54,322 nt of DNA from Planctomycetales bacterium (GTDB lineage: Bacteria > Planctomycetota > Phycisphaerae > SM23-33), in NCBI GenBank assembly GCA_030612725.1, contig JAUWNJ010000020.1, forward strand, positions 1 to 54,322. The letters are read 5' to 3'. Under the pieces are notes generated by a model. The model was not told the DNA's origin. It ran no database searches and saw only the letters and a list, made by a program, of their open reading frames with translations. Shown here piece after piece: positions 1 through 54,322 of the stretch (positions are counted from its first letter, which is position 1; every line of letters starts with the position of its first letter). The translations under genes and the position numbers were made by a program.

Positions 1-180
1 CTGAAGGTCTTTCCTTGCCTTGGCGGATTTGGCCATCATGTTGTCCGCCAGTTTGCGGGCTTCGGACTCGGAGAGTTTTCCCTTCTCCGCCAGTTCCTTG
101 GCGAGTTCTTCGACCTTTTCGCCGGCAGTCGCCGCCAGACCTACGCCAACCAGAAACGCCTTGTTAATTGCTTCAAACAT
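1..180 (-). CDS. Phasin-like protein, N-terminal fragment (cut by window edge)
   Basis: The first 60 residues of a small protein run off the left edge. The sequence begins MFEAINKAFLVGVG and continues as a charged, probably coiled-coil helix rich in Glu, Lys and Ala. This N-terminal layout (a short hydrophobic helix with Gly-x-Gly, then an amphipathic helix) resembles the phasin / PHA-granule-associated family. These proteins coat polyester granules or act as small helical accessory proteins. The start is set by an AAGGAG ribosome site at about 188-193 on the minus strand, 7 bases upstream of the ATG at 180. The rest of the protein is not visible, so the family call is tentative. Confidence 0.6.
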   Translation of the reverse strand, partial: MFEAINKAFLVGVGLAATAGEKVEELAKELAEKGKLSESEARKLADNMMAKSAKARKDLQ

Positions 181-186
181 ATCAAA

Positions 187-210
187 CTCCTTTCAGTTAA
201 GAGTATTATA
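187..210 (-). promoter_or_regulatory. -10 box and ribosome site of the phasin-like gene
   Basis: Reading on the minus strand, a TATAAT hexamer lies at 210-205. It is followed about 15 bases later by AAGGAG and then the ATG at 180. No convincing -35 box is seen at the usual distance, so the promoter assignment is weak. The ribosome site is clear. Confidence 0.4.
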
Positions 211-320
211 TCATATATCGTCATTTTTGGGAGCGTACAACGTTCATTCTGAAGTCGATCACACCATGATGGTATTCAGGATACGCCGGCTTCGCAACGG
301 CCAGCCGGTGGCGAAGTGGC

Positions 321-349
321 TTGGCGTTCGGCGGGATTTTTGCTATGTT
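321..349 (+). promoter_or_regulatory. Possible sigma-70 promoter of the rhamnulokinase gene
   Basis: TTGGCG at 321-326 and TATGTT at 344-349 are separated by 17 bases. Transcription would start near 356, leaving a short leader that contains the GGAG ribosome site at 364-367. The match to consensus is only fair. Confidence 0.35.
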
Positions 350-372
350 GCCGTAGAGTTGCCGGAGCGGTA

Positions 373-1758
373 ATGGATAATCATGACGAGTTAGTTTATC
401 TGGCGTTTGATTTGGGCGCTTCCAGCGGAAGGGCGATTCTGGGTCGGCCTGACCCGGCGGGCCGGATCGGCCTGGAGGAAATCCACCGCTTCGCCAACAC
501 GCCGGTGAAAACCGATAAAGGACTGTTCTGGGACATTGAGGCGCTGTTTGAGCAGATGCTTCAGGCGATGCGGTTTGTAGCCGAACGAGGCATCCGGCTG
601 CGGGCCATCGGCGTGGACACGTGGGGCGTTGATTTCGCCCTGCTGGATGAGAACGGCGAGATGCTCGAGCGGCCAAGGTGCTACCGCGACGGGCGCAACA
701 GCGGAATGAGTAGCCGGATCGTCGAGCGGATCGGCGCGGTTCGGCTGGTCGGGCGGACCGGCTCGATGTTTCAGGACATCACCAGTCTATGCCAGTTGAC
801 CGCTGCCGCCGAGGATACGCCCGACCTGCTTGCCCGCGCAAGGACGCTGCTGTTCATTCCCGACCTGCTTCGGTACTGGTTGTGCGGCTCGGTCGTCAGC
901 GATTGCACCGTCGCATCGACTTGCCAGATGTATGACGCGGTCCGGCGTGAATGGGCGACCGACATCCTCTCCGAATTGGGCCTGTCTGCGGAAATCCTCC
1001 CGCCAATTACTGCAGGGCCTGCAATCGCAGGGACTTTGAGCCGGACCATTCAGGAAAAGACCCGCCTTGGGGCGGTTCCCGTCGTGGTCGGCGCGGGCCA
1101 TGATACGGGCGCTGCCTTTGGCCTGTGCAACACCGAAGACCTCCCGCCGCCCGAGGACCTTGTGATTATCTCGTCGGGCACGTGGTCGGTTCTCGGTATA
1201 TTCGTGGAAGAACATTTGCAGGCCGGCGTGTTGGAGCCGACGCGCTTCGGATACGAGGCCAATCCCGACGGGTCGCTGCGAATCATACGCAACCTCACGG
1301 GCGCTTGGCTGATTGAGCAGTGCCGGAAGGTCTGGTCGGCGTCGGGTGTGGACTGTTCGTACGAAACGCTGGTCGCAGCCGCTCGCGCCGCAGCCGGCGA
1401 GGATAACGCCTCGGCGATTATCGACCCGCAATGGGAAGGCTTCACGCATCCGACGGAAATGCCGGCAGCCGTCGCCGAATACTGTCGCAGCACGGACCAG
1501 CCGGAGCCGCAGACGCCGGGGCAGTTCGCCCAGGTCATTTTCGCCTCGCTTGCCGAAAGTTATGCCGAAGCCATTTCCGAATTGCGAGAAAAGACTCACC
1601 AGCCGCTGCGGAATCTCTATATGATTGGGGGAATGTCGCGGAATAAGTATCTCAACGAACTGACGGGCCGACGGGCCGGCGTGAGCGTTATCGTAGGCCC
1701 GGCCGAGGCTGCGGCGACCGGAAACGTCGCCGTGCAAATGCAGGCGGTGAAAAAATGA
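373..1758 (+). CDS. rhaB: Rhamnulokinase (FGGY carbohydrate kinase)
   Basis: This 461-residue FGGY-family kinase most resembles rhamnulokinase, which phosphorylates L-rhamnulose with ATP to L-rhamnulose 1-phosphate in the cytoplasm. Visible motifs are the N-terminal phosphate-binding DLGASSG (13-19), the sugar-binding DTWGVDF (82-88), YRDGRNSGM, and GHDTGAAF (242-249). The Asp of the last motif is the expected catalytic base. A C-terminal IGGMSRNKYLNELTGRR segment is the usual adenosine-binding part. The length is close to the roughly 480-residue family norm. An in-frame ATG exists at 316, but the ATG at 373 has a GGAG 5 bases upstream and fits the family start. The gene overlaps the next one by 4 bases (ATGA), so the two are translationally coupled. 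A RhaI-type isomerase is nearby at 5320-6543. No aldolase is in the window. Confidence 0.88.
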   Translation: MDNHDELVYLAFDLGASSGRAILGRPDPAGRIGLEEIHRFANTPVKTDKGLFWDIEALFEQMLQAMRFVAERGIRLRAIGVDTWGVDFALLDENGEMLERPRCYRDGRNSGMSSRIVERIGAVRLVGRTGSMFQDITSLCQLTAAAEDTPDLLARARTLLFIPDLLRYWLCGSVVSDCTVASTCQMYDAVRREWATDILSELGLSAEILPPITAGPAIAGTLSRTIQEKTRLGAVPVVVGAGHDTGAAFGLCNTEDLPPPEDLVIISSGTWSVLGIFVEEHLQAGVLEPTRFGYEANPDGSLRIIRNLTGAWLIEQCRKVWSASGVDCSYETLVAAARAAAGEDNASAIIDPQWEGFTHPTEMPAAVAEYCRSTDQPEPQTPGQFAQVIFASLAESYAEAISELREKTHQPLRNLYMIGGMSRNKYLNELTGRRAGVSVIVGPAEAAATGNVAVQMQAVKK

Positions 1759-2771
1759 AACAGGCGGTTATGACAGAGCCGGGGCGGATCGAGTTTCGTA
1801 CGGTCGCCGCGCCGAAGGCCCACAACGGTGAGGTGCTGGTGCGGGTCAGGCGGATCGGAGTCTGCGGGTCGGACGTGCACGTCTATCACGGCCGGCATCC
1901 ATATACGACCTATCCCGTCGTCCAGGGGCACGAGTTCTCCGGCATCGTCGAGTCCGTCGGTGCGGGCGTAACGGTAACGGAACCGGGGCGAAAAGTAACC
2001 GCCTTGCCGCAGATAACCTGTGGACAATGCCCGCCCTGCCGACGAGGCGACTATCACATATGCGACGACCTGAAGGTACAGGGTTTCCAGGCCGACGGAG
2101 CGGCGCAGGAACTGTTCGTAACCGAGGCGGGGAAAATTATCCCTCTGCCGGACGAATTCACCTTCGAGCAGGGCGCGCTGGTCGAACCGGCGGCGGTGGC
2201 TGTCCACGCCGTCAAGCGGGCAGGGGACCTGGCCGGGCGGAACGCAGTCGTGCTGGGCGCGGGGCCTGTCGGCAACCTCGTCGCGCAGTCCGCCCGTGCA
2301 GCCGGCGCAGACGTCCTGATTACCGACTTGAGCGATTACCGCCTCGACGTCGCCCGCCGCTGCGGGATCGAGCGAATCTGTAACGCTTCCGGCGAATCGC
2401 TCGTCGAAGCCGCCCGGCGGGCCTTCGGACAGGAGGGATTCGACGCCGCCTTCGAGTGCGTCGGGGCCGAGGCGACCATCTCCGCAGCCGTCGAAAACAT
2501 CAACAAGGGCGGAACCATTATCGTCGTCGGCGTCTTCAGCACCCCGCCGAATGTGGACCTAGGTCTCGTCCAGAATAACGAACTGACGGTCCGCGGAACG
2601 CTGATGTACAAGAAGGAAGATTATCTCGCCGCCGTCGCCGGCATCGCCGCAGGCACAATCGCCACCGACCCGCTTATCAGCAAACACTTCGACTTTGACG
2701 ACTACCTCGAGGCATACCGTTACATCGAGCGGTCAGGCCAGGAGGTGATGAAGGTTTTCATAGACCTGTAG
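1755..2771 (+). CDS. Zinc-dependent alcohol (polyol/threonine-type) dehydrogenase
   Basis: This 338-residue medium-chain dehydrogenase catalyses NAD(P)-dependent oxidation of a secondary alcohol. Catalytic zinc ligands are visible as C37 (GVCGSD), H59-E60 (GHE) and E144. The structural zinc loop has four cysteines at 89, 92, 95 and 103. The Rossmann fingerprint GAGPVG lies at 168-173. Length and layout match sorbitol / threonine / galactitol dehydrogenases, and the substrate cannot be read from the sequence. It overlaps the rhamnulokinase stop by 4 bases, so a role in deoxy-sugar or polyol catabolism is a fair inference. A terminator-like hairpin follows at 2825-2860. Confidence 0.85.
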   Translation: MKQAVMTEPGRIEFRTVAAPKAHNGEVLVRVRRIGVCGSDVHVYHGRHPYTTYPVVQGHEFSGIVESVGAGVTVTEPGRKVTALPQITCGQCPPCRRGDYHICDDLKVQGFQADGAAQELFVTEAGKIIPLPDEFTFEQGALVEPAAVAVHAVKRAGDLAGRNAVVLGAGPVGNLVAQSARAAGADVLITDLSDYRLDVARRCGIERICNASGESLVEAARRAFGQEGFDAAFECVGAEATISAAVENINKGGTIIVVGVFSTPPNVDLGLVQNNELTVRGTLMYKKEDYLAAVAGIAAGTIATDPLISKHFDFDDYLEAYRYIERSGQEVMKVFIDL

Positions 2772-2824
2772 AGCGGACCATGCCTGCCCCGGTGGGAGAT
2801 AAACTAGCCGCGACTTACCAGGGA

Positions 2825-2860
2825 GCGGGTTTTTTATCGCACGTCGGCAAAAAAACCCGC
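2825..2860 (+). terminator. Terminator-like inverted repeat after the sugar kinase/dehydrogenase pair
   Basis: GCGGGTTTTTT at 2825-2835 pairs with AAAAAACCCGC at 2850-2860 around a 14-base loop. The T and A tracts lie inside the stem, so it could work in either direction. It is 54 bases after the dehydrogenase stop. The rest of the 2772-3042 gap shows only the promoter listed next. Confidence 0.5.
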
Positions 2861-2926
2861 GCCTTGCCGGATCGAAAAACCCCCGCGCTTTCGCCGGCCT
2901 TTTGGGATGACTTCTGGTTTTTTTGC

Positions 2927-2954
2927 TTCGTATTTTCGGGATTTGTGGTATAAT
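2927..2954 (+). promoter_or_regulatory. Sigma-70 type promoter of the PEP-CTERM gene
   Basis: TATAAT at 2949-2954 is preceded by TTCGTA at about 2927-2932, 16 bases upstream. This gives an 80-base leader ending in a strong AAGGAGG ribosome site at 3031-3037. Confidence 0.5.
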
Positions 2955-3042
2955 TCTTTTCACGTGATTTCTGTAACTATTGTTCGTCAGGTTGGCTACG
3001 ATCTTTTCTTGTCCTGCCTGGCCCCAACAAAAGGAGGCTGTG

Positions 3043-5301
3043 ATGACGTCTTCTCATCGATTCGTATTGTCTATTGTGTGTGCCGTTCTGCTTGTCCTAC
3101 TTGGAACAAACGCCAATGCTGCCGAATATCACTGGCAAGGGGCAGGCACCGGCGGTAACACAGCCACCGATCCCTCATACCCTACTACACAATGGGACAA
3201 CCCTTCTAACTGGTGGGAAGGGAGCGTTCCGAACGTCGCCTCTACTACCTACATCGCCCTTACCAATAGGGGCTACTGCAATGTTATGTCTGGCACCGGC
3301 GCCCAGGCCCAGACTGTCTGGGTGGAGGTCGAAGGCATCACCCCCGAAGGTGCACTCCACATCGGCGAAGGGATGGATTTTCAAGTCGAAGGGAAAGAGG
3401 TTGTAGCCAATCGGGCCACTGGAAAGATTGTCCAGACTGGCGGAAATCACCGTGTATTCTGCAATAGTTATGCTAACGTTTATCTCGGCTACACCTCAGG
3501 CTCCAGCGGGACCTACGAACTGAGCGGAGGGGAGTTCACTGTCGAATCAATATACAACTATGAATGCAGGGTACACGTCGGATACTACGGAACGGGCACC
3601 TTTCTCCAGACGGGAGGAACGCACAACATCCGGAACGCGGACTATTCTGGTCGTGGGCACCTCTACGTCGGTCACCAGCAAGGGTCCGCTGGACTGTATT
3701 CTCTGTCTGGCGGAGATCTGATCGTGGATGGGACCGAATACATCGGATACTACAGCGCGGGAGAATTTGTCCAGACAGGAGGAACGAATATGGCTGATGA
3801 GATTTACTTGGGTAGATATGAATATTCCTCAGGGTCATACGAACTTGCCGGAGATGGGTCGGTATCTGCTACGAAATTGATCATGGCCTACGCTAGCGGA
3901 ACCACGGCCAGTTTTTCTATCGCCGGGAGTGGATCTGTTTCCGTTAGTGAACTCACCATGGCTTACGATGCGTCGAGCGGGTTCAATGCCACGGCCAGTT
4001 TCTCCATCGCCGGAAATGGTTCTGTTTCTGTTAATGAATTAACCATGGCCTGCGACTACTATAGCTCTTCCAACTACACCACGGCCATGTTCTCGCTCTC
4101 CGAATCGGGCAGTCTCACCGCCCGGCAGGAGGTTATCGGGCAAGAGGGGCGAGGGACGTTCAACCAGAGCGGGGGTACCCATACGGTTGCCAGCATAATG
4201 ACATTAGGGTACGAATCGACCGCTGTGGGGACGTACGATCTGACCGGCGGTTTGCTTAACCCCTCTGGGATGACGCTGGGCTTAAATGGAACAGGTACTT
4301 GCACCCAGAGCGGCGGGACGAATTCCGTAGCGGGCGAACTCCACCTTGGCCACAACAGTGGTGGCGAAGGGGCTTACTACCTCTCCGAGGGTACGCTCAA
4401 CGTCGGTACATCCGAGTATGTTGGATTGCGTGGCAACGGCACTATGACACAAACGGGCGGGACACACACTGTTACAGAGAGGCTATGCCTGGGCTACGAT
4501 ACGGGTTCGCACGGAACGCTTATCATCAGCGGCGGGTCGCTTGTAGCTGGGGATTTGCATGTAGGACGGCTTGGTTACGCTGAACTTAGTTTGAGCAGCG
4601 GCGCCTACCTGGAGGTCACTAATACGCTTACATTCGGAGGCAACTCCAGATTCTTTGCCGATGCGGGCAGCGAGATCCACATGACCGGTGCTGCCTTCGA
4701 AAATGAAAGCACCAATGGGTACGAACTGCCCGGCTTGGGGAATCTGAAGATGATCTTCGAGGGCGGAAGCGGCGTTGTCGATCCGTTCGAGGCCGCTGCT
4801 GAGGACATGATGGGGGCGGTTGGGGCTGGCGTATTTGCTACAGCCAATTTCCTGCTGGATACGCTGCAACTGGGCGGGACGGCTGCGGGGAGAATACAAC
4901 TGGTCGATGACTTCGACAATCAGGCAGACGGCATCGGTGTTGGCGAGGCAGTGTATGTTAACACCCTTATAATGAACGCCGGAGCGACAATCGACCTGTC
5001 CGGCCTGAATCTCTACTACCTCAACGGCGGGGATCCGAAGCGGTTCTTCTGCGGCGACGCCAACCTGGACGGCGGCGTCAATGTCGGCGACCTGGGTATC
5101 CTTGCCGGCGATTACGGACAGACGGAGGGAATGGTCTGGGCGGGAGGTGATTTCACCGGCGACGGCGCCGTGAACGTAGCCGACATGGGCGTCCTTGCAG
5201 CAAACTACGGCGCGACGGAAAGCGCTATTCCCGAACCCGCCTCCGCAGTGTTACTATTATCTGGTGGCGTGCTGGCAATGTTCCGACGACGGAAAAAATG
5301 A
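3043..5301 (+). CDS. Secreted PEP-CTERM protein with passenger repeats and dockerin-like loops
   Basis: This 752-residue exported protein has no predicted enzymatic activity. It starts with a signal peptide (basic MTSSHR, hydrophobic core, cut near residue 28 after ANA). About 500 residues of Gly/Ser/Thr-rich beta repeats follow. The motif GTFLQTGGTH recurs at least five times as GTxxQ(T/S)GG T(H/N), spaced 45-65 residues and resembling autotransporter or PEP-CTERM passenger repeats. Near the C-terminus two calcium-loop units (GDANLDGGVNVGDL and GDFTGDGAVNVADM) look like a type I dockerin pair. The end is a PEP-CTERM sorting tag: IPEPAS, a hydrophobic stretch and the basic FRRRKK. The gene is monocistronic, with its own promoter, and ends 18 bases from the convergent isomerase. 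The ATG at 3043 was chosen because AAGGAGG lies 5 bases upstream. Confidence 0.88.
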   Translation: MTSSHRFVLSIVCAVLLVLLGTNANAAEYHWQGAGTGGNTATDPSYPTTQWDNPSNWWEGSVPNVASTTYIALTNRGYCNVMSGTGAQAQTVWVEVEGITPEGALHIGEGMDFQVEGKEVVANRATGKIVQTGGNHRVFCNSYANVYLGYTSGSSGTYELSGGEFTVESIYNYECRVHVGYYGTGTFLQTGGTHNIRNADYSGRGHLYVGHQQGSAGLYSLSGGDLIVDGTEYIGYYSAGEFVQTGGTNMADEIYLGRYEYSSGSYELAGDGSVSATKLIMAYASGTTASFSIAGSGSVSVSELTMAYDASSGFNATASFSIAGNGSVSVNELTMACDYYSSSNYTTAMFSLSESGSLTARQEVIGQEGRGTFNQSGGTHTVASIMTLGYESTAVGTYDLTGGLLNPSGMTLGLNGTGTCTQSGGTNSVAGELHLGHNSGGEGAYYLSEGTLNVGTSEYVGLRGNGTMTQTGGTHTVTERLCLGYDTGSHGTLIISGGSLVAGDLHVGRLGYAELSLSSGAYLEVTNTLTFGGNSRFFADAGSEIHMTGAAFENESTNGYELPGLGNLKMIFEGGSGVVDPFEAAAEDMMGAVGAGVFATANFLLDTLQLGGTAAGRIQLVDDFDNQADGIGVGEAVYVNTLIMNAGATIDLSGLNLYYLNGGDPKRFFCGDANLDGGVNVGDLGILAGDYGQTEGMVWAGGDFTGDGAVNVADMGVLAANYGATESAIPEPASAVLLLSGGVLAMFRRRKK

Positions 5302-5319
5302 ACGAATGCTTCACCGGTC

Positions 5320-6543
5320 TTACGCGTAGCCTCCGCCACCGGAGACAATTCCCATTTCCTTTCGGCGTTTTTGGCGGTCTTTTGCGGCGGCGGCTTCGTA
5401 GCCGCTCTTGCGGAAGGCAGACAGCGGATCGGACGGGACCGAAAGCCTCTTGCGAATCTGGCGAAGAATGTCGGTAATGTCGGCGGCAAAGGCAGACTGA
5501 AGCACCTCCTCTGCCGCGACCGTGTCCTCTTTGGCCTGCGCCGCAGCCAGGGCGGCCCGGTCAACGCACAGCGCCTTGCAGAAAATCTCCTGCACCCGGC
5601 AGACGGTCTGGATCATCGCCTGGACCTTCGGTTTGATGTTGTGGGCCTGGTCGATCATGTAGGGAATGTTCAGGTCTTTTCCCGTTTCGTGCTCCCAGGC
5701 GACGATCTCGTTGAAGATGCGGAATATCTGGTACGGGTCGATGCTGCCGAGGGTCAGGTCGTCGTCGGCGTACTTGCGGTCGTTGAAGTGAAAACCGCCC
5801 AGCATCCGCTCGTCGATTAGCCAGGCGACAATCTGCTCAATGTTGCAGCCGGGAAGGTGATGCCCGGTATCGACCAGCACCTTCGCCCTCGGCCCGGCGG
5901 CCTTGGCGAAGATGTACGAACTGCCCCAGTCGAAGAAGTCGCTGAAATACGACGCCGGTTCGAACGGCTTGTACTCTACCAGCATTGTCATCGAAGCGGG
6001 CATTGCGGCGTGGACCTTTCGCAGTGCGGCGGTGGCCCAACGCTTTCTCTGTCGGATGTCGCCCTGGCCCGGATAGTTCGCCCCGTCGCCGAACCACAAC
6101 GACAGGCTTTTGCTCCCGGCGCCCTTTGCGATGGCGATCGAATCGAGCATGTGTTTGACGGCGTGTCGGCGGACGGCAGGGTCGCGGTTGCAGATCGAGC
6201 CGAACTTGTAGCACTGATCCTCGAAAACGGTCGGATTGACCGCGCCGATCCGCACGCCGTGCTTTTTCGCCAGTTTGACTACGCCGGCGTCGAAGCCGTT
6301 GGGGAAATCCCACAACGCGTGCACAGCCACAGCCGGCGTCATGCCCGTGAACTTGTGAACGACCCCCGCATCGGCCAACTTGTCGGACAGGTCAATGGCG
6401 GCTGCGTCCTGATAGAACTTTCCGAACCGCGTGCCCGTGTCGGCAAAACCCCAACTGGGAATTTCCACCTTGAACCTCAACATCCGCCGCACAATTTCAT
6501 TTTCCCGACGCGACGAAAGACGCACTTTCCTGCTTGCAGCCAT
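5320..6543 (-). CDS. rhaI: RhaI-type L-rhamnose / sugar isomerase (TIM barrel)
   Basis: This 407-residue TIM-barrel isomerase is of the RhaI group (Pseudomonas stutzeri-type L-rhamnose isomerase), which interconverts L-rhamnose and L-rhamnulose and accepts other aldoses. The expected divalent-metal ligands are visible: E190 in MLVEYKPFEP, D225 in VLVDTGHH, H252 in GGFHFNDRK and an Asp at 260-262. LWFGDGANYPGQGD (149-162) is also typical. The start at 6543 is supported by an AAGGAG ribosome site about 9 bases upstream. An upstream in-frame ATG at 6660 has none. The gene is on the strand opposite to rhaB, 3.5 kb away, with the PEP-CTERM gene between. Together they would give L-rhamnulose 1-phosphate. 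Confidence 0.85.
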   Translation of the reverse strand: MAASRKVRLSSRRENEIVRRMLRFKVEIPSWGFADTGTRFGKFYQDAAAIDLSDKLADAGVVHKFTGMTPAVAVHALWDFPNGFDAGVVKLAKKHGVRIGAVNPTVFEDQCYKFGSICNRDPAVRRHAVKHMLDSIAIAKGAGSKSLSLWFGDGANYPGQGDIRQRKRWATAALRKVHAAMPASMTMLVEYKPFEPASYFSDFFDWGSSYIFAKAAGPRAKVLVDTGHHLPGCNIEQIVAWLIDERMLGGFHFNDRKYADDDLTLGSIDPYQIFRIFNEIVAWEHETGKDLNIPYMIDQAHNIKPKVQAMIQTVCRVQEIFCKALCVDRAALAAAQAKEDTVAAEEVLQSAFAADITDILRQIRKRLSVPSDPLSAFRKSGYEAAAAKDRQKRRKEMGIVSGGGGYA

Positions 6544-6673
6544 AGGGTGTCTCCTTAACTTCAGGCCGCGAGGATATTGCACCGGCCAATCGCTGTCAAC
6601 ACCCGCTGCGGTGGAAACTCTTGGCGTCGGTGGGCGTTTCTGGTACGCTTCGATAATCAATCGGAGTGAAACG

Positions 6674-7672
6674 ATGAGTTACAAAACAGCCATATTGGGT
6701 GCTACCGGAGCGGTGGGCGCGGAATTTCTGAAAATCCTCCAGCAGCGGAATTTCCCGCTCGCCAGCCTGAAACTGCTGGCGTCGAGTCGGTCTGAAGGCA
6801 AGAAAATCGCCTTCGGCGGCGAAGAACTGACAGTCGAAGAGGTTACGGAGAAGAGTTTCGACGACGTGGACCTGGTTCTTTCCTCTGCCGGCGGGTCGAT
6901 TTCTGAAAAATTCGCCCCGATAGCCGTCAAAGCCGGTTGTGTGGTCGTCGATAACACTTCTGCCTATCGCATGGACCCGTCCGTCCCGCTGGTCGTACCG
7001 GAGGTCAACCCCGAAGACATCAAGACCCACAAGGGCATCATTGCCAACCCGAACTGCTCGACGATTATTATGAACGTTCCGGTCTGGCCTCTGCACAAAG
7101 TCAACCCGATTCGGCGGATCGTCGTCAGCACGTACCAGGCCGCCAGCGGCGCGGGGGCGGCTGCGATGGATGAACTTGCCGAAGGCGCGAGGGCGTTTCT
7201 GGAAGGCAGGGAATTCACGCCGACGGTCCTGCCGCACCCAGCCGCGTTCAACGTCTTCAGCCACAACAGCGACGTCGGACCGGACGGGTACAACCTCGAA
7301 GAGACCAAGATGGTTCACGAGACGCAGAAAATCTTCCACGCGCCGGAGATGCTCATTACAGCCACTTGCGTTCGCGTTCCGGTGATGCGTGCGCACAGCG
7401 AGGCCATAAATCTTCAGTTCACCAATCCGATTACCGAGGACGAGGTGCGCGAGATTCTCTCGTCTGCCGCCGGCGTGCGGATTGTCGATGACCGCGAGCG
7501 GAGTTATTTTCCCATGCCGCTGGACGCGACTGATAAGGATGACATTCTCGTCGGGCGGATACGCAGCGACATTTCCCAGCCTGACGGCTGCGGGATAGAA
7601 ATGTTCGTCTCCGGCGACCAGATTCGCAAAGGCGCCGCCTTAAACGCCGTCCAGATAGCGGAAATGCTGTAA
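6674..7672 (+). CDS. asd: Aspartate-semialdehyde dehydrogenase
   Basis: This 332-residue enzyme reduces beta-aspartyl phosphate to aspartate semialdehyde with NADPH, the branch point to lysine/diaminopimelate, threonine and methionine. The nucleotide-binding GATGAVG is at 9-15. The catalytic cysteine is C128 in NPNCST and the active-site histidine is H241 in RAHSEA. Length and motif order are normal for the family. The start at 6674 has GGAGTGA 5 bases upstream. The gene is divergent from the isomerase, with a 130-base shared upstream region, and is followed 78 bases later by the fucose-isomerase-like gene. Confidence 0.95.
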   Translation: MSYKTAILGATGAVGAEFLKILQQRNFPLASLKLLASSRSEGKKIAFGGEELTVEEVTEKSFDDVDLVLSSAGGSISEKFAPIAVKAGCVVVDNTSAYRMDPSVPLVVPEVNPEDIKTHKGIIANPNCSTIIMNVPVWPLHKVNPIRRIVVSTYQAASGAGAAAMDELAEGARAFLEGREFTPTVLPHPAAFNVFSHNSDVGPDGYNLEETKMVHETQKIFHAPEMLITATCVRVPVMRAHSEAINLQFTNPITEDEVREILSSAAGVRIVDDRERSYFPMPLDATDKDDILVGRIRSDISQPDGCGIEMFVSGDQIRKGAALNAVQIAEML

Positions 7673-7750
7673 GCGACAATCGCGTATGGCGTCGTCGCAG
7701 CAATATGATTATCGGGTAACATCGACCTCGCAGTTTCAAGGAGGACAGTC

Positions 7751-9268
7751 ATGAGTGATAAGATTGCGATATTCTGGCCTGGGGATTATCGTCCCAAGCC
7801 TAATGAGCAGGCTCTCGGTCAGATCACCGAAGCCACTACCCAACTTGAAAATGCTCTTGATAAACTGGGGCGCAAGTCTTACCGGATAGATGGGTACCTT
7901 ACCAAGCCGCACGAGGCCATTGAGAAACTCGGACCGATTGACGATCCGATGATCGGCGTCTTCGTCCACTGGGTGTACGGCCCCCACACGACCGACGGTG
8001 TCGTAGGCAAGGATAACCCGCTGCTGCTGGCAAGCAATTTCTCCGGAACCTGGCCGGGATTGGTGGGGCTTCTCAATACGAGCGCCTGCCTTGAGAGCAT
8101 CGACCGGAAATCCAGCCGAATATGGACGGACGCGGAAGACTGGACAACCGACGAAAATTTCATGGCCCGTCTCGACGAATGGTGTTCCACCGGAAGCATC
8201 CGCTATTCCGAAGACGGGATTTCCTACGATCCACACGTATCCGCCGAAGCATCGCGCATCGCACGGTCCGTAGCCGACCAAATCCACCGGCGCAGGATAC
8301 TGGCGTTGATGCTCGGCGACACTTCGATGGGCATGATCAACGGATATTTCGGCCCCCGACTTCTCAACCGCGTGGGTTTTACGGAACACAAGGTTGACCA
8401 GGCATGGATAATCGACCGCGGGCGAAGCATCAAACAGAAGCGTATCGAAGAAGCCTTCGCCTTCGTAAAAGAAAAGGGTGTTATCTTCCACTATGGTCAG
8501 GACGGGGCCGAAGACTTCGACCGGAACGCAACGTTCGAGCAAATCCGCGACTACCTTGTGGTGCTGGACCTTATTGACGAGTTCAAGGCCGACTGTGTGG
8601 GCTGGCAGTACCAGTTGGGACTGCTGAACCTCCGCCCGCCCTCGGACTTCGCCGAAGGACTGCTCAACTCTGCATGCCGGCCCGAGTCGAACGGAGATAC
8701 TATCGTGGACTCGACGGAAGCCGACCAGGGAAACCTTATTCCGATGGAACTTATGAAGCGACTGCTTAAAGCCAAAGGTCTGCATCAGGCGGTAATGTTC
8801 CACGACGTGCGCTGGGGTGGCCTGCACGACGGGCGATTCATCTGGGTGTTGCTTAATTCCGGATCATGCGGGGCCTATGCATTCAACCACGATCCGGACA
8901 CGTTGGAAGGTGTCCACTCCTACCGTCAACCCGCCGACTACTTCCCCGTTCCCGGCGGCACTTTCGCCGGCGAAAGCCTGCCGGGTGAGATCACGTGGTC
9001 ACGGGCGTATATCAAGGGCGGCGAACTCTGGATGGACGTCGGCTGCGGTGAAGTAGTGGCGCTGCCGGAAGAAAAACGCGACGCATGGTGGAACGGCACG
9101 ACTCGCGAATGGCCGCTCATGACCGCTTACCTGGGCATCCAGCGGGACACCCTCATGGCCCACTACATCAGCAACCACATCGCCGTCGCCTACGGGGACA
9201 TCTTCGGCGAAATGGTCGCCATCAGCCGGGAACTGGGCTTCAAGATACGCGTTTTCGGAAACGGATAG
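7751..9268 (+). CDS. L-fucose isomerase-like protein
   Basis: This 505-residue protein has the overall length and layout of the fucose/arabinose isomerase superfamily. An N-terminal Rossmann-like half (IAIFWPGDYRPKPNEQAL onward) precedes a C-terminal catalytic half. Residues such as the Glu-Ala-Asp in STEADQGN and the His in MFHDVRWG could be metal ligands. In this superfamily the enzymes convert aldoses to ketoses using Mn2+. The true substrate is not determined by the sequence, and it is not a canonical FucI (about 590 residues). The ribosome site AAGGAGGA lies at 7738-7745. It sits with rhaB and rhaI in a sugar-oriented neighbourhood. Confidence 0.65.
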   Translation: MSDKIAIFWPGDYRPKPNEQALGQITEATTQLENALDKLGRKSYRIDGYLTKPHEAIEKLGPIDDPMIGVFVHWVYGPHTTDGVVGKDNPLLLASNFSGTWPGLVGLLNTSACLESIDRKSSRIWTDAEDWTTDENFMARLDEWCSTGSIRYSEDGISYDPHVSAEASRIARSVADQIHRRRILALMLGDTSMGMINGYFGPRLLNRVGFTEHKVDQAWIIDRGRSIKQKRIEEAFAFVKEKGVIFHYGQDGAEDFDRNATFEQIRDYLVVLDLIDEFKADCVGWQYQLGLLNLRPPSDFAEGLLNSACRPESNGDTIVDSTEADQGNLIPMELMKRLLKAKGLHQAVMFHDVRWGGLHDGRFIWVLLNSGSCGAYAFNHDPDTLEGVHSYRQPADYFPVPGGTFAGESLPGEITWSRAYIKGGELWMDVGCGEVVALPEEKRDAWWNGTTREWPLMTAYLGIQRDTLMAHYISNHIAVAYGDIFGEMVAISRELGFKIRVFGNG

Positions 9269-9304
9269 ACCTCACCGGCTGTAGGTGAATGCTGTAGGTG
9301 AACA

Positions 9305-10066
9305 ATGGACGACAACCCCGCATCGCGGCGAAACATCAAATTGGTAATCGCCTACAACGGCGCTGCCTATCATGGTTGGCAGAGGCAGGCTGAGGGTATT
9401 GATACCGTTCAGTTGCGTGTGGAGGCGGCGGCTTCGAGGATTGTGGGGCATCCGGTGTCGGTTTCGGGGTCGGGGCGGACGGATGCCGGCGTTCACGCTG
9501 CCGGGCAGGTCGCCAGCTTTCGCACCACCAACCTGGCGATTCCGCTTCGAGGCCTGCGTCGGGCGATGAACTCCCGCCTCCCTAGAGACATAGCCATTCG
9601 CTCCGCCGAAGTCGTCGCCGACGATTTTCACGCTTCGCGCTCTGCCGTCAGAAAGACATATCGCTACCGTGTTTACGTCGCGCCGATGCGTTCAGTGGAA
9701 TTGTGCTCGCAGGTCTGGCACTACTGGCGTTCGCTCAATGCCGAGCGGATGCGGGCGGGAGCGGTCAGGCTGGTAGGGGAGCATGATTTCCGAGGCCTGG
9801 CGACGTCGGCGGAAGTCCGCGAGAACACCGTCCGCACCATCTATCGCTGCGAAGTGGCCCAGGCGGATTCGGAAATCGTCGTCTCGGTAACGGGCAACGG
9901 GTTCCTGTACAACATGGTTCGCAACATCGTCGGGACGCTTGTTGAGATTGGCAGGGGGCGGTGGGAGCCTGAGAGGATTGACAGGATACTCGCTTCGTGC
10001 GATCGTTGCGACGCCGGTCCGACGGCTCCGCCGGACGGGCTGAGTTTGATGAGCGTGGAATATTAA
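9305..10066 (+). CDS. truA: tRNA pseudouridine(38-40) synthase
   Basis: This 253-residue TruA modifies uridines 38-40 in the tRNA anticodon arm. The catalytic aspartate is D60 in SGRTDAGVHAAGQVA, and the family's N-terminal AYNGAAYHGWQRQ is present. The C-terminal FLYNMVRNIVGTL is also typical. The gene begins 36 bases after the isomerase-like gene. Its upstream 26 bases are a 13-base direct duplication (CTGTAGGTGAATG-type) that doubles the AGGTGA ribosome site. The quasi-palindromic repeat at 10071-10157 starts 5 bases after its stop. Confidence 0.95.
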   Translation: MDDNPASRRNIKLVIAYNGAAYHGWQRQAEGIDTVQLRVEAAASRIVGHPVSVSGSGRTDAGVHAAGQVASFRTTNLAIPLRGLRRAMNSRLPRDIAIRSAEVVADDFHASRSAVRKTYRYRVYVAPMRSVELCSQVWHYWRSLNAERMRAGAVRLVGEHDFRGLATSAEVRENTVRTIYRCEVAQADSEIVVSVTGNGFLYNMVRNIVGTLVEIGRGRWEPERIDRILASCDRCDAGPTAPPDGLSLMSVEY

Positions 10067-10070
10067 AAGC

Positions 10071-10157
10071 ATTCAGCGTTCAGCGTTCAGCAATCAGCAA
10101 AAACGTACAGAAAGAAGAAACTGACCGCTGAATGCTGATTGCTGACTGCTTGCTGTT
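10071..10157. repeat. Quasi-palindromic heptamer-word repeat (TTCAGC/AATCAGC family)
   Basis: The left arm (10071-10100) is a run of 7-base words of the form RTTCAGC / AATCAGC. The right arm (10121-10157) contains the complementary words GCTGAAT, GCTGATT and GCTGACT. The arms can pair over most of their length around a purine-rich loop. The same word family recurs at 23890-24086. Confidence 0.75.
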
Positions 10158-10230
10158 AGTATTTCCCGGTGCAGAGTACGCCCCCGTTAATCCGATAAGA
10201 AGAAATGAAACATCCGTCTGTTTCTTGAAG

Positions 10231-10260
10231 AATCCGTGTAATCCGTGTAATCCGTGGACT
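10231..10260 (+). repeat. Nonamer-word repeat (AATCCGTGT x3)
   Basis: Three tandem near-copies of the 9-base word AATCCGTGT, the last ending GGAC, lie just upstream of the membrane-protein gene. No facing arm is seen. A degenerate related run (TTCGTGTAC words) is at 24132-24160. Confidence 0.6.
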
Positions 10261-10284
10261 TTCTTTCGTCGAAAGGTGCTCGTT

Positions 10285-11115
10285 TTGATTTACGCTGCGT
10301 TTTCAATGTATTTGTTGGGGATATTGTTCACTGCGATGGGCGTGTATCGCCTCTGGGCCGGTATAGTCAAGCCCGGGCGGGTCAACTGGGCATTGCTGCC
10401 CGGGACGATTGTCGCAGAAATGGCCTACATCTTCGGCAGCCTGATTACCGGAGGCGAAGTCCGTCGGGCGAAGTTGATGGATGCAGGCAAGGGCAAATCC
10501 TCTCCCGGAAGCGCCGGCGAGGCGGAACCCACCACCGAAACCAAGCCAAAACTCCGCTATATCGGGCCTGTCGTCGCAGCCTTCATGGTCATCGTCGCAT
10601 GCGGAGCCGGTATCCTTATCGTACACGCAGTTCTGGGCGAACCGGTTATCGACCAATTCAAGGCCGGCGGTACAGACCGGCTTACAGACCGGCTTAAGGA
10701 ATTCCCAACAACCACAGCGGCGTTCTGGGACCAGTTCGGTTGGCAGGTGGACCTGCTGCACCGCATGGCTACGACATTTACGGAATTGAAGTGGACGAGT
10801 TGGCGCGTTCCGCTGTTCGTCTATCTGGCGATGTGCCTGACGATTCGCCTCGCGCCGGTTCGCAGACCCTTGAGGCCGACGCTGGCGGCGGTGATCGTCC
10901 TGGCGGGGCTTATCGCGCTGGTCGGAGTCGTCTGGAAACGCTTCGACGGGCTGATGGGCGACCTTTGGCCATTGGTGATGTACGTCTGGGCGTCGATGTT
11001 GTTTATGTTGTGGGTCAGTTTGATGGTCCGCGGCGGCGTCGGCCTGGCCCGCGCACTTGCCGGTAAAGACGCGCCAAAAACCCGCTCGCGCAGAAGAGAT
11101 ACTGAGGACGATTGA
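10285..11115 (+). CDS. Multi-pass membrane protein of unknown function
   Basis: This 276-residue inner-membrane protein has about six hydrophobic segments: near residues 2-24, 33-55, 93-116, 170-185, 196-214 and 225-255. A charged cytoplasmic linker (KLMDAGKGKSSPGSAGEAEP) lies between the second and third. I do not recognise a named family. No ATG start has a ribosome site. The TTG at 10285 is preceded by AAAGGTG at a good distance and puts the first residues into the first membrane helix. Alternatives are GTG at 10276 and ATG at 10306. An open frame extends upstream into the repeats, but that part reads as repeat-encoded and is unlikely to be translated. A perfect hairpin terminator follows. 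Confidence 0.6.
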   Translation: MIYAAFSMYLLGILFTAMGVYRLWAGIVKPGRVNWALLPGTIVAEMAYIFGSLITGGEVRRAKLMDAGKGKSSPGSAGEAEPTTETKPKLRYIGPVVAAFMVIVACGAGILIVHAVLGEPVIDQFKAGGTDRLTDRLKEFPTTTAAFWDQFGWQVDLLHRMATTFTELKWTSWRVPLFVYLAMCLTIRLAPVRRPLRPTLAAVIVLAGLIALVGVVWKRFDGLMGDLWPLVMYVWASMLFMLWVSLMVRGGVGLARALAGKDAPKTRSRRRDTEDD

Positions 11116-11143
11116 GTAGGGGGCTTTACTGCGAAGCACCCAG

Positions 11144-11170
11144 GCCGACGGATAGCTATCCGTCGGCTTT
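11144..11170. terminator. Perfect palindromic terminator between convergent genes
   Basis: A 24-base perfect palindrome (11144-11167, centre AGCT at 11154-11157) is followed by TTT. It lies between the stop of the membrane protein at 11115 and the stop of the convergent unknown gene at 11227, and probably serves the plus strand. Confidence 0.65.
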
Positions 11171-11226
11171 AGGCACACCTGTCATATCTGCTCATGAACT
11201 GCTAAAATGCAAGTCGTCGCCCTTTA

Positions 11227-12009
11227 TCAGGCGTACTGGAGTTCGGCGTCGTTAGCGCAGCGCCACCATGCGTAGTATTTGCTTTCCAAATCTTCCCGGC
11301 TTGGGTACGGATAGTAGAGTATCTGTTCATTGTCGCCGACAAAGAAGCCGCTCTTTACGCTACGATACAGGAAAGACTGATGCCAGACGCGATCCACCGT
11401 TTTTGACTCTTTTGGGCCGTTGGGTTTCAACTCGTTCAGGCAACTGCGCAGATGGTCTATGTTGTGGTAAGGAAGGTTCTTATCTGAGCCTTCCATCGGA
11501 TCTGTCGCCAATCCATCCAGGTTCAACTCCACGAAACACATTTTTGGGACAGAAATCAGTTTGTTGGTATCGGTAATCTGCTTGCAAAATCTAACGGGGT
11601 CCAACGAACTGGCGATCAGTGGATGCAGCGGGCAGAGTTCCTGGTAAAGGTGATATTCGGGGGCAAACTTCGACGGCGTCGGGCCTTGTTGTATCTCCAG
11701 TACCTGCCCGTGAGCGGTAGTCAGCCAGAGACTTTCTATCGCTTCCAACGGCACGTTTTCCAGAACGCGATACACCGCCATGTACACGGAGTGTTTGGGT
11801 TGGCCGTCGGAATGCGCGACGCAACGGGTGTCAATGTCCGACAAGTTGAAGTAGTCGCTCTGGAAACCTTCCTTCAATTGAAAGAACATCGCATGTCCGT
11901 GGGGCCTCTTGCGGGTTCCTGTGGCCATGTATGTGCCGAATTCCTCAGGCGGAAGCATCGACGCCACCAGAGACTCAGGGATCATTGACAGATACAGATG
12001 TACTTTCAT
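11227..12009 (-). CDS. Conserved-looking protein of unknown function
   Basis: This 260-residue soluble protein starts MKVHLYLSMIPESLVASMLP. It has no signal peptide, no membrane segment and no motif I can assign. It is rich in aromatic and His residues (HSDGQPKHSVYMAVYRVLE; YYPYPSREDLE). Its middle contains GHAMFFQLKEGFQSDYFNL. The start at 12009 has AAAGGAG 7 bases upstream, and an upstream in-frame ATG at 12039 lacks one. It has its own promoter (12059-12088) and stands alone between two convergent or tandem neighbours, so the context gives no functional hint. Confidence 0.7.
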   Translation of the reverse strand: MKVHLYLSMIPESLVASMLPPEEFGTYMATGTRKRPHGHAMFFQLKEGFQSDYFNLSDIDTRCVAHSDGQPKHSVYMAVYRVLENVPLEAIESLWLTTAHGQVLEIQQGPTPSKFAPEYHLYQELCPLHPLIASSLDPVRFCKQITDTNKLISVPKMCFVELNLDGLATDPMEGSDKNLPYHNIDHLRSCLNELKPNGPKESKTVDRVWHQSFLYRSVKSGFFVGDNEQILYYPYPSREDLESKYYAWWRCANDAELQYA

Positions 12010-12058
12010 GACAGACTCCTTTCCAATTTGCAGCGACAATACCGTTGCCGCCCAAATT

Positions 12059-12088
12059 ATTATACTACATTCATAGCCGTTTCCGCAA
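12059..12088 (-). promoter_or_regulatory. Sigma-70 promoter of the unknown gene 11227-12009
   Basis: On the minus strand, TTGCGG (12088-12083) and TATAAT (12064-12059) are separated by 18 bases. Transcription would start near 12052, about 43 bases before the ATG. Confidence 0.55.
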
Positions 12089-12128
12089 AGGAGAAGCCGA
12101 AGATGATTAGGTAAGCGTTGCTACGAAG

Positions 12129-12158
12129 CGGCAAGCCGACTCTAGCGCCGGCTTGCCG
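12129..12158. terminator. GC-rich hairpin downstream of rmuC
   Basis: CGGCAAGCCG at 12129-12138 pairs perfectly with CGGCTTGCCG at 12149-12158. It lies 37 bases beyond the rmuC stop on the minus strand. There is no T tract, so it may be an RNA-stabilising or REP-like hairpin instead of a true terminator. Confidence 0.4.
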
Positions 12159-12194
12159 ATTCGCAGTAAACGCACAGAGCGCCAAGAAGGTTTA

Positions 12195-13298
12195 TTATTC
12201 TCCCTCGTCTGCTTCGCTATTATCCGCCGGCAGTTCGCGTGCGGTGCGGAGTTCGGCGATCTTGTCAAGGGGGCGGTCAAGCATGTTTGTCCGCGTGGTA
12301 ACGAGGTTGTCGTATTCGGCCTTGGCTTGGTCAATCCGCCTGCCCATCGCGTCCATCGCTTCCTTGTACCGCTGCCATTGCTTCTCAAAGGTTCCCAGTA
12401 GTGCGATAACCTCGTCGGCGGTCTTGACGATATTGGCATTCTCCGCGGCTGATCGAATCACCGACAACATCGCGTATAGCGTCAAAGGCCCGCACATCAC
12501 GATACGCATCTTCATCGCTTCGTCCATCAGTTGGCGATCCAGTTCCATCGCAAGCGAATAGACCTGCTCGTTCGGGATGAAAACGATTGCGTAGTTGACC
12601 GTTCCACCGGCGGGGTTGATGTATCCCCGCTTGGCTGATGCCACTGTGCGGATGTGCCCGCGAACGGCGGAGATAAACTCGCCGCCGGCGCTCTTTCGCT
12701 GTTCATCGTCGGCATCGAGGTATCCCAACGCCTTTTCCAGCGGGAATTTCACGTCCATATTGACCACAAGTTCGTTTGGCATGAAGAAAGTGAAGTCGGG
12801 TTTTCCGCTGTCTTCAGCCGCTTCGGAAGACTGTTTCGTGTAGTTGACGCCCTCGACCATTCCTGCCAGTTGCAGGACGTCTTCGGTCATACGCTCGCCC
12901 CACGCGCCGAGGCGTTTGGAACCGGCCAGGGCGTTTCGGAGCGATTCGGTCGTGCTTGACAGGGCTGACAGCGAGGTGGTCAATTGCCCGTAATGCTTCT
13001 GCCGCTCCGATTCAACCTGCTGGACGAACTCCCGAAGCCGCTCCAGACGCTCGTTCATCGCGGAGATGGACTTCTCGATAAGTTCCTTTTTCCCCTCGAT
13101 TTCCGCCGATCCCGCAGCCGATTGCGCCTTGAGTGCCTGCTCGGCCAGCGTGATAATCTGCTTGCTGCTTTCGGTGATTACTTCCTGGCTGACGGCGGCG
13201 AATGCGTCGCGCCCGGCGCGGGCGCGGAATGCACTGATAACCAAGGCGATAATCGCACCGATAATCACGCCGAGGATAAATGAAATAGCGATTTCCAT
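12195..13298 (-). CDS. rmuC: RmuC family DNA recombination-associated protein
   Basis: This 367-residue RmuC-family protein has an N-terminal membrane anchor (about residues 3-22). A coiled coil follows (about 45-125, with the KELIEKSISAMNERLERLREF segment). The conserved endonuclease-like RmuC domain runs over about 125-330 and includes KRLGAWGERMTEDVLQ, GKPDFTFFMPN and VVNMDVKFPLEKALGYL. In E. coli RmuC limits recombination at inverted repeats, which is of interest in a genome so rich in them. The C-terminal tail is acidic. It lies downstream of efp on the same strand, with a quasi-palindromic repeat in the gap. Confidence 0.9.
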   Translation of the reverse strand: MEIAISFILGVIIGAIIALVISAFRARAGRDAFAAVSQEVITESSKQIITLAEQALKAQSAAGSAEIEGKKELIEKSISAMNERLERLREFVQQVESERQKHYGQLTTSLSALSSTTESLRNALAGSKRLGAWGERMTEDVLQLAGMVEGVNYTKQSSEAAEDSGKPDFTFFMPNELVVNMDVKFPLEKALGYLDADDEQRKSAGGEFISAVRGHIRTVASAKRGYINPAGGTVNYAIVFIPNEQVYSLAMELDRQLMDEAMKMRIVMCGPLTLYAMLSVIRSAAENANIVKTADEVIALLGTFEKQWQRYKEAMDAMGRRIDQAKAEYDNLVTTRTNMLDRPLDKIAELRTARELPADNSEADEGE

Positions 13299-13308
13299 GA
13301 TTGATTAG

Positions 13309-13430
13309 ACCAATCCCTGTCGTCGAAAAAAGATAGCGGGATTACAGGGATTTTATGATTACGGGATAAAGAATTAAAAAAAAGAATCCCTGCAATCCCA
13401 TAATCTCTATAATCCTGCTCTCTTTACTCT
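13309..13430. repeat. Quasi-palindromic nonamer-word repeat (GGGATTACA family)
   Basis: The left arm (about 13331-13370) carries words such as GCGGGATTA, CAGGGATTT and TACGGGATA. The right arm (about 13382-13420) carries AATCCCTGC, AATCCCATA and AATCCTGCT. The arms face each other around an A-rich centre (13371-13384). It fills nearly the whole gap between the rmuC start and the efp stop. Confidence 0.7.
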
Positions 13431-13443
13431 TTTTGAATCCCGT

Positions 13444-14004
13444 TTACGCGCGTCCCAGGTATTCCCCGCTGCGGGTATCTACTTTTACGACTTGTCCGTT
13501 TTCCACGAAAGGCGGGACTTTGACTCGCGCTCCGCCTTCGCAGAGAGAGTCTTTTAATTGGTTGGTGGCTGTTGCGCCTTTGACCTGCGGCGGGGTATCG
13601 ACCACCGTCAACTCAACCGTATTGGGCAGTTCGACCGAAATGACCTGGCCGTCCACGAAGGCTACTTCCAGTTGGATATTCGGCGCGAGGTACACTGCCT
13701 GGTCGCCGATAAGGTCGGATGGGATGTTTATCTGTTCGTATGATTGCGGGTCCATTACGACGTGGCTGTCGCCGTCGGAGTAGAGATACTCCATCGACTT
13801 GCGGTCGAAGATTGCCTGTTCAAGCGGCTCATCCACACGGAATCGCCCCCTGATAATCTGCCCCGTCGTAACGTTTTTCAGCCCGAGTTGCATATAACTT
13901 TGTCCCTTGCCCTTGACGACGTGTTCGGTGCTGTGGACGACCCATATATTGTTGTCGCGCGCTACACCCATCCCTTTACGAAGTTCGCTTGCCTTGATGC
14001 TCAT
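13444..14004 (-). CDS. efp: Elongation factor P
   Basis: This 186-residue EF-P rescues ribosomes stalled at polyproline stretches. It has the usual KOW-like N-terminal domain (MSIKASELRKGM) and two OB-type domains. The loop that normally carries the modified lysine reads VVKGKGQSY, placing K33 at the position of the E. coli modified Lys34. The ATG at 14004 is preceded by CAGGAGT at about 14013-14019. Its first 16 codons plus leader are duplicated in front of the neighbouring HEAT-repeat gene (16423-16470), with 3 mismatches in 48 bases. Confidence 0.95.
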   Translation of the reverse strand: MSIKASELRKGMGVARDNNIWVVHSTEHVVKGKGQSYMQLGLKNVTTGQIIRGRFRVDEPLEQAIFDRKSMEYLYSDGDSHVVMDPQSYEQINIPSDLIGDQAVYLAPNIQLEVAFVDGQVISVELPNTVELTVVDTPPQVKGATATNQLKDSLCEGGARVKVPPFVENGQVVKVDTRSGEYLGRA

Positions 14005-14026
14005 TGAATACTCCTGTTGAAAGTTA
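13979..14026 (-). repeat. Duplicated efp 5' segment, original copy
   Basis: This 48-base stretch (efp ribosome site, start and first codons) matches 16423-16470 with three differences, all G/A on the plus strand. Together with the pyk 3' block at 14075-14213 it forms the left copy of a direct duplication flanking the HEAT-repeat gene. Confidence 0.85.
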
Positions 14027-14074
14027 CTTACCAATTACAGGAGTGTAAGCCCCCTATGGCGAAATCGCAAGCGA

Positions 14075-14213
14075 TTATAGCGTATGGACGACGAGCGTGT
14101 TTATTGTACCGGCTTTGCGGAGCGGTCTGCCTGATACTACGGCGATTTTGTCGCCCTTGCGCGCCCATCGGAGTCGGCGGACTTCCCTTGCGGCTACGGG
14201 TAGAATCTCGCGC
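14075..14213 (-). pseudogene. Duplicated 3' fragment of pyruvate kinase
   Basis: This 139-base block matches the last codons of pyk (16683-16821) at about 95% identity (roughly 7 differences), including the TAA stop. The rest of pyk is absent here: homology stops at 14213 and the HEAT-repeat gene's stop lies 40 bases further on. It is a non-functional relic and marks one border of the inserted DNA. Confidence 0.85.
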
Positions 14214-14252
14214 GTTCATGCCTAGGCAATCCTCCAGGCATGAGTATGGCGG

Positions 14253-16382
14253 TCATTCATCTTTCTTACCCTCGATGCGACTAACGGCTACCGACGCATA
14301 GCGGCCGAGTTTCTCATCTTTGATAAGCTCGCGGAGTGCCGGTAGGGCCTCCTTTGCATCAGTGCCCATCCAAGCCAGCGAGACTATCGCACTTGAGCGG
14401 ACCTTAGCGTCTTCTTGTGTATCTTTGGCAATTCCGACCAAAAGCGGAACGGTGGTCCGGGCTTCAGGCTTGAGGGCTCCGATGACACCGATGGCGCCGG
14501 TTCTCCCTGGTTTTCGCTCGCGTATCATCTCAAAAAGGGCCGGCAGTGCTTCCTTGGCATGAGGCCCGATGTTTCGGATCGCGCTTGCGGCATACGCCGC
14601 TTTCCACCGATCCTTGTTGCCCAATGCCTTGACGAGTTCAGGAATTGCCGGCTTTGCACCGGCACCCATGCCGCTGATCGCTTCGGCTGCGTAGTCAGCC
14701 ACGGTCCTATCGCCTTCGTTGAAGGCTTTGATCAGCTCCGGTATCGCCGGTGTGCCTATGGCAGCGAGTCCGGCTATGGCCGCTTCAGGGACATGCCTGC
14801 CCACCGACTTCAGGGCTGCCATGAGGTCTGGAATAAGCGCCTTATCTTCAGGCCCCAGCTTCTTCATCACCCCAACACCTACAACACCTTCCGGCGGCAT
14901 CTTCAGTATGAGCCTAATCGTTGCAGGATCGGACGTGCCGATTTTCTTCAAGGTCTCCAAAACGGCACATGAGATGTCTGTGTATTCCCCTTTGTCCTTC
15001 AGAGCCCTGAACAGAACCGCGGCTGCCTCGTCCCTGGCCATCTTTCCGAAATCAGCCAGTGTCTCTAACGCGGCGCTCTTGACATCCAGATCCGAACTGT
15101 CAGCGGCTTTGAGCACGGCCGCGAAGACCTCCTTCGAGTCGGGGGCTATTTTGCCCAGTGCCTTCACCGCGTTCCAACGAGCCTTCGCGGTCGCCCGGGC
15201 TGCGGCTTCTTCAGCAGAGAGATAGTAGGCCTCTATTGCAGTGAAGCCGTATTCCTTGTAGGGAAACGGCGTGCGTATCACCTTCAACATTTCCGGCAAG
15301 GCCGCTTTTGCTTCCTTCCCGATCTTGCCGAGTGCTTCGAAGGCGTGCGCCCGGATGCTCCAGTTCTCGTCTTTCAGCGCGCGGACGAGAGCCGGGACAG
15401 CAGATTTTGCGTCCGCACCGAACCTGCCTAAGGCGTCTGCCGCAGCTATTCGTACAAAGAGGTCTTTGTCCGATAGTCGTGCGGTAAGCGCGGAGATGAC
15501 CTGAACCTGCGCGGGAGCAATGGCTCCCAGCGCCTTTGCCGCAGCAGCACGCACATTATCTGACTTATCGGATTTCAACAACTTCAGCAGTTGCTTGGTC
15601 GTTTCTTTTGCCGGCGGCCCCATTTGACCAATGGCACGGACAGCAGCTTCTCGCACCGACGCCTCTGGACTACTCAATGCCCCAGCCAGGGCCGGAATGG
15701 CGTCCTTTGCAGCAGGGCCGATCCTACCGATCGCCGTGGCTGCCCTTGCCTGCCCGATTGGGCTGCCCGACTTGATGATCTTGACCAGATCAGGGACGGC
15801 CTTGTTCCCAAGTTTTGCCATTGCCTCCACTGCATACTTACCGGCCCACTCTGCCTTGCCATCCATGAGGCCGACCAGCGTTGGAACATCAACCCCGATC
15901 TTATCCAACGCCCCTGCGAAATGGGGAATCGACGCCCCGTGGCTCGGGGCATCCATCATTCTGATCAGTTCGGGGACAGCGTCCTTGGCGGCAGGTCCGA
16001 TCTTTCGCAGGGCTTCCACCGCATCGACACGGATCCCACTGAAATCATCATTCAAGGCCACGATCAACACGGGCACCACCTGTTTGGGGTGTCCACGTCC
16101 CACGTCGATCAACGCCAGAATCGCAGCTGACCTGACGTTGATGTCTTTATCCTTCGCCCCGCGTTCAGCCAGTGCGGGAATGGCGGCAGCGGCCTTGACA
16201 CCCATTTTCCGCAGGGAATTGGCAGCCTCGCGACGTACTTGCCAGTCCTTGGAATTGAGCGATTGAACCAGGGAGGCAACATCGCTGTTCTGTTGCGTGG
16301 TTTGCCCCAAGGCAAACGAGGACAAGGCGGCAACCGTTAACAGGAGCATGCACGTTTCGGGCTGCAAGATTAACGGGGGCAT
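14253..16382 (-). CDS. Exported HEAT-repeat (PBS-lyase type) protein
   Basis: This 709-residue protein is built almost entirely of alpha-helical HEAT repeats of about 37-39 residues. Typical units read VPALVRALKDENWSIRAHAF and EALGKIGKEAKAALPEML, with roughly 16-18 copies. It has no catalytic motif, so a scaffold or protein-binding role is likely. A signal peptide follows the ATG at 16382 (hydrophobic CMLLLTVAALSSFALG, cut near TTQQ). That ATG has a good AAGGAG about 9 bases upstream. An in-frame ATG at 16448 would add 22 residues beginning MSIKASELRRGM. These are copied from the neighbouring efp gene and would bury the signal peptide, so I take 16382. The gene lies between a pyk 3' relic and an efp 5' relic, as if inserted by a single crossover. 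Confidence 0.85.
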   Translation of the reverse strand: MPPLILQPETCMLLLTVAALSSFALGQTTQQNSDVASLVQSLNSKDWQVRREAANSLRKMGVKAAAAIPALAERGAKDKDINVRSAAILALIDVGRGHPKQVVPVLIVALNDDFSGIRVDAVEALRKIGPAAKDAVPELIRMMDAPSHGASIPHFAGALDKIGVDVPTLVGLMDGKAEWAGKYAVEAMAKLGNKAVPDLVKIIKSGSPIGQARAATAIGRIGPAAKDAIPALAGALSSPEASVREAAVRAIGQMGPPAKETTKQLLKLLKSDKSDNVRAAAAKALGAIAPAQVQVISALTARLSDKDLFVRIAAADALGRFGADAKSAVPALVRALKDENWSIRAHAFEALGKIGKEAKAALPEMLKVIRTPFPYKEYGFTAIEAYYLSAEEAAARATAKARWNAVKALGKIAPDSKEVFAAVLKAADSSDLDVKSAALETLADFGKMARDEAAAVLFRALKDKGEYTDISCAVLETLKKIGTSDPATIRLILKMPPEGVVGVGVMKKLGPEDKALIPDLMAALKSVGRHVPEAAIAGLAAIGTPAIPELIKAFNEGDRTVADYAAEAISGMGAGAKPAIPELVKALGNKDRWKAAYAASAIRNIGPHAKEALPALFEMIRERKPGRTGAIGVIGALKPEARTTVPLLVGIAKDTQEDAKVRSSAIVSLAWMGTDAKEALPALRELIKDEKLGRYASVAVSRIEGKKDE

Positions 16383-16422
16383 TCTGCTTTTTGGCTCCTT
16401 GTGATTGACTACCATGCCGCGA

Positions 16423-16470
16423 CGAAGTTCGCTTGCCTTGATACTCATTAAATACTCCTATTGAAAGTTA
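16423..16470 (-). repeat. Duplicated efp 5' segment, second copy
   Basis: This copy of the efp start region, including its ribosome site, lies upstream of the HEAT-repeat gene and in frame with it. It encodes MSIKASELRRGM against MSIKASELRKGM in efp. It is the right-hand partner of 13979-14026. Confidence 0.85.
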
Positions 16471-16544
16471 CATCCAAATTGCCCAAGTTTATCCCCCAGG
16501 ACGGACTTTTGCAATGGTTCCAACTGATTATCGGATGTGGGATT

Positions 16545-16658
16545 GGGTGGCACCTTCAACCGGAGCGAAGCGGAGGTTGTGGGTGCTTTACGCCATTGGT
16601 TATCCAGCACCTACAAGCTTCGCTTCACTTCGTTTCGCTACGCTTGAAGGTGCCACCC
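16545..16658. mobile_element. 114-bp MITE-like inverted-repeat element, copy 1
   Basis: This element begins GGGTGGCACCTTCAA and ends with its exact complement TTGAAGGTGCCACCC. The inner parts are also mostly self-complementary (GAGCGAAGCGGAGG against CTTCGTTTCGC). A second copy of the same length, 114 bases, is at 46609-46722. The ends are identical and the centre differs. No gene is inside. It sits between the efp relic and the pyk stop. Confidence 0.75.
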
Positions 16659-16682
16659 ATCGTGGCGCCAAGCGTTGGTTTG

Positions 16683-18173
16683 TTACAGCGTATGGACGAC
16701 GAGTGTGTTTATTGTTCCGGCTTTGCGGAGCGGTCTGCCTGATACTACGGCGATTTTGTCGCCCTTGCGTGCCCATCGGAGTCGGCGGATTTCCCTGGCG
16801 GCTACGGGTAGAATCTCGCGTGTGTGCTCGAACATTTTGACCCGTCGGGCGCATACGCCGTACGACAGGCACGCCTGTTGCATAGCCCTTTCCGACGGCG
16901 TCAATGCCAGTATCGGCACGGGAAGGCGCATCTTCGACAAGGCCCGCGCAGTGTTGCCGCTAAGCGTGAATGTAACGACAGCGCGAACGGTTTCGCTGGT
17001 GACCAGTGCGTGGGTGGCGCGGGCGATGGCCAGAAGGTCGTCGGGTATCCGGTCGCCGGCGCGCCTGGACTTCCGCCCATGCCCAGATTCGTCCAGTTCA
17101 GACAATGCCTGCTTGAAATGCCGACGCATCCGCCGGTCACTGCGGACCTCGTCGAGGTATCGCTCGGTCCGGCTGGCGATACTGTTCATCATTCGGACCG
17201 CTCTTTCGGGATATTTACCGATGGCTGTCTCGCCCGAGAGCATCACGGCGTCGGTCCCGTCGAGGATGGCGTTGGCGACGTCGGAGACCTCCGCGCGGGT
17301 GGGGATTGGGTTGTCGGTCATCGTTTCGAGCATTTGAGTGGCGATGATGCAGGATTTACCCGTCTCGGCGCACAGACGGGCCAGACGCTTCTGCACCAGC
17401 GGAACTTCCGGAAGGGACATTTCGACGCCCATATCGCCGCGCGCGACGAGGATACCGTCGGCAGCGGCGATAATCGCGTCGATATTCTTGACGGCCTGGG
17501 GCTTTTCAATTTTTGCGACGATCCTGGCTTCGCTTCCTGCGCCGACGAGAATCTTTCGCAGTGCTTTTACATCGGCTGACTTCTGTACGAACGACAGTGC
17601 GACGTAGTCGAAATCCCGCTGGGCGATCCATTTCGCGTCGGCTCGGTCTTTTTGGGTCAGGGCTGACAGCGCAAGGTTTGTTTTTGGCAGGTTGATGCCT
17701 TTGCCGCTGGAAAGTATCCCGCCGGTAACGACCCGGCAGAGGATTTTATCCCCTTTCGCCGAAGCGGAGCGGATTATTTCCAGTTCGATTTTACCGTCGT
17801 CGAGGCGGATTTTCTGGCCTTTGCGGACCCGGTCGATGAGTTCGGGAAGGGTAGTGCTTATCCGTTTGGCGTTGCCGACGACCGGCTTGCGCTGGATGAT
17901 TATTTCCGCGCCTTTTTCCAGAAGTGCTCCACCGTCGCAGACCTTACCGACGCGGATTTTAGGCCCGCACAGGTCGGCTATGACTGCCAAGGGTTCGCCG
18001 AGGTCGTTCGATACCCGGCGGATGTTTTTCAATATCTGTTCGTGTTCATCCAGCGTACCGTGGGAAAAGTTAATCCGGAACACATCCACGCCGGCCTTGA
18101 CCAGTTTGGTCAATATCGGAACGTCCCTGCTGGCCGGTCCTACAGTCGCGACAATCTTGGTCTTAATCATCAT
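16683..18173 (-). CDS. pyk: Pyruvate kinase
   Basis: This 496-residue pyruvate kinase transfers phosphate from phosphoenolpyruvate to ADP in the last step of glycolysis. The catalytic barrel carries RINFSHG (33-39), the substrate-binding [10 protein letters not shown] (221-230) with its Lys, the metal/phosphate motif [13 protein letters not shown] (244-256), and [12 protein letters not shown]-terminal regulatory domain follows. The ATG pair at 18173/18170 is preceded by AAAGGACAGG, and an earlier in-frame ATG at 18239 lacks one. Its last 139 bases are duplicated at 14075-14213. Confidence 0.95.
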
Positions 18174-18370
18174 GGTTATGCCTGTCCTTTTATTCGTCGT
18201 TTGTCCTTTACCTACTAATCGGCAGAGAAGGGGAGTCATCTACAGTTGGGGGGAGTGGATAAACTGGGTCGGAGTCCCGTCAAAGGCGGATAAATTTCGC
18301 GCCGGCCTCTCCTTTTGCGACTTTGGCGCATCATTATTTCGAATTCATTTCGGGATTACCTGGACAATCA

Positions 18371-18398
18371 TTGCAGCGGCGGGGGATTGGAATATAAT
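18371..18398 (+). promoter_or_regulatory. Orphan sigma-70 promoter left of the IS200-like element
   Basis: TTGCAG (18371-18376), a 16-base spacer and TATAAT (18393-18398) point rightward. The IS200-like element begins 24 bases further on, so no original gene follows. The promoter may now drive the transposase. The rest of the 18174-18421 gap shows no gene. Confidence 0.45.
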
Positions 18399-18421
18399 TA
18401 TCGCTCGATAAGAATAGGGGC

Positions 18422-19072
18422 ATTCTGTAAACATGTTAGCCCACGGCGGAAGCCGTGGGTAGAAGGTTGATTTCAATACAATTCAGCCCCTTCAGGGGCG
18501 GCACAAGAAAGGGCGACGATAATGAGTCACGCATACACCAAATTATTGAGCCACTGTGTCTTCAGCACCAAGGACAGGCGTCCATTGTTGAAAGGTTCGG
18601 TATCGGAAAAGATCAACGCCTACATGGCCGGTATCGCCCGCAATCACGATATGCATCTGGTGCGGGCTGGCGGAACTGCCGATCATCGGCACTTACTGTT
18701 GGATCTGAAACCCACTACCAATGTCTGCGACGCGATTCGTGTGATAAAGGCAAATTCATCAAAATGGCTTCACGAGACATTCCCGGAAGTCGGCGGATTT
18801 GGTTGGCAGACCGGTTATGCAGCCTTTTCCGTCAGCGAATCCGCGCGGGCGAAGGTAATCGCTTACATAGACGGGCAAGAGCAGCATCATCGAAAGATGA
18901 CATTCGAAGAAGAGTTAATGGCGCTGCTTGATCGTCATGGAATCTCTCATGATGCCATCCAGGTAAGACGGTAAATTGTGTCGCCCCTGAAGGGGCTGAT
19001 TTGCGTGTTGGGTGATCTTTTTCCCACGGCTCCCGCCGTGGGCTAGCATGTTTCGCCCTTCGGGCTTACAGA
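18422..19072 (+). mobile_element. IS200/IS605-like insertion sequence (651 bp)
   Basis: The element holds one Y1 transposase between structured ends. The left end has hairpins at 18440-18459 (CCCACGGC stem) and 18486-18499 (GCCCC stem). The right end has hairpins at 18983-18996 (GCCCC stem) and 19023-19042 (CCCACGGC stem), plus a short GCCC stem near 19054. The boundaries are inferred from the shared outer limits of the related solo element at 19124-19322. The common 5' end is ATTCTGTRAACATGTTAGCC and the common 3' end is CGGGCTTACAGA. No target duplication is visible, as expected for this single-strand transposing class. Confidence 0.8.
18522..18974 (+). CDS. tnpA: IS200-like Y1 (tyrosine, HUH-type) transposase
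   Basis: This 150-residue single-domain transposase is of the Y1_Tnp family, which cuts and joins single-stranded DNA at hairpin ends. The His-x-His metal site is HRH at 55-57 (ADHRHLLLDL), where Arg stands in the position that is usually hydrophobic. The expected nucleophile is Y115 in VIAYIDGQEQHHRKM. Other conserved parts are FSTKDRRPLL and KANSSKWLHE. Length fits the family (about 150). The start is preceded by AAAGGG about 10 bases upstream. There is no TnpB partner. The frame is intact, so the element may be active. Confidence 0.9.
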   Translation: MSHAYTKLLSHCVFSTKDRRPLLKGSVSEKINAYMAGIARNHDMHLVRAGGTADHRHLLLDLKPTTNVCDAIRVIKANSSKWLHETFPEVGGFGWQTGYAAFSVSESARAKVIAYIDGQEQHHRKMTFEEELMALLDRHGISHDAIQVRR

Positions 19073-19123
19073 GTAAGGTATAGAACCATTGGTTGCTGTA
19101 ACACGGCGGAAGAGAGTCGGGAT

Positions 19124-19322
19124 ATTCTGTGAACATGTTAGCCCACGGCGGGAGCCGTGGGTGAGAGATGGGTTTCGAATATGATCCAGCCCCTTTAGGG
19201 GCAACACAGGTTGTTGTCGGGTAAATTGTGTCGCCCTTGAAGGGGCTGATTTGCGTGTTGGGTGATCTTTTTCCCACGGCTCCCGCCGTGGGCTAGCATG
19301 TTTCGCCCTTCGGGCTTACAGA
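19124..19322. mobile_element. Solo, transposase-less derivative of the IS200-like element (199 bp)
   Basis: This element has the same left end (hairpin at about 19142-19161, then the GCCCC stem) joined directly to the same right end. Positions 19221-19322 match 18971-19072 with one visible difference. It lacks the transposase gene and sits only 51 bases from the full element, so it is a MITE/PATE-type derivative that could be moved in trans. Confidence 0.85.
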
Positions 19323-19338
19323 CCAATACAACTGCGAA

Positions 19339-21120
19339 TCAGGGGGATTTGACCAGGGCTTCCAGCATTTTCCCGTGTTCGGTTTGGAGAGTTTGGCGAG
19401 GCCGGCCTGAGTCGATGTGGTCCCAGGGTAGTAATTCATCAATGCCGCGTTCACGGTGGGCGTAGAAGGCTGGGTCGATGCCGGTCTGCTCGAACGCCCG
19501 TTCCCATTTTTCGTAATCGAAATGTTCGCTCCATGCGTCGAATCGCGCGGCGTTTCGCCAGGCGGCCTCGATTGCGTCAGCCACCCGCCGGTCGCCGCGG
19601 GCGATTACCGTCTCAAGGATGCTCCGCTCGATGCGGTGAAATTTGAACTGCACAGGCGACCGTCGGGCCAGGTCGCGCAGGCGGTTGCGGACGAACCAGA
19701 AATAATCCGCATCGCGCATGGCCGAAAACTGCATCGGCGTGTGCGGGCGCGGCACCAACCAGGAGACAGCGGCGTTGATGTTGCCGCGATGCCCATCGAC
19801 TTCGCGTCGCGTGTCCGACAGTCGGCGGCAGAGGCTGAAGATTGCGTCAATGTCAGCCTCAGTTTCGCCCGGCAGTCCCGCGAGGAAATAAACCTTCACG
19901 CTGCGGAAGCCCGCGCTCCAGGCGGCGCGTACGCCGTCGAGCATGGCTTCGTCGGTGATGTTCTTTCGGATTGCCCGGCGGAGGCGTTCGCTGCCGGCTT
20001 CGGCGGCGATGGTCAGTCCGCCCTTGCGCACCTTGCTGGTGAGTTTCGGTATCAAAGCCAGTTGACTGTCAACGCGCAGCGAAGGCAGCGAGATCGAGAT
20101 GTTACGCGGGGCGAATTCGGCGTTCATACGTTCAATAAGTTCGCTGAATTGCGGATAGTCGCTCGTCGATAGGCTAAGCAGCGAGATTTCGCGGTAGCCT
20201 GTGGCGGCGACTGCCCGGCGGGCGGTATCGAGGATTTTCTCGACGCTTCGCCATCGCACGGGCTTTCGCGTCCCGCCGACCTGGCAGAACCGACAGCCAT
20301 GGGGGCAGCCTCGCATAATTTCGATGGTTATGCGGTCGTGAACGGCTTCGGAGAGCGGAACCAGCGGGGCGGTTATCGCCGGTGAGTCCGACAGGTTCGC
20401 AAGGCGTGCGCGGGCGATTCGGCTCGGCAGGCCGTCGCGCGTCGGCTTAAGCGAGGCCAGCGTACCGTCGATGTTGTAAGCGGGCTGATAGAAGCGGGGG
20501 GCATAGACAGCGGAAATAGTCCTGCCTGCCCGGAGGATTATATCCTCCCTTCTGTCCCCGTCGCGTTTGGCTTGGCGGACGAGTTCAATCAGGGCAGTGA
20601 GCGTTTCTTCCCCGTCTCCGATGCAGAACAGGTCGATGAACGGCGCCATCGGTTCGGGCGCGTCAGCCATTGAGTCGCCGGCGATGATTATCGGGTCGTC
20701 GTCGCAGCGGCAGGATGAGCGTAGCGGAATGCCCGCAAGGTCCAGCATTGTCAGCACGTTCGTTACGCATCCTTCGCTGGTCAGCGAGAAGCCGACGATG
20801 TCGAAATCGGCCAATGCCCGTCGGCTTTCCCATCCGAAGAGGGGGATTTTTTCCGCCCGCATTATTTCTTCAGCGTCGGGCATGGGGCAGTAGGTTCGGT
20901 CGCATGCGACGCCGGGTAAGTTATTGGCGACGTTATAGAGCACCTTGTTGCCAAGGTGTCCGATACCGAGGGTGTATGCGTCCGGGTACGCAAGCGCGAC
21001 GGTCACCTCGGCGGCATCGACGTCCGGGCGCAGGGCGTTCGTCTCCAGACCGATGTACTGCGCCGGCTGACGGACGCGCCCCAGCAGGCGAGCGCTGATT
21101 GTCTCGGAAACATTTCGCAT
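19339..21120 (-). CDS. B12-binding/radical SAM protein (TIGR03960-like)
   Basis: This 593-residue protein has a B12-binding-like N-terminal domain (about 35-200; [20 protein letters not shown]) and a radical SAM core. The iron-sulfur motif is C272-x3-C276-x2-C279 ([14 protein letters not shown]). [30 protein letters not shown] and [13 protein letters not shown] are typical of this uncharacterised family, which is often encoded near ribosome or tRNA-modification genes or fused to a TIGR03936 domain. That C-terminal partner domain is not fused here. The start at 21120 has only a weak GAAGAAG upstream. It is divergent from yjbQ, with 57 bases between. Confidence 0.85.
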
Positions 21121-21177
21121 CGGCTTCTTCACGCTGTTATGATAGAACCTGAAGAGTCCGGGCGAAAGGGTCAGGCG

Positions 21178-21591
21178 ATGAAATCGAAAACCGAGTACCT
21201 CACCTTTGATACGAAGAAGCATCGCGAGTACATCAATATCACTGATCGTGTCGCCGAGGTGGTGGATGAATCGGGAATTGCCGAGGGGATGGTGCTCGTA
21301 TCGGCTATGCACATCACCGCCGGCGTGTTCGTCAACGACGCCGAGAGCGGGTTACTGGCCGATATTGACGATTGGCTTGAGGCCTTGGCTCCGTTTCGTA
21401 AGGATTACCGACATCATCGCACGGGTGAGACCAACGGCGACTCGCACCTGAAAAATCTCCTGGTTCATCACGAGGTGATTGTTCCGATTACCGAAGGCGG
21501 GCTTGACCTCGGCCCGTGGCAGCAGATATTCTACGCTGAGTTTGACGGCCAAAGGCCCAAGAGGCTGGTGATTAAAGCGATAGGGGAATAA
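21178..21591 (+). CDS. yjbQ: YjbQ / UPF0047 family protein
   Basis: This 137-residue member of the YjbQ family is a small trimeric protein with weak thiamine-phosphate synthase activity reported for some members. The family signature is visible as [20 protein letters not shown] and [26 protein letters not shown] also matches. The ATG at 21178 has AAAGGG upstream. It is followed 2 bases later by the zinc-ribbon gene, so the two are probably co-transcribed. Confidence 0.88.
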
Positions 21592-21593
21592 AG

Positions 21594-22091
21594 ATGACTA
21601 TCACGTTCAAGTGTGAGCATTGCGGCAAGAAGATAGAGGCTCTGGATTCTCTCGGAGGTCAGCGGGGTAAATGTCCTTACTGTAAGCAGTCCAATTATAT
21701 CCCTACGTCGGTTACAGACGACGATCTTATCCCTTTTGCGCCCGAGTACGCCGAGTCCGAACAACGAAGCCGGGATGAGCAGAGTCAGGAACGGATTCTT
21801 ATTGCCGCGATGGATACCGTCGAAGGGATGGATGTACCACTGGAGCACCGCGACGAAGTCAGCGCCGAAGACCTCTACCACCTTGTGGTCAATTACTGCC
21901 TGGACCTGTCCGGCAGCAAACTTGAACAGGCCGAGGACCATCTGGCGAGGTTGCAGAGATTTCCTCATTCTGCCGCAACGGCGGTGGAGGATTTTATCTC
22001 CGGAAAGGCCATCGAACCGGCGCTGGACGGGATACCGGCGAAACTCCTCCAAAGCTTCCTCATCCGGTTGCGCGACGCCCTGAAAAGATGA
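21594..22091 (+). CDS. Small zinc-ribbon protein of planctomycete type
   Basis: This 165-residue protein has an N-terminal zinc ribbon with two Cys pairs (CEHCGKK at about 7-13 and CPYCKQS at about 28-34). A helical C-terminal half follows (about 80-165) without a recognised domain. The spacing between pairs and the GGQRGKCPYC sequence are common in planctomycete proteins that carry one such ribbon at the N-terminus. It is likely a DNA- or protein-binding accessory factor. Coupled to yjbQ by a 2-base gap. Confidence 0.7.
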   Translation: MTITFKCEHCGKKIEALDSLGGQRGKCPYCKQSNYIPTSVTDDDLIPFAPEYAESEQRSRDEQSQERILIAAMDTVEGMDVPLEHRDEVSAEDLYHLVVNYCLDLSGSKLEQAEDHLARLQRFPHSAATAVEDFISGKAIEPALDGIPAKLLQSFLIRLRDALKR

Positions 22092-22281
22092 ACTATTTAC
22101 GGTTTTTCACCGCCCCGCAAGGGACGCCCCCAAGGAGCGCTTGCCGCCCCAAGGGACAGAGTATCGCAGGCTTATACCTGGATAAATATCTTCACCGGTT
22201 GTAGTTTTTCGCCGGCAGCGACACTCGCACTGCTGATGTGCGGCGGATGCGCAGCGATTATAAAACGCCGGAGACGTTCGA

Positions 22282-22665
22282 CTATCGGGCAATCCCGCGA
22301 AAGAACCCTGCTATCTGGTCCTTATTGGTTTGTCCTTTTGCCACGGTCAGAGTGACGGCTTCAAGTCCTTCCTCGTCGGCCTCCAGTTCGATGTCGTTCA
22401 TAGCCATGAATACAATTGCTGCGACCGCTCCCGTTCGCTTGTTACCGTCAAGAAACGGGTGGTTCTGCACGATGTGAAACAGATAGGCTGCTGCCATCTC
22501 GAAGATGTCCCGGTGGAGAAACTCTCCACCAAAACTCGCCTGGGGCATCGCAATAGCAGACTGAAGTAGCCCCACGTCCCGGATTCCCATCTCGCCGCCA
22601 TACCGTTCGACCTGATCGCAATGGATGGCAAGAACGTCGTCGATGTGCAGGAAATCAATAAGCAT
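22282..22665 (-). CDS. doc: Doc-type Fic toxin
   Basis: This 127-residue death-on-curing (Doc) protein is of the Fic fold. The active-site loop HPFLDGNKRTG (69-79) matches the HxFx(D/N)GNKR Fic motif. In P1 Doc this loop phosphorylates EF-Tu. MGIRDVGLLQSAIAMPQASFGG is the typical Doc N-terminal region. It lies 3 bases after an AbrB-type antitoxin on the same strand, so the pair is a toxin-antitoxin operon. The frame and motif are intact. Confidence 0.92.
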   Translation of the reverse strand: MLIDFLHIDDVLAIHCDQVERYGGEMGIRDVGLLQSAIAMPQASFGGEFLHRDIFEMAAAYLFHIVQNHPFLDGNKRTGAVAAIVFMAMNDIELEADEEGLEAVTLTVAKGQTNKDQIAGFFRGIAR

Positions 22666-22668
22666 GAA

Positions 22669-22896
22669 TTACTTCGCCAGGTTCTTTAACGCCCCCCCGA
22701 ACTTGCGATTGGTGCCATTGAGGGCTTTATTGAACTTTGCCTTGCGCTTGGCGTCGCGGACGGGTGAAAGCACCAGCACCTGGCCGTCCGTGGTGATCTC
22801 CAGCGGGGTCTCCGGCGTGATCTTCAACAGTTCCAGAACCGGCTTGTCAATGACAAGGGCGTAACTGTTGCCGTGTTTTGTGAGCGTCTTGACCAT
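22669..22896 (-). CDS. AbrB/SpoVT-type antitoxin
   Basis: This 75-residue swapped-hairpin AbrB-like DNA-binding protein begins MVKTLTKHGNSYALVIDKPV and contains ITPETPLEITTDGQVLVLSP. These are typical of the MazE/AbrB antitoxins that pair with Doc toxins in many bacteria in place of Phd. The basic C-terminal tail (AKRKAKFNKAL) probably contacts the toxin. The upstream region holds three phased GTATAT boxes on the promoter, consistent with autoregulation. Confidence 0.88.
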   Translation of the reverse strand: MVKTLTKHGNSYALVIDKPVLELLKITPETPLEITTDGQVLVLSPVRDAKRKAKFNKALNGTNRKFGGALKNLAK

Positions 22897-22913
22897 AATG
22901 TCATTCCTCTATC

Positions 22914-22952
22914 GTATATACATAGTATATCCACTGTATATACATCGGTCAA
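22914..22952 (-). promoter_or_regulatory. Promoter/operator of the Doc-AbrB module
   Basis: On the minus strand TTGACC (22952-22947), a 17-base spacer and TATACT (22929-22924) form a good sigma-70 promoter. Three GTATAT boxes start at 22914, 22925 and 22936, exactly 11 bases apart. The outer two are the full palindrome GTATATAC. They overlap the spacer, the -10 box and the start region, as expected for an autoregulated antitoxin. Confidence 0.75.
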
Positions 22953-23003
22953 GAGTTATTTGGGGCTTGAGCCACTTTTAAATCGCAAATGGTTCCGAGA
23001 ATC

Positions 23004-23885
23004 TTATGTCCCGATGAAAACCTTTTCCGGTTGAAGTTTTTCGCCGGCTTGGTCAGGCCTCAACAAACCGATTAAACTCCCTCCCGTATCGACAGCGCCG
23101 AGCAGTTTTTCGCCGCTGCCGGGTTTTCCGGGTAAGTCAATTGCCCTGCCATGAGCCAATTCGCGCACCTGCTCGTCGGTAACGGTTATCCTGATTTCGG
23201 GCGGTAATGCCTCGATTGGATTGATGAGAAACTGTTCGATATTGTCGGCATTGATTTGGTCCGGCCCGACGGCGCGGTCGATACCGAAAGGTCCGACGGT
23301 TTCGCGGATGATTTTCTCGCAGTATCCGCCGACGCCCAGTTCGGCTCCGATGTCTCGCACGAGCGAGCGGATGTATGTCCCGCTGCCGCAACTGACCCTG
23401 AGCCGGAGGCGCGGATATTCATATTCGACAATTTCCATTGAATAAATGGTAACTTTTTTCGGCGCGAGGTCCGGCTTTTGCCCTGCCCGCGCCATTTTAT
23501 ACGCTCGCTGCCCGTTGACCTTCACAGCAGAGTATGCCGGTGGAACCTGCTCTATAACGCCGCTGAAATGTTGCACGACCTGTTCGACATGATTGGTCGA
23601 AGGCTGCGAGGTTACGGCGGTTTCGGTGATTTGTCCTTCGGCGTCGTCGGTGGTGCTGGTTGCGCCCAGGCGGGCCAGCGTGGTATATTGTTTAGACCAG
23701 GATTGTACCATATTCACCAGACGGGTTGCCTGACCCAGACAGACCACCAGTACGCCTTCTGCCAGCGGGTCGAGCGTACCGGCATGTCCGACCTTGACCT
23801 TTCGCCCGACACACCGCCGGACGTGGCGGATTATGTCGAAACTGCTCAAACCGTCCGGCTTCAAGATATTCAGGAATCCAAACAT
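23004..23885 (-). CDS. truB: tRNA pseudouridine(55) synthase
   Basis: This 293-residue TruB makes pseudouridine 55 in the T-loop of tRNA. The N-terminal GFLNILKPDGLSS matches the family's KPxGxTS start. The catalytic aspartate is D39 in VGHAGTLDPLAEGVL. CGSGTYIRSLVRDIGAELG is also typical. A C-terminal PUA-like part is present. The ATG at 23885 is chosen by family alignment. It has no clear ribosome site, and the inverted repeat arm ends near 23899, only 14 bases upstream. Confidence 0.95.
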   Translation of the reverse strand: MFGFLNILKPDGLSSFDIIRHVRRCVGRKVKVGHAGTLDPLAEGVLVVCLGQATRLVNMVQSWSKQYTTLARLGATSTTDDAEGQITETAVTSQPSTNHVEQVVQHFSGVIEQVPPAYSAVKVNGQRAYKMARAGQKPDLAPKKVTIYSMEIVEYEYPRLRLRVSCGSGTYIRSLVRDIGAELGVGGYCEKIIRETVGPFGIDRAVGPDQINADNIEQFLINPIEALPPEIRITVTDEQVRELAHGRAIDLPGKPGSGEKLLGAVDTGGSLIGLLRPDQAGEKLQPEKVFIGT

Positions 23886-23889
23886 TATA

Positions 23890-24092
23890 TGGCAATCAGC
23901 GTTCCACGTAGTGGTGCTACGCACAGCAGTCAGCGAACAGCAATCAGCAATCAGCAATCAGCAATCAGCAATCAGCAAAAGCACACAGAAAGAAAAAACG
24001 GATTAGCAATCAGCGTTCAGCAACTAACCACTATGGTTTTTTTGCTGTTCGCTGACTGCTGTGCGTAGCACCACTACGTGGAACGCTTAACG
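23890..24092. repeat. Compound heptamer-word element with perfect 44-bp inverted repeat
   Basis: A perfect 44-base inverted repeat (23899-23942 and 24043-24086) encloses five exact tandem copies of AATCAGC (23942-23976) and further RTTCAGC words. The outer arm sequence (CCACGTAGTGGTGCTACGCA) is itself partly palindromic and belongs to a different family from the AATCAGC core, so one element may be nested in another. It fills the 23886-24221 gap between two divergent genes, together with a nonamer run at 24132-24160. Confidence 0.85.
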
Positions 24093-24131
24093 CTTTAGCA
24101 TTTAGCAATCGTTATATTCTACCTCATTAGT

Positions 24132-24160
24132 TTCGTGTACTTCGTGTAATTTGTGGATTT
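24132..24160 (+). repeat. Nonamer-word repeat (TTCGTGTAC type)
   Basis: Three degenerate 9-base words (TTCGTGTAC, TTCGTGTAA, TTTGTGGAT) lie upstream of the HD-GYP gene. They are related in form to the run at 10231-10260. A TATAAT at 24170-24175 follows but lacks a well-placed -35 box. Confidence 0.5.
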
Positions 24161-24239
24161 TCTTTGCTATATAATTCAATACCGAATCGTATATTTCCGA
24201 TGGGTATAGTGGGCCGGTACCGTGCGGGTAAGCGAGGTT

Positions 24240-25418
24240 ATGAGCGATTTTCTGTCCACTACGGTATTGGTCCAGTCCGACCATGCGGAATTGCTTGAAA
24301 GCATCATCCGATTAAGCGCCGATCTTTCAGCCGTCGGCGACCGGATAAAGATGCTGGATATGATTTTGTCCGAGGCTCGCCGGATCAGCGGCGCTCAAGC
24401 GGGTAGTCTATACATCCGCCGCGACGGGGCGTTGGAATTTGTCGTTGCCCAGAACGATGCCGTAGATATTACCAATCTGTCAGAGCATCTGCTGGGAAAG
24501 ACGGTTGAAGTTGGGAGTAATTCGCTGTCCGGATTCGCCGCCGCTACGGGACGGACCATAAATATCCCCGATTCTCATAAACTTGCCCCCGGAACGCCGT
24601 TTAGAATTCACCGTGATTTTGATGCCGCCACAGGATACCAGGCAGTGAGCATTCTGGCGATTCCTCTCAAGTGTCCGGATGGTGAGGTCGTGGGCGTCCT
24701 GCAACTGATTAATCGCCTAAATGACGTCGGGACGGTTGTACCGTTTGCGGGGGCCGAAGATCAGGCCATTATGTCGCTTGTCTCAATGGCCGCCGTCAGC
24801 ATCCAGAACGCCCTGTTGGCAGATCGACTCAAGCAGGCGCATCTGGATACGGTTATCCATTTAAGCGTCGTAGCCGAATTCCGCGACCGCAACACTGCTA
24901 AGCATATCGAGCGCATAAGCCGGATCAGCACTCTGATCGCGCAGGGAATGGGGCTTGCTACCGAACAGGTTGAAATTATTCAGTACGCCAGTCCAATGCA
25001 CGATATAGGAAAAATCGGCATTCCGGATTCAATCCTGCTCAAACCGGGACCGCTGACGGACGATGAACGGAAGATCGTCGAGACGCACACGATTATGGGC
25101 GCTGAAATCCTCTCAAACGCGACGAGTGAACTGATAAGCATGGCCCGCGATATCGCCCTCTCTCACCACGAACGATGGGACGGGACGGGATACCCACATT
25201 GCCTCAAAGGCGCGAGTATTTCGCTGCCGGGAAGGATCGTCTGCCTTGCCGACGTCTTCGACGCACTGATATCCGAGCGGTGCTACAAAGAAGCCTACCC
25301 CATCGAAAAAGTCCTCGAAATCATCCAGGACGAAAAAGGCAAACACTTCGACCCGAATGTTACCGAGGTGTTCCTTGGCGTCCTCGACGAAGTCCTTGCC
25401 ATATACGAAAACGACTGA
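24240..25418 (+). CDS. GAF domain/HD-GYP phosphodiesterase
   Basis: This 392-residue cytoplasmic protein has an N-terminal GAF sensor (about 20-195; AIPLKCPDGEVVGVLQLINR) and a C-terminal HD-GYP domain, which hydrolyses cyclic di-GMP. The metal site HDIGK is at 254-258 and the signature HHERWDGTGYP at 309-319, both intact. There is no receiver domain, so the signal is probably a small ligand bound by GAF. The ATG at 24240 has GAGG very close upstream. A GTG at 24222 in the same frame would add six residues and cannot be excluded. It is divergent from truB across the repeat block. Confidence 0.88.
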   Translation: MSDFLSTTVLVQSDHAELLESIIRLSADLSAVGDRIKMLDMILSEARRISGAQAGSLYIRRDGALEFVVAQNDAVDITNLSEHLLGKTVEVGSNSLSGFAAATGRTINIPDSHKLAPGTPFRIHRDFDAATGYQAVSILAIPLKCPDGEVVGVLQLINRLNDVGTVVPFAGAEDQAIMSLVSMAAVSIQNALLADRLKQAHLDTVIHLSVVAEFRDRNTAKHIERISRISTLIAQGMGLATEQVEIIQYASPMHDIGKIGIPDSILLKPGPLTDDERKIVETHTIMGAEILSNATSELISMARDIALSHHERWDGTGYPHCLKGASISLPGRIVCLADVFDALISERCYKEAYPIEKVLEIIQDEKGKHFDPNVTEVFLGVLDEVLAIYEND

Positions 25419-25424
25419 TTAAAA

Positions 25425-25590
25425 ACAGAAATTCACCGCAGAGAACGCAGAGAACGCAGAGAAAAGAAACAAAAAAGTTTTTTTATTTGTTCTCCGCGTT
25501 CTCCGCGTTCTCTGCGGTAAATTCCGTTTCTTTTGCTTCTTCTAACATCTTTGTGTTCTTTGTGTTCTTTGTGGTAAATTTCATTTCTTC
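25425..25590. repeat. Quasi-palindromic nonamer-word repeat (CGCAGAGAA family) with TTTGTGTTC run
   Basis: The left arm (about 25431-25470) is tandem CGCAGAGAA. The right arm (about 25488-25530) is TCTCCGCGT/TCTCTGCGG, its approximate complement, with A and T tracts between. A second word run (TTTGTGTTC x3, then TTTGTGGTAAA) follows at 25548-25580 with a flanking GGTAAATTTC similar to the right-arm border. It lies between the HD-GYP stop and fmt. Confidence 0.75.
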
Positions 25591-25602
25591 TGTTTCCCAA
25601 CC

Positions 25603-25631
25603 TTGCCTGATCACGCTTGCTTTGCGACAAT
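25603..25631 (+). promoter_or_regulatory. Possible sigma-70 promoter of fmt (leaderless geometry)
   Basis: TTGCCT (25603-25608), a 17-base spacer and GACAAT (25626-25631) would start transcription near 25638. The fmt ATG is at 25639 and no ribosome site is seen. Confidence 0.4.
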
Positions 25632-25638
25632 ACTCCGC

Positions 25639-26583
25639 ATGAGGATTGTATTTTGCGGAAGCGGTGATTTCGGTATCCCGGTCTTGCGCGCCCTGGCGAC
25701 GGGGCCGGAGGAGATTCTGCGCGTCTATAGTCAGCCCGCGCGTCCGGCGGGTCGGAAGGGGAAGATTACACAAACGCCGATAGCACTGGCGGCAGAGGAA
25801 CTTTCACTTCCGGTGGTCGAGGCTGACGACATAAACGCCGACGAACACGCCGACGAAATCAAAGCCCTTAATCCCGATGTCCTGCTTGTGATTGATTTCG
25901 GTCAGAAGATAGGTCGTCCGGTGCGATCGGCTGCGAGGTTGGGGGCGATTAATCTGCACGGTTCACTGCTTCCCGAATTGCGTGGAGCCGCTCCGGTTCA
26001 CTGGGCGATTATCCGTGGATACGAAAAAACAGGCGTATCGGTCATCGAACTTGCCGACCGTATGGACGCCGGTGCGATATTCTCGCGCAGGGCGACCGAT
26101 ATTCGTCCCGACGAGTCGGCTGACGAACTCCGCCGCCGACTGGCGGATATGGGCGTCGAAGCAATCGACGAAGCGATTGCGATGCTCATCTCTGGTAAGT
26201 GCGAGCCGACAGAGCAGAATGATTCGCTGGCGACCAAAGCGCCGAAGTTGAAAAAATCCGACGGGTTGATTGACTGGGACGTCGATTCCGTTACGGTACG
26301 AAATCTTATTTCCGGCTGCTGGCCTTGGCCTGGGGGACAGACGCAATACATCGCCGCTGACGGAAAAGCGACCGGCGTTGTAATCGCCCGCGCCGTCGCA
26401 ATCGAAACAGGTGAACATAACGACAAGCCGGGGAGCATCGGCGACGATTTGACGGTCGCCTGTGGCCGGGGCAGGCTGAAAATCCTTCAATTGAAACCCG
26501 CCGGCAAGCGGATGATGGAATGGCGCGACTTCGTCAACGGTTATCGCGTTTCGCCAGGGACAAGATTCAAGACGGTTTTTTAA
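25639..26583 (+). CDS. fmt: Methionyl-tRNA formyltransferase
   Basis: This 314-residue Fmt formylates initiator Met-tRNA with 10-formyl-tetrahydrofolate. The catalytic triad is visible as N105, H107 (INLHGSLLPELRGAAP) and D143 (RMDAGAI). An N-terminal GSGDFGIPVL and a C-terminal OB-type domain complete the normal layout. The start at 25639 fits the family N-terminus (MRIVFCGSGDFG). An earlier in-frame ATG at 25603 overlaps the likely promoter. The methyltransferase gene starts 3 bases after its stop. Confidence 0.95.
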   Translation: MRIVFCGSGDFGIPVLRALATGPEEILRVYSQPARPAGRKGKITQTPIALAAEELSLPVVEADDINADEHADEIKALNPDVLLVIDFGQKIGRPVRSAARLGAINLHGSLLPELRGAAPVHWAIIRGYEKTGVSVIELADRMDAGAIFSRRATDIRPDESADELRRRLADMGVEAIDEAIAMLISGKCEPTEQNDSLATKAPKLKKSDGLIDWDVDSVTVRNLISGCWPWPGGQTQYIAADGKATGVVIARAVAIETGEHNDKPGSIGDDLTVACGRGRLKILQLKPAGKRMMEWRDFVNGYRVSPGTRFKTVF

Positions 26584-26586
26584 GCT

Positions 26587-27237
26587 ATGACAGACGAATT
26601 TGAAAAAATTTCCCGTTTTTCGGAAGCGACGCAGAGGCTTTATACGCTTCGCCCGACGGAGACCTGGCCTGCTCTCGAGATAAGCGGCATTCTGATGCAC
26701 CGCATCAGGGGAACCGACCCGAAAAGCGACGCCGAAGCGAAAATCGCATTGATTTCGCCGATACACGGGGCTGTGCTGGATACGTGCTGCGGCTTGGGAT
26801 ATACAGCCATACTCGAAGCGAAAACCGCCGAATCCGTTACCACGATCGAAACCGAGCAGATGGTTCTGGACCTGGCGCGTCTCAACCCGTTCTCGAAACC
26901 ATTGTTTGAGAATCCGAAAATTAAAATAATTCACGGCGACACGTCGGAATTAATCAGCGATTTTGACGATGCCGCCTTCGATATTGTCAATCACGACCCG
27001 CCGACGCTGAGCCTGGCGGGGGAGTTGTATTCCAACGCCTTTTACGAGCAGTTATTTCGCGTTCTCAAACCGGGCGGGAAACTGCTGCACTATACCGGAA
27101 CTCCGGGCATGAAGCGTCGTCGCGTCGATATCCCCGCCGGCGTAGCCCGCAGACTCAAAATGATCGGTTTTACGAAAGTCCGCAACGACGAACCCACCTC
27201 CTGCACAACGGCAATGAAGCCTCGCAGGCGGATTTGA
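26587..27237 (+). CDS. SAM-dependent methyltransferase, MnmC-like
   Basis: This 216-residue class I methyltransferase has the SAM-binding motif I as VLDTCCGLGYTAI (about 63-75) and an acidic residue after the second strand (IETEQM). The catalytic-loop-like NHDPPTLSLAGELYS lies at about 137-151. HDPP resembles the (D/N)PP(Y/F) of amino-group N-methyltransferases, so a nitrogen substrate is possible. LFRVLKPGGKLLHYTG is the usual post-motif strand. It is coupled to fmt by a 3-base gap. The trxA promoter overlaps its stop codon. Confidence 0.8.
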   Translation: MTDEFEKISRFSEATQRLYTLRPTETWPALEISGILMHRIRGTDPKSDAEAKIALISPIHGAVLDTCCGLGYTAILEAKTAESVTTIETEQMVLDLARLNPFSKPLFENPKIKIIHGDTSELISDFDDAAFDIVNHDPPTLSLAGELYSNAFYEQLFRVLKPGGKLLHYTGTPGMKRRRVDIPAGVARRLKMIGFTKVRNDEPTSCTTAMKPRRRI

Positions 27238-27262
27238 CATGCGACGGTATTGGTACTATGAT
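27234..27262 (+). promoter_or_regulatory. Sigma-70 promoter of trxA
   Basis: Perfect TTGACA (27234-27239), a 17-base spacer and TATGAT (27257-27262). It overlaps the stop codon of the preceding methyltransferase gene and gives a leader of about 40 bases with AAAGGA before the trxA ATG. Confidence 0.75.
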
Positions 27263-27310
27263 GCGCCATCGCCAAACCAGACAAAGGACGTCAAAGAAAG
27301 GAAATATCGC

Positions 27311-27640
27311 ATGAGTTCGGAAAATGTAATGGAGTTCACGGATACCAATTTTGACGAGGAAGTCGTCAATTCAGAAACGCCCGTGCTGGTGGATTTCTGG
27401 GCGGAATGGTGCATGCCGTGCAAAATGATCGGGCCTATAGTCGATGAATTGGCCGGCGAGTACGACGGGAAAGTCAAATTCGGTAAGGTCAATATCGACT
27501 CGGACCGCCAGGCCGCTATGCAGCACGGTATCCAGGCCATCCCGACGCTGCTGCTGTTCAACGGCGGGCAGGTGGTCAATAAAATCGTCGGCGTCAAAGG
27601 CAAAAACGACCTGAAGACCATGATAGACGCAGTGCTGTAA
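27311..27640 (+). CDS. trxA: Thioredoxin
   Basis: This 109-residue thioredoxin is a cytoplasmic disulfide reductase. The active site is WAEWCMPCK with C34 and C37. The middle pair is Met-Pro where classical thioredoxins have Gly-Pro, which should shift the redox potential somewhat. The cis-proline loop GIQAIPTLLLFNGG is normal. AAAGGA lies upstream of the ATG at 27311, and a strong promoter precedes it. Confidence 0.95.
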   Translation: MSSENVMEFTDTNFDEEVVNSETPVLVDFWAEWCMPCKMIGPIVDELAGEYDGKVKFGKVNIDSDRQAAMQHGIQAIPTLLLFNGGQVVNKIVGVKGKNDLKTMIDAVL

Positions 27641-27692
27641 CGCCGCTAAGCGGGAAGCAATGGCGTCTGGATACTTTCCCGAGGCATGGGGA

Positions 27693-27850
27693 AGAAATCC
27701 GAAATTCAAAATCCGAAATCCGAAATAATATCGAAATTCAAATGACCAAAATTCCAAACAGAATCTTTCTGGGAATCTCTGTTTTGGACATTTAATAATT
27801 CGGATTTAGAATTTGTTTCGTATTTCGATATTCGTATTTCGATATTTGTA
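27693..27850. repeat. Quasi-palindromic heptamer-word repeat (AAATCCG family), copy 1
   Basis: The left arm (27693-27760) is a run of 7-base words AAATCCG / AAATTCA / CCAAAAT. The right arm (27781-27850) is the facing complement (CGGATTT, CGTATTT, CGATATT). The arms are about 68-70 bases. It occupies most of the 27641-27904 gap. A second copy of the family is at 49993-50149. Confidence 0.75.
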
Positions 27851-27904
27851 CTTTGTGGGTTTGTTGCCCTGTTGCTTACTCTTTCCGGGCAGATTAGGGC
27901 GGTT

Positions 27905-28573
27905 ATGATGGAGTTGCCAAAGTCGTTATCGCGTCGGCAGGTTCGTGAGTTTGACCGGCTGGCGATTGAGCAGTGGGGCGTCCCCGGCGTTGTTCTGATG
28001 GAAAACGCAGGGCGCGGCGCTACCGATGCGATAGAGGATTTCCTCGGGGGTGTTTCCAACAAAAACATCGCCGTCATGTCCGGCGTCGGAAACAACGGCG
28101 GCGACGGATTCGTCGTCGCGCGACATCTGCATCTTCGAGGTGCGGACGTCAAGGTCTTCGTCGTCGGCGATCCAGCCAAAATGGCCACAGATGCAGCCAG
28201 CAATTTCGCAATACTCAAACCGCTCGAAATTGACGCCCATCACCTCGCAAGCGAAGAAATTCCAAACCTGTCCGACAAATTGCACGGATTTGACCTTATC
28301 GCCGATGCACTTGGCGGGACGGGCATTTCCGGGCCTTTGCGTGGCGACCTTGCTGTCGCCGTCGCGCAGATAAACGCTACGGGCAAACCCGTCGTAGCGA
28401 TTGACATCCCCACCGGCCTGGATTGTGATACCGGGGCTGCGCCCGAACCGACCATCAAAGCGAAACTGACGGTAACATTCGCTGCCCGAAAAATCGGTTT
28501 CGACGTACCGGGCGCATCGGATTACACGGGCAAAGTCGTCGTCGCCGATATTGGCGTCCCTGTAACGCGGTAA
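27905..28573 (+). CDS. nnrE: NAD(P)H-hydrate epimerase
   Basis: This 222-residue YjeF N-terminal-type protein epimerises R- and S-NAD(P)HX, damaged hydrated cofactors. VVLMENAGRGATDAI and GVGNNGGDGFVVARHLHLRG are the family signatures, and IPTGLDCDTG is the substrate loop. The companion dehydratase domain is not fused, in contrast to many bacteria. The ATG pair at 27905/27908 is chosen by alignment, and no strong ribosome site is seen. It is convergent with argG, with 12 bases between stops. Confidence 0.9.
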   Translation: MMELPKSLSRRQVREFDRLAIEQWGVPGVVLMENAGRGATDAIEDFLGGVSNKNIAVMSGVGNNGGDGFVVARHLHLRGADVKVFVVGDPAKMATDAASNFAILKPLEIDAHHLASEEIPNLSDKLHGFDLIADALGGTGISGPLRGDLAVAVAQINATGKPVVAIDIPTGLDCDTGAAPEPTIKAKLTVTFAARKIGFDVPGASDYTGKVVVADIGVPVTR

Positions 28574-28585
28574 CGCGAATTCGCG

Positions 28586-29800
28586 TTATATCTTTTTGTT
28601 TGCGCGTCCCCGCATCTGCAGGCCGAAGAGTTTGATGAAGCCTGTCGCGTCGGACGGCGTGTATTCTTCGCCCATCGTGAACGACGCCAATGCCGTCGAG
28701 TAGAGGCTTTTCGGTGAAGTTACGCCGGCGACGGTGGCTTGGCCTTTGAAACATTTCATCCGCACCGATCCGGTAACGTCCTTCTGTGTCCGGGCGACGA
28801 ATGCGTCGATTGCCTCTCGCAGCGGGCAGAACCACTGCCCGTAATAGACGAGATCGGCGTATTTCAGCGCGACTTGCTCCTTGTAATGGGCGGTTTCGCG
28901 GTCCAGCGTGATGGATTCCAACGCTTGGTGTGCCCGGTAAAGTATTGTTCCGCCGGGGGTTTCGTATGCGCCTCGGCTCTTGATTCCGACGAGGCGGTTC
29001 TCGACGAGTTGCGTCTGCCCGACGGCGTGTTTCCCGCCGATTTTATTAAGCAGGTCGATTAACTCATGGCCCGGTAACTTCTTACCGTCGATGGCGACGG
29101 GTTTACCGGCCTGGAAATCGACCTGGACATACGCCGGTTTATTCGGGGCCTTCGAGACCGGTACCGACATCACCCAGAGGTCGTCCTTGGGTTCGTTGAC
29201 GGGGTCTTCGAGGTCCGCGCCTTCGTGGCTGATGTGCCAGAGGTTGCGGTCGCGGGAATAGATTTTCTTTTTGCTGACCGATATCGGAACGTTGCGGGCC
29301 TTTGCGTATTCGACGGCGGCTTCCCGGCTGGTGAGTTCGAACGACGGGTCCTTCCACGGCGAGATGATGGTCAGTTTCGGCGCAATTGCCATGAAGGTCA
29401 GTTCGAATCGGACCTGGTCGTTTCCCTTGCCGGTGCAGCCATGGGCGAGAGCGTCGGCCTTTTCCTTCAGCGCGCAGAGCGCCTGTGCCTTTGCGATAAG
29501 CGGGCGTGCGATAGAAGTGCCGAGCAGGTAATGGTGCTCGTAGGCAGCGCCCGACGCGAGCATCTTGAAGCAGTACTGCTCGGCGAATTCCTTTCGCAGG
29601 TCGGCGACGACGCATTTCGAGGCTCCGCTCGCGCGGGCCTTTTGCTTGATGCCGCGAAGTTCACCTTCGCCCTGACCCACGTCGGCGACGAAGGCGATTA
29701 CCTCACAGCCTTCGTAACGTTCCTTCAACCAGGGCAGGATTACCGAAGTGTCCAGCCCGCCCGAATACGCCAGTACGATCTTTTTGACTTTCTTGCTCAT
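28586..29800 (-). CDS. argG: Argininosuccinate synthase
   Basis: This 404-residue ArgG joins citrulline and aspartate with ATP in arginine synthesis. The P-loop AYSGGLDTS is at 11-19. HGCTGKGNDQVRFELTF and GAYETPGGTIL are conserved. The length is normal. An AAGGAG ribosome site lies upstream of the ATG at 29800. It is the last gene of the minus-strand train that includes the hydrolase and aroDE, separated from them by 97 bases. Confidence 0.97.
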   Translation of the reverse strand: MSKKVKKIVLAYSGGLDTSVILPWLKERYEGCEVIAFVADVGQGEGELRGIKQKARASGASKCVVADLRKEFAEQYCFKMLASGAAYEHHYLLGTSIARPLIAKAQALCALKEKADALAHGCTGKGNDQVRFELTFMAIAPKLTIISPWKDPSFELTSREAAVEYAKARNVPISVSKKKIYSRDRNLWHISHEGADLEDPVNEPKDDLWVMSVPVSKAPNKPAYVQVDFQAGKPVAIDGKKLPGHELIDLLNKIGGKHAVGQTQLVENRLVGIKSRGAYETPGGTILYRAHQALESITLDRETAHYKEQVALKYADLVYYGQWFCPLREAIDAFVARTQKDVTGSVRMKCFKGQATVAGVTSPKSLYSTALASFTMGEEYTPSDATGFIKLFGLQMRGRANKKI

Positions 29801-29897
29801 TGGTTATGCTCCTTGAAACGCTGAATGATACACAGTTGATTCCTGAGTGCAAACGGAATAACGCCTCTTGCTTTGGTAACGCATAACAGCGAAGGCG

Positions 29898-30749
29898 CTA
29901 GAGACTCCTGCGGTTGTTTTGACGAGGGTCCTTGACGAGTTTTCCCGTGTGCAGGACGCCTCGCATAGCGGTTTGGCAGAAGGCGGCGCCGGCGTCGTAA
30001 AATTTCCGGGACGTGTCGATTGTGTTGACCATCATCCCGGCGCGGTTTTGACGGAGGGTTGCGGAAATAGCGCCGTCGGGAGTGATGAAGATGCTCGCCC
30101 ATCGGCTGTAGTAACCCGAAGAATTGTTGGCGCTGATCCAGAAGTAATTGAAACCCGCCTGGGCCTGGATGGTCTGGCGCATAATCTTGCTGTGGATTCC
30201 CGGCCCGGGCATGTAGCCGTTGTGGAAAGACTGGAAGATGGCCTCGACGCGGCGTTTCTTCAATTCGCGGTACAACTCCGGGAACCGCAGGTCGTAGCAG
30301 ATTAGCAGGGCGCACTTAACGCCGTTGAGTGTGAACGTTACGAAGTTGTCCCCGGGTGTATAGACTTTCAGGTCGCCGTTTGTGCAGAAGCGTTTGTCGT
30401 AGCGGTCGCGGATTTTACCGTCAGGGCCGATAAGGTACAGGCAGTTGGTCGGATTGTGCGGCGGTGTGAGCCGATGGGCGCTGCCCAGTATGACCCACAG
30501 ACCGAGTCGCCCTGCTTCGGCGCAGATACCTTCAGCCACGCCGCCGACGACATCCCAGTCGATTTCCTTCAGTTTCGGTGCGCCTTTTCGGGCGAGATAA
30601 CCGGTCAGAGCGGCCTCATGAAAATGGACAATATCCGCCCGGCGGGCCTTCGCCTTTACCATGTAACGGCGCATGAGAGCGGCGTTTTTTGCCGGATTGA
30701 AACTCTCAGCGAACTGACATGTCGCTACGCGAATCCTGCCCGATTTCAT
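29898..30749 (-). CDS. Carbon-nitrogen hydrolase (nitrilase superfamily)
   Basis: This 283-residue amidase-like enzyme has the nitrilase-superfamily triad E45 (HFHEAALTGY), K119 (DRYDKRF) and C151 (LLICYDLRFPELY), all intact. These enzymes hydrolyse amides or nitriles, and the substrate is not evident. It overlaps the aroDE stop by 4 bases (ATGA), which fixes the start, and is followed by argG. The C-terminal tail after residue 255 is basic and seems specific to this protein. Confidence 0.9.
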   Translation of the reverse strand: MKSGRIRVATCQFAESFNPAKNAALMRRYMVKAKARRADIVHFHEAALTGYLARKGAPKLKEIDWDVVGGVAEGICAEAGRLGLWVILGSAHRLTPPHNPTNCLYLIGPDGKIRDRYDKRFCTNGDLKVYTPGDNFVTFTLNGVKCALLICYDLRFPELYRELKKRRVEAIFQSFHNGYMPGPGIHSKIMRQTIQAQAGFNYFWISANNSSGYYSRWASIFITPDGAISATLRQNRAGMMVNTIDTSRKFYDAGAAFCQTAMRGVLHTGKLVKDPRQNNRRSL

Positions 30750-32269
30750 TTTTCTTGTCCTGTCAGATGTCTAACTACCACTTTTCGCATCAAGTCTCGC
30801 GGGGCTTTGGTTCCCGTCCAGAATTCAAACTGCGCCACCGCCTGGTTGACGAACATATCAACGCCCGAAACGGTCATACACCCCGCATCGCTCGCTTCGC
30901 GGAGCAGGCGGGTCTGTATCGGATTGTAGATCGTGTCGAAAACGACTTTCACTCGCGCCAGGGTATCGGTTGGTACGGGTGTGTCGTTCACATTCGGGTG
31001 CATTCCGATTGAGGTGCAGTTGATGATGATTTCCGACGAGATTTCCGAGACTTCGTCTATCGGCTGTGCTTTTGCTCCAAACTCATCAGCCAGTTTTTCG
31101 GCACGGGTGAATGTCCGATTGTAGATTGTTGTTTCGGCGTTGTAATGCGACAGTGCTGCGACGATTGCACGGGCGACCCCGCCGGCTCCGATGACGGCGA
31201 CCCGACGCCCGGAAAGGTCATTCCGCTTGATTCCCATAGCGGCGCAGAGTGCGTCGATAGCGGCGGCGTAATCGGTGTTGGTCCCGCTGAGCGAGCCGTC
31301 GGGCGTGATTGCGATAGTGTTAATCGCGCCGATTTGACGGGATAGTTCGTCTATCTTTTCAGCGCCGACGCGGACGAGGGCGTTTTCCTTGTGCGGGATG
31401 GTTACGCTCAGGCCTCGCATGTCCGTCCACGGCGCCACTGCCTCCATGAAGCGATTGAAATTTTCCGCTCCCGGTTCAATCAGCAGCGGTACATACACCG
31501 CGTCGATACCGGTTTCGCCGAAGGCTGAATTGTGGATGGCGGGACTCATCGAGTGCGCCACAGGGCAGCCTATGACGCCATAGACTTCCGTTGCAGGCCC
31601 GGCTGAATCCCAGCGATAGATGTTCTTCATCCGGGCGATTGTCAGTTGTCCCGGAGCGGATTCTTCGCCCGGGGTCAATGACGCGAACGTCCCGAACGCG
31701 CCGAATTTACCCGCCAGGATTCGACTCGCCAACCCGGCTTCGCCCATCGCCAGCGAGATCATGGGTCTGTCGGATTTGCGAAATAAATCAAGGGCGGCGA
31801 GCGCGTCTTCAGGCCCGTTGGCGGCGAAAACGATTTTGCAGACGTCGGCGTCCGAAGCCTCCAGTTCCGCGATGATTTTATCCAAATCGGCGGGTTTGCC
31901 CGCGAAATCGTGGTGGCTTAGAATGGTTGGGCCTTTCGGACGGCTGGCTGGTGGCACGTCGAGTTCGACGTCGATGTAGTCTGCGCCCAAACCCGCAGCG
32001 GCAGCGAGAATTTTCAGACGTTCGGATTCGTCGCCGTCGAATCGCCCGCCCTGGCGTTTCGGTCGATAGGTAACAATTACCGGCAGGGGGTTGCCTTCAA
32101 GCAGCGATTTCAGGTCGGTTTCGTCCGGCGGGTTGGCGAGATAATCCAGGCGGCATTCGACCATATCCGCGCCGGCTTCAGCGGATTGGCGCATGGCGGA
32201 ACGCATTTCGCCGACCGTCGATTGTGTCAGCGGGACAATCAAGGCCGGTTTGGAAGTCGTATCGGACAT
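30746..32269 (-). CDS. aroDE: Bifunctional 3-dehydroquinate dehydratase/shikimate dehydrogenase
   Basis: This 507-residue fusion catalyses two consecutive shikimate-pathway steps. The AroD half (about 1-215) is a type I dehydratase with active-site His at 119/120 (ILSHHDF) and Schiff-base K145 (DVCKIVF). The AroE half (about 228-507) has VYGVIGCPVAHSMSPAIHN, the catalytic Lys in TIPHKENA, the Rossmann GAGGVARAI, and INCTSIGMHPN. Such fusions are known in plants and several bacterial phyla including planctomycetes. The ATG at 32269 is chosen over TTG at 32275. It overlaps the hydrolase by 4 bases. Confidence 0.95.
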   Translation of the reverse strand: MSDTTSKPALIVPLTQSTVGEMRSAMRQSAEAGADMVECRLDYLANPPDETDLKSLLEGNPLPVIVTYRPKRQGGRFDGDESERLKILAAAAGLGADYIDVELDVPPASRPKGPTILSHHDFAGKPADLDKIIAELEASDADVCKIVFAANGPEDALAALDLFRKSDRPMISLAMGEAGLASRILAGKFGAFGTFASLTPGEESAPGQLTIARMKNIYRWDSAGPATEVYGVIGCPVAHSMSPAIHNSAFGETGIDAVYVPLLIEPGAENFNRFMEAVAPWTDMRGLSVTIPHKENALVRVGAEKIDELSRQIGAINTIAITPDGSLSGTNTDYAAAIDALCAAMGIKRNDLSGRRVAVIGAGGVARAIVAALSHYNAETTIYNRTFTRAEKLADEFGAKAQPIDEVSEISSEIIINCTSIGMHPNVNDTPVPTDTLARVKVVFDTIYNPIQTRLLREASDAGCMTVSGVDMFVNQAVAQFEFWTGTKAPRDLMRKVVVRHLTGQEK

Positions 32270-32287
32270 TGGCAAGCGGCTTTTTCG

Positions 32288-33244
32288 TTATCGTCGCGGT
32301 CGTTTTCGTGGCTGCTTTTTCGGCGGTTTAGTTCCGGGAAGTTTCACCGCAGGCTGCTTCGCGGACGTCGCCAGAACGTTAATTACCTCAACCGCGGAAA
32401 CGGCGAAATTCGTCCTCTCGGATGCGAAGGAACTGTTCTTCTCCGTTTTATAGACCGGTTTGGTCGGGTCGGAGTATCGCTTCTGCTTGTTGTCTTTGAA
32501 GGCCATTGTCTTGAGGCGGTCGTAGAACTTTTTGGCGCGATCGGGCTTCATTCGCCCGGCTTCGGCCTTAATGACAAGCAGGGTATCTTTGAAGGTTGCC
32601 AGACGCTTTTTGTGCTCGTGGGTGATTTTTCGCAGCAAGGTTTCATCGGCTTTGGGGTCGTTTATCAGAACCAGAAGATGTTTGACGGTCTTCTCAAGCG
32701 AGTGAACCGTCCTGTTGTGTTTGACGACGGCCTGCTCGGTAGAGGTTTTTTTCGCGAGTGCTTTGTTTCTGAGTTTTATCCGTTCCGGCGAGTCTTTTTT
32801 CTGTGGCGGTTTCAACTTATCCAGCGTAGCCCTGGGCCACCTGGGCATGGACTTGTACGCGCAGTCTTTGCCGAGCATATCGATCAGCATCGGTGCAAGC
32901 GGGCGGATAGTTTCATCGGCAGCCTTCTCCATCGGGACAAGGAGTTGGTGGATAATGTATAACTTTGCCGGCGGTTTTCCCGAAAGCGCCTTGAGGGTCT
33001 TTATCAACGGCGCGGACGATTTTGGGGAATACCGAATTTTCGTGATAATCTTGCTTTGCGACGGTCCTTCATCGTTTTTCGCCTCGGCGAATTTACGGGC
33101 CTCCACCTTTAATTCGCCGACGATCTTCTCGAAGGCCGCATCGGTAATCGGCGTTTCAAACGCGGTTTGGGTTTTAGCACCGGCAACCGACGTAAAAAGT
33201 ATCACCATCCCCCAAGCCGATATTTTCAGTAACTTTTTCCGCAT
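32288..33244 (-). CDS. Exported basic protein of unknown function
   Basis: This 318-residue protein starts with a signal peptide (MRKKLLKISAWGMVILFTSVAG, cut near AKT). The mature part is helical and highly charged, with HEAT-like or coiled-coil character (FEKIVGELKVEARKFAEAKN). It ends in an extremely basic Pro/Lys/Arg tail (PKKQPRKRPRR) that could bind nucleic acid or anionic envelope polymers. No family is recognised. AGAGGTGGG precedes the ATG. It sits between DUF4340 and aroDE in the same direction with short gaps, so it probably belongs to the S55/DUF4340 group. Confidence 0.75.
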   Translation of the reverse strand: MRKKLLKISAWGMVILFTSVAGAKTQTAFETPITDAAFEKIVGELKVEARKFAEAKNDEGPSQSKIITKIRYSPKSSAPLIKTLKALSGKPPAKLYIIHQLLVPMEKAADETIRPLAPMLIDMLGKDCAYKSMPRWPRATLDKLKPPQKKDSPERIKLRNKALAKKTSTEQAVVKHNRTVHSLEKTVKHLLVLINDPKADETLLRKITHEHKKRLATFKDTLLVIKAEAGRMKPDRAKKFYDRLKTMAFKDNKQKRYSDPTKPVYKTEKNSSFASERTNFAVSAVEVINVLATSAKQPAVKLPGTKPPKKQPRKRPRR

Positions 33245-33257
33245 ATCCCACCTCTTT

Positions 33258-33292
33258 CTACCAATTACGAATTACCAATTACTACTTACTAT
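33258..33292. repeat. Heptamer-word repeat (CCAATTA family)
   Basis: About five 7-base words (CCAATTA, CGAATTA, CCAATTA, CTACTTA) occupy the gap between the DUF4340 stop and the next gene start. The TAG stop of the DUF4340 gene (33282-33284 on the minus strand) lies inside the repeat. Confidence 0.6.
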
Positions 33293-35630
33293 CTTTTTTC
33301 TGAAAATCCTTCAGCGATTTTGACATTTTCGCGGATGTTTCCGTCGCCAGTACGAAGACGCCGGGCAATCCGCTGCTGACGGCGTACAGGCCTCTGGTTC
33401 CTACAGGCCCGGTGCGGGCGATTTTCAGCGTGATTTCCTTACCCTTATCGGTTTTCAGCGTCAATATCATTGCCGGAGAATCCAGGCTGAAGCGGTTCAG
33501 TTTCGGTTTGTCGCTGTAATCGACGAATCGCTTTGCCTTAATTTCCGCCAGGCCTGCGAGGAATTTTTCAATCTTGCTCGCGTCGATTTTGACGAACCTG
33601 TCGGCTTTGTATCGCCAGACCTTTTCCGCCCGGACAAATTCCATCGACTTTTTGCCCAGTTTCATCTTGAGCGAAACAATCTTCTTTGCGTCGATTTTCA
33701 GAACGGTCCTGTCGCGCATCTCGGCGGCGAGTTTATCGTAGAAACTACCGGGAAGTTCGCCCACGACAATCGGGCGGATTACGAAGTCGAACTCCCCGCC
33801 ACTAGCATCTAAATCTAATAATATGCTCCAGACGTAGGATTTGCCCTTGTCTTTTATCACCATAAGTGAGGCTTGATGGGTGTCGAATTGCGCCGGACGA
33901 GTAGTCGGTTGTGAAGTCTGCGTCGCAGGCGACGAAGTTGTCGTCGGTTGCGTGGTGGGGACGGGAACGTGTTGGGTTGTTATTTCGACCCGGATGCCTT
34001 TTGCCTGGGCGAAGCGCTTCGGGAGGTTTTCGTTCAATGCGACGATCTTGTCCGCCCGGATGTTCCTTATAGCCTTCAGTATCGCCCCAACATTTTTGGC
34101 GTCGGTTTTGGCCTTGACTGGTTTGGTGAGTTTGAATTCGCCTTCATCGCTTTTTGCGATGGTGAATTTCCCGTCGGGGCGGTCGAGTTCGACGCTTGTA
34201 ATGGTCGTATCTTCGGGTAGTTTGGAGATTGTCTTGGTCCAGTAGGCAGGGGACGGTTTGGTGAGTTTAGCCATGTCGGCGGCGGATATAACCGCGAAGG
34301 ATTTGCTGCCTGACGCCATGACGAAGGCCATTTGTCCGCTGTTGCTGATTCTTCCGAGCAGGAGTGTTTCGGTCCTGTCGCTGCCTCTGAAATGCAGAGT
34401 GATTTTTCCCTGTGGCGGTTTCAGGCCGAAGGCTGCTATGGCTGTCGGGTTGTCCCGGAATTCGCCGGCTTTGAGGTTTTGCAACGTTATCAGGAGTTTG
34501 TGGACGGCGTTGTTTTCGCAGCCGCCGGCGAACGGCGAGAGCATTCGCCATTTGCCCTTGTCCTTTTCCAGCGTCGCCGACCCGCCGGCTGACAGTGTAA
34601 TCTCAACTTTCGTAATTTCCCGCCCCGTAGCGTCCAGAATGTTCTTGTCGCGGAGGTCGGACAGTTTTGGCTGGAGGTCGGCCAGGCTGGACTCGTTCAC
34701 CTGGAAGACCCATGGTTTGTCGGCGAGTTTGGCGAAGACTTTATTGTCCGTTCCCGTTCCGAAGGCTACGGAGATGACTTTTCCCTTTGGTTGGGTGGTT
34801 GGTGTTGTCGAAGGCGTCGGCGTTGGTGATAATTCCACGGTTACTATAAGTCGCGGATTTACCAGACCATAGGGTGCGAGGTTTTTTGGATTATCGTCGA
34901 TGAATTTTTCAGCCTGGATGTCGGAGACTGCGTTGAGAAGGGCCTTGACTTTTTCCTGGTCTGTGCGGGCCTGGACAGGCGCGTCGATTTTCCATTTATT
35001 ATCGGTTTTGACGAGTTGATAATTTTCGTCGCCGTTGACCGTAATGCGCCGGGCCTGTTCGTTTTCGAACCTGGCTACGTAATTCAGGCGATATTTCGCA
35101 AACGCCTTGTCGAGGATGCTGTAAAGGTCGGTTTCGACGACATATATATGTTTATCGCCGGCGAGTTGGACGTATGTCCTTCCTGCCGGTGGCGGCGGCG
35201 GGTTAAGCCCGACCTTTATCGTGTACGTTTTGTCTGTGTCGTCGGTGAATGTAACGGTATGCTGCGGAGCCGAGAGGTGTGTCAGGTCGTCTCTTGGGCA
35301 TTCCGGGTCGTCGTCGGCGTATTTGCGAACGTATTGCAGGCTTGAGACGCTCTTTGCGACGGCATCGACGGTCCAGTCGGCGGCGGGGGCGTCTATCGGT
35401 TCGGTGATATGCCATTTTCCATCACGTCGGGCGAAGGCGATTTTTTCGCCGCCGGAGCGTTCCAGCACCAATTGCCGAATTTCGCCCACTTTTGCTGTGA
35501 GGCGCTTGTCGCTATCGGCATCGCCGTTTATCTTGTCGTCTTTGTCGAACCATCCTGCGTGAAAGACGAGCATATAACCGGCGCAAAGGATCAGCAGAAT
35601 CAATAGAACTATTGTCGTCTTGACGTTCAT
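33282..35630 (-). CDS. DUF4340 domain membrane-anchored protein
   Basis: This 782-residue protein has one N-terminal membrane helix (about 5-25) and a large extracytoplasmic part. Repeated units of the type LVLERSGGEKIAFARRDGKW and ITKVEITLSAGGSATLEKDK are the DUF4340 pattern, with about four modules. Two low-complexity linkers rich in Thr-Thr-Gln/Arg-Pro separate modules. In other genomes DUF4340 proteins are the last gene of an ABC ATPase/permease/GldG-like operon. Here that operon (38564-42927) is divergent and 3 kb away. GGAG precedes the ATG at 35630. Confidence 0.85.
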   Translation of the reverse strand: MNVKTTIVLLILLILCAGYMLVFHAGWFDKDDKINGDADSDKRLTAKVGEIRQLVLERSGGEKIAFARRDGKWHITEPIDAPAADWTVDAVAKSVSSLQYVRKYADDDPECPRDDLTHLSAPQHTVTFTDDTDKTYTIKVGLNPPPPPAGRTYVQLAGDKHIYVVETDLYSILDKAFAKYRLNYVARFENEQARRITVNGDENYQLVKTDNKWKIDAPVQARTDQEKVKALLNAVSDIQAEKFIDDNPKNLAPYGLVNPRLIVTVELSPTPTPSTTPTTQPKGKVISVAFGTGTDNKVFAKLADKPWVFQVNESSLADLQPKLSDLRDKNILDATGREITKVEITLSAGGSATLEKDKGKWRMLSPFAGGCENNAVHKLLITLQNLKAGEFRDNPTAIAAFGLKPPQGKITLHFRGSDRTETLLLGRISNSGQMAFVMASGSKSFAVISAADMAKLTKPSPAYWTKTISKLPEDTTITSVELDRPDGKFTIAKSDEGEFKLTKPVKAKTDAKNVGAILKAIRNIRADKIVALNENLPKRFAQAKGIRVEITTQHVPVPTTQPTTTSSPATQTSQPTTRPAQFDTHQASLMVIKDKGKSYVWSILLDLDASGGEFDFVIRPIVVGELPGSFYDKLAAEMRDRTVLKIDAKKIVSLKMKLGKKSMEFVRAEKVWRYKADRFVKIDASKIEKFLAGLAEIKAKRFVDYSDKPKLNRFSLDSPAMILTLKTDKGKEITLKIARTGPVGTRGLYAVSSGLPGVFVLATETSAKMSKSLKDFQKKDSK

Positions 35631-35641
35631 TTTTTGCTCCG

Positions 35642-35676
35642 GGCAATTGTCAATTGGCAATTGTCAATTGACAATT
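35642..35676. repeat. Heptamer-word repeat (CAATTGT family)
   Basis: About five 7-base words of the form GTCAATT/GGCAATT fill the short gap between the S55 peptidase stop (35677) and the DUF4340 ribosome site. CAATTG is self-complementary, so a single arm can already fold. Confidence 0.65.
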
Positions 35677-37602
35677 TTACTGTTCTCTTTGTGGATGTTT
35701 TTTCACTGTGAAACTGGCTTGTGCCGAACCGGAGATGACGCTGTCTGCCTGGAATGACACGGTTTTGCTTCGACGGTAGGCGACCGTATCAATTGAGTCT
35801 TCCCGTCGGAGCAACTCCGCCATGCTTGCAGGCAGGTCTTCGAGTTCGTTTTTCTTCACCGCCAGTCCGCCTTTGGGTAGCGGCAGGTGCAGGTACATTT
35901 TGTCGGTTCTGGGTTCGACGACGTTTTGTAGTCCTGAGAAGAGTTGCTTGAGGTTCCTGGGTCTGAAGCGGTGCGGCATCTCTCGCTGCCGGGTGTGGGC
36001 TATGTCCGAGGCATCGCAGAGAGTCAGTGTGTATTGTCCGTCCGGCAGGTCGTCCGGTAAGGTTATTGCGACCTTTTTGGTAATGCGCTTGGCGCGGAAG
36101 GGTTTGAGCGTTACCAGTCCGGTTACTTTCTGGCCTGGCTTATAGACGTTGCGATCAAGTTTGAACAAGAGTATGGAAGCGGTTTTCTGCACCGGACGGA
36201 TCGTTACCGTTACGTCGATTGATTTTGGCATGACCGGTTTTCCCAGCGGCGAACTCGCCAGTGTTGACAACGGGCGGGTAAGGTCGCTCATAACATCATA
36301 AATATCGTTACCGCTGCTGATATTGGCGGCGTGGTATCGACCATATTTCTCATATTCGATGTCAACGCTGTATTCGATGGTGTGAAGTTCGGGCAGGTTG
36401 CGATTGGCCAGGACGGATTCGAATGTGGTGATGGCAGCGAGGAGCGGCATTATCCGGCGGTGGCGGAGAATGTTGTATTTGTACTTCTGCTTTCCCGTAG
36501 GCCAGACGCAGGTAACGTTGACTGGGATCATGCTTACCTTTTTTCCGACCTGGCCGGCGACGCCTGTGTATTCGTCGTTCGTCAGCGCGCCGGTAATTTT
36601 CAGCGTCGAGCCGAGTTTGAAACTTGTGTGCAGCGACGAGATTGTCGTATGGATGTACGCAGTTGCCATGGGCATCTGCACTGTTCCGTCGCCGAACATC
36701 GCGTGTCCGAACGCCAGCACGCGATCACCGATAACTTCGGTAACGGTTCCAACGCCGCTCCAGTCCAGGTCGCCGGTAACCAGCGGGACGGAGACCGACG
36801 AGCCGGGGGCGAGTCTGGTTTTTTTGGCGGCCTTGGCTTCGACGCCGCCGACGGTGCCTGCCTGCATTGGAATAAGACCCGTTCCGGCGAAGAATTTCTC
36901 CGCAAGCCGAATCGTTTGCCTTCGAGCGCCGGCGACCATTATCGGCGTAGCCAGCGGAGCCAGTCGTGGCTTATCGCTTGATGCAGGTTGACGCTTGTGC
37001 TTTGGGAGGGCGAGTGTCGAAAAATCAATCTTTTTCGGATTCAGACCGGCCTGGGCGATGTCTTCGTCCAGCGTGTCGTCGCCCGTCTGCTTGTCGGCAT
37101 TGGGTTTTGCAGCGGGTTTGTCTCCGGGAAGCGGAACACCCGGTATCGCCAGCATTTGCGAAATTGGCTGGATGCCGCAGACAGGTTCTTTCTGGAACGA
37201 CCAGCCATAGGCCAGAGCGCCGATCATCTTGTGCTTGCCGTCGGCGCGGTCCTTGATATAGATTGGCGAACCGCTCATACCCTGGATGATCCCCGACTTC
37301 TCCAGCCCCAGCCCGCTGACCCTGCACAAAATCACGTCCTGGTGCGGGGAGAAGTTGTGCATGACGCTGATGACTGTAACGTCGAATTTTTCAATCTTCG
37401 TCCCAGCCATGACCGTCAGTCCGTATCCGGTATCGCCCCGTCGGAGTTTGGACTGATGGAGATATTTGTCCGATTTCGCCACAAACGCTTCAGCCTTTCG
37501 CAGACGGGCATCGGTGGATTTGGTCTTCTCAGCGGCGAGAGTTTGCAACGGGAGAAGCAGCATCGCAACAGTCAATCCGAACAACGTGCATGATTTACGC
37601 AT
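35677..37602 (-). CDS. SpoIVB-type (S55) serine peptidase domain protein, exported
   Basis: This 641-residue protein has a signal peptide (about 1-24, ending LAAEK). An S55 peptidase region (about 55-135 and 225-330) contains the Ser-Gly-Ser-Pro motif IIQGMSGSPIY (106-115) and H82 in ISVMHNFSPHQ as likely catalytic residues. GDRVLAFGHAMFGDG is the second conserved S55 block. In Bacillus SpoIVB signals by cleaving SpoIVFA; here the target is unknown. The C-terminal 200 residues look like a beta-sandwich. AGGAG lies 8 bases upstream of the ATG at 37602. It heads the minus-strand gene train. Confidence 0.85.
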   Translation of the reverse strand: MRKSCTLFGLTVAMLLLPLQTLAAEKTKSTDARLRKAEAFVAKSDKYLHQSKLRRGDTGYGLTVMAGTKIEKFDVTVISVMHNFSPHQDVILCRVSGLGLEKSGIIQGMSGSPIYIKDRADGKHKMIGALAYGWSFQKEPVCGIQPISQMLAIPGVPLPGDKPAAKPNADKQTGDDTLDEDIAQAGLNPKKIDFSTLALPKHKRQPASSDKPRLAPLATPIMVAGARRQTIRLAEKFFAGTGLIPMQAGTVGGVEAKAAKKTRLAPGSSVSVPLVTGDLDWSGVGTVTEVIGDRVLAFGHAMFGDGTVQMPMATAYIHTTISSLHTSFKLGSTLKITGALTNDEYTGVAGQVGKKVSMIPVNVTCVWPTGKQKYKYNILRHRRIMPLLAAITTFESVLANRNLPELHTIEYSVDIEYEKYGRYHAANISSGNDIYDVMSDLTRPLSTLASSPLGKPVMPKSIDVTVTIRPVQKTASILLFKLDRNVYKPGQKVTGLVTLKPFRAKRITKKVAITLPDDLPDGQYTLTLCDASDIAHTRQREMPHRFRPRNLKQLFSGLQNVVEPRTDKMYLHLPLPKGGLAVKKNELEDLPASMAELLRREDSIDTVAYRRSKTVSFQADSVISGSAQASFTVKKHPQREQ

Positions 37603-37693
37603 TTCCAAAACTCCTAAATGGCTTTTTTCCGATTGAGAGATGCTATTGATTCGGCGTCATCAGGACAAGCGAAATCTCGCGCAGGTGCAGAAG

Positions 37694-37778
37694 ACATGCG
37701 TCGCTAAAGCGAGCACGCCAAAAGAATGGGTGCGCTTCAAGCGGTATCTTTTGGCGTGCTCGCTTTAGCGACGCATGT
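37694..37778. repeat. REP-type hairpin, left flank of the RAYT gene
   Basis: A perfect 32-base inverted repeat (37694-37725 and 37747-37778) has a 21-base loop. The stem reads ACATGCGTCGCTAAAGCGAG and onward. The transposase stop codon (37765-37767) and its last codons lie within the right arm. Confidence 0.9.
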
Positions 37779-38421
37779 TCTTTTGCGTCCTCTTGTACCT
37801 CTGATACGGAACATCTTCCATAAACGCCCCCAGTTCCAGCGCACGCCGAAGTCCTCTTTCAAATTCAATGTTGACATGCGTGTGTGGGTAATCTCTCCAG
37901 TTTGAACAGACCCCATGACGGACGCTTTGAGTAAGAGTGTAACGATAAGCAAGTCTGCACTGTTTTTCGTCGCGGATGCAACCGTCGAAGTAATCGCTGT
38001 GCCCTTTGCCTCTTTGCGTCCAGAATGGAACCCGCCGTTCCTGCAGCGTATCGTTGACGAGTTTGGCGACTGACCCGTGAATGCGCTGCATCATCTCCCC
38101 CATAAGCGTCCCTGTCTTGCAATACCCAAAAACGTGATAATGATTGTCGAGCAGCGTTGTTACCCAGGGTGTGAAGAGATGTTTGCTTGTATAGGAATCG
38201 AATCGGTTCCAGAATACCGCTTTTGCCTGTTCCGTCGCAAACGCCGGGAACTTGTCCCTGCATCGGGCGGTGATGAAATAAACCTGGTTATCGACGTACC
38301 AGTGTTCAAGACGATGCTTCTGTTTGTAACGTTCCTTTGTGGAATATGATGTCTTCAAGATATGTTTGAACACACCATAATTATAACATGCGTCGCTAAA
38401 GCGAGCACGCCAAAAGAACAT
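37765..38421 (-). CDS. REP-associated tyrosine transposase (RAYT)
   Basis: This Y1-type transposase of the REP-associated group is up to 218 residues. The HUH metal site is HYH at 94-96 (LLDNHYHVFGYCKTG). The likely nucleophile is Y161 or Y159 in RLAYRYTLTQSVRHGV. WYVDNQVYFITARC and RVPFWTQRGKGHSDYFD also match the family. Copies of the same REP hairpin stand at both ends, and both the start at 38421 and the stop at 37765 fall inside them. Because a TATAAT lies at about 38386-38381 on the minus strand, translation may really begin further in, for example at a GTG near 38373. RAYTs are thought to spread REP elements and are usually immobile themselves. Confidence 0.88.
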   Translation of the reverse strand: MFFWRARFSDACYNYGVFKHILKTSYSTKERYKQKHRLEHWYVDNQVYFITARCRDKFPAFATEQAKAVFWNRFDSYTSKHLFTPWVTTLLDNHYHVFGYCKTGTLMGEMMQRIHGSVAKLVNDTLQERRVPFWTQRGKGHSDYFDGCIRDEKQCRLAYRYTLTQSVRHGVCSNWRDYPHTHVNIEFERGLRRALELGAFMEDVPYQRYKRTQKNMRR

Positions 38422-38475
38422 AATGAAGTATCCAGCATTTTCGTTTTTGGCGTGCTCGCTTTAGCGACGCATGTT
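38386..38475. repeat. REP-type hairpin, right flank of the RAYT gene
   Basis: AACATGCGTCGCTAAAGCGA and onward at 38386-38416 pairs perfectly with 38445-38475 (31-base arms, 28-base loop). The stem is the same as in the left flank hairpin; the loops differ. The first codons of the long RAYT frame are encoded by the left arm. Confidence 0.9.
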
Positions 38476-38494
38476 ATTCGCGCAATGTGAAACC

Positions 38495-38524
38495 TTGACA
38501 AACCCATACGTGATTGGATATATG
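38495..38524 (+). promoter_or_regulatory. Sigma-70 promoter of the ABC/GldG operon
   Basis: Perfect TTGACA (38495-38500), an 18-base spacer and TATATG (38519-38524). The leader is about 30 bases and contains AGGAT about 9 bases before the ATG at 38564. The promoter begins 20 bases outside the REP hairpin. Confidence 0.75.
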
Positions 38525-38563
38525 TTTTGTTTCTCGAATGGTTTGGATTAGGATCGAAACGCG

Positions 38564-39517
38564 ATGATAGACGTAAAACACCTGACGAAGTATTACGGCA
38601 GGACGCTGGCGGTGGATGATATTTCCTTTCACATCGACGCCGGCAGCGTTGTCGGATTCCTTGGACCTAACGGGGCGGGCAAGTCCACGACGCTGCGAAT
38701 ACTGACCTGCTTTATGCCAGCGACGAGCGGTTCAGCCACTATCGCCGGTTACGATGTGTTCAAACAATCGCTACAGATTCGCGGCATGGTGGGATACATG
38801 CCGGAAAACGTCCCGCTCTATCCGGAAATGCGTGTCCGCGAATACCTGATGTTCCGTGCAGCCTTGCGCGGTATGAAGTCGAAGCAGAGGTCATTGGCGG
38901 TCGATAGGGCGGCTGAAAAATGCTGGCTGGTCAAACCAGAAGACATGATGCGCCGACGGATAGACCAACTATCCCGCGGATATCGTCAGCGAGTAGGTCT
39001 GGCTGACTGTCTGCTGCACGATCCGAAGGTGCTGGTTCTGGACGAACCGACTATCGGTCTGGACCCCGCACAGGTCCGCGAGATGAGAAACCTCATCCGC
39101 TCACTCGGCGAAGAGCACACCGTCATACTCTCAAGCCACATTCTCGCCGAAGTCGAACAACTTTGCGGGAAATTGATTATTATCTCCGGCGGGAAGATCG
39201 TCGCTCAGGGTACGCCGGACGAACTACGCCGGCAGGTTTCCGGTCCGTCGCGTGTGATTGTCGAGTTAAGGGGCGGTCAGGCGGAGCAAATGGCAAAGGC
39301 GGTGGCGGATGTTGACGGTGTACGCGACGTTCAGCACAGCAGGGCGGGCAACTGGACGCGGCTGACCGTTCAGGGCGCAGAAGACGCCGACCTGAGGCAG
39401 GACGTAGCCGATCTCGTAGCCGCCAAGGGGTATCACCTGCGAGAACTGCGACGGGAAATCGGTTCGCTGGAAGATTTCTTCGTGCAGATGACGTATGAAC
39501 AGATTACCAGGGACTAG
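38564..39517 (+). CDS. ABC transporter ATP-binding protein (GldA-like)
   Basis: This 317-residue ATPase has Walker A GPNGAGKST (34-42), signature LSRGYRQR (136-143) and Walker B VLVLDEPT (156-163), followed by SSHILAEVEQ (switch His). A C-terminal extension of about 90 residues is typical of GldA/CcmA-type exporters. With the permease and GldG-like protein it forms the ABC system related to the gliding-motility GldA-F-G complex. In planctomycetes it is widespread and uncharacterised. The permease gene follows 12 bases later. Confidence 0.92.
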   Translation: MIDVKHLTKYYGRTLAVDDISFHIDAGSVVGFLGPNGAGKSTTLRILTCFMPATSGSATIAGYDVFKQSLQIRGMVGYMPENVPLYPEMRVREYLMFRAALRGMKSKQRSLAVDRAAEKCWLVKPEDMMRRRIDQLSRGYRQRVGLADCLLHDPKVLVLDEPTIGLDPAQVREMRNLIRSLGEEHTVILSSHILAEVEQLCGKLIIISGGKIVAQGTPDELRRQVSGPSRVIVELRGGQAEQMAKAVADVDGVRDVQHSRAGNWTRLTVQGAEDADLRQDVADLVAAKGYHLRELRREIGSLEDFFVQMTYEQITRD

Positions 39518-39529
39518 GGAAAAGAAACA

Positions 39530-40282
39530 ATGCGTAAGGTGTTGATATTGGCGAAGCGGGAGTTGTCGGCCTATTTTTACAGTCCGATGGCCTACGTCAT
39601 TGCTGCGCTGTTCCTGCTTATGGTGGGAGTGATATTCCTGTGGGGCGTGCGAGTTCCGTTCCTGAAGATAGAACTGGAGCCGGTCTTTCGAAGCGGGGCG
39701 GAATCCACTCTCCGCCCGCTGTTCGACGTATTGGCATACGGGTTGGCGGTGGTCGTTCCGTTGTTGACAATGAGACTTGTGGCTGAAGAGTTCCGCTCCG
39801 GTACGATAGAAACTCTTATGACCGCGCCGGTTACAGATGCAGCCGTGATCCTGGGCAAGTTCCTCGGGGCGTTCGTTATGTACCTGTTTCTGCTTGTGGC
39901 GACGGGGATATTTTTCACCCTGGTGGTGGTTTTCGGAAAGCCAGACTGGGGCGTAGCGGGAATGGGCTATCTGGGGATGGTCCTGCTGGGTGGAGCGTAT
40001 ATTTCGGTTGGGTTGTTCGCCTCGACACTGACGCGGCACCAGTTGGTAGCAGGCCTGATTGGAATTGCCATACTGGCGTTCTTTACGAGCGGGCTTTATC
40101 TGGTAGTATTGACCGTTCCGGCAGAATACGCCCAATCCGTCGCCAAACTGAACATGATTACATACTTTGCTGATTTTTCCAGGGGCGTTTTCGATACTCG
40201 CGGGCTGGTGTTCTTCCTGACGGTAACGGCGTTCTTCCTGTTTATCAGCGTGAAAGTCCTGGAGTCCAGGCGATGGCGGTAA
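39530..40282 (+). CDS. ABC transporter permease (GldF-like, ABC-2 type)
   Basis: This 250-residue inner-membrane protein has six hydrophobic segments (about 18-40, 62-82, 103-128, 135-160, 165-190 and 225-245). RLVAEEFRSGTIETLMTAPV is the diagnostic ABC-2 permease loop, found in GldF. It overlaps the next gene by 10 bases, so it is translated as a unit with it. The single permease implies a homodimer. Confidence 0.9.
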   Translation: MRKVLILAKRELSAYFYSPMAYVIAALFLLMVGVIFLWGVRVPFLKIELEPVFRSGAESTLRPLFDVLAYGLAVVVPLLTMRLVAEEFRSGTIETLMTAPVTDAAVILGKFLGAFVMYLFLLVATGIFFTLVVVFGKPDWGVAGMGYLGMVLLGGAYISVGLFASTLTRHQLVAGLIGIAILAFFTSGLYLVVLTVPAEYAQSVAKLNMITYFADFSRGVFDTRGLVFFLTVTAFFLFISVKVLESRRWR

Positions 40283-42927
40283 AGCAAAAAAAATCGGTTT
40301 CCAATAAACCCAAAAATCGTGACCAGAAAATTTTACGACGCACAGCCGGTCTCAACGTGGCGATATCCATCGCTGTAGCGACGGCGCTGTTGATTATCGT
40401 CAACGTCATCAGCAACGAGAAAAACTATCGTTGCGACATGGAGACGCTCGGACGTTACGGGCTGAGCGATTCGTCCGAGAAAATTCTCGAACAGATAAAC
40501 CAGCCTGTCCGCCTGACCAGCATCTACACTTCTGTTAAGCCAGACAGTAAGCCGCAGGAATATCTTCCCCGCCTTCGGGACATGATGGACGAGATTGCCC
40601 GTCAGAAAGACGATGTAACTCTCGTCAACGTAACGTCAGATCGCGCCAAGGCCGAGGTTCTGGGGCGACTGCGACGGGTGCTTGACGAAGCGGCTTTGGA
40701 CCAGCGGGCAATTATAAAGGGTATCCAGGTACTCTACGGCGAGCAGGGTTCGCAATATGACAGCCTGGTGCGTCAGTGGTCGGAGTATCCTTCAGGCGGG
40801 TGGTTTGAGCAGTTCGGGCTACCGAAGGATACTGAGTCTGTTATGCGCGCCAACAAGAAACAGTTGCGCGAAACGACGACGAAACTTCGTCAGGACCTTT
40901 CCGCCTCGCTTCCGGATTACCCCGATATGGTACGACGGGTCGAAATTACGCTCGCCGAACTTCAGGAAAGACTGACGCGGGTAAGCAGCCGGCTTCGCAG
41001 TCTGTCAGCCGTTCCCGAAAGAGCGAAAAAACATCGCCGGGAATTGATCTCCGCCGCCGCTACGGTCAAATCCGCTCTCGCCAAGGCGTCAGTCTGTATC
41101 GGACGCGCAAATTCGCCCTTACCGCAGGATTCGCTGAAAGTCCTGAAGTCTTTCGCCGTTGATATTCGCGTTGCCGCCGATTCCGCACAGTTGGCGGCTA
41201 CGAAACTGGAACAGTTCGCCGGAAAGGGACCCGTTCGCAGCGCCCGTTCCTGGCGACTTGAAAGAATTTCCCTTCCGGGGCTGTACCGCAGCATTTCCCG
41301 CAGGATTAACAACATTGCCGACCAGGCTGAAGGGCTTATTCGTCCGACGGTCAAGGTTGCCGACCGGCAGCGGTTCGTTACCGATGTCAGGCAGGTGATA
41401 CCGCAGTACCTGGCGGGTGCGGAAAAAATCCAAACCTCCGTCAATGCCCTGTTGGACGAACTGACCAAACTCGATAAGCACACCCAAAAGATATTCGCCC
41501 GCGCCAAACAGGACAATTATCTCCAGGCCCAGATTAAACCGCTTGCAAAATTGCTCGAACAGGCAGCCGAGGTCAAACCGCTTCCCGAACACCTGAACGA
41601 ACTGATCAAAAAGATTAATCAGGACAATATCGTACTGATTGAGATAGGCGACAAGACCGGTGTTGTCGGTTTTGACGAGGTCTGGCCTCTGAGAGCGGGG
41701 CAGCAGGCGAGTCCCGGTGATAAGGACGGTCAGGGTAAGCGAGCCTTTCATGGAGACTCCGCTCTTTGCGCCAAGATGTTGAGCATGACGTCCGAACCGT
41801 TCGCCGAGGTCGTGCTGACATTTTTTGAGGATATCCCGGAAAAATATTCCCCGTACCAACAGCAGCAGCTTATGGTTGGTCCGATCCCTTCGCCGTTTCT
41901 ACAGACGGTCAGGGAACGGCTTGAGAAGGCCAACCTGAAGGTAACGGAATGGAACATCGCCAAGCAACCCAATCCGGCGAAAGCGAGCGAGGGTCGCCCG
42001 CAGGTTCTGCTGATTCTTCCTCCACCGGAACCGACGCCGATGCAGCCGAAAATGCCCCGGCGGAGGCCTGAATGGAGCGGTGCAGAGGTCGAGAAGGTCC
42101 GCAAAATCATTTCCGGCGGGACGCCCGCGATATTCCTGACCGGTTACCTCTGGCCAATGCCCATGCGCGGCATGCTGATACCGGCGCGCTACGGCTTCGG
42201 CGATTATCTGCGGGACGATTGGGGTATTGACGTCAAAACCAACCTGCGCGTAATCCGAACCAAACCTGACTCGCACGCCCCGGGCAAGTTCAAACTGGAA
42301 GTGGTGCAATGGCAATTTATGCCCCTGTCCAGTTTCACCGACCACGTAATCGGAAAACCGCTCCAGGCGCGACGGATGTACTGGTACAACGCATGCCCGA
42401 TAACCACCGTTTCCGACAGCAAGACCGGTGCGATTATTAAAGATATCCTGGCGATCCCGGGAGACCGAAACGAAATATGGGCCATCTCTGATATAAGAGC
42501 GTTCTTCGATAAAGTAAGGGAAAGAGAGCCTCTCGAAGCCGACCCCGATAACGGCGACCTCATCCCGCCGTTTGCCGTCGCGGTCGAAGCGAATAAACAA
42601 GTCGGAAGCAAACAGGCGCGTATTGTCGTCCTGGCTGCCGGCGAAAGCTTCACCGACCACTACTTGCAGAACCCAGTGTACAATATCAGCGAAGACGGAA
42701 CCATGGTGCCCGAACCGCCGCCGGTCGCCGACGTGGACCTGCTGACCAACAGCATTTACCACCTGTCCGGCAAAGACGAATACATCGGAGCCGGGCCGTC
42801 AATTATTGAACCAATAGGACAGATTGCATCGGGAACAATGCTCGGCGTGAAAATAATTTTCGGACTCGCCTGGCCTGCATTAATGTTCGCCGTCGGAATC
42901 GTTGTTATGATAGTGAGGAAAAGATAA
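40273..42927 (+). CDS. GldG-like ABC auxiliary protein
   Basis: This 884-residue protein has an N-terminal membrane helix (about 27-46) and a C-terminal one (about 858-880), with the bulk outside the cytoplasm. The region after the first helix (YRCDMETLGRYGLSDSSEKI, then LTSIYTSVKPD) matches the GldG / uncharacterised ABC-type transport auxiliary pattern. A large helical insert at about 180-430 is predicted coiled coil. The C-terminal third (LLILPPPEPTP..., GGTPAIFLTGYLWPMPM) resembles the GldG sugar-binding-like fold. No catalytic motif is seen. It ends the operon before the repeat at 42931. Confidence 0.8.
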   Translation: MAVKQKKSVSNKPKNRDQKILRRTAGLNVAISIAVATALLIIVNVISNEKNYRCDMETLGRYGLSDSSEKILEQINQPVRLTSIYTSVKPDSKPQEYLPRLRDMMDEIARQKDDVTLVNVTSDRAKAEVLGRLRRVLDEAALDQRAIIKGIQVLYGEQGSQYDSLVRQWSEYPSGGWFEQFGLPKDTESVMRANKKQLRETTTKLRQDLSASLPDYPDMVRRVEITLAELQERLTRVSSRLRSLSAVPERAKKHRRELISAAATVKSALAKASVCIGRANSPLPQDSLKVLKSFAVDIRVAADSAQLAATKLEQFAGKGPVRSARSWRLERISLPGLYRSISRRINNIADQAEGLIRPTVKVADRQRFVTDVRQVIPQYLAGAEKIQTSVNALLDELTKLDKHTQKIFARAKQDNYLQAQIKPLAKLLEQAAEVKPLPEHLNELIKKINQDNIVLIEIGDKTGVVGFDEVWPLRAGQQASPGDKDGQGKRAFHGDSALCAKMLSMTSEPFAEVVLTFFEDIPEKYSPYQQQQLMVGPIPSPFLQTVRERLEKANLKVTEWNIAKQPNPAKASEGRPQVLLILPPPEPTPMQPKMPRRRPEWSGAEVEKVRKIISGGTPAIFLTGYLWPMPMRGMLIPARYGFGDYLRDDWGIDVKTNLRVIRTKPDSHAPGKFKLEVVQWQFMPLSSFTDHVIGKPLQARRMYWYNACPITTVSDSKTGAIIKDILAIPGDRNEIWAISDIRAFFDKVREREPLEADPDNGDLIPPFAVAVEANKQVGSKQARIVVLAAGESFTDHYLQNPVYNISEDGTMVPEPPPVADVDLLTNSIYHLSGKDEYIGAGPSIIEPIGQIASGTMLGVKIIFGLAWPALMFAVGIVVMIVRKR

Positions 42928-42930
42928 TTT

Positions 42931-43016
42931 AGTAGCCGGTAGTCAGTAGTCGGGAAAAGAAAAAACGGTAATGATGTGCATGCTGTTTTTTTCCGACTAC
43001 CGGCTACTGACTACTA
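42931..43016. repeat. Quasi-palindromic heptamer-word repeat (CCGGTAG/TCAGTAG family)
   Basis: The left arm (42931-42953) reads AGTAG-CCGGTAG-TCAGTAG-TCGG. The right arm, read on the other strand (43015-42993), has the two central 7-base words in swapped order. The loop is A/T-rich (42954-42992). It fills the gap between the GldG-like gene and the propeller gene. Confidence 0.8.
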
Positions 43017-43034
43017 TTTTGGCGAAAGGACAGA

Positions 43035-45446
43035 ATGATGAAAAAAGGTATTATTGTCGCGGCGTCTGTACTGGCGGTGGTTTCGATTGTCTGGGCGGTC
43101 AGTCCGGTAACGTGGAGCCATTCCACCGAGGCGCAATTCGCCTCCGGAAAGTTGTCCAAAACAGTCATTACGCCTCTGGGCGAAGTCAAACTCTCACGCG
43201 CGCTTGAGACGATAGTCAAACCGGCCAAAGAGGCCGGGATTATCTCGGCAATGGTCATCGACCGGCGTGGCAAGGTGTACGTAGCCGCTGCGCCGAAGGC
43301 GACGATCTATCGCGTCGATGGCGATAAACTCGTCAAATTCGCCGAACTCCCCGGCGTACTCATAAGGAGCATGGTCTTCGTCGGCGATAAACTCGTAGCC
43401 GGAACCTGTGGGAAAGACGCGGGAATCTATCAGATCGACCGCAAGGGCAAGGTGAAAAAAATCTGGACCGACAAAAAGGTCGCCTCGGTCTGGTCCGTCC
43501 TTCCGGGGCCTCGCGGGTCGTTCTACGCAGCCACCGGCGCGGAAGGAAAAATCTATCACGTCAAGTCCGACGGCAAGGCAGAGGTTATCTACGATAGCGA
43601 CGAAAAGAATATCCTCTCGCTGACTGCCTCGAAAAAGGGCGACCTGTTATACGCCGGTAGCGGCGAAAAAGGACTGATAATCGAACTGACGCCCGCGAAA
43701 AAGAAGGGGCGAATCCTCTACGACGCGGATGAAGCGGAAATATCCTGCCTGATAGTCGGCCCCGACGGTACGCTGTACGCAGCCACTTCCGATTCGTCCA
43801 AAGCTTCTGCCAACGGCGAAGCGCCGTCCAACCACGTCAAAGGAAAACCCGCCAAACCCAAGGCGAAAAAACCGGCAGGTAAGACCACTACAAGACCAAC
43901 AACAAGACCGGCGAAAAAGAAGCCCGTTACAACCGCACCGGCCAAACGGGCGGATAAAAAAGCCTCGGAACTCGAATTGCTGAAGAAGTCTCTGGTCAAA
44001 CCCGATAGCAAGTCGGCAGGGTCGGTGAATAAAGGCGACACACAAGCCAGACCAATGAGACTCATCAGAGGAAAGAGCGGTAAATTCAGAATAGTCGGTG
44101 CGAGTGCTCCGCAGATGCCGACGAAGTCCGCTCCGACCCCTCGGCAGATTCCGCCGGAAATTCTTCGCCGCATGATGTCTTCGAGGCGGAGTTCGACCCC
44201 CAGCCGCCCGACGCCGTCGAGTTCGTCGGGCAAGGGAAATGCCGTCTATCGCATAGGAACCGACGGATTCGTTCAGACCATCTTCCGCAGACCTATAACC
44301 ATCCTCGCAATGGTGATGCGGGACGGCGTTCTGATGCTCGGAACCGGCCATGGCGGGCAGGTCTTCACCGTCAATACCGACGGCGAACAGATATACGCAA
44401 TCGCGAAACTGGACCCGAAGGACATCACCGCGTTGGCGTCGGATTCCAAAGGTCGTTTGTACATGGGAACTGCCGGTAACGGGGGCGTTTTCGTTTTGGG
44501 TAAAGGCTTCGAGAAAAAAGGCACGATCATCTCCAAAGTCTTCACCGCAAAGCAGATTGCCGGGTGGGGCACGATGAATGTTAGCGCCGAAATCCCAGCG
44601 GGGTGCGGCGTTACCATTGCCACGAGAAGCGGAAACGTCGCCAAACCGGACGAGAAAACATGGTCTGACTGGTCCATCGAAACAATTGTGGGAGCCGGTT
44701 GGTTGCCGATAGCGTCCCCGGCTGGGAGGTTCCTCCAATATCGCCTGACGCTTGCCGGAGAGGGTAAGGCCACCCCGTCCGTCAATCGTGTTACGCTGGT
44801 TCACCAGGTCGGAAACATTGCTCCTGCCGTATCGGCCGTTCAGGTCGCCGCCGGTTCCGGACCCAAGCCGGGAACCGGAGCAGGCGGACCGATGCGATTT
44901 CGGACTATTCAGGCCAAGGCTTCCGACCCCAACGGCGACAAGATGCAGTTCGCCTTCTATTTCCGACGCGTCGGACGCGAAAAATGGATAAAACTTCTCG
45001 ATAAATCCCCCAAACCGATGTATGCCTGGGACACGCAGGCGGTCCCCGACGGCCCTTACGAGGTTCGCGTGGAAGTTACCGACGCTCCGAGCAATGCGCC
45101 GTCCGCGGCGATGACCGCAGCCCGTATCTCCCGTCAGTTCCTCGCCGACAACACCAAGCCGGTAGTCGCCGACCTTGTCGCCAAACCTCTCGCCGACGGC
45201 AGGGTGCGCCTGACCGGAAAGACTTCCGACGCGCTTAGCCGAATCCGCCGGATTTATTACGCCGTCGATTCGAACAAGGAGTGGCACCGCCTCCTGCCGG
45301 AAGACGGTATCTGCGACTCGCAGAACGAGAAATTCTCGACGACCATAACCGACCTCGAAGAAGGCGCGCACCGCATCGCCGTCCGCGTTGTTGATAAATA
45401 CAACAACACCGCTTACGCATCGGTCGAAGTAACAGTCGGGAAGTAA
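43035..45446 (+). CDS. Exported beta-propeller protein
   Basis: This 803-residue protein has a signal peptide (MMKKGIIVAASVLAVVSIVWAV). Blade-like repeats follow at about 70-260 and 400-500; units such as GRLYMGTAGNGGVFVLGKGF and GPDGTLYAATSDSS resemble PQQ/NHL or two-component-regulator propellers. Two low-complexity inserts (about 270-325, rich in Lys-Pro-Thr-Arg; about 385-400, rich in Ser-Pro-Arg) interrupt it. The C-terminal 300 residues form Ig or fibronectin-like domains (FAFYFRRVGREKWIKLLDKS). No enzyme motif is recognised. AAAGGAC precedes the start. It follows the ABC operon directly and may work with it. Confidence 0.75.
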   Translation: MMKKGIIVAASVLAVVSIVWAVSPVTWSHSTEAQFASGKLSKTVITPLGEVKLSRALETIVKPAKEAGIISAMVIDRRGKVYVAAAPKATIYRVDGDKLVKFAELPGVLIRSMVFVGDKLVAGTCGKDAGIYQIDRKGKVKKIWTDKKVASVWSVLPGPRGSFYAATGAEGKIYHVKSDGKAEVIYDSDEKNILSLTASKKGDLLYAGSGEKGLIIELTPAKKKGRILYDADEAEISCLIVGPDGTLYAATSDSSKASANGEAPSNHVKGKPAKPKAKKPAGKTTTRPTTRPAKKKPVTTAPAKRADKKASELELLKKSLVKPDSKSAGSVNKGDTQARPMRLIRGKSGKFRIVGASAPQMPTKSAPTPRQIPPEILRRMMSSRRSSTPSRPTPSSSSGKGNAVYRIGTDGFVQTIFRRPITILAMVMRDGVLMLGTGHGGQVFTVNTDGEQIYAIAKLDPKDITALASDSKGRLYMGTAGNGGVFVLGKGFEKKGTIISKVFTAKQIAGWGTMNVSAEIPAGCGVTIATRSGNVAKPDEKTWSDWSIETIVGAGWLPIASPAGRFLQYRLTLAGEGKATPSVNRVTLVHQVGNIAPAVSAVQVAAGSGPKPGTGAGGPMRFRTIQAKASDPNGDKMQFAFYFRRVGREKWIKLLDKSPKPMYAWDTQAVPDGPYEVRVEVTDAPSNAPSAAMTAARISRQFLADNTKPVVADLVAKPLADGRVRLTGKTSDALSRIRRIYYAVDSNKEWHRLLPEDGICDSQNEKFSTTITDLEEGAHRIAVRVVDKYNNTAYASVEVTVGK

Positions 45447-45476
45447 GATTATGTGTTGGGCAAAAGGGAGCAGACA

Positions 45477-46598
45477 ATGAAAACGCACGTTGTAACGTTG
45501 ATTACGGGTGATGGCGTAGGTCCTGAACTGGCTGAAGCCGCTCGTCGATGTGTCGCCGCTGCGCTGGAAAAGACCCCGGACGCAGGCGGCATCGAGTGGA
45601 AGGTATGCCAGGCCGGGCTGGACGTTATGGAGGCAGAAGGCACACCCATGCCCGAATCCACCATCGAATCCGTCCGCAACACCGACGCGACGCTCAAGGC
45701 CCCCGTTACAACGCCAATCGGCAAGGGCTTCCGGTCGGTCAACGTCCAGCTGCGACAGACGCTCGACCTGTATGTCTGCCTCAGGCCTTGCAAATCCTAC
45801 CCCGGCGTCCGCAGTAAGTACGACAACATCGATCTGGTCGTCGTCCGTGAAAACACCGAAGACCTCTACGCCGGCGTCGAGTTCGAGAAGGGCCTGCCCG
45901 AAACGGCAGAGGTAATCGAAGCCGTCAACCGCCTCTCGACAGACAAGAAAATCAAGACCGGCCTGGCCACCACCGGCGTGTCCATCAAACCAATCAGCGT
46001 CGAAAATTCCGAGCGGATCGTTCGCTTCGCCTTCGACTACGCACGCGCCAACGGGCGGAAGAAAGTAACGGCTGTTCACAAGGCCAACATTATGAAATTC
46101 TCCGACGGCCTGTTTAAGGAAGTGGCTGAACAGGTCGCCAAAGATTATACAGACGTCGAATACGAAGAGCGGCTGGTCGATAATATGTGCATGCAACTGG
46201 TCCAGAAGCCGGAACTCTACGACGTAATCGTCCTGCCGAACCTTTACGGCGACATCGTTTCGGACCTTTGCGCGGGTCTTGCCGGCGGGCTGGGCGTGGC
46301 TCCGGGCGCGAATATCGGCGATAACGGAGCCGTATTCGAAGCCACCCACGGTAGCGCGCCTAAATACAAAGGCCTGAACAAGGTCAACCCGACGGCATTG
46401 ATACTTTCGGGCGTCCTGATGCTGCGGCATCTCGGTGAGCGGTCAGCCGGCGACAGCCTCGAAGCCGCCGTCGCAGCCGTCATCGCCGAAGGCAAATCCG
46501 TTACATACGACATGAAACCCAACCGCGACGATCCCACCGCCGTCGGCACAAGCCAAATGGCCGATGCGATTATCGAGAAGATAGGGACGGGCACATAA
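45477..46598 (+). CDS. NAD-type isocitrate dehydrogenase family enzyme
   Basis: This 373-residue beta-decarboxylating dehydrogenase is of the isocitrate/isopropylmalate family. [14 protein letters not shown] is the N-terminal signature. The substrate loop [20 protein letters not shown] has the Ser-Asn-Arg arrangement of isocitrate dehydrogenases, and [15 protein letters not shown] is typical of the NAD-linked type. [19 protein letters not shown] is the metal-binding region and [13 protein letters not shown] the cofactor region. 3-Isopropylmalate or homoisocitrate dehydrogenase is less likely. The ATG at 45477 has GGGAG upstream. A 114-bp MITE-like element lies 10 bases after its stop. Confidence 0.88.
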
Positions 46599-46608
46599 TT
46601 TTCAGGTT

Positions 46609-46722
46609 GGGTGGCACCTTCAACCGGAGCGAAGCGGAGGTTGTGGGTGCTGGATGGACATTGGCGAAGAGCACCCACAAGCTCTGCTCCACTTCGTTCC
46701 GCTTCGCTTGAAGGTGCCACCC
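46609..46722. mobile_element. 114-bp MITE-like inverted-repeat element, copy 2
   Basis: This copy has the same GGGTGGCACCTTCAA and TTGAAGGTGCCACCC ends and the same 114-base length as 16545-16658. The first 43 bases are identical and the centre is diverged. It lies between the isocitrate dehydrogenase stop and lpxK, where it may also act as a terminator. Confidence 0.75.
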
Positions 46723-46770
46723 CGGCGATTCAACTTTTTCCTGCGTGAAGATTAGGTTAGCATATCTGCG

Positions 46771-47742
46771 ATGAATTGTGTCGTTGGAAAGATACTGGCG
46801 TCGCCCTATGCTTCTCTAGTGCGTCTGCGCCGTTGGGCGTATCGGCGGGGGATAAGGAAAAGTCATCCCGCTGGTGTGCCCGTAATCTGCGTGGGAAATA
46901 TCACCGTCGGCGGGACGGGCAAGACGCCGATGGTCGCGTGGGCTGTCGGGCGTTTGAAGGAGGCAGGGCGAAAACCGGCGATTCTCACTCGCGGATACAA
47001 GGCCATCGACGGCAAGAGCGATGAGGCAGAACTGCTCAGGCAATCGACGGGCGTACCCGTGATTATCAATCCTGATCGCGTAGCCGGCGCGCAAAAAGCA
47101 ATTGCCGGCGGGGCGGACGTGCTGGTAATGGACGACGGCTTTCAGCACATGCGACTGCGGCGGGATTTGGACATCGTCCTCATTGACGCGACCAGACCCT
47201 TCGGCGGCGGAGCGTGTCTTCCCATCGGAAGATTGCGCGAACCACTGACCGCCCTTTCCGATGCCGACGCAATCGTCATCACACGCAGCGACGCCGTTAC
47301 GCCCGAACAGTTGCAAGACCTTCGCAATCGGCTTGTCCGTTTCGCGCCGGACGCATCAATCCACACCGCCATCCACAAACCCGTCAAAATTATCGACGAA
47401 AAGGGGGATGAGTTACCGCCCGACGCCTTGAGTGGGCGGAAGGTATGCGCATTTGCAGGCCTGGGTAATCCCGACGCATTTTTCGCGACATTGACCGATA
47501 TCGGCGCTCGAATTGCCGAAAAGGTTTCCTTCAGCGATCATGCCGCTTACGATTCTGCGGCGATTGAGCGGGTTTCGAACGCAAACGCCGAAGCGGAGGT
47601 GCTCGTTACCACTGAGAAAGATTATGTCAAGTTAGCGGAGTTTTCACTGGAAAGACCCGTCTGGCGACTCGTTGTCGAAATGCGGATAACCGAAGGCGAG
47701 CAGACGCTTGTGGAGATGATACTCAAGGCGGGGCAACGGTGA
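46771..47742 (+). CDS. lpxK: Tetraacyldisaccharide 4'-kinase
   Basis: This 323-residue LpxK phosphorylates the lipid A precursor at the 4' position on the inner membrane. The P-loop VGNITVGGTGKTP is at 41-53 and DDGFQHMRLRRDLDIVLID is the family signature. The length is normal. Only a weak ribosome site is seen. The gene implies a true lipid A outer membrane and heads the lpxK/hldE/gmhA/gmhB-like set. Confidence 0.95.
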   Translation: MNCVVGKILASPYASLVRLRRWAYRRGIRKSHPAGVPVICVGNITVGGTGKTPMVAWAVGRLKEAGRKPAILTRGYKAIDGKSDEAELLRQSTGVPVIINPDRVAGAQKAIAGGADVLVMDDGFQHMRLRRDLDIVLIDATRPFGGGACLPIGRLREPLTALSDADAIVITRSDAVTPEQLQDLRNRLVRFAPDASIHTAIHKPVKIIDEKGDELPPDALSGRKVCAFAGLGNPDAFFATLTDIGARIAEKVSFSDHAAYDSAAIERVSNANAEAEVLVTTEKDYVKLAEFSLERPVWRLVVEMRITEGEQTLVEMILKAGQR

Positions 47743-47743
47743 A

Positions 47744-47861
47744 GCATTCGGCATTGGTGGTAAGAGGGTCGTTGTGCGTTCTGCTTTTATAATTCCGATA
47801 TTTTATTGAACTGTGGAATTAAAAAAACCTTCACGAACCCAGTGCCACCAATGCCGAATGC
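47744..47861. repeat. Inverted repeat of heptamer-like words (GCATTCGGCATTGGTGG)
   Basis: A perfect 17-base inverted repeat (47744-47760 and 47845-47861) encloses 84 A/T-richer bases. It begins 2 bases after the lpxK stop. The arm consists of two related words (CATTCGG, CATTGGT). Confidence 0.75.
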
Positions 47862-47902
47862 CCCATGATTCCGTTCCAGTCTGCGATGACTATTATGCGG
47901 CA

Positions 47903-47929
47903 TTGCAACTCTGACGCAGCGGGTATAGA
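47903..47929 (+). promoter_or_regulatory. Possible promoter of hldE (near-leaderless geometry)
   Basis: TTGCAA (47903-47908), a 15-base spacer and TATAGA (47924-47929). Transcription would start about 47936, and the ATG is at 47938. No ribosome site is visible. The short spacer weakens the call. Confidence 0.35.
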
Positions 47930-47937
47930 ATCCTGAC

Positions 47938-49416
47938 ATGCACCATTTGATAGAGATCGTCGAAGGTTTTTCCCATCCGAAGATCGCGCTGGTGGGCGAT
48001 TACATGCTGGACCGTTACGTCAGCGGCGACACGGAGCGGATCAGTCCCGAAGCGCCCGTTCCTGTCTTTCGCGTTTTGGGTCGCGAGTCGCGTCCCGGCG
48101 GATCCGGAAGCGTGGCTATGAATATCCTTACGCTTGGTGGGAAGGTCAGTTGCATCGGCGTAATCGGACAGGACAAAGCCGGAGAGGAACTGATGAGCAT
48201 TTTGTCGGTGGCGGGGGCGGAAACGGCCTCGCTGACACGACTTCGGGGCAGACCTACGACGCTCAAGCAGCGGCTGATCGGCCTGGCCCAGCATCGTCAT
48301 CGCCAGCAGATTCTCCGCATGGACGAGGAGTCCTCCGAGCCGTTACCGAAATCCGTAGCCGCTACGCTTCGCGCGTCGTTGCGGTCGGCGATGGTTGACT
48401 GCCAGGCTGTGGCGATGGAGGATTACGATAAGGGAATTTTCAGCGACTCGACCATGCCGCAGTTAATAGCCGACGCCCGGTCGGCGGGGCTGCCGGTAAT
48501 TGTCGATCCCGCCCGCATCGGCGACTACCGGCGTTATCGCGGCGCGACGCTGTTGACGCCGAACCGATACGAAGCCGCCCTCGCCAGCGGCGTCGAAATC
48601 ACCGATGCCGATTCGCTGGAGCGGGCTGCAAGGCAGATAATCCAGACGACCGACGCCCAGGCCGTTATGATTACACTGGACAAAGACGGCGTGTACCTGG
48701 CGAGGTCAGGCGGTGAAGGCGTAATTGTCCCGACCCGCCCGCGCGCGGTCTATGACGTTGCCGGTGCGGGCGACGCCGTTCTTGCAATGCTGGCCGTCGC
48801 GGTGGCGGGCGGATGCGAAGCCGACGACGCAGTGGCCCTGGCGAACATAGCCGGCGGATTGGAGGTCGAACGCTTCGGCGTCGTTCCGATTACCGCCGAC
48901 GAAGTGCTCGACGAACTTCGCCGAATGGTCGGCCTGCGCGGCGGGAAAGTCATCAGCCAAAAACGCCTCGCACGCGAAGTTGCCCGCCGACGCCGCAGCG
49001 GCGAGACAATCGTCTTTACCAACGGATGCTTCGACCTGCTGCACGCCGGGCACGTTCGCTACCTCCGCCAGGCGAGGGAGTTAGGTTCGTGCCTTATCGT
49101 AGCGATAAATTCCGACGATAGTGTCCGTCGGCTTAAGGGGCCTGACAGACCCGTTATCGGGGAAGATGAACGGGCGGAGATGCTCGGCGCGCTGGAATGT
49201 GTCGATTACGTAACCATTTTTGCCGAAGATACGCCCGAACCGTTGCTGGAAATGATAAAGCCGGACATCCTCGCCAAGGGCGGAACGACGCCGGTAGTCG
49301 TCGGTGCGGAAATCGTCGAAGCCTACGGCGGGAAGGTCCTGACGCTGGATATGGTCGAAGGTGCGAGCACAACGGAGATTATCAATCGGATAGTGAATAC
49401 GACAGATGACGGATAA
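47938..49416 (+). CDS. hldE: Bifunctional heptose-7-phosphate kinase / heptose-1-phosphate adenylyltransferase
   Basis: This 492-residue HldE makes ADP-D-glycero-D-manno-heptose for the lipopolysaccharide core in two steps. The N-terminal ribokinase-like domain (about 1-325) has GDYMLDRYVSGDTERISPEAPVPVF-type motifs and the catalytic GAGDAVLA near 278. The C-terminal nucleotidyltransferase (about 350-492) has TNGCFDLLHAGHVRYL with the HxGH site. The length is normal. It overlaps gmhA by 11 bases, so the two are coupled. Confidence 0.96.
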   Translation: MHHLIEIVEGFSHPKIALVGDYMLDRYVSGDTERISPEAPVPVFRVLGRESRPGGSGSVAMNILTLGGKVSCIGVIGQDKAGEELMSILSVAGAETASLTRLRGRPTTLKQRLIGLAQHRHRQQILRMDEESSEPLPKSVAATLRASLRSAMVDCQAVAMEDYDKGIFSDSTMPQLIADARSAGLPVIVDPARIGDYRRYRGATLLTPNRYEAALASGVEITDADSLERAARQIIQTTDAQAVMITLDKDGVYLARSGGEGVIVPTRPRAVYDVAGAGDAVLAMLAVAVAGGCEADDAVALANIAGGLEVERFGVVPITADEVLDELRRMVGLRGGKVISQKRLAREVARRRRSGETIVFTNGCFDLLHAGHVRYLRQARELGSCLIVAINSDDSVRRLKGPDRPVIGEDERAEMLGALECVDYVTIFAEDTPEPLLEMIKPDILAKGGTTPVVVGAEIVEAYGGKVLTLDMVEGASTTEIINRIVNTTDDG

Positions 49417-49972
49417 CGGTAAAATCGACAAGATGATCGGCGAAATGGTCGTGGCTGCCGGAAGGATTGATGCGCCGACGATTGGACTGATTGCCGAGGT
49501 ACTGATTGAGGCGTTCGATGCCGGCGCGCGTGTGTATGTCTGCGGTAACGGCGGGTCGGCTGCCGACGCCCAACACATCGCAGCCGAACTTATCGGGCGT
49601 TTCCGCCGCGAGGGTCGAAAGCCTCTGCCTTGTGTGGCTTTGACCACCGACACAAGTGCGCTGACGGCCTTGGCGAACGATTTTGGTTTCGAGCGGGTCT
49701 TTTCGCGCCAAATTGAGGCATTGGGAGATAAAGGCGACGTTTTATGGGTGTTGTCAACGTCGGGTAAAAGCCCTAATATCATATCAGCGGCGAACTCGGC
49801 GAAGCAGCGAGGGATGAAAGTCGTCGCAATGACAGGCGGTAGCGGCGGCGAACTTGCCGAACTGTCCGACGTTTGCTTCACCGCGCCGGGCGAGTGGAGC
49901 GACCAGATTCAGCAGATGCACCAACTGGCATATCATATAATCTGCGAAGTGATAGATGAACACTTTGTATAA
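49406..49972 (+). CDS. gmhA: Sedoheptulose-7-phosphate isomerase
   Basis: This 188-residue SIS-domain GmhA converts sedoheptulose 7-phosphate to D-glycero-D-manno-heptose 7-phosphate, the first step of ADP-heptose synthesis. CGNGGSAADAQHIAAELIGRF (starting at 46) is the family signature with H57 and E61 as zinc/catalytic residues. LSTSGKSPNIISA and the C-terminal QMHQLAYHIICE are also typical. It overlaps hldE and is followed by a repeat block. Confidence 0.96.
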   Translation: MTDNGKIDKMIGEMVVAAGRIDAPTIGLIAEVLIEAFDAGARVYVCGNGGSAADAQHIAAELIGRFRREGRKPLPCVALTTDTSALTALANDFGFERVFSRQIEALGDKGDVLWVLSTSGKSPNIISAANSAKQRGMKVVAMTGGSGGELAELSDVCFTAPGEWSDQIQQMHQLAYHIICEVIDEHFV

Positions 49973-49992
49973 CACTGTGGTGACACGTTGCA

Positions 49993-50149
49993 GGAAATCC
50001 GAATATCGAAATCCGAAACAAATTCTAAATTCGAAATTCAAATGTTCCAAACAGTTACTCTCAAGACTCACCGGGCATGGTTTGGGTAATTCGAATTTGG
50101 GTCATTTGGTATTGTTTCGAATTTTGTATTTCGGGATTCGGATTTAGAA
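49993..50149. repeat. Quasi-palindromic heptamer-word repeat (AAATCCG family), copy 2
   Basis: The left arm (49993-50054) has words GAAATCC, GAATATC and GAAATTC and ends in TCCAAACAG. The right arm (50080-50149) has the facing complements. The arm order and the CAAATG...TCCAAACAG stretch match the copy at 27693-27850, but the two copies are clearly diverged. It fills the gmhA-gmhB gap. Confidence 0.75.
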
Positions 50150-50190
50150 AGTGGTATTGCGTGCGTCAGAATGTTTAAGGGGTAAATATC

Positions 50191-51111
50191 ATGGCTGACA
50201 AGTGTGTATTTCTCGACCGCGACCGGACGATTATCGAGGACCCCGGCTACATGACCGACCCGGATGCCGTCAAACTCTTACCCGGCGTTGAACTGGCGTT
50301 GCGGTCCCTGGCCCAGGTGGGATTCAAACTCATCGTCGTTACAAACCAGTCCGCCATTGCTCGGGGGCTGTTGACTGAAGACGGTCTGGAGCAGATTCAC
50401 GACGAGATGCGCCGTCAACTGTCGCAGCGTGGCGTCGAACTTGACGCTATCTATTACTGTCCGTATCACCCTGAAGGGACTGTCGAGCGGTACACTCGCG
50501 TATCGGCGGATTGCAAGCCGTCTCCAGGTATGCTGCTGAAGGCGTCGAAGGATTTACAGATAGAGATGTCGGAAAGTTGGATGGTGGGCGATTCGCCGCG
50601 CGACATAGAAGCCGGTCAGCGAGCGGGCTGCCGGACCATTCGTGTTCGCCACAAGGGCGACGGGGCCTCCGAGCAGGATGAGGATGTTCAGGCCGATTTC
50701 ACCGTTCGCAACCTCGTCGATGCCGCACGGGTTATTCTTCGTGAGAGCGGATTGGCTGCAGCGGTGGGAAAAATGGCTGAAAGCCCCGCTGTTTCCGTCG
50801 GCGCTGCAAGGCTTCCTTCGTCGGCCCAGACGCCCATTGACAGCATGACCGATTCGCAGACCCTTCACGAAATTCTCCGTCATATCACGCAGACCAGGAC
50901 CCCCGGTAACGGGGCGGAATTTTCCTCAGCACGCCTGCTCGGCGCTATCTTCCAGATATTCGCTGTCATCGCTCTGGTATGGGGATTGATTTATATCCCC
51001 GACGTGATGAATTCCGGTGAAAGCAATCTTATCTGGCATGTGGCGATGATGACCGCAGGCGTTCTGCAACTTGCGGCATTGACATTCTTTATCCTCTCGC
51101 GACAACGATAA
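50191..51111 (+). CDS. GmhB-like HAD phosphatase fused to a membrane tail
   Basis: This 306-residue protein has an N-terminal (1-190) HAD phosphatase related to D,D-heptose 1,7-bisphosphate 7-phosphatase (GmhB). The nucleophile motif is FLDRDRT (7-13; D9 and D11), with Arg12 where family members have Gly. VVTNQSAIARG (motif II), CKPSPGM and MVGDSPRDIEAG (motif IV) are present. The family's zinc loop is reduced, since CPYHPEG remains but the second Cys pair is a single Cys. The C-terminal 115 residues are not part of GmhB and contain two membrane helices (about 248-265 and 280-301). Its position after hldE-gmhA supports a heptose role. AAGGGG precedes the start. Confidence 0.8.
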   Translation: MADKCVFLDRDRTIIEDPGYMTDPDAVKLLPGVELALRSLAQVGFKLIVVTNQSAIARGLLTEDGLEQIHDEMRRQLSQRGVELDAIYYCPYHPEGTVERYTRVSADCKPSPGMLLKASKDLQIEMSESWMVGDSPRDIEAGQRAGCRTIRVRHKGDGASEQDEDVQADFTVRNLVDAARVILRESGLAAAVGKMAESPAVSVGAARLPSSAQTPIDSMTDSQTLHEILRHITQTRTPGNGAEFSSARLLGAIFQIFAVIALVWGLIYIPDVMNSGESNLIWHVAMMTAGVLQLAALTFFILSRQR

Positions 51112-51121
51112 GGTTTCGGAA

Positions 51122-51225
51122 GAACAACTATTGTTCAGAGTGGACATAGTACGCCCCCCGGCGCTCCTGTGAACATGGTTATCCCGCTGGAAAGGTGGTA
51201 TTGTTTATCTGGCACGGGTGTTGCA
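51122..51225 (+). promoter_or_regulatory. Sigma-54 promoter with upstream dyads
   Basis: TGGCACGGGTGTTGCA at 51210-51225 is a full match to the -24/-12 sigma-54 consensus (GG-N10-GC). Upstream, GAACAACTATTGTTC (51122-51136) is a perfect dyad about 90 bases from the -24 box. A weaker related site (GAACATGGTTAT) lies at about 51171. They could bind an enhancer-binding protein. The predicted transcript starts near 51236, just before the CAGGAGT ribosome site of the lipoprotein gene. Confidence 0.75.
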
Positions 51226-51256
51226 CCTTGATAGGTGGATAAACAGGAGTAAGTGT

Positions 51257-52525
51257 ATGAAAAATGTGCTTATCAAGAGTGTGGTTGTTGCTTCTGCGCT
51301 GTTCGTCGGTCTGGCCGGTTGCAGCCGGGAGGATGAAGATAAACAACCGACGACCAAACCGGCGGAAATCACACTGCCGACGACGCTCCCCTCGTCGGCC
51401 AACGACGCTATCGACGCCGACCACCTGGCGAAAGTTCAGAAAGACATTAATAAGGGTATCGGATTCCTGCTGTCGCAGCGCAATTCCGACGGCGGATGGG
51501 GCTCGCCGGGGCGGTCGGGTCCCGCCTTGACGGCGATGACGCTCAAGGCGATGCTTCAACATCCCGGATACGACAACGAATCACCCATTGTGTCAGATGG
51601 CTTCAAGTGTCTGATGAGATTCCGCCAGTCCGACGGCGGTTTCTATGTCCCAGGCCAGGGAAACAAGAACTACATCACCTCCGTCGCGGTAATGGCCCTT
51701 GCGACGGCGAGGAATCCTGCGCATAAGGCCATTCTTTCCGATGCGGTGAAATTCCTTCGGGGGCAACAGATTACCCCCGGTTCAAAGACGCCGACCGGCC
51801 AGGAAGTGAACGAGACGCATCCTTACGTCGGCGGCGTGAGTTACGGCGGAAAGGACGAGAGCGGAAAAGACAAGAATCGTCCCGACCTGAGCAATGTCGG
51901 GATGTGGATGGACGCGCTGCACGAAGCCGGCGTTCCGGCAGACGACCCGGCAATGCAAAGGGCGCTGGCGTTCGTAACCCGCCTCCAGAACCGCACCGAA
52001 GGGACAGAGGGACAGGTATTCGTCGTCAGCGGAACAGACGACGGCGGGTTCATCTATGCCGTCAATCGCAATCGCAAAACCGGAAAATTCTTCGGCGAGT
52101 CCAAAGCCAGTGGTACCAGCAGACGAGGCCTGCGGTCCTATGGCTCAATGACGTACATCGGATTCAAGAGCATGCTTTACGCCAACGTCGCCCGCAATGA
52201 CCCGCGAGTATTGGCTGCGTATGAATGGATAAGGCAATACTGGCGTCTTGACTCGAACCCTAACATGCCGGAATTGCAGTCAAAACAGGGGTTGTTTTAT
52301 TACTACCACGTCTTCGCCAAGGCCCTCTGCGCCTGGGGCCAGGACGAAATTTCCGACCTCGAGGGCGTAACGTATAACTGGCGGCACGAGTTAATTGACG
52401 TGCTGACCGTTCGGCAGAACGAGGACGGCTCATGGGTCAACAAGGACTCGCCGCGATGGATGGAAGGCAATCCGGTATTGGCGACCTGCTTCGCCGTCCT
52501 GGCGCTGGAGGAAACCCTGAAATAA
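51257..52525 (+). CDS. Lipoprotein with squalene-cyclase-type repeats
   Basis: This 422-residue lipoprotein has lipobox LAGC with lipidated C22. A Thr/Pro-rich linker (KQPTTKPAEI) follows, then an alpha/alpha-barrel of prenyltransferase/squalene-oxidase-type repeats: QRNSDGGWGSPG, RQSDGGFYVPG and RQNEDGSWVNK. The DxDD catalytic motif of true cyclases is not seen, so a binding role at the envelope is more likely. It has a sigma-54 promoter, CAGGAGT before the ATG at 51257, and a repeat block after its stop. Confidence 0.85.
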   Translation: MKNVLIKSVVVASALFVGLAGCSREDEDKQPTTKPAEITLPTTLPSSANDAIDADHLAKVQKDINKGIGFLLSQRNSDGGWGSPGRSGPALTAMTLKAMLQHPGYDNESPIVSDGFKCLMRFRQSDGGFYVPGQGNKNYITSVAVMALATARNPAHKAILSDAVKFLRGQQITPGSKTPTGQEVNETHPYVGGVSYGGKDESGKDKNRPDLSNVGMWMDALHEAGVPADDPAMQRALAFVTRLQNRTEGTEGQVFVVSGTDDGGFIYAVNRNRKTGKFFGESKASGTSRRGLRSYGSMTYIGFKSMLYANVARNDPRVLAAYEWIRQYWRLDSNPNMPELQSKQGLFYYYHVFAKALCAWGQDEISDLEGVTYNWRHELIDVLTVRQNEDGSWVNKDSPRWMEGNPVLATCFAVLALEETLK

Positions 52526-52526
52526 T

Positions 52527-52618
52527 TTTCAATTTTTGATTTTTGATTTTCGATTCAGGTTCGTCTATTCTTGTTGTTGTTCTGTTCAATCAAAAATCAA
52601 AAATCGAAAGTCAAAAAT
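52527..52618. repeat. Quasi-palindromic heptamer-word repeat (ATTTTTG/ATCAAAA family)
   Basis: The left arm (52527-52558) has ATTTTTG and ATTTTCG words. The right arm (52585-52618) has ATCAAAA, ATCGAAA and GTCAAAA, its complement. The ATG of the next gene (52617) is formed by the last word of the right arm. Confidence 0.8.
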
Positions 52619-53888
52619 GGATATACGTTCTTTTCAAGGTTGGCGTTATAGTGTCGCTGACGGCGACATCAGCAGGTTAATTTCTCCGCCGTATGATATC
52701 CTTTCGCAGGCGGACAAGGATGCGTTGCTTGCCGGCGACGCGAGTAACATCGTGGCCGCTGATCTGCCACACGTTCCTCCGGCTGGTGTAGGCCCGGACG
52801 AGGCGTATCGCGCCTCGGCTGGGCGTCTGGACGAATGGAAGTCGGCAGGCCTGCTGCGCCAGGACGATAAGCCCGCGATTTACGCATATCAGCAGACGTA
52901 CGAATGGGCCGGTAAGACCCATATCCGCCACATGATGATTGCCCGCGTCCGCGCTACCGAGTTCGGCAAGGACGTCATGCCGCACGAAGAAACCTTCGCA
53001 GGCCCCAAAGCCGACCGGTTGAAACTCACCGAACACACGCAGACGCAATTGTCTCCGATATTCGGGTTCTACAACGATTCGGACGGAGCCGTTTCGACGA
53101 TGATTCAATCGGCAATCGACGGCGAAGCCGATGCCGTCGGTTCTCTAAATGATGTAACGGAGCGACTTTGGGTCATTGACGACGAGAAGGTCGTAGATTC
53201 AATAGTCTCATCCCTTCGCGGCGAACCGGTCTATATTGCCGACGGGCATCACCGATACACAACGGCATTGAATTACCGCGACAGTCTCGGTGAAATAGCG
53301 CCCGACCACCCCGCCAATTTCGTCATGTTCGTCCTCGCGGCAATGGACGATCCGGGGCTGATTGTACTGCCGACGCATCGCATTATCAGCGGATTGAAAG
53401 GCTTTAATCTGGAGAAATTCGTAGCCGACACCGGCGACGTTATGGATTACGAGCCGGTCAGCCTGGAAGCATCCGACGTTATCGACGCCGGCGCTTTTCT
53501 TGGTCCTTTTGGTCGGCACGCGATGGTACTGGTTGGTCGGGACGGTGCGTATGTCGGGCGGCTTAAGGATATTTCCGTGATGAAGACCCTTGCGCCCGAC
53601 GAGATCGACGCCTGGCGTGATTTGGACGTAGCCATTCTTCACCGGCTTGTGATTGAGAAGTCTCTGGCGGATTTCCGGACGGATGATACGTCCATAGACT
53701 ACACCCCCGACGGATCGGCTGCGCTGGTTGCCGTTGAGTCAGGTCAGGCCGACCTGACTGTCCTGCTTCAGGGTACGCCGATTGAGGCGGTGCGTCAAAT
53801 TGCCCTCGCCGGAGCCGTCATGCCGCACAAGAGCACCTATTTCTATCCCAAAGTTGCTACGGGAATGGTCCTTTACCAACTGGCGTGA
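52617..53888 (+). CDS. DUF1015 family protein
   Basis: This 423-residue DUF1015 protein (SpoU/YgfZ-like fold not assigned; function unknown in the family) starts MDIRSFQGWRYSVADGDI. PPYDILSQADKDALL, VYIADGHHRYTTALNYRD and ADLTVLLQGTPIEAV are conserved family segments. The cluster of His/Asp in ADGHHRY suggests a ligand or metal site. The ATG at 52617 matches the family N-terminus and lies at the end of a repeat arm with no visible ribosome site. A terminator follows at 53946-53977. Confidence 0.88.
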   Translation: MDIRSFQGWRYSVADGDISRLISPPYDILSQADKDALLAGDASNIVAADLPHVPPAGVGPDEAYRASAGRLDEWKSAGLLRQDDKPAIYAYQQTYEWAGKTHIRHMMIARVRATEFGKDVMPHEETFAGPKADRLKLTEHTQTQLSPIFGFYNDSDGAVSTMIQSAIDGEADAVGSLNDVTERLWVIDDEKVVDSIVSSLRGEPVYIADGHHRYTTALNYRDSLGEIAPDHPANFVMFVLAAMDDPGLIVLPTHRIISGLKGFNLEKFVADTGDVMDYEPVSLEASDVIDAGAFLGPFGRHAMVLVGRDGAYVGRLKDISVMKTLAPDEIDAWRDLDVAILHRLVIEKSLADFRTDDTSIDYTPDGSAALVAVESGQADLTVLLQGTPIEAVRQIALAGAVMPHKSTYFYPKVATGMVLYQLA

Positions 53889-53945
53889 GGTTTTCGTATC
53901 AGGGTTTGTCTGAAAAGTAGTTTTCATACCACCGCCAAATTAAAT

Positions 53946-53980
53946 AATGCGCTCGGCAATATACTGCCGAGCGCATTGTT
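53946..53980. terminator. Bidirectional terminator
   Basis: A perfect 13-base stem (AATGCGCTCGGCA at 53946-53958 with TGCCGAGCGCATT at 53965-53977) and a 6-base loop is followed by GTTT. A-rich DNA precedes it, so it can also serve the convergent gene at 54040-54322. Confidence 0.8.
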
Positions 53981-54039
53981 TAATCGGCGGCGGCATCACT
54001 ACGTGAGACGCTCGCTGCGCAGCATTCTACCGGAGCCTC

Positions 54040-54322
54040 TTATTTTGTAACCTTCCAGTAGTCGCCATCAATATGGACGTCCTCATCGTCGGCCTTTATT
54101 GAATCAACGCTGCCGCTGCAAAAGAGATAGTTGGCCATATCGTTGTCTCGGTGCACGTCGATGGTTCCAAAGAAGTCGGGTCCTCTTCCGGTAAAGATTC
54201 CACTTCCGCAGTAAGCGCCATACTGACCCGGCATCGGATTCGAGCCCCAGTAGCAGGACCACCACATCTCACCCAGCAGGATGGTGCTAGATGGGTCTGT
54301 AGCCTCCGTTGTCCTACCGACC
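54040..54322 (-). CDS. H-X9-DG type prepilin-like protein, C-terminal fragment
   Basis: These are the last 93 codons (TAA stop at 54040) of a protein that runs off the right edge. DPSSTILLGEMWWSCYWG and VHRDNDMANYLFCSGSV correspond to the planctomycete H-X9-DG domain (His, about nine residues, then usually Asp-Gly; here Cys-Ser-Gly) found at the C-terminus of DUF1559-type prepilins. The N-terminal prepilin signal would lie outside the window. No stop interrupts the frame up to the edge. Confidence 0.75.
   Translation of the reverse strand, partial: VGRTTEATDPSSTILLGEMWWSCYWGSNPMPGQYGAYCGSGIFTGRGPDFFGTIDVHRDNDMANYLFCSGSVDSIKADDEDVHIDGDYWKVTK

Follow-up and report, generated by a model that had tools for sequence, protein, structure and literature searches.

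A 20-bp mobile element, probably similar in operation to the small dispersed repeats of cyanobacteria, in an inverted repeat beside truB of a planctomycete

The small dispersed repeats (SDR) of Nostocales (Elhai et al. 2008, Genome Res 18:1484) have reportedly been regarded as possibly the smallest of all mobile elements and are reported to be 21 to 27 nt in length (abstract of that study). SDR elements are known from one subgroup of the cyanobacteria. The way in which so short a sequence (20 nt) moves is a long-standing question, and retroposition has reportedly been suggested for the SDR elements. SDR5 was described as an insert between the third and fourth nucleotides of HIP1 (PMC4390886). 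The module examined here, found in both arms of an inverted repeat in a planctomycete genome, is likely to be a very small noncoding mobile element whose mode of operation resembles that of the Nostocales SDR elements. Like them, it is about 20 nt long and noncoding, its stems are compensatory, it is embedded in heptamer arrays and nested in itself, and it was recently inserted. At 20 bp, the planctomycete element is among the smallest mobile elements known and represents an SDR-like element in a second phylum.

Three other systems share parts of this design. REP/REPIN sequences with RAYT (PMC3116915, PMC3733652) are likewise short, intergenic, palindromic, dispersed, and limited to related genomes, and palindromes are occasionally used as insertion sites. 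However, they are palindromes of 20 to 40 bp carrying a GTAG or CGTC tag that is terminal and unpaired, whereas the planctomycete element consists of two 9-nt mini-hairpins with GTA and TAC loops and has no terminal tag. The double-hairpin elements (DHE) and GC clusters of fungal mitochondria (PMC4478555) are also tiny mobile palindromes with a short target duplication; their units merge and shuffle in the same way, and how they transpose is likewise unknown, with retroposition suspected for the yeast mitochondrial GC clusters (PMC4478555). They differ in their mitochondrial location, in their greater length (e.g., 42 nt for GC42), in duplicating AG, and in having hosts with intron-encoded endonucleases and reverse transcriptases, and the likeness is one of design only. 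The STRR of heterocystous cyanobacteria are tandem 7-bp intergenic arrays that also host small mobile elements, but the planctomycete heptamers are NNTCAGC and GAATATT, often in opposed arrays flanking an A-rich core.

The window (the whole stretch of 54,322 nt that was analyzed) belongs to a genome of 3.16 Mb in 65 contigs, referred to as G000. The inverted repeat lies in the intergenic region of two divergent genes, truB (23004 to 23885, minus strand), which encodes tRNA pseudouridine synthase B, and a gene for a GAF and HD-GYP domain protein (24222 to 25418, plus strand). Here, a left arm (23898 to 23943, plus strand) and a right arm (24042 to 24087, minus strand) of 46 nt each, 100% complementary and 98 nt apart, formed a perfect inverted repeat. 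The preliminary description had reported this repeat with arms of 44 nt, beginning 14 bases from the truB start; the repeat held, with the longer arms given here, as did its position, about 13 nt from the ATG at 23885, a start codon conserved in four of four congeneric genomes. The strand folded far more strongly than shuffled sequences (DNA z = -13). The earlier suggestion that a hairpin could affect truB translation is conjecture without supporting data. No known RNA family was found at the locus, and a promoter and terminator scan of it gave no result.

Both arms contained CCACGTAGTGGTGCTACGCA (23904 to 23923, plus strand; 24062 to 24081, minus strand), of which there was no other copy in the window (0.01 expected at ≤3 mismatches). 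The left copy has a 19-nt core of subfamily A, CAC(GTA)GTG-G-TGC(TAC)GCA (23905 to 23923, plus strand), flanked by a duplicated C at 23904 and 23924 within the heptamer word GTT^CAGC. The core of the right copy, also of subfamily A (24062 to 24080, minus strand), is flanked by a duplicated G at 24061 and 24081. Five tandem AATCAGC words (23942 to 23976, plus strand), correctly noted earlier, form an array belonging to a dispersed NNTCAGC heptamer repeat, followed by an array core, AAAAGCACACAGAAAGAAAAAACGGATTAGC (23977 to 24007, plus strand), that is similar to a core between opposed heptamer arrays elsewhere (e.g., at 10100 to 10124 of the window, L005). Two more heptamers, AATCAGC GTTCAGC, occupy 24008 to 24021 (plus strand), GTTCAGC being the empty form of the subfamily A target word. 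Single copies of AATCAGC began at 23894 and 24008, and the whole window contained 21 copies, compared to 7.2 expected.

The 19-nt core of the element can be written as NNC(GTA)GNN, a 1-nt spacer, and NNC(TAC)GNN, which corresponds to two 9-nt mini-hairpins with 3-bp stems closed by C-G; the motif CGTAGN5CTACG was common to all copies analyzed. At least four subfamilies were distinguished by stem sequence, with pairing kept through compensatory changes, and the main cores were CACGTAGTG-G-TGCTACGCA (A), CACGTAGTG-A-TGCTACGCA (B), CGCGTAGCG-A-TACTACGTA (C), and CCCGTAGGG-A-CACTACGTG (D). Among 16 distinct cores, stem covariation produced 16 double-change cells versus 5.5 ± 2.4 in shuffles (0 of 500 shuffles reached 16), and only 0 or 1 double changes remained when the partners were slid by 1 to 3 columns. 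At 95 of the 99 planctomycete sites, the bases to the left and right of the core were identical, corresponding to a target duplication of 1 nt. The spacer base was complementary to the duplicated base in subfamilies A, B, and D, whereas in C it was frequently noncomplementary. The ends of the element are not inverted repeats, and with a duplication of 1 nt only, the criterion for a MITE was not met.

A single long CGTAG...CTACG hairpin was rejected as the conserved structure, as it showed no covariation signal and is impossible for the TAC...TAC cores of Nostoc. For planctomycete cores, the energy model nevertheless preferred the single hairpin over the double mini-hairpins; because energy favors one structure and covariation the other, the element may be bistable between them, which is no more than a possibility. 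It is very unlikely that the palindromic halves are instead selected binding sites of a dimeric protein, with covariation reflecting symmetric recognition. The 3-bp stems are indeed weak (total of about -2 to -4 kcal/mol), and mirror-symmetric sites covary too, but each subfamily would need a protein of different specificity, and the exact insertions and nesting described below would be left unexplained.

The distribution of the mobile element was narrow. In a pattern-based and stretch-by-stretch search of the genome of origin, the 20-mer was found at ≤3 mismatches in 35 places, compared to 0 for the reversed control. Matches to CGTAGN5CTACG numbered 61 in G000, 37 in G002 (Planctomycetales MAG CSMAG_432, JAUVIQ01), 11 in G001 (CSMAG_1454, DAOVLV01, 77% complete), and 0 in G003, which is of the same genus; 76 other relatives had 0 to 6. 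No further element-carrying lineage was found among 392 genomes of the phylum. Genome G111 of the same phylum was rejected as a carrier, its 51 motif matches being a plain 8-bp hairpin (GGCGTAGCAGGGCTACGCC) accounted for by a dispersed palindrome, GGCGTAGC-AGG-GCTACGCC (e.g., L257 to L260). Singletons in unrelated genomes were also rejected as carriers, since their number was within chance (about 30 expected by our own estimate, 257 Gb), and viral spread was rejected, as viral contigs contained 0 motif matches. The TAC...TAC type was not enriched in these planctomycetes over relatives or the control.

The mobility of the element, as well as its architecture, is shown. In five orthologous pairs of filled and empty sites, every difference was exactly 20 bp, corresponding to the element plus one base. 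One pair had a C element within the spacer of a B element (L192/L203), another had a B element within the loop of a B element (L199/L224), and two more had the 20-bp difference between filled and empty forms (L167/L204 and L190/L242). The fifth was the right arm of the truB repeat, where GACTGCT[GTGCGTAGCACCACTACGTG]GAACGCT in G000 corresponded to the empty site GACTGCTGAACGCT in G001, again exactly 20 bp. The direction is inferred to be insertion rather than excision because of the nesting and the restriction to part of one genus, although excision cannot be excluded for individual pairs. The alternative that the 20-mer is not mobile but is fixed in larger intergenic repeats and spread by recombination or gene conversion is very unlikely and largely refuted. 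It is in keeping with the location of many copies in repeats and with the left arm in the window, which resembles a conversion of the right arm. Against it, the identical 20 nt was found both within other 20-mers and in repeats of at least four unrelated kinds, and orthologous sites differed by exactly 20 bp in flanks that were otherwise alignable. As a separate observation, L199, L224, and L163 represent one orthologous locus with a different element nest in each of three genomes, and an 18-bp difference there resembles a deletion within a nest.

Targets of the mobile element differed by subfamily. Subfamily A was found at TT^CA and subfamily D at GCT^TYGCT. Subfamily B used the TCT loop of GCACGGGCG-TCT-CGCCCGTGC, the GTA loop within other elements, and the sites CTT^T and TTT^T. 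Insertion points of subfamily C were GCA^Y, located either on the tip of CCCCCGGCA-T-TGCCGGGGG or precisely in the spacer of an A or B element. Stems of ≥5 bp were centered on the insertion point in 54% of targets for B and in 71% for C, compared to 7 to 8% at control offsets. Because no hairpin excess at the insertion point was found for A targets, nor for D targets as perfect stems, targeting of palindrome tips is supported only for B and C and is not universal. Elements were inserted in unrelated repeats (TCAGC heptamers, GAATATT arrays, and GC palindromes) and in each other; at L184, one 20-nt unit was broken by two others, GCTGTGCG[TCACGTAGTGATGCTACGCA]TAGCA[CCGCGTAGCGATACTACGTA]CCACTACGTGG. 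Within the window, ACATGCGTCGCTAAAGCGAGCACGCCAAAA was present in four inverted copies at 37694 to 38478; elsewhere, elements of subfamilies A and B target a related palindrome, GCTCGCTTTAGCG....

Opposed arrays of the form (NNTCAGC)n-core-(GCTGANN)n were abundant in the genome, with 93 and 96 heptamer triplets on the two strands versus 1 and 0 in the reversed control. Most TCAGC arrays in this genome lacked the 20-mer, and G003 had many heptamer arrays and 0 20-mers; the arrays are therefore independent of the element. Exact 20-mers numbered 17, with 10 in TCAGC arrays at GTT^CAGC and 7 at (G/A)TT^CAA in an unrelated GAATATT-heptamer repeat, and the variant TCACGTAGTGATGCTACGCA was found in GC palindromes and elsewhere. 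The idea that the element is part of the TCAGC repeat was rejected, as other contexts are occupied too. In the preliminary description, made from sequence alone, the outer module was considered unrelated to the AATCAGC core, one element was proposed to have inserted into another, and constant co-occurrence of the two was named as what would refute nesting. The first two claims held, the module being an independent mobile element found without TCAGC arrays, as these are found without it; the refuting observation failed, given the counts above. In the second heptamer family, GAATATT arrays surround a TTTACTTCG core (L154, L159, L165, L193, and other loci) in an opposed layout like that of the TCAGC family, with unrelated sequence.

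Congeneric genomes provided evidence of the history of the truB locus. No repeat was present there in G003. G001 had a short heptamer element, the right half of which matched the right arm of the window minus the 20-mer and contained the odd word GAACAGC as well as the inner heptamers GCTGTTCGCTGACTGCT; a counterpart of the left arm was absent. Because the left arm is missing from G001 and the GAACAGC word of the right arm is ancestral there, the left arm is inferred, most simply and with fair likelihood, to have arisen by inverted copying of the right arm once the 20-mer had been inserted. The order of events would have been a heptamer element, insertion of an A element in its right half, and inverted copying of that half leftward, which would have produced perfect 46-bp arms beside degenerate words. 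The earlier proposal of gene conversion is thus supported, by inference, from the same comparison.

Nostoc plasmids also carried 19-nt cores of this 9+1+9 design, in which the loops were TAC (or TGC) (e.g., CTCTACGAG-A-CGCTACGCG and GTCTACGAC-G-GGCTACGCC). In three 50-kb Nostoc stretches not chosen by match, 12 double mini-hairpins with a 1-nt spacer were found versus 1.3 expected, with 0 to 4 for other spacers, and stretches chosen by match contained 17 versus 1.9 expected. The GTCTACGAC-G-GGCTACGCC core was a 21-nt insert between HIP1 nucleotides 3 and 4, GCG[TAGGCGTAGCCCGTCGTAGAC]ATCGC, which matches SDR5 as described (PMC4390886). The double mini-hairpin is therefore common to the planctomycete element and the Nostoc plasmids, including the SDR5 insert, and the constancy of the 1-nt spacer and of the triloops across the two phyla suggests that structure rather than sequence is recognized. 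The two differ in host phylum, the planctomycete element being found in three planctomycete genomes, and in loops (GTA...TAC versus TAC...TAC). They also differ in length (19 nt plus a 1-nt duplication, compared to a 21-nt insert with a 19-nt core in SDR5) and in targets, which are TTCA, tips of GC palindromes, and the element's own copies rather than HIP1. Because loops, stems, and targets differ, the planctomycete element is not a member of any named SDR family.

The best remaining route of movement is inferred to be copying in trans at the DNA level, and no mobilizing enzyme was identified. The element would be copied most likely as folded single-stranded DNA, which an unidentified nuclease/ligase or transposase would join at or near exposed hairpin tips; in the window, one copy would have entered the right arm of the TCAGC-heptamer repeat. 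Retroposition, with an RNA intermediate and reverse transcription, is an unlikely alternative. Compensatory stems are compatible with an RNA hairpin, and many elements are located between genes in DNA that is probably transcribed. However, no RVT_1 reverse transcriptase was found in any of four congeneric genomes (77 to 96% complete) in a search that was positive in 3 of 14 control genomes, and C(GTA)G is also a stable triloop in DNA. In the absence of a detected reverse transcriptase in the genus, a DNA-level mechanism is favored.

Movement of REP-like sequences by a REP-associated or IS200/IS605-type Y1 (HUH) transposase is likewise unlikely. Y1 enzymes (IS200/IS605, RAYTs) act on single-stranded DNA hairpins. 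The motif contains GTAG, and 6, 6, 5, and 6 Y1_Tnp proteins were found in G000 to G003, respectively, one of them encoded in the window (18537 to 18878). Against this alternative, G003 is equally rich in Y1 proteins without having elements, and close relatives of the Y1 proteins of the genus are present there; the presence or absence of Y1 transposases showed no pattern matching that of the elements. Furthermore, the GTAG tag of REP is unpaired at one end of the palindrome (PMC3733652), whereas here GTA is the loop and G closes the stem, and a 1-nt duplication is atypical, IS200/IS605 not being known to duplicate their targets. The small IS200/IS605-type Y1 transposase in the window, with HRH replacing the usual HUH motif, adjoins repeated GCCCACGGC/GCCGTGGGC palindromes, which are Acido-Lenti-1 RNA according to Rfam; transposase and palindromes together occupy 18522 to 18974, 19023 to 19066, and 19273 to 19316. 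Because the palindromes adjoin this transposase, the Acido-Lenti-1 "RNA" could possibly be a transposase-associated DNA repeat.

A second host group in another phylum makes the question of how 20 nt move testable, because there are base-exact filled and empty sites, a 1-nt duplication, subfamily-specific targets, no detected reverse transcriptase, and an element-free congeneric genome. The responsible gene is expected to occur both in this genus and in those Nostocales that bear SDR elements, and it may be absent from G003. A bolder reading, offered tentatively and with doubt outweighing confidence, is that both elements belong to a cross-phylum class of mobile DNA of about 20 nt that is defined not by sequence but by a 9+1+9 pair of C(TAC/GTA)G triloop mini-hairpins and that is copied by a common, unrecognized DNA-level machinery of Nostocales and this genus.

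Another repeat was observed elsewhere in the window. A segment at 14075 to 14215, overlapping the 3' end of a pyruvate kinase gene, was repeated with 95% identity at 16683 to 16823 (141 nt), downstream of an ORF with HEAT repeats. Together with an 80% repeat (13968 to 14053 and 16412 to 16497), this suggests a partial duplication.
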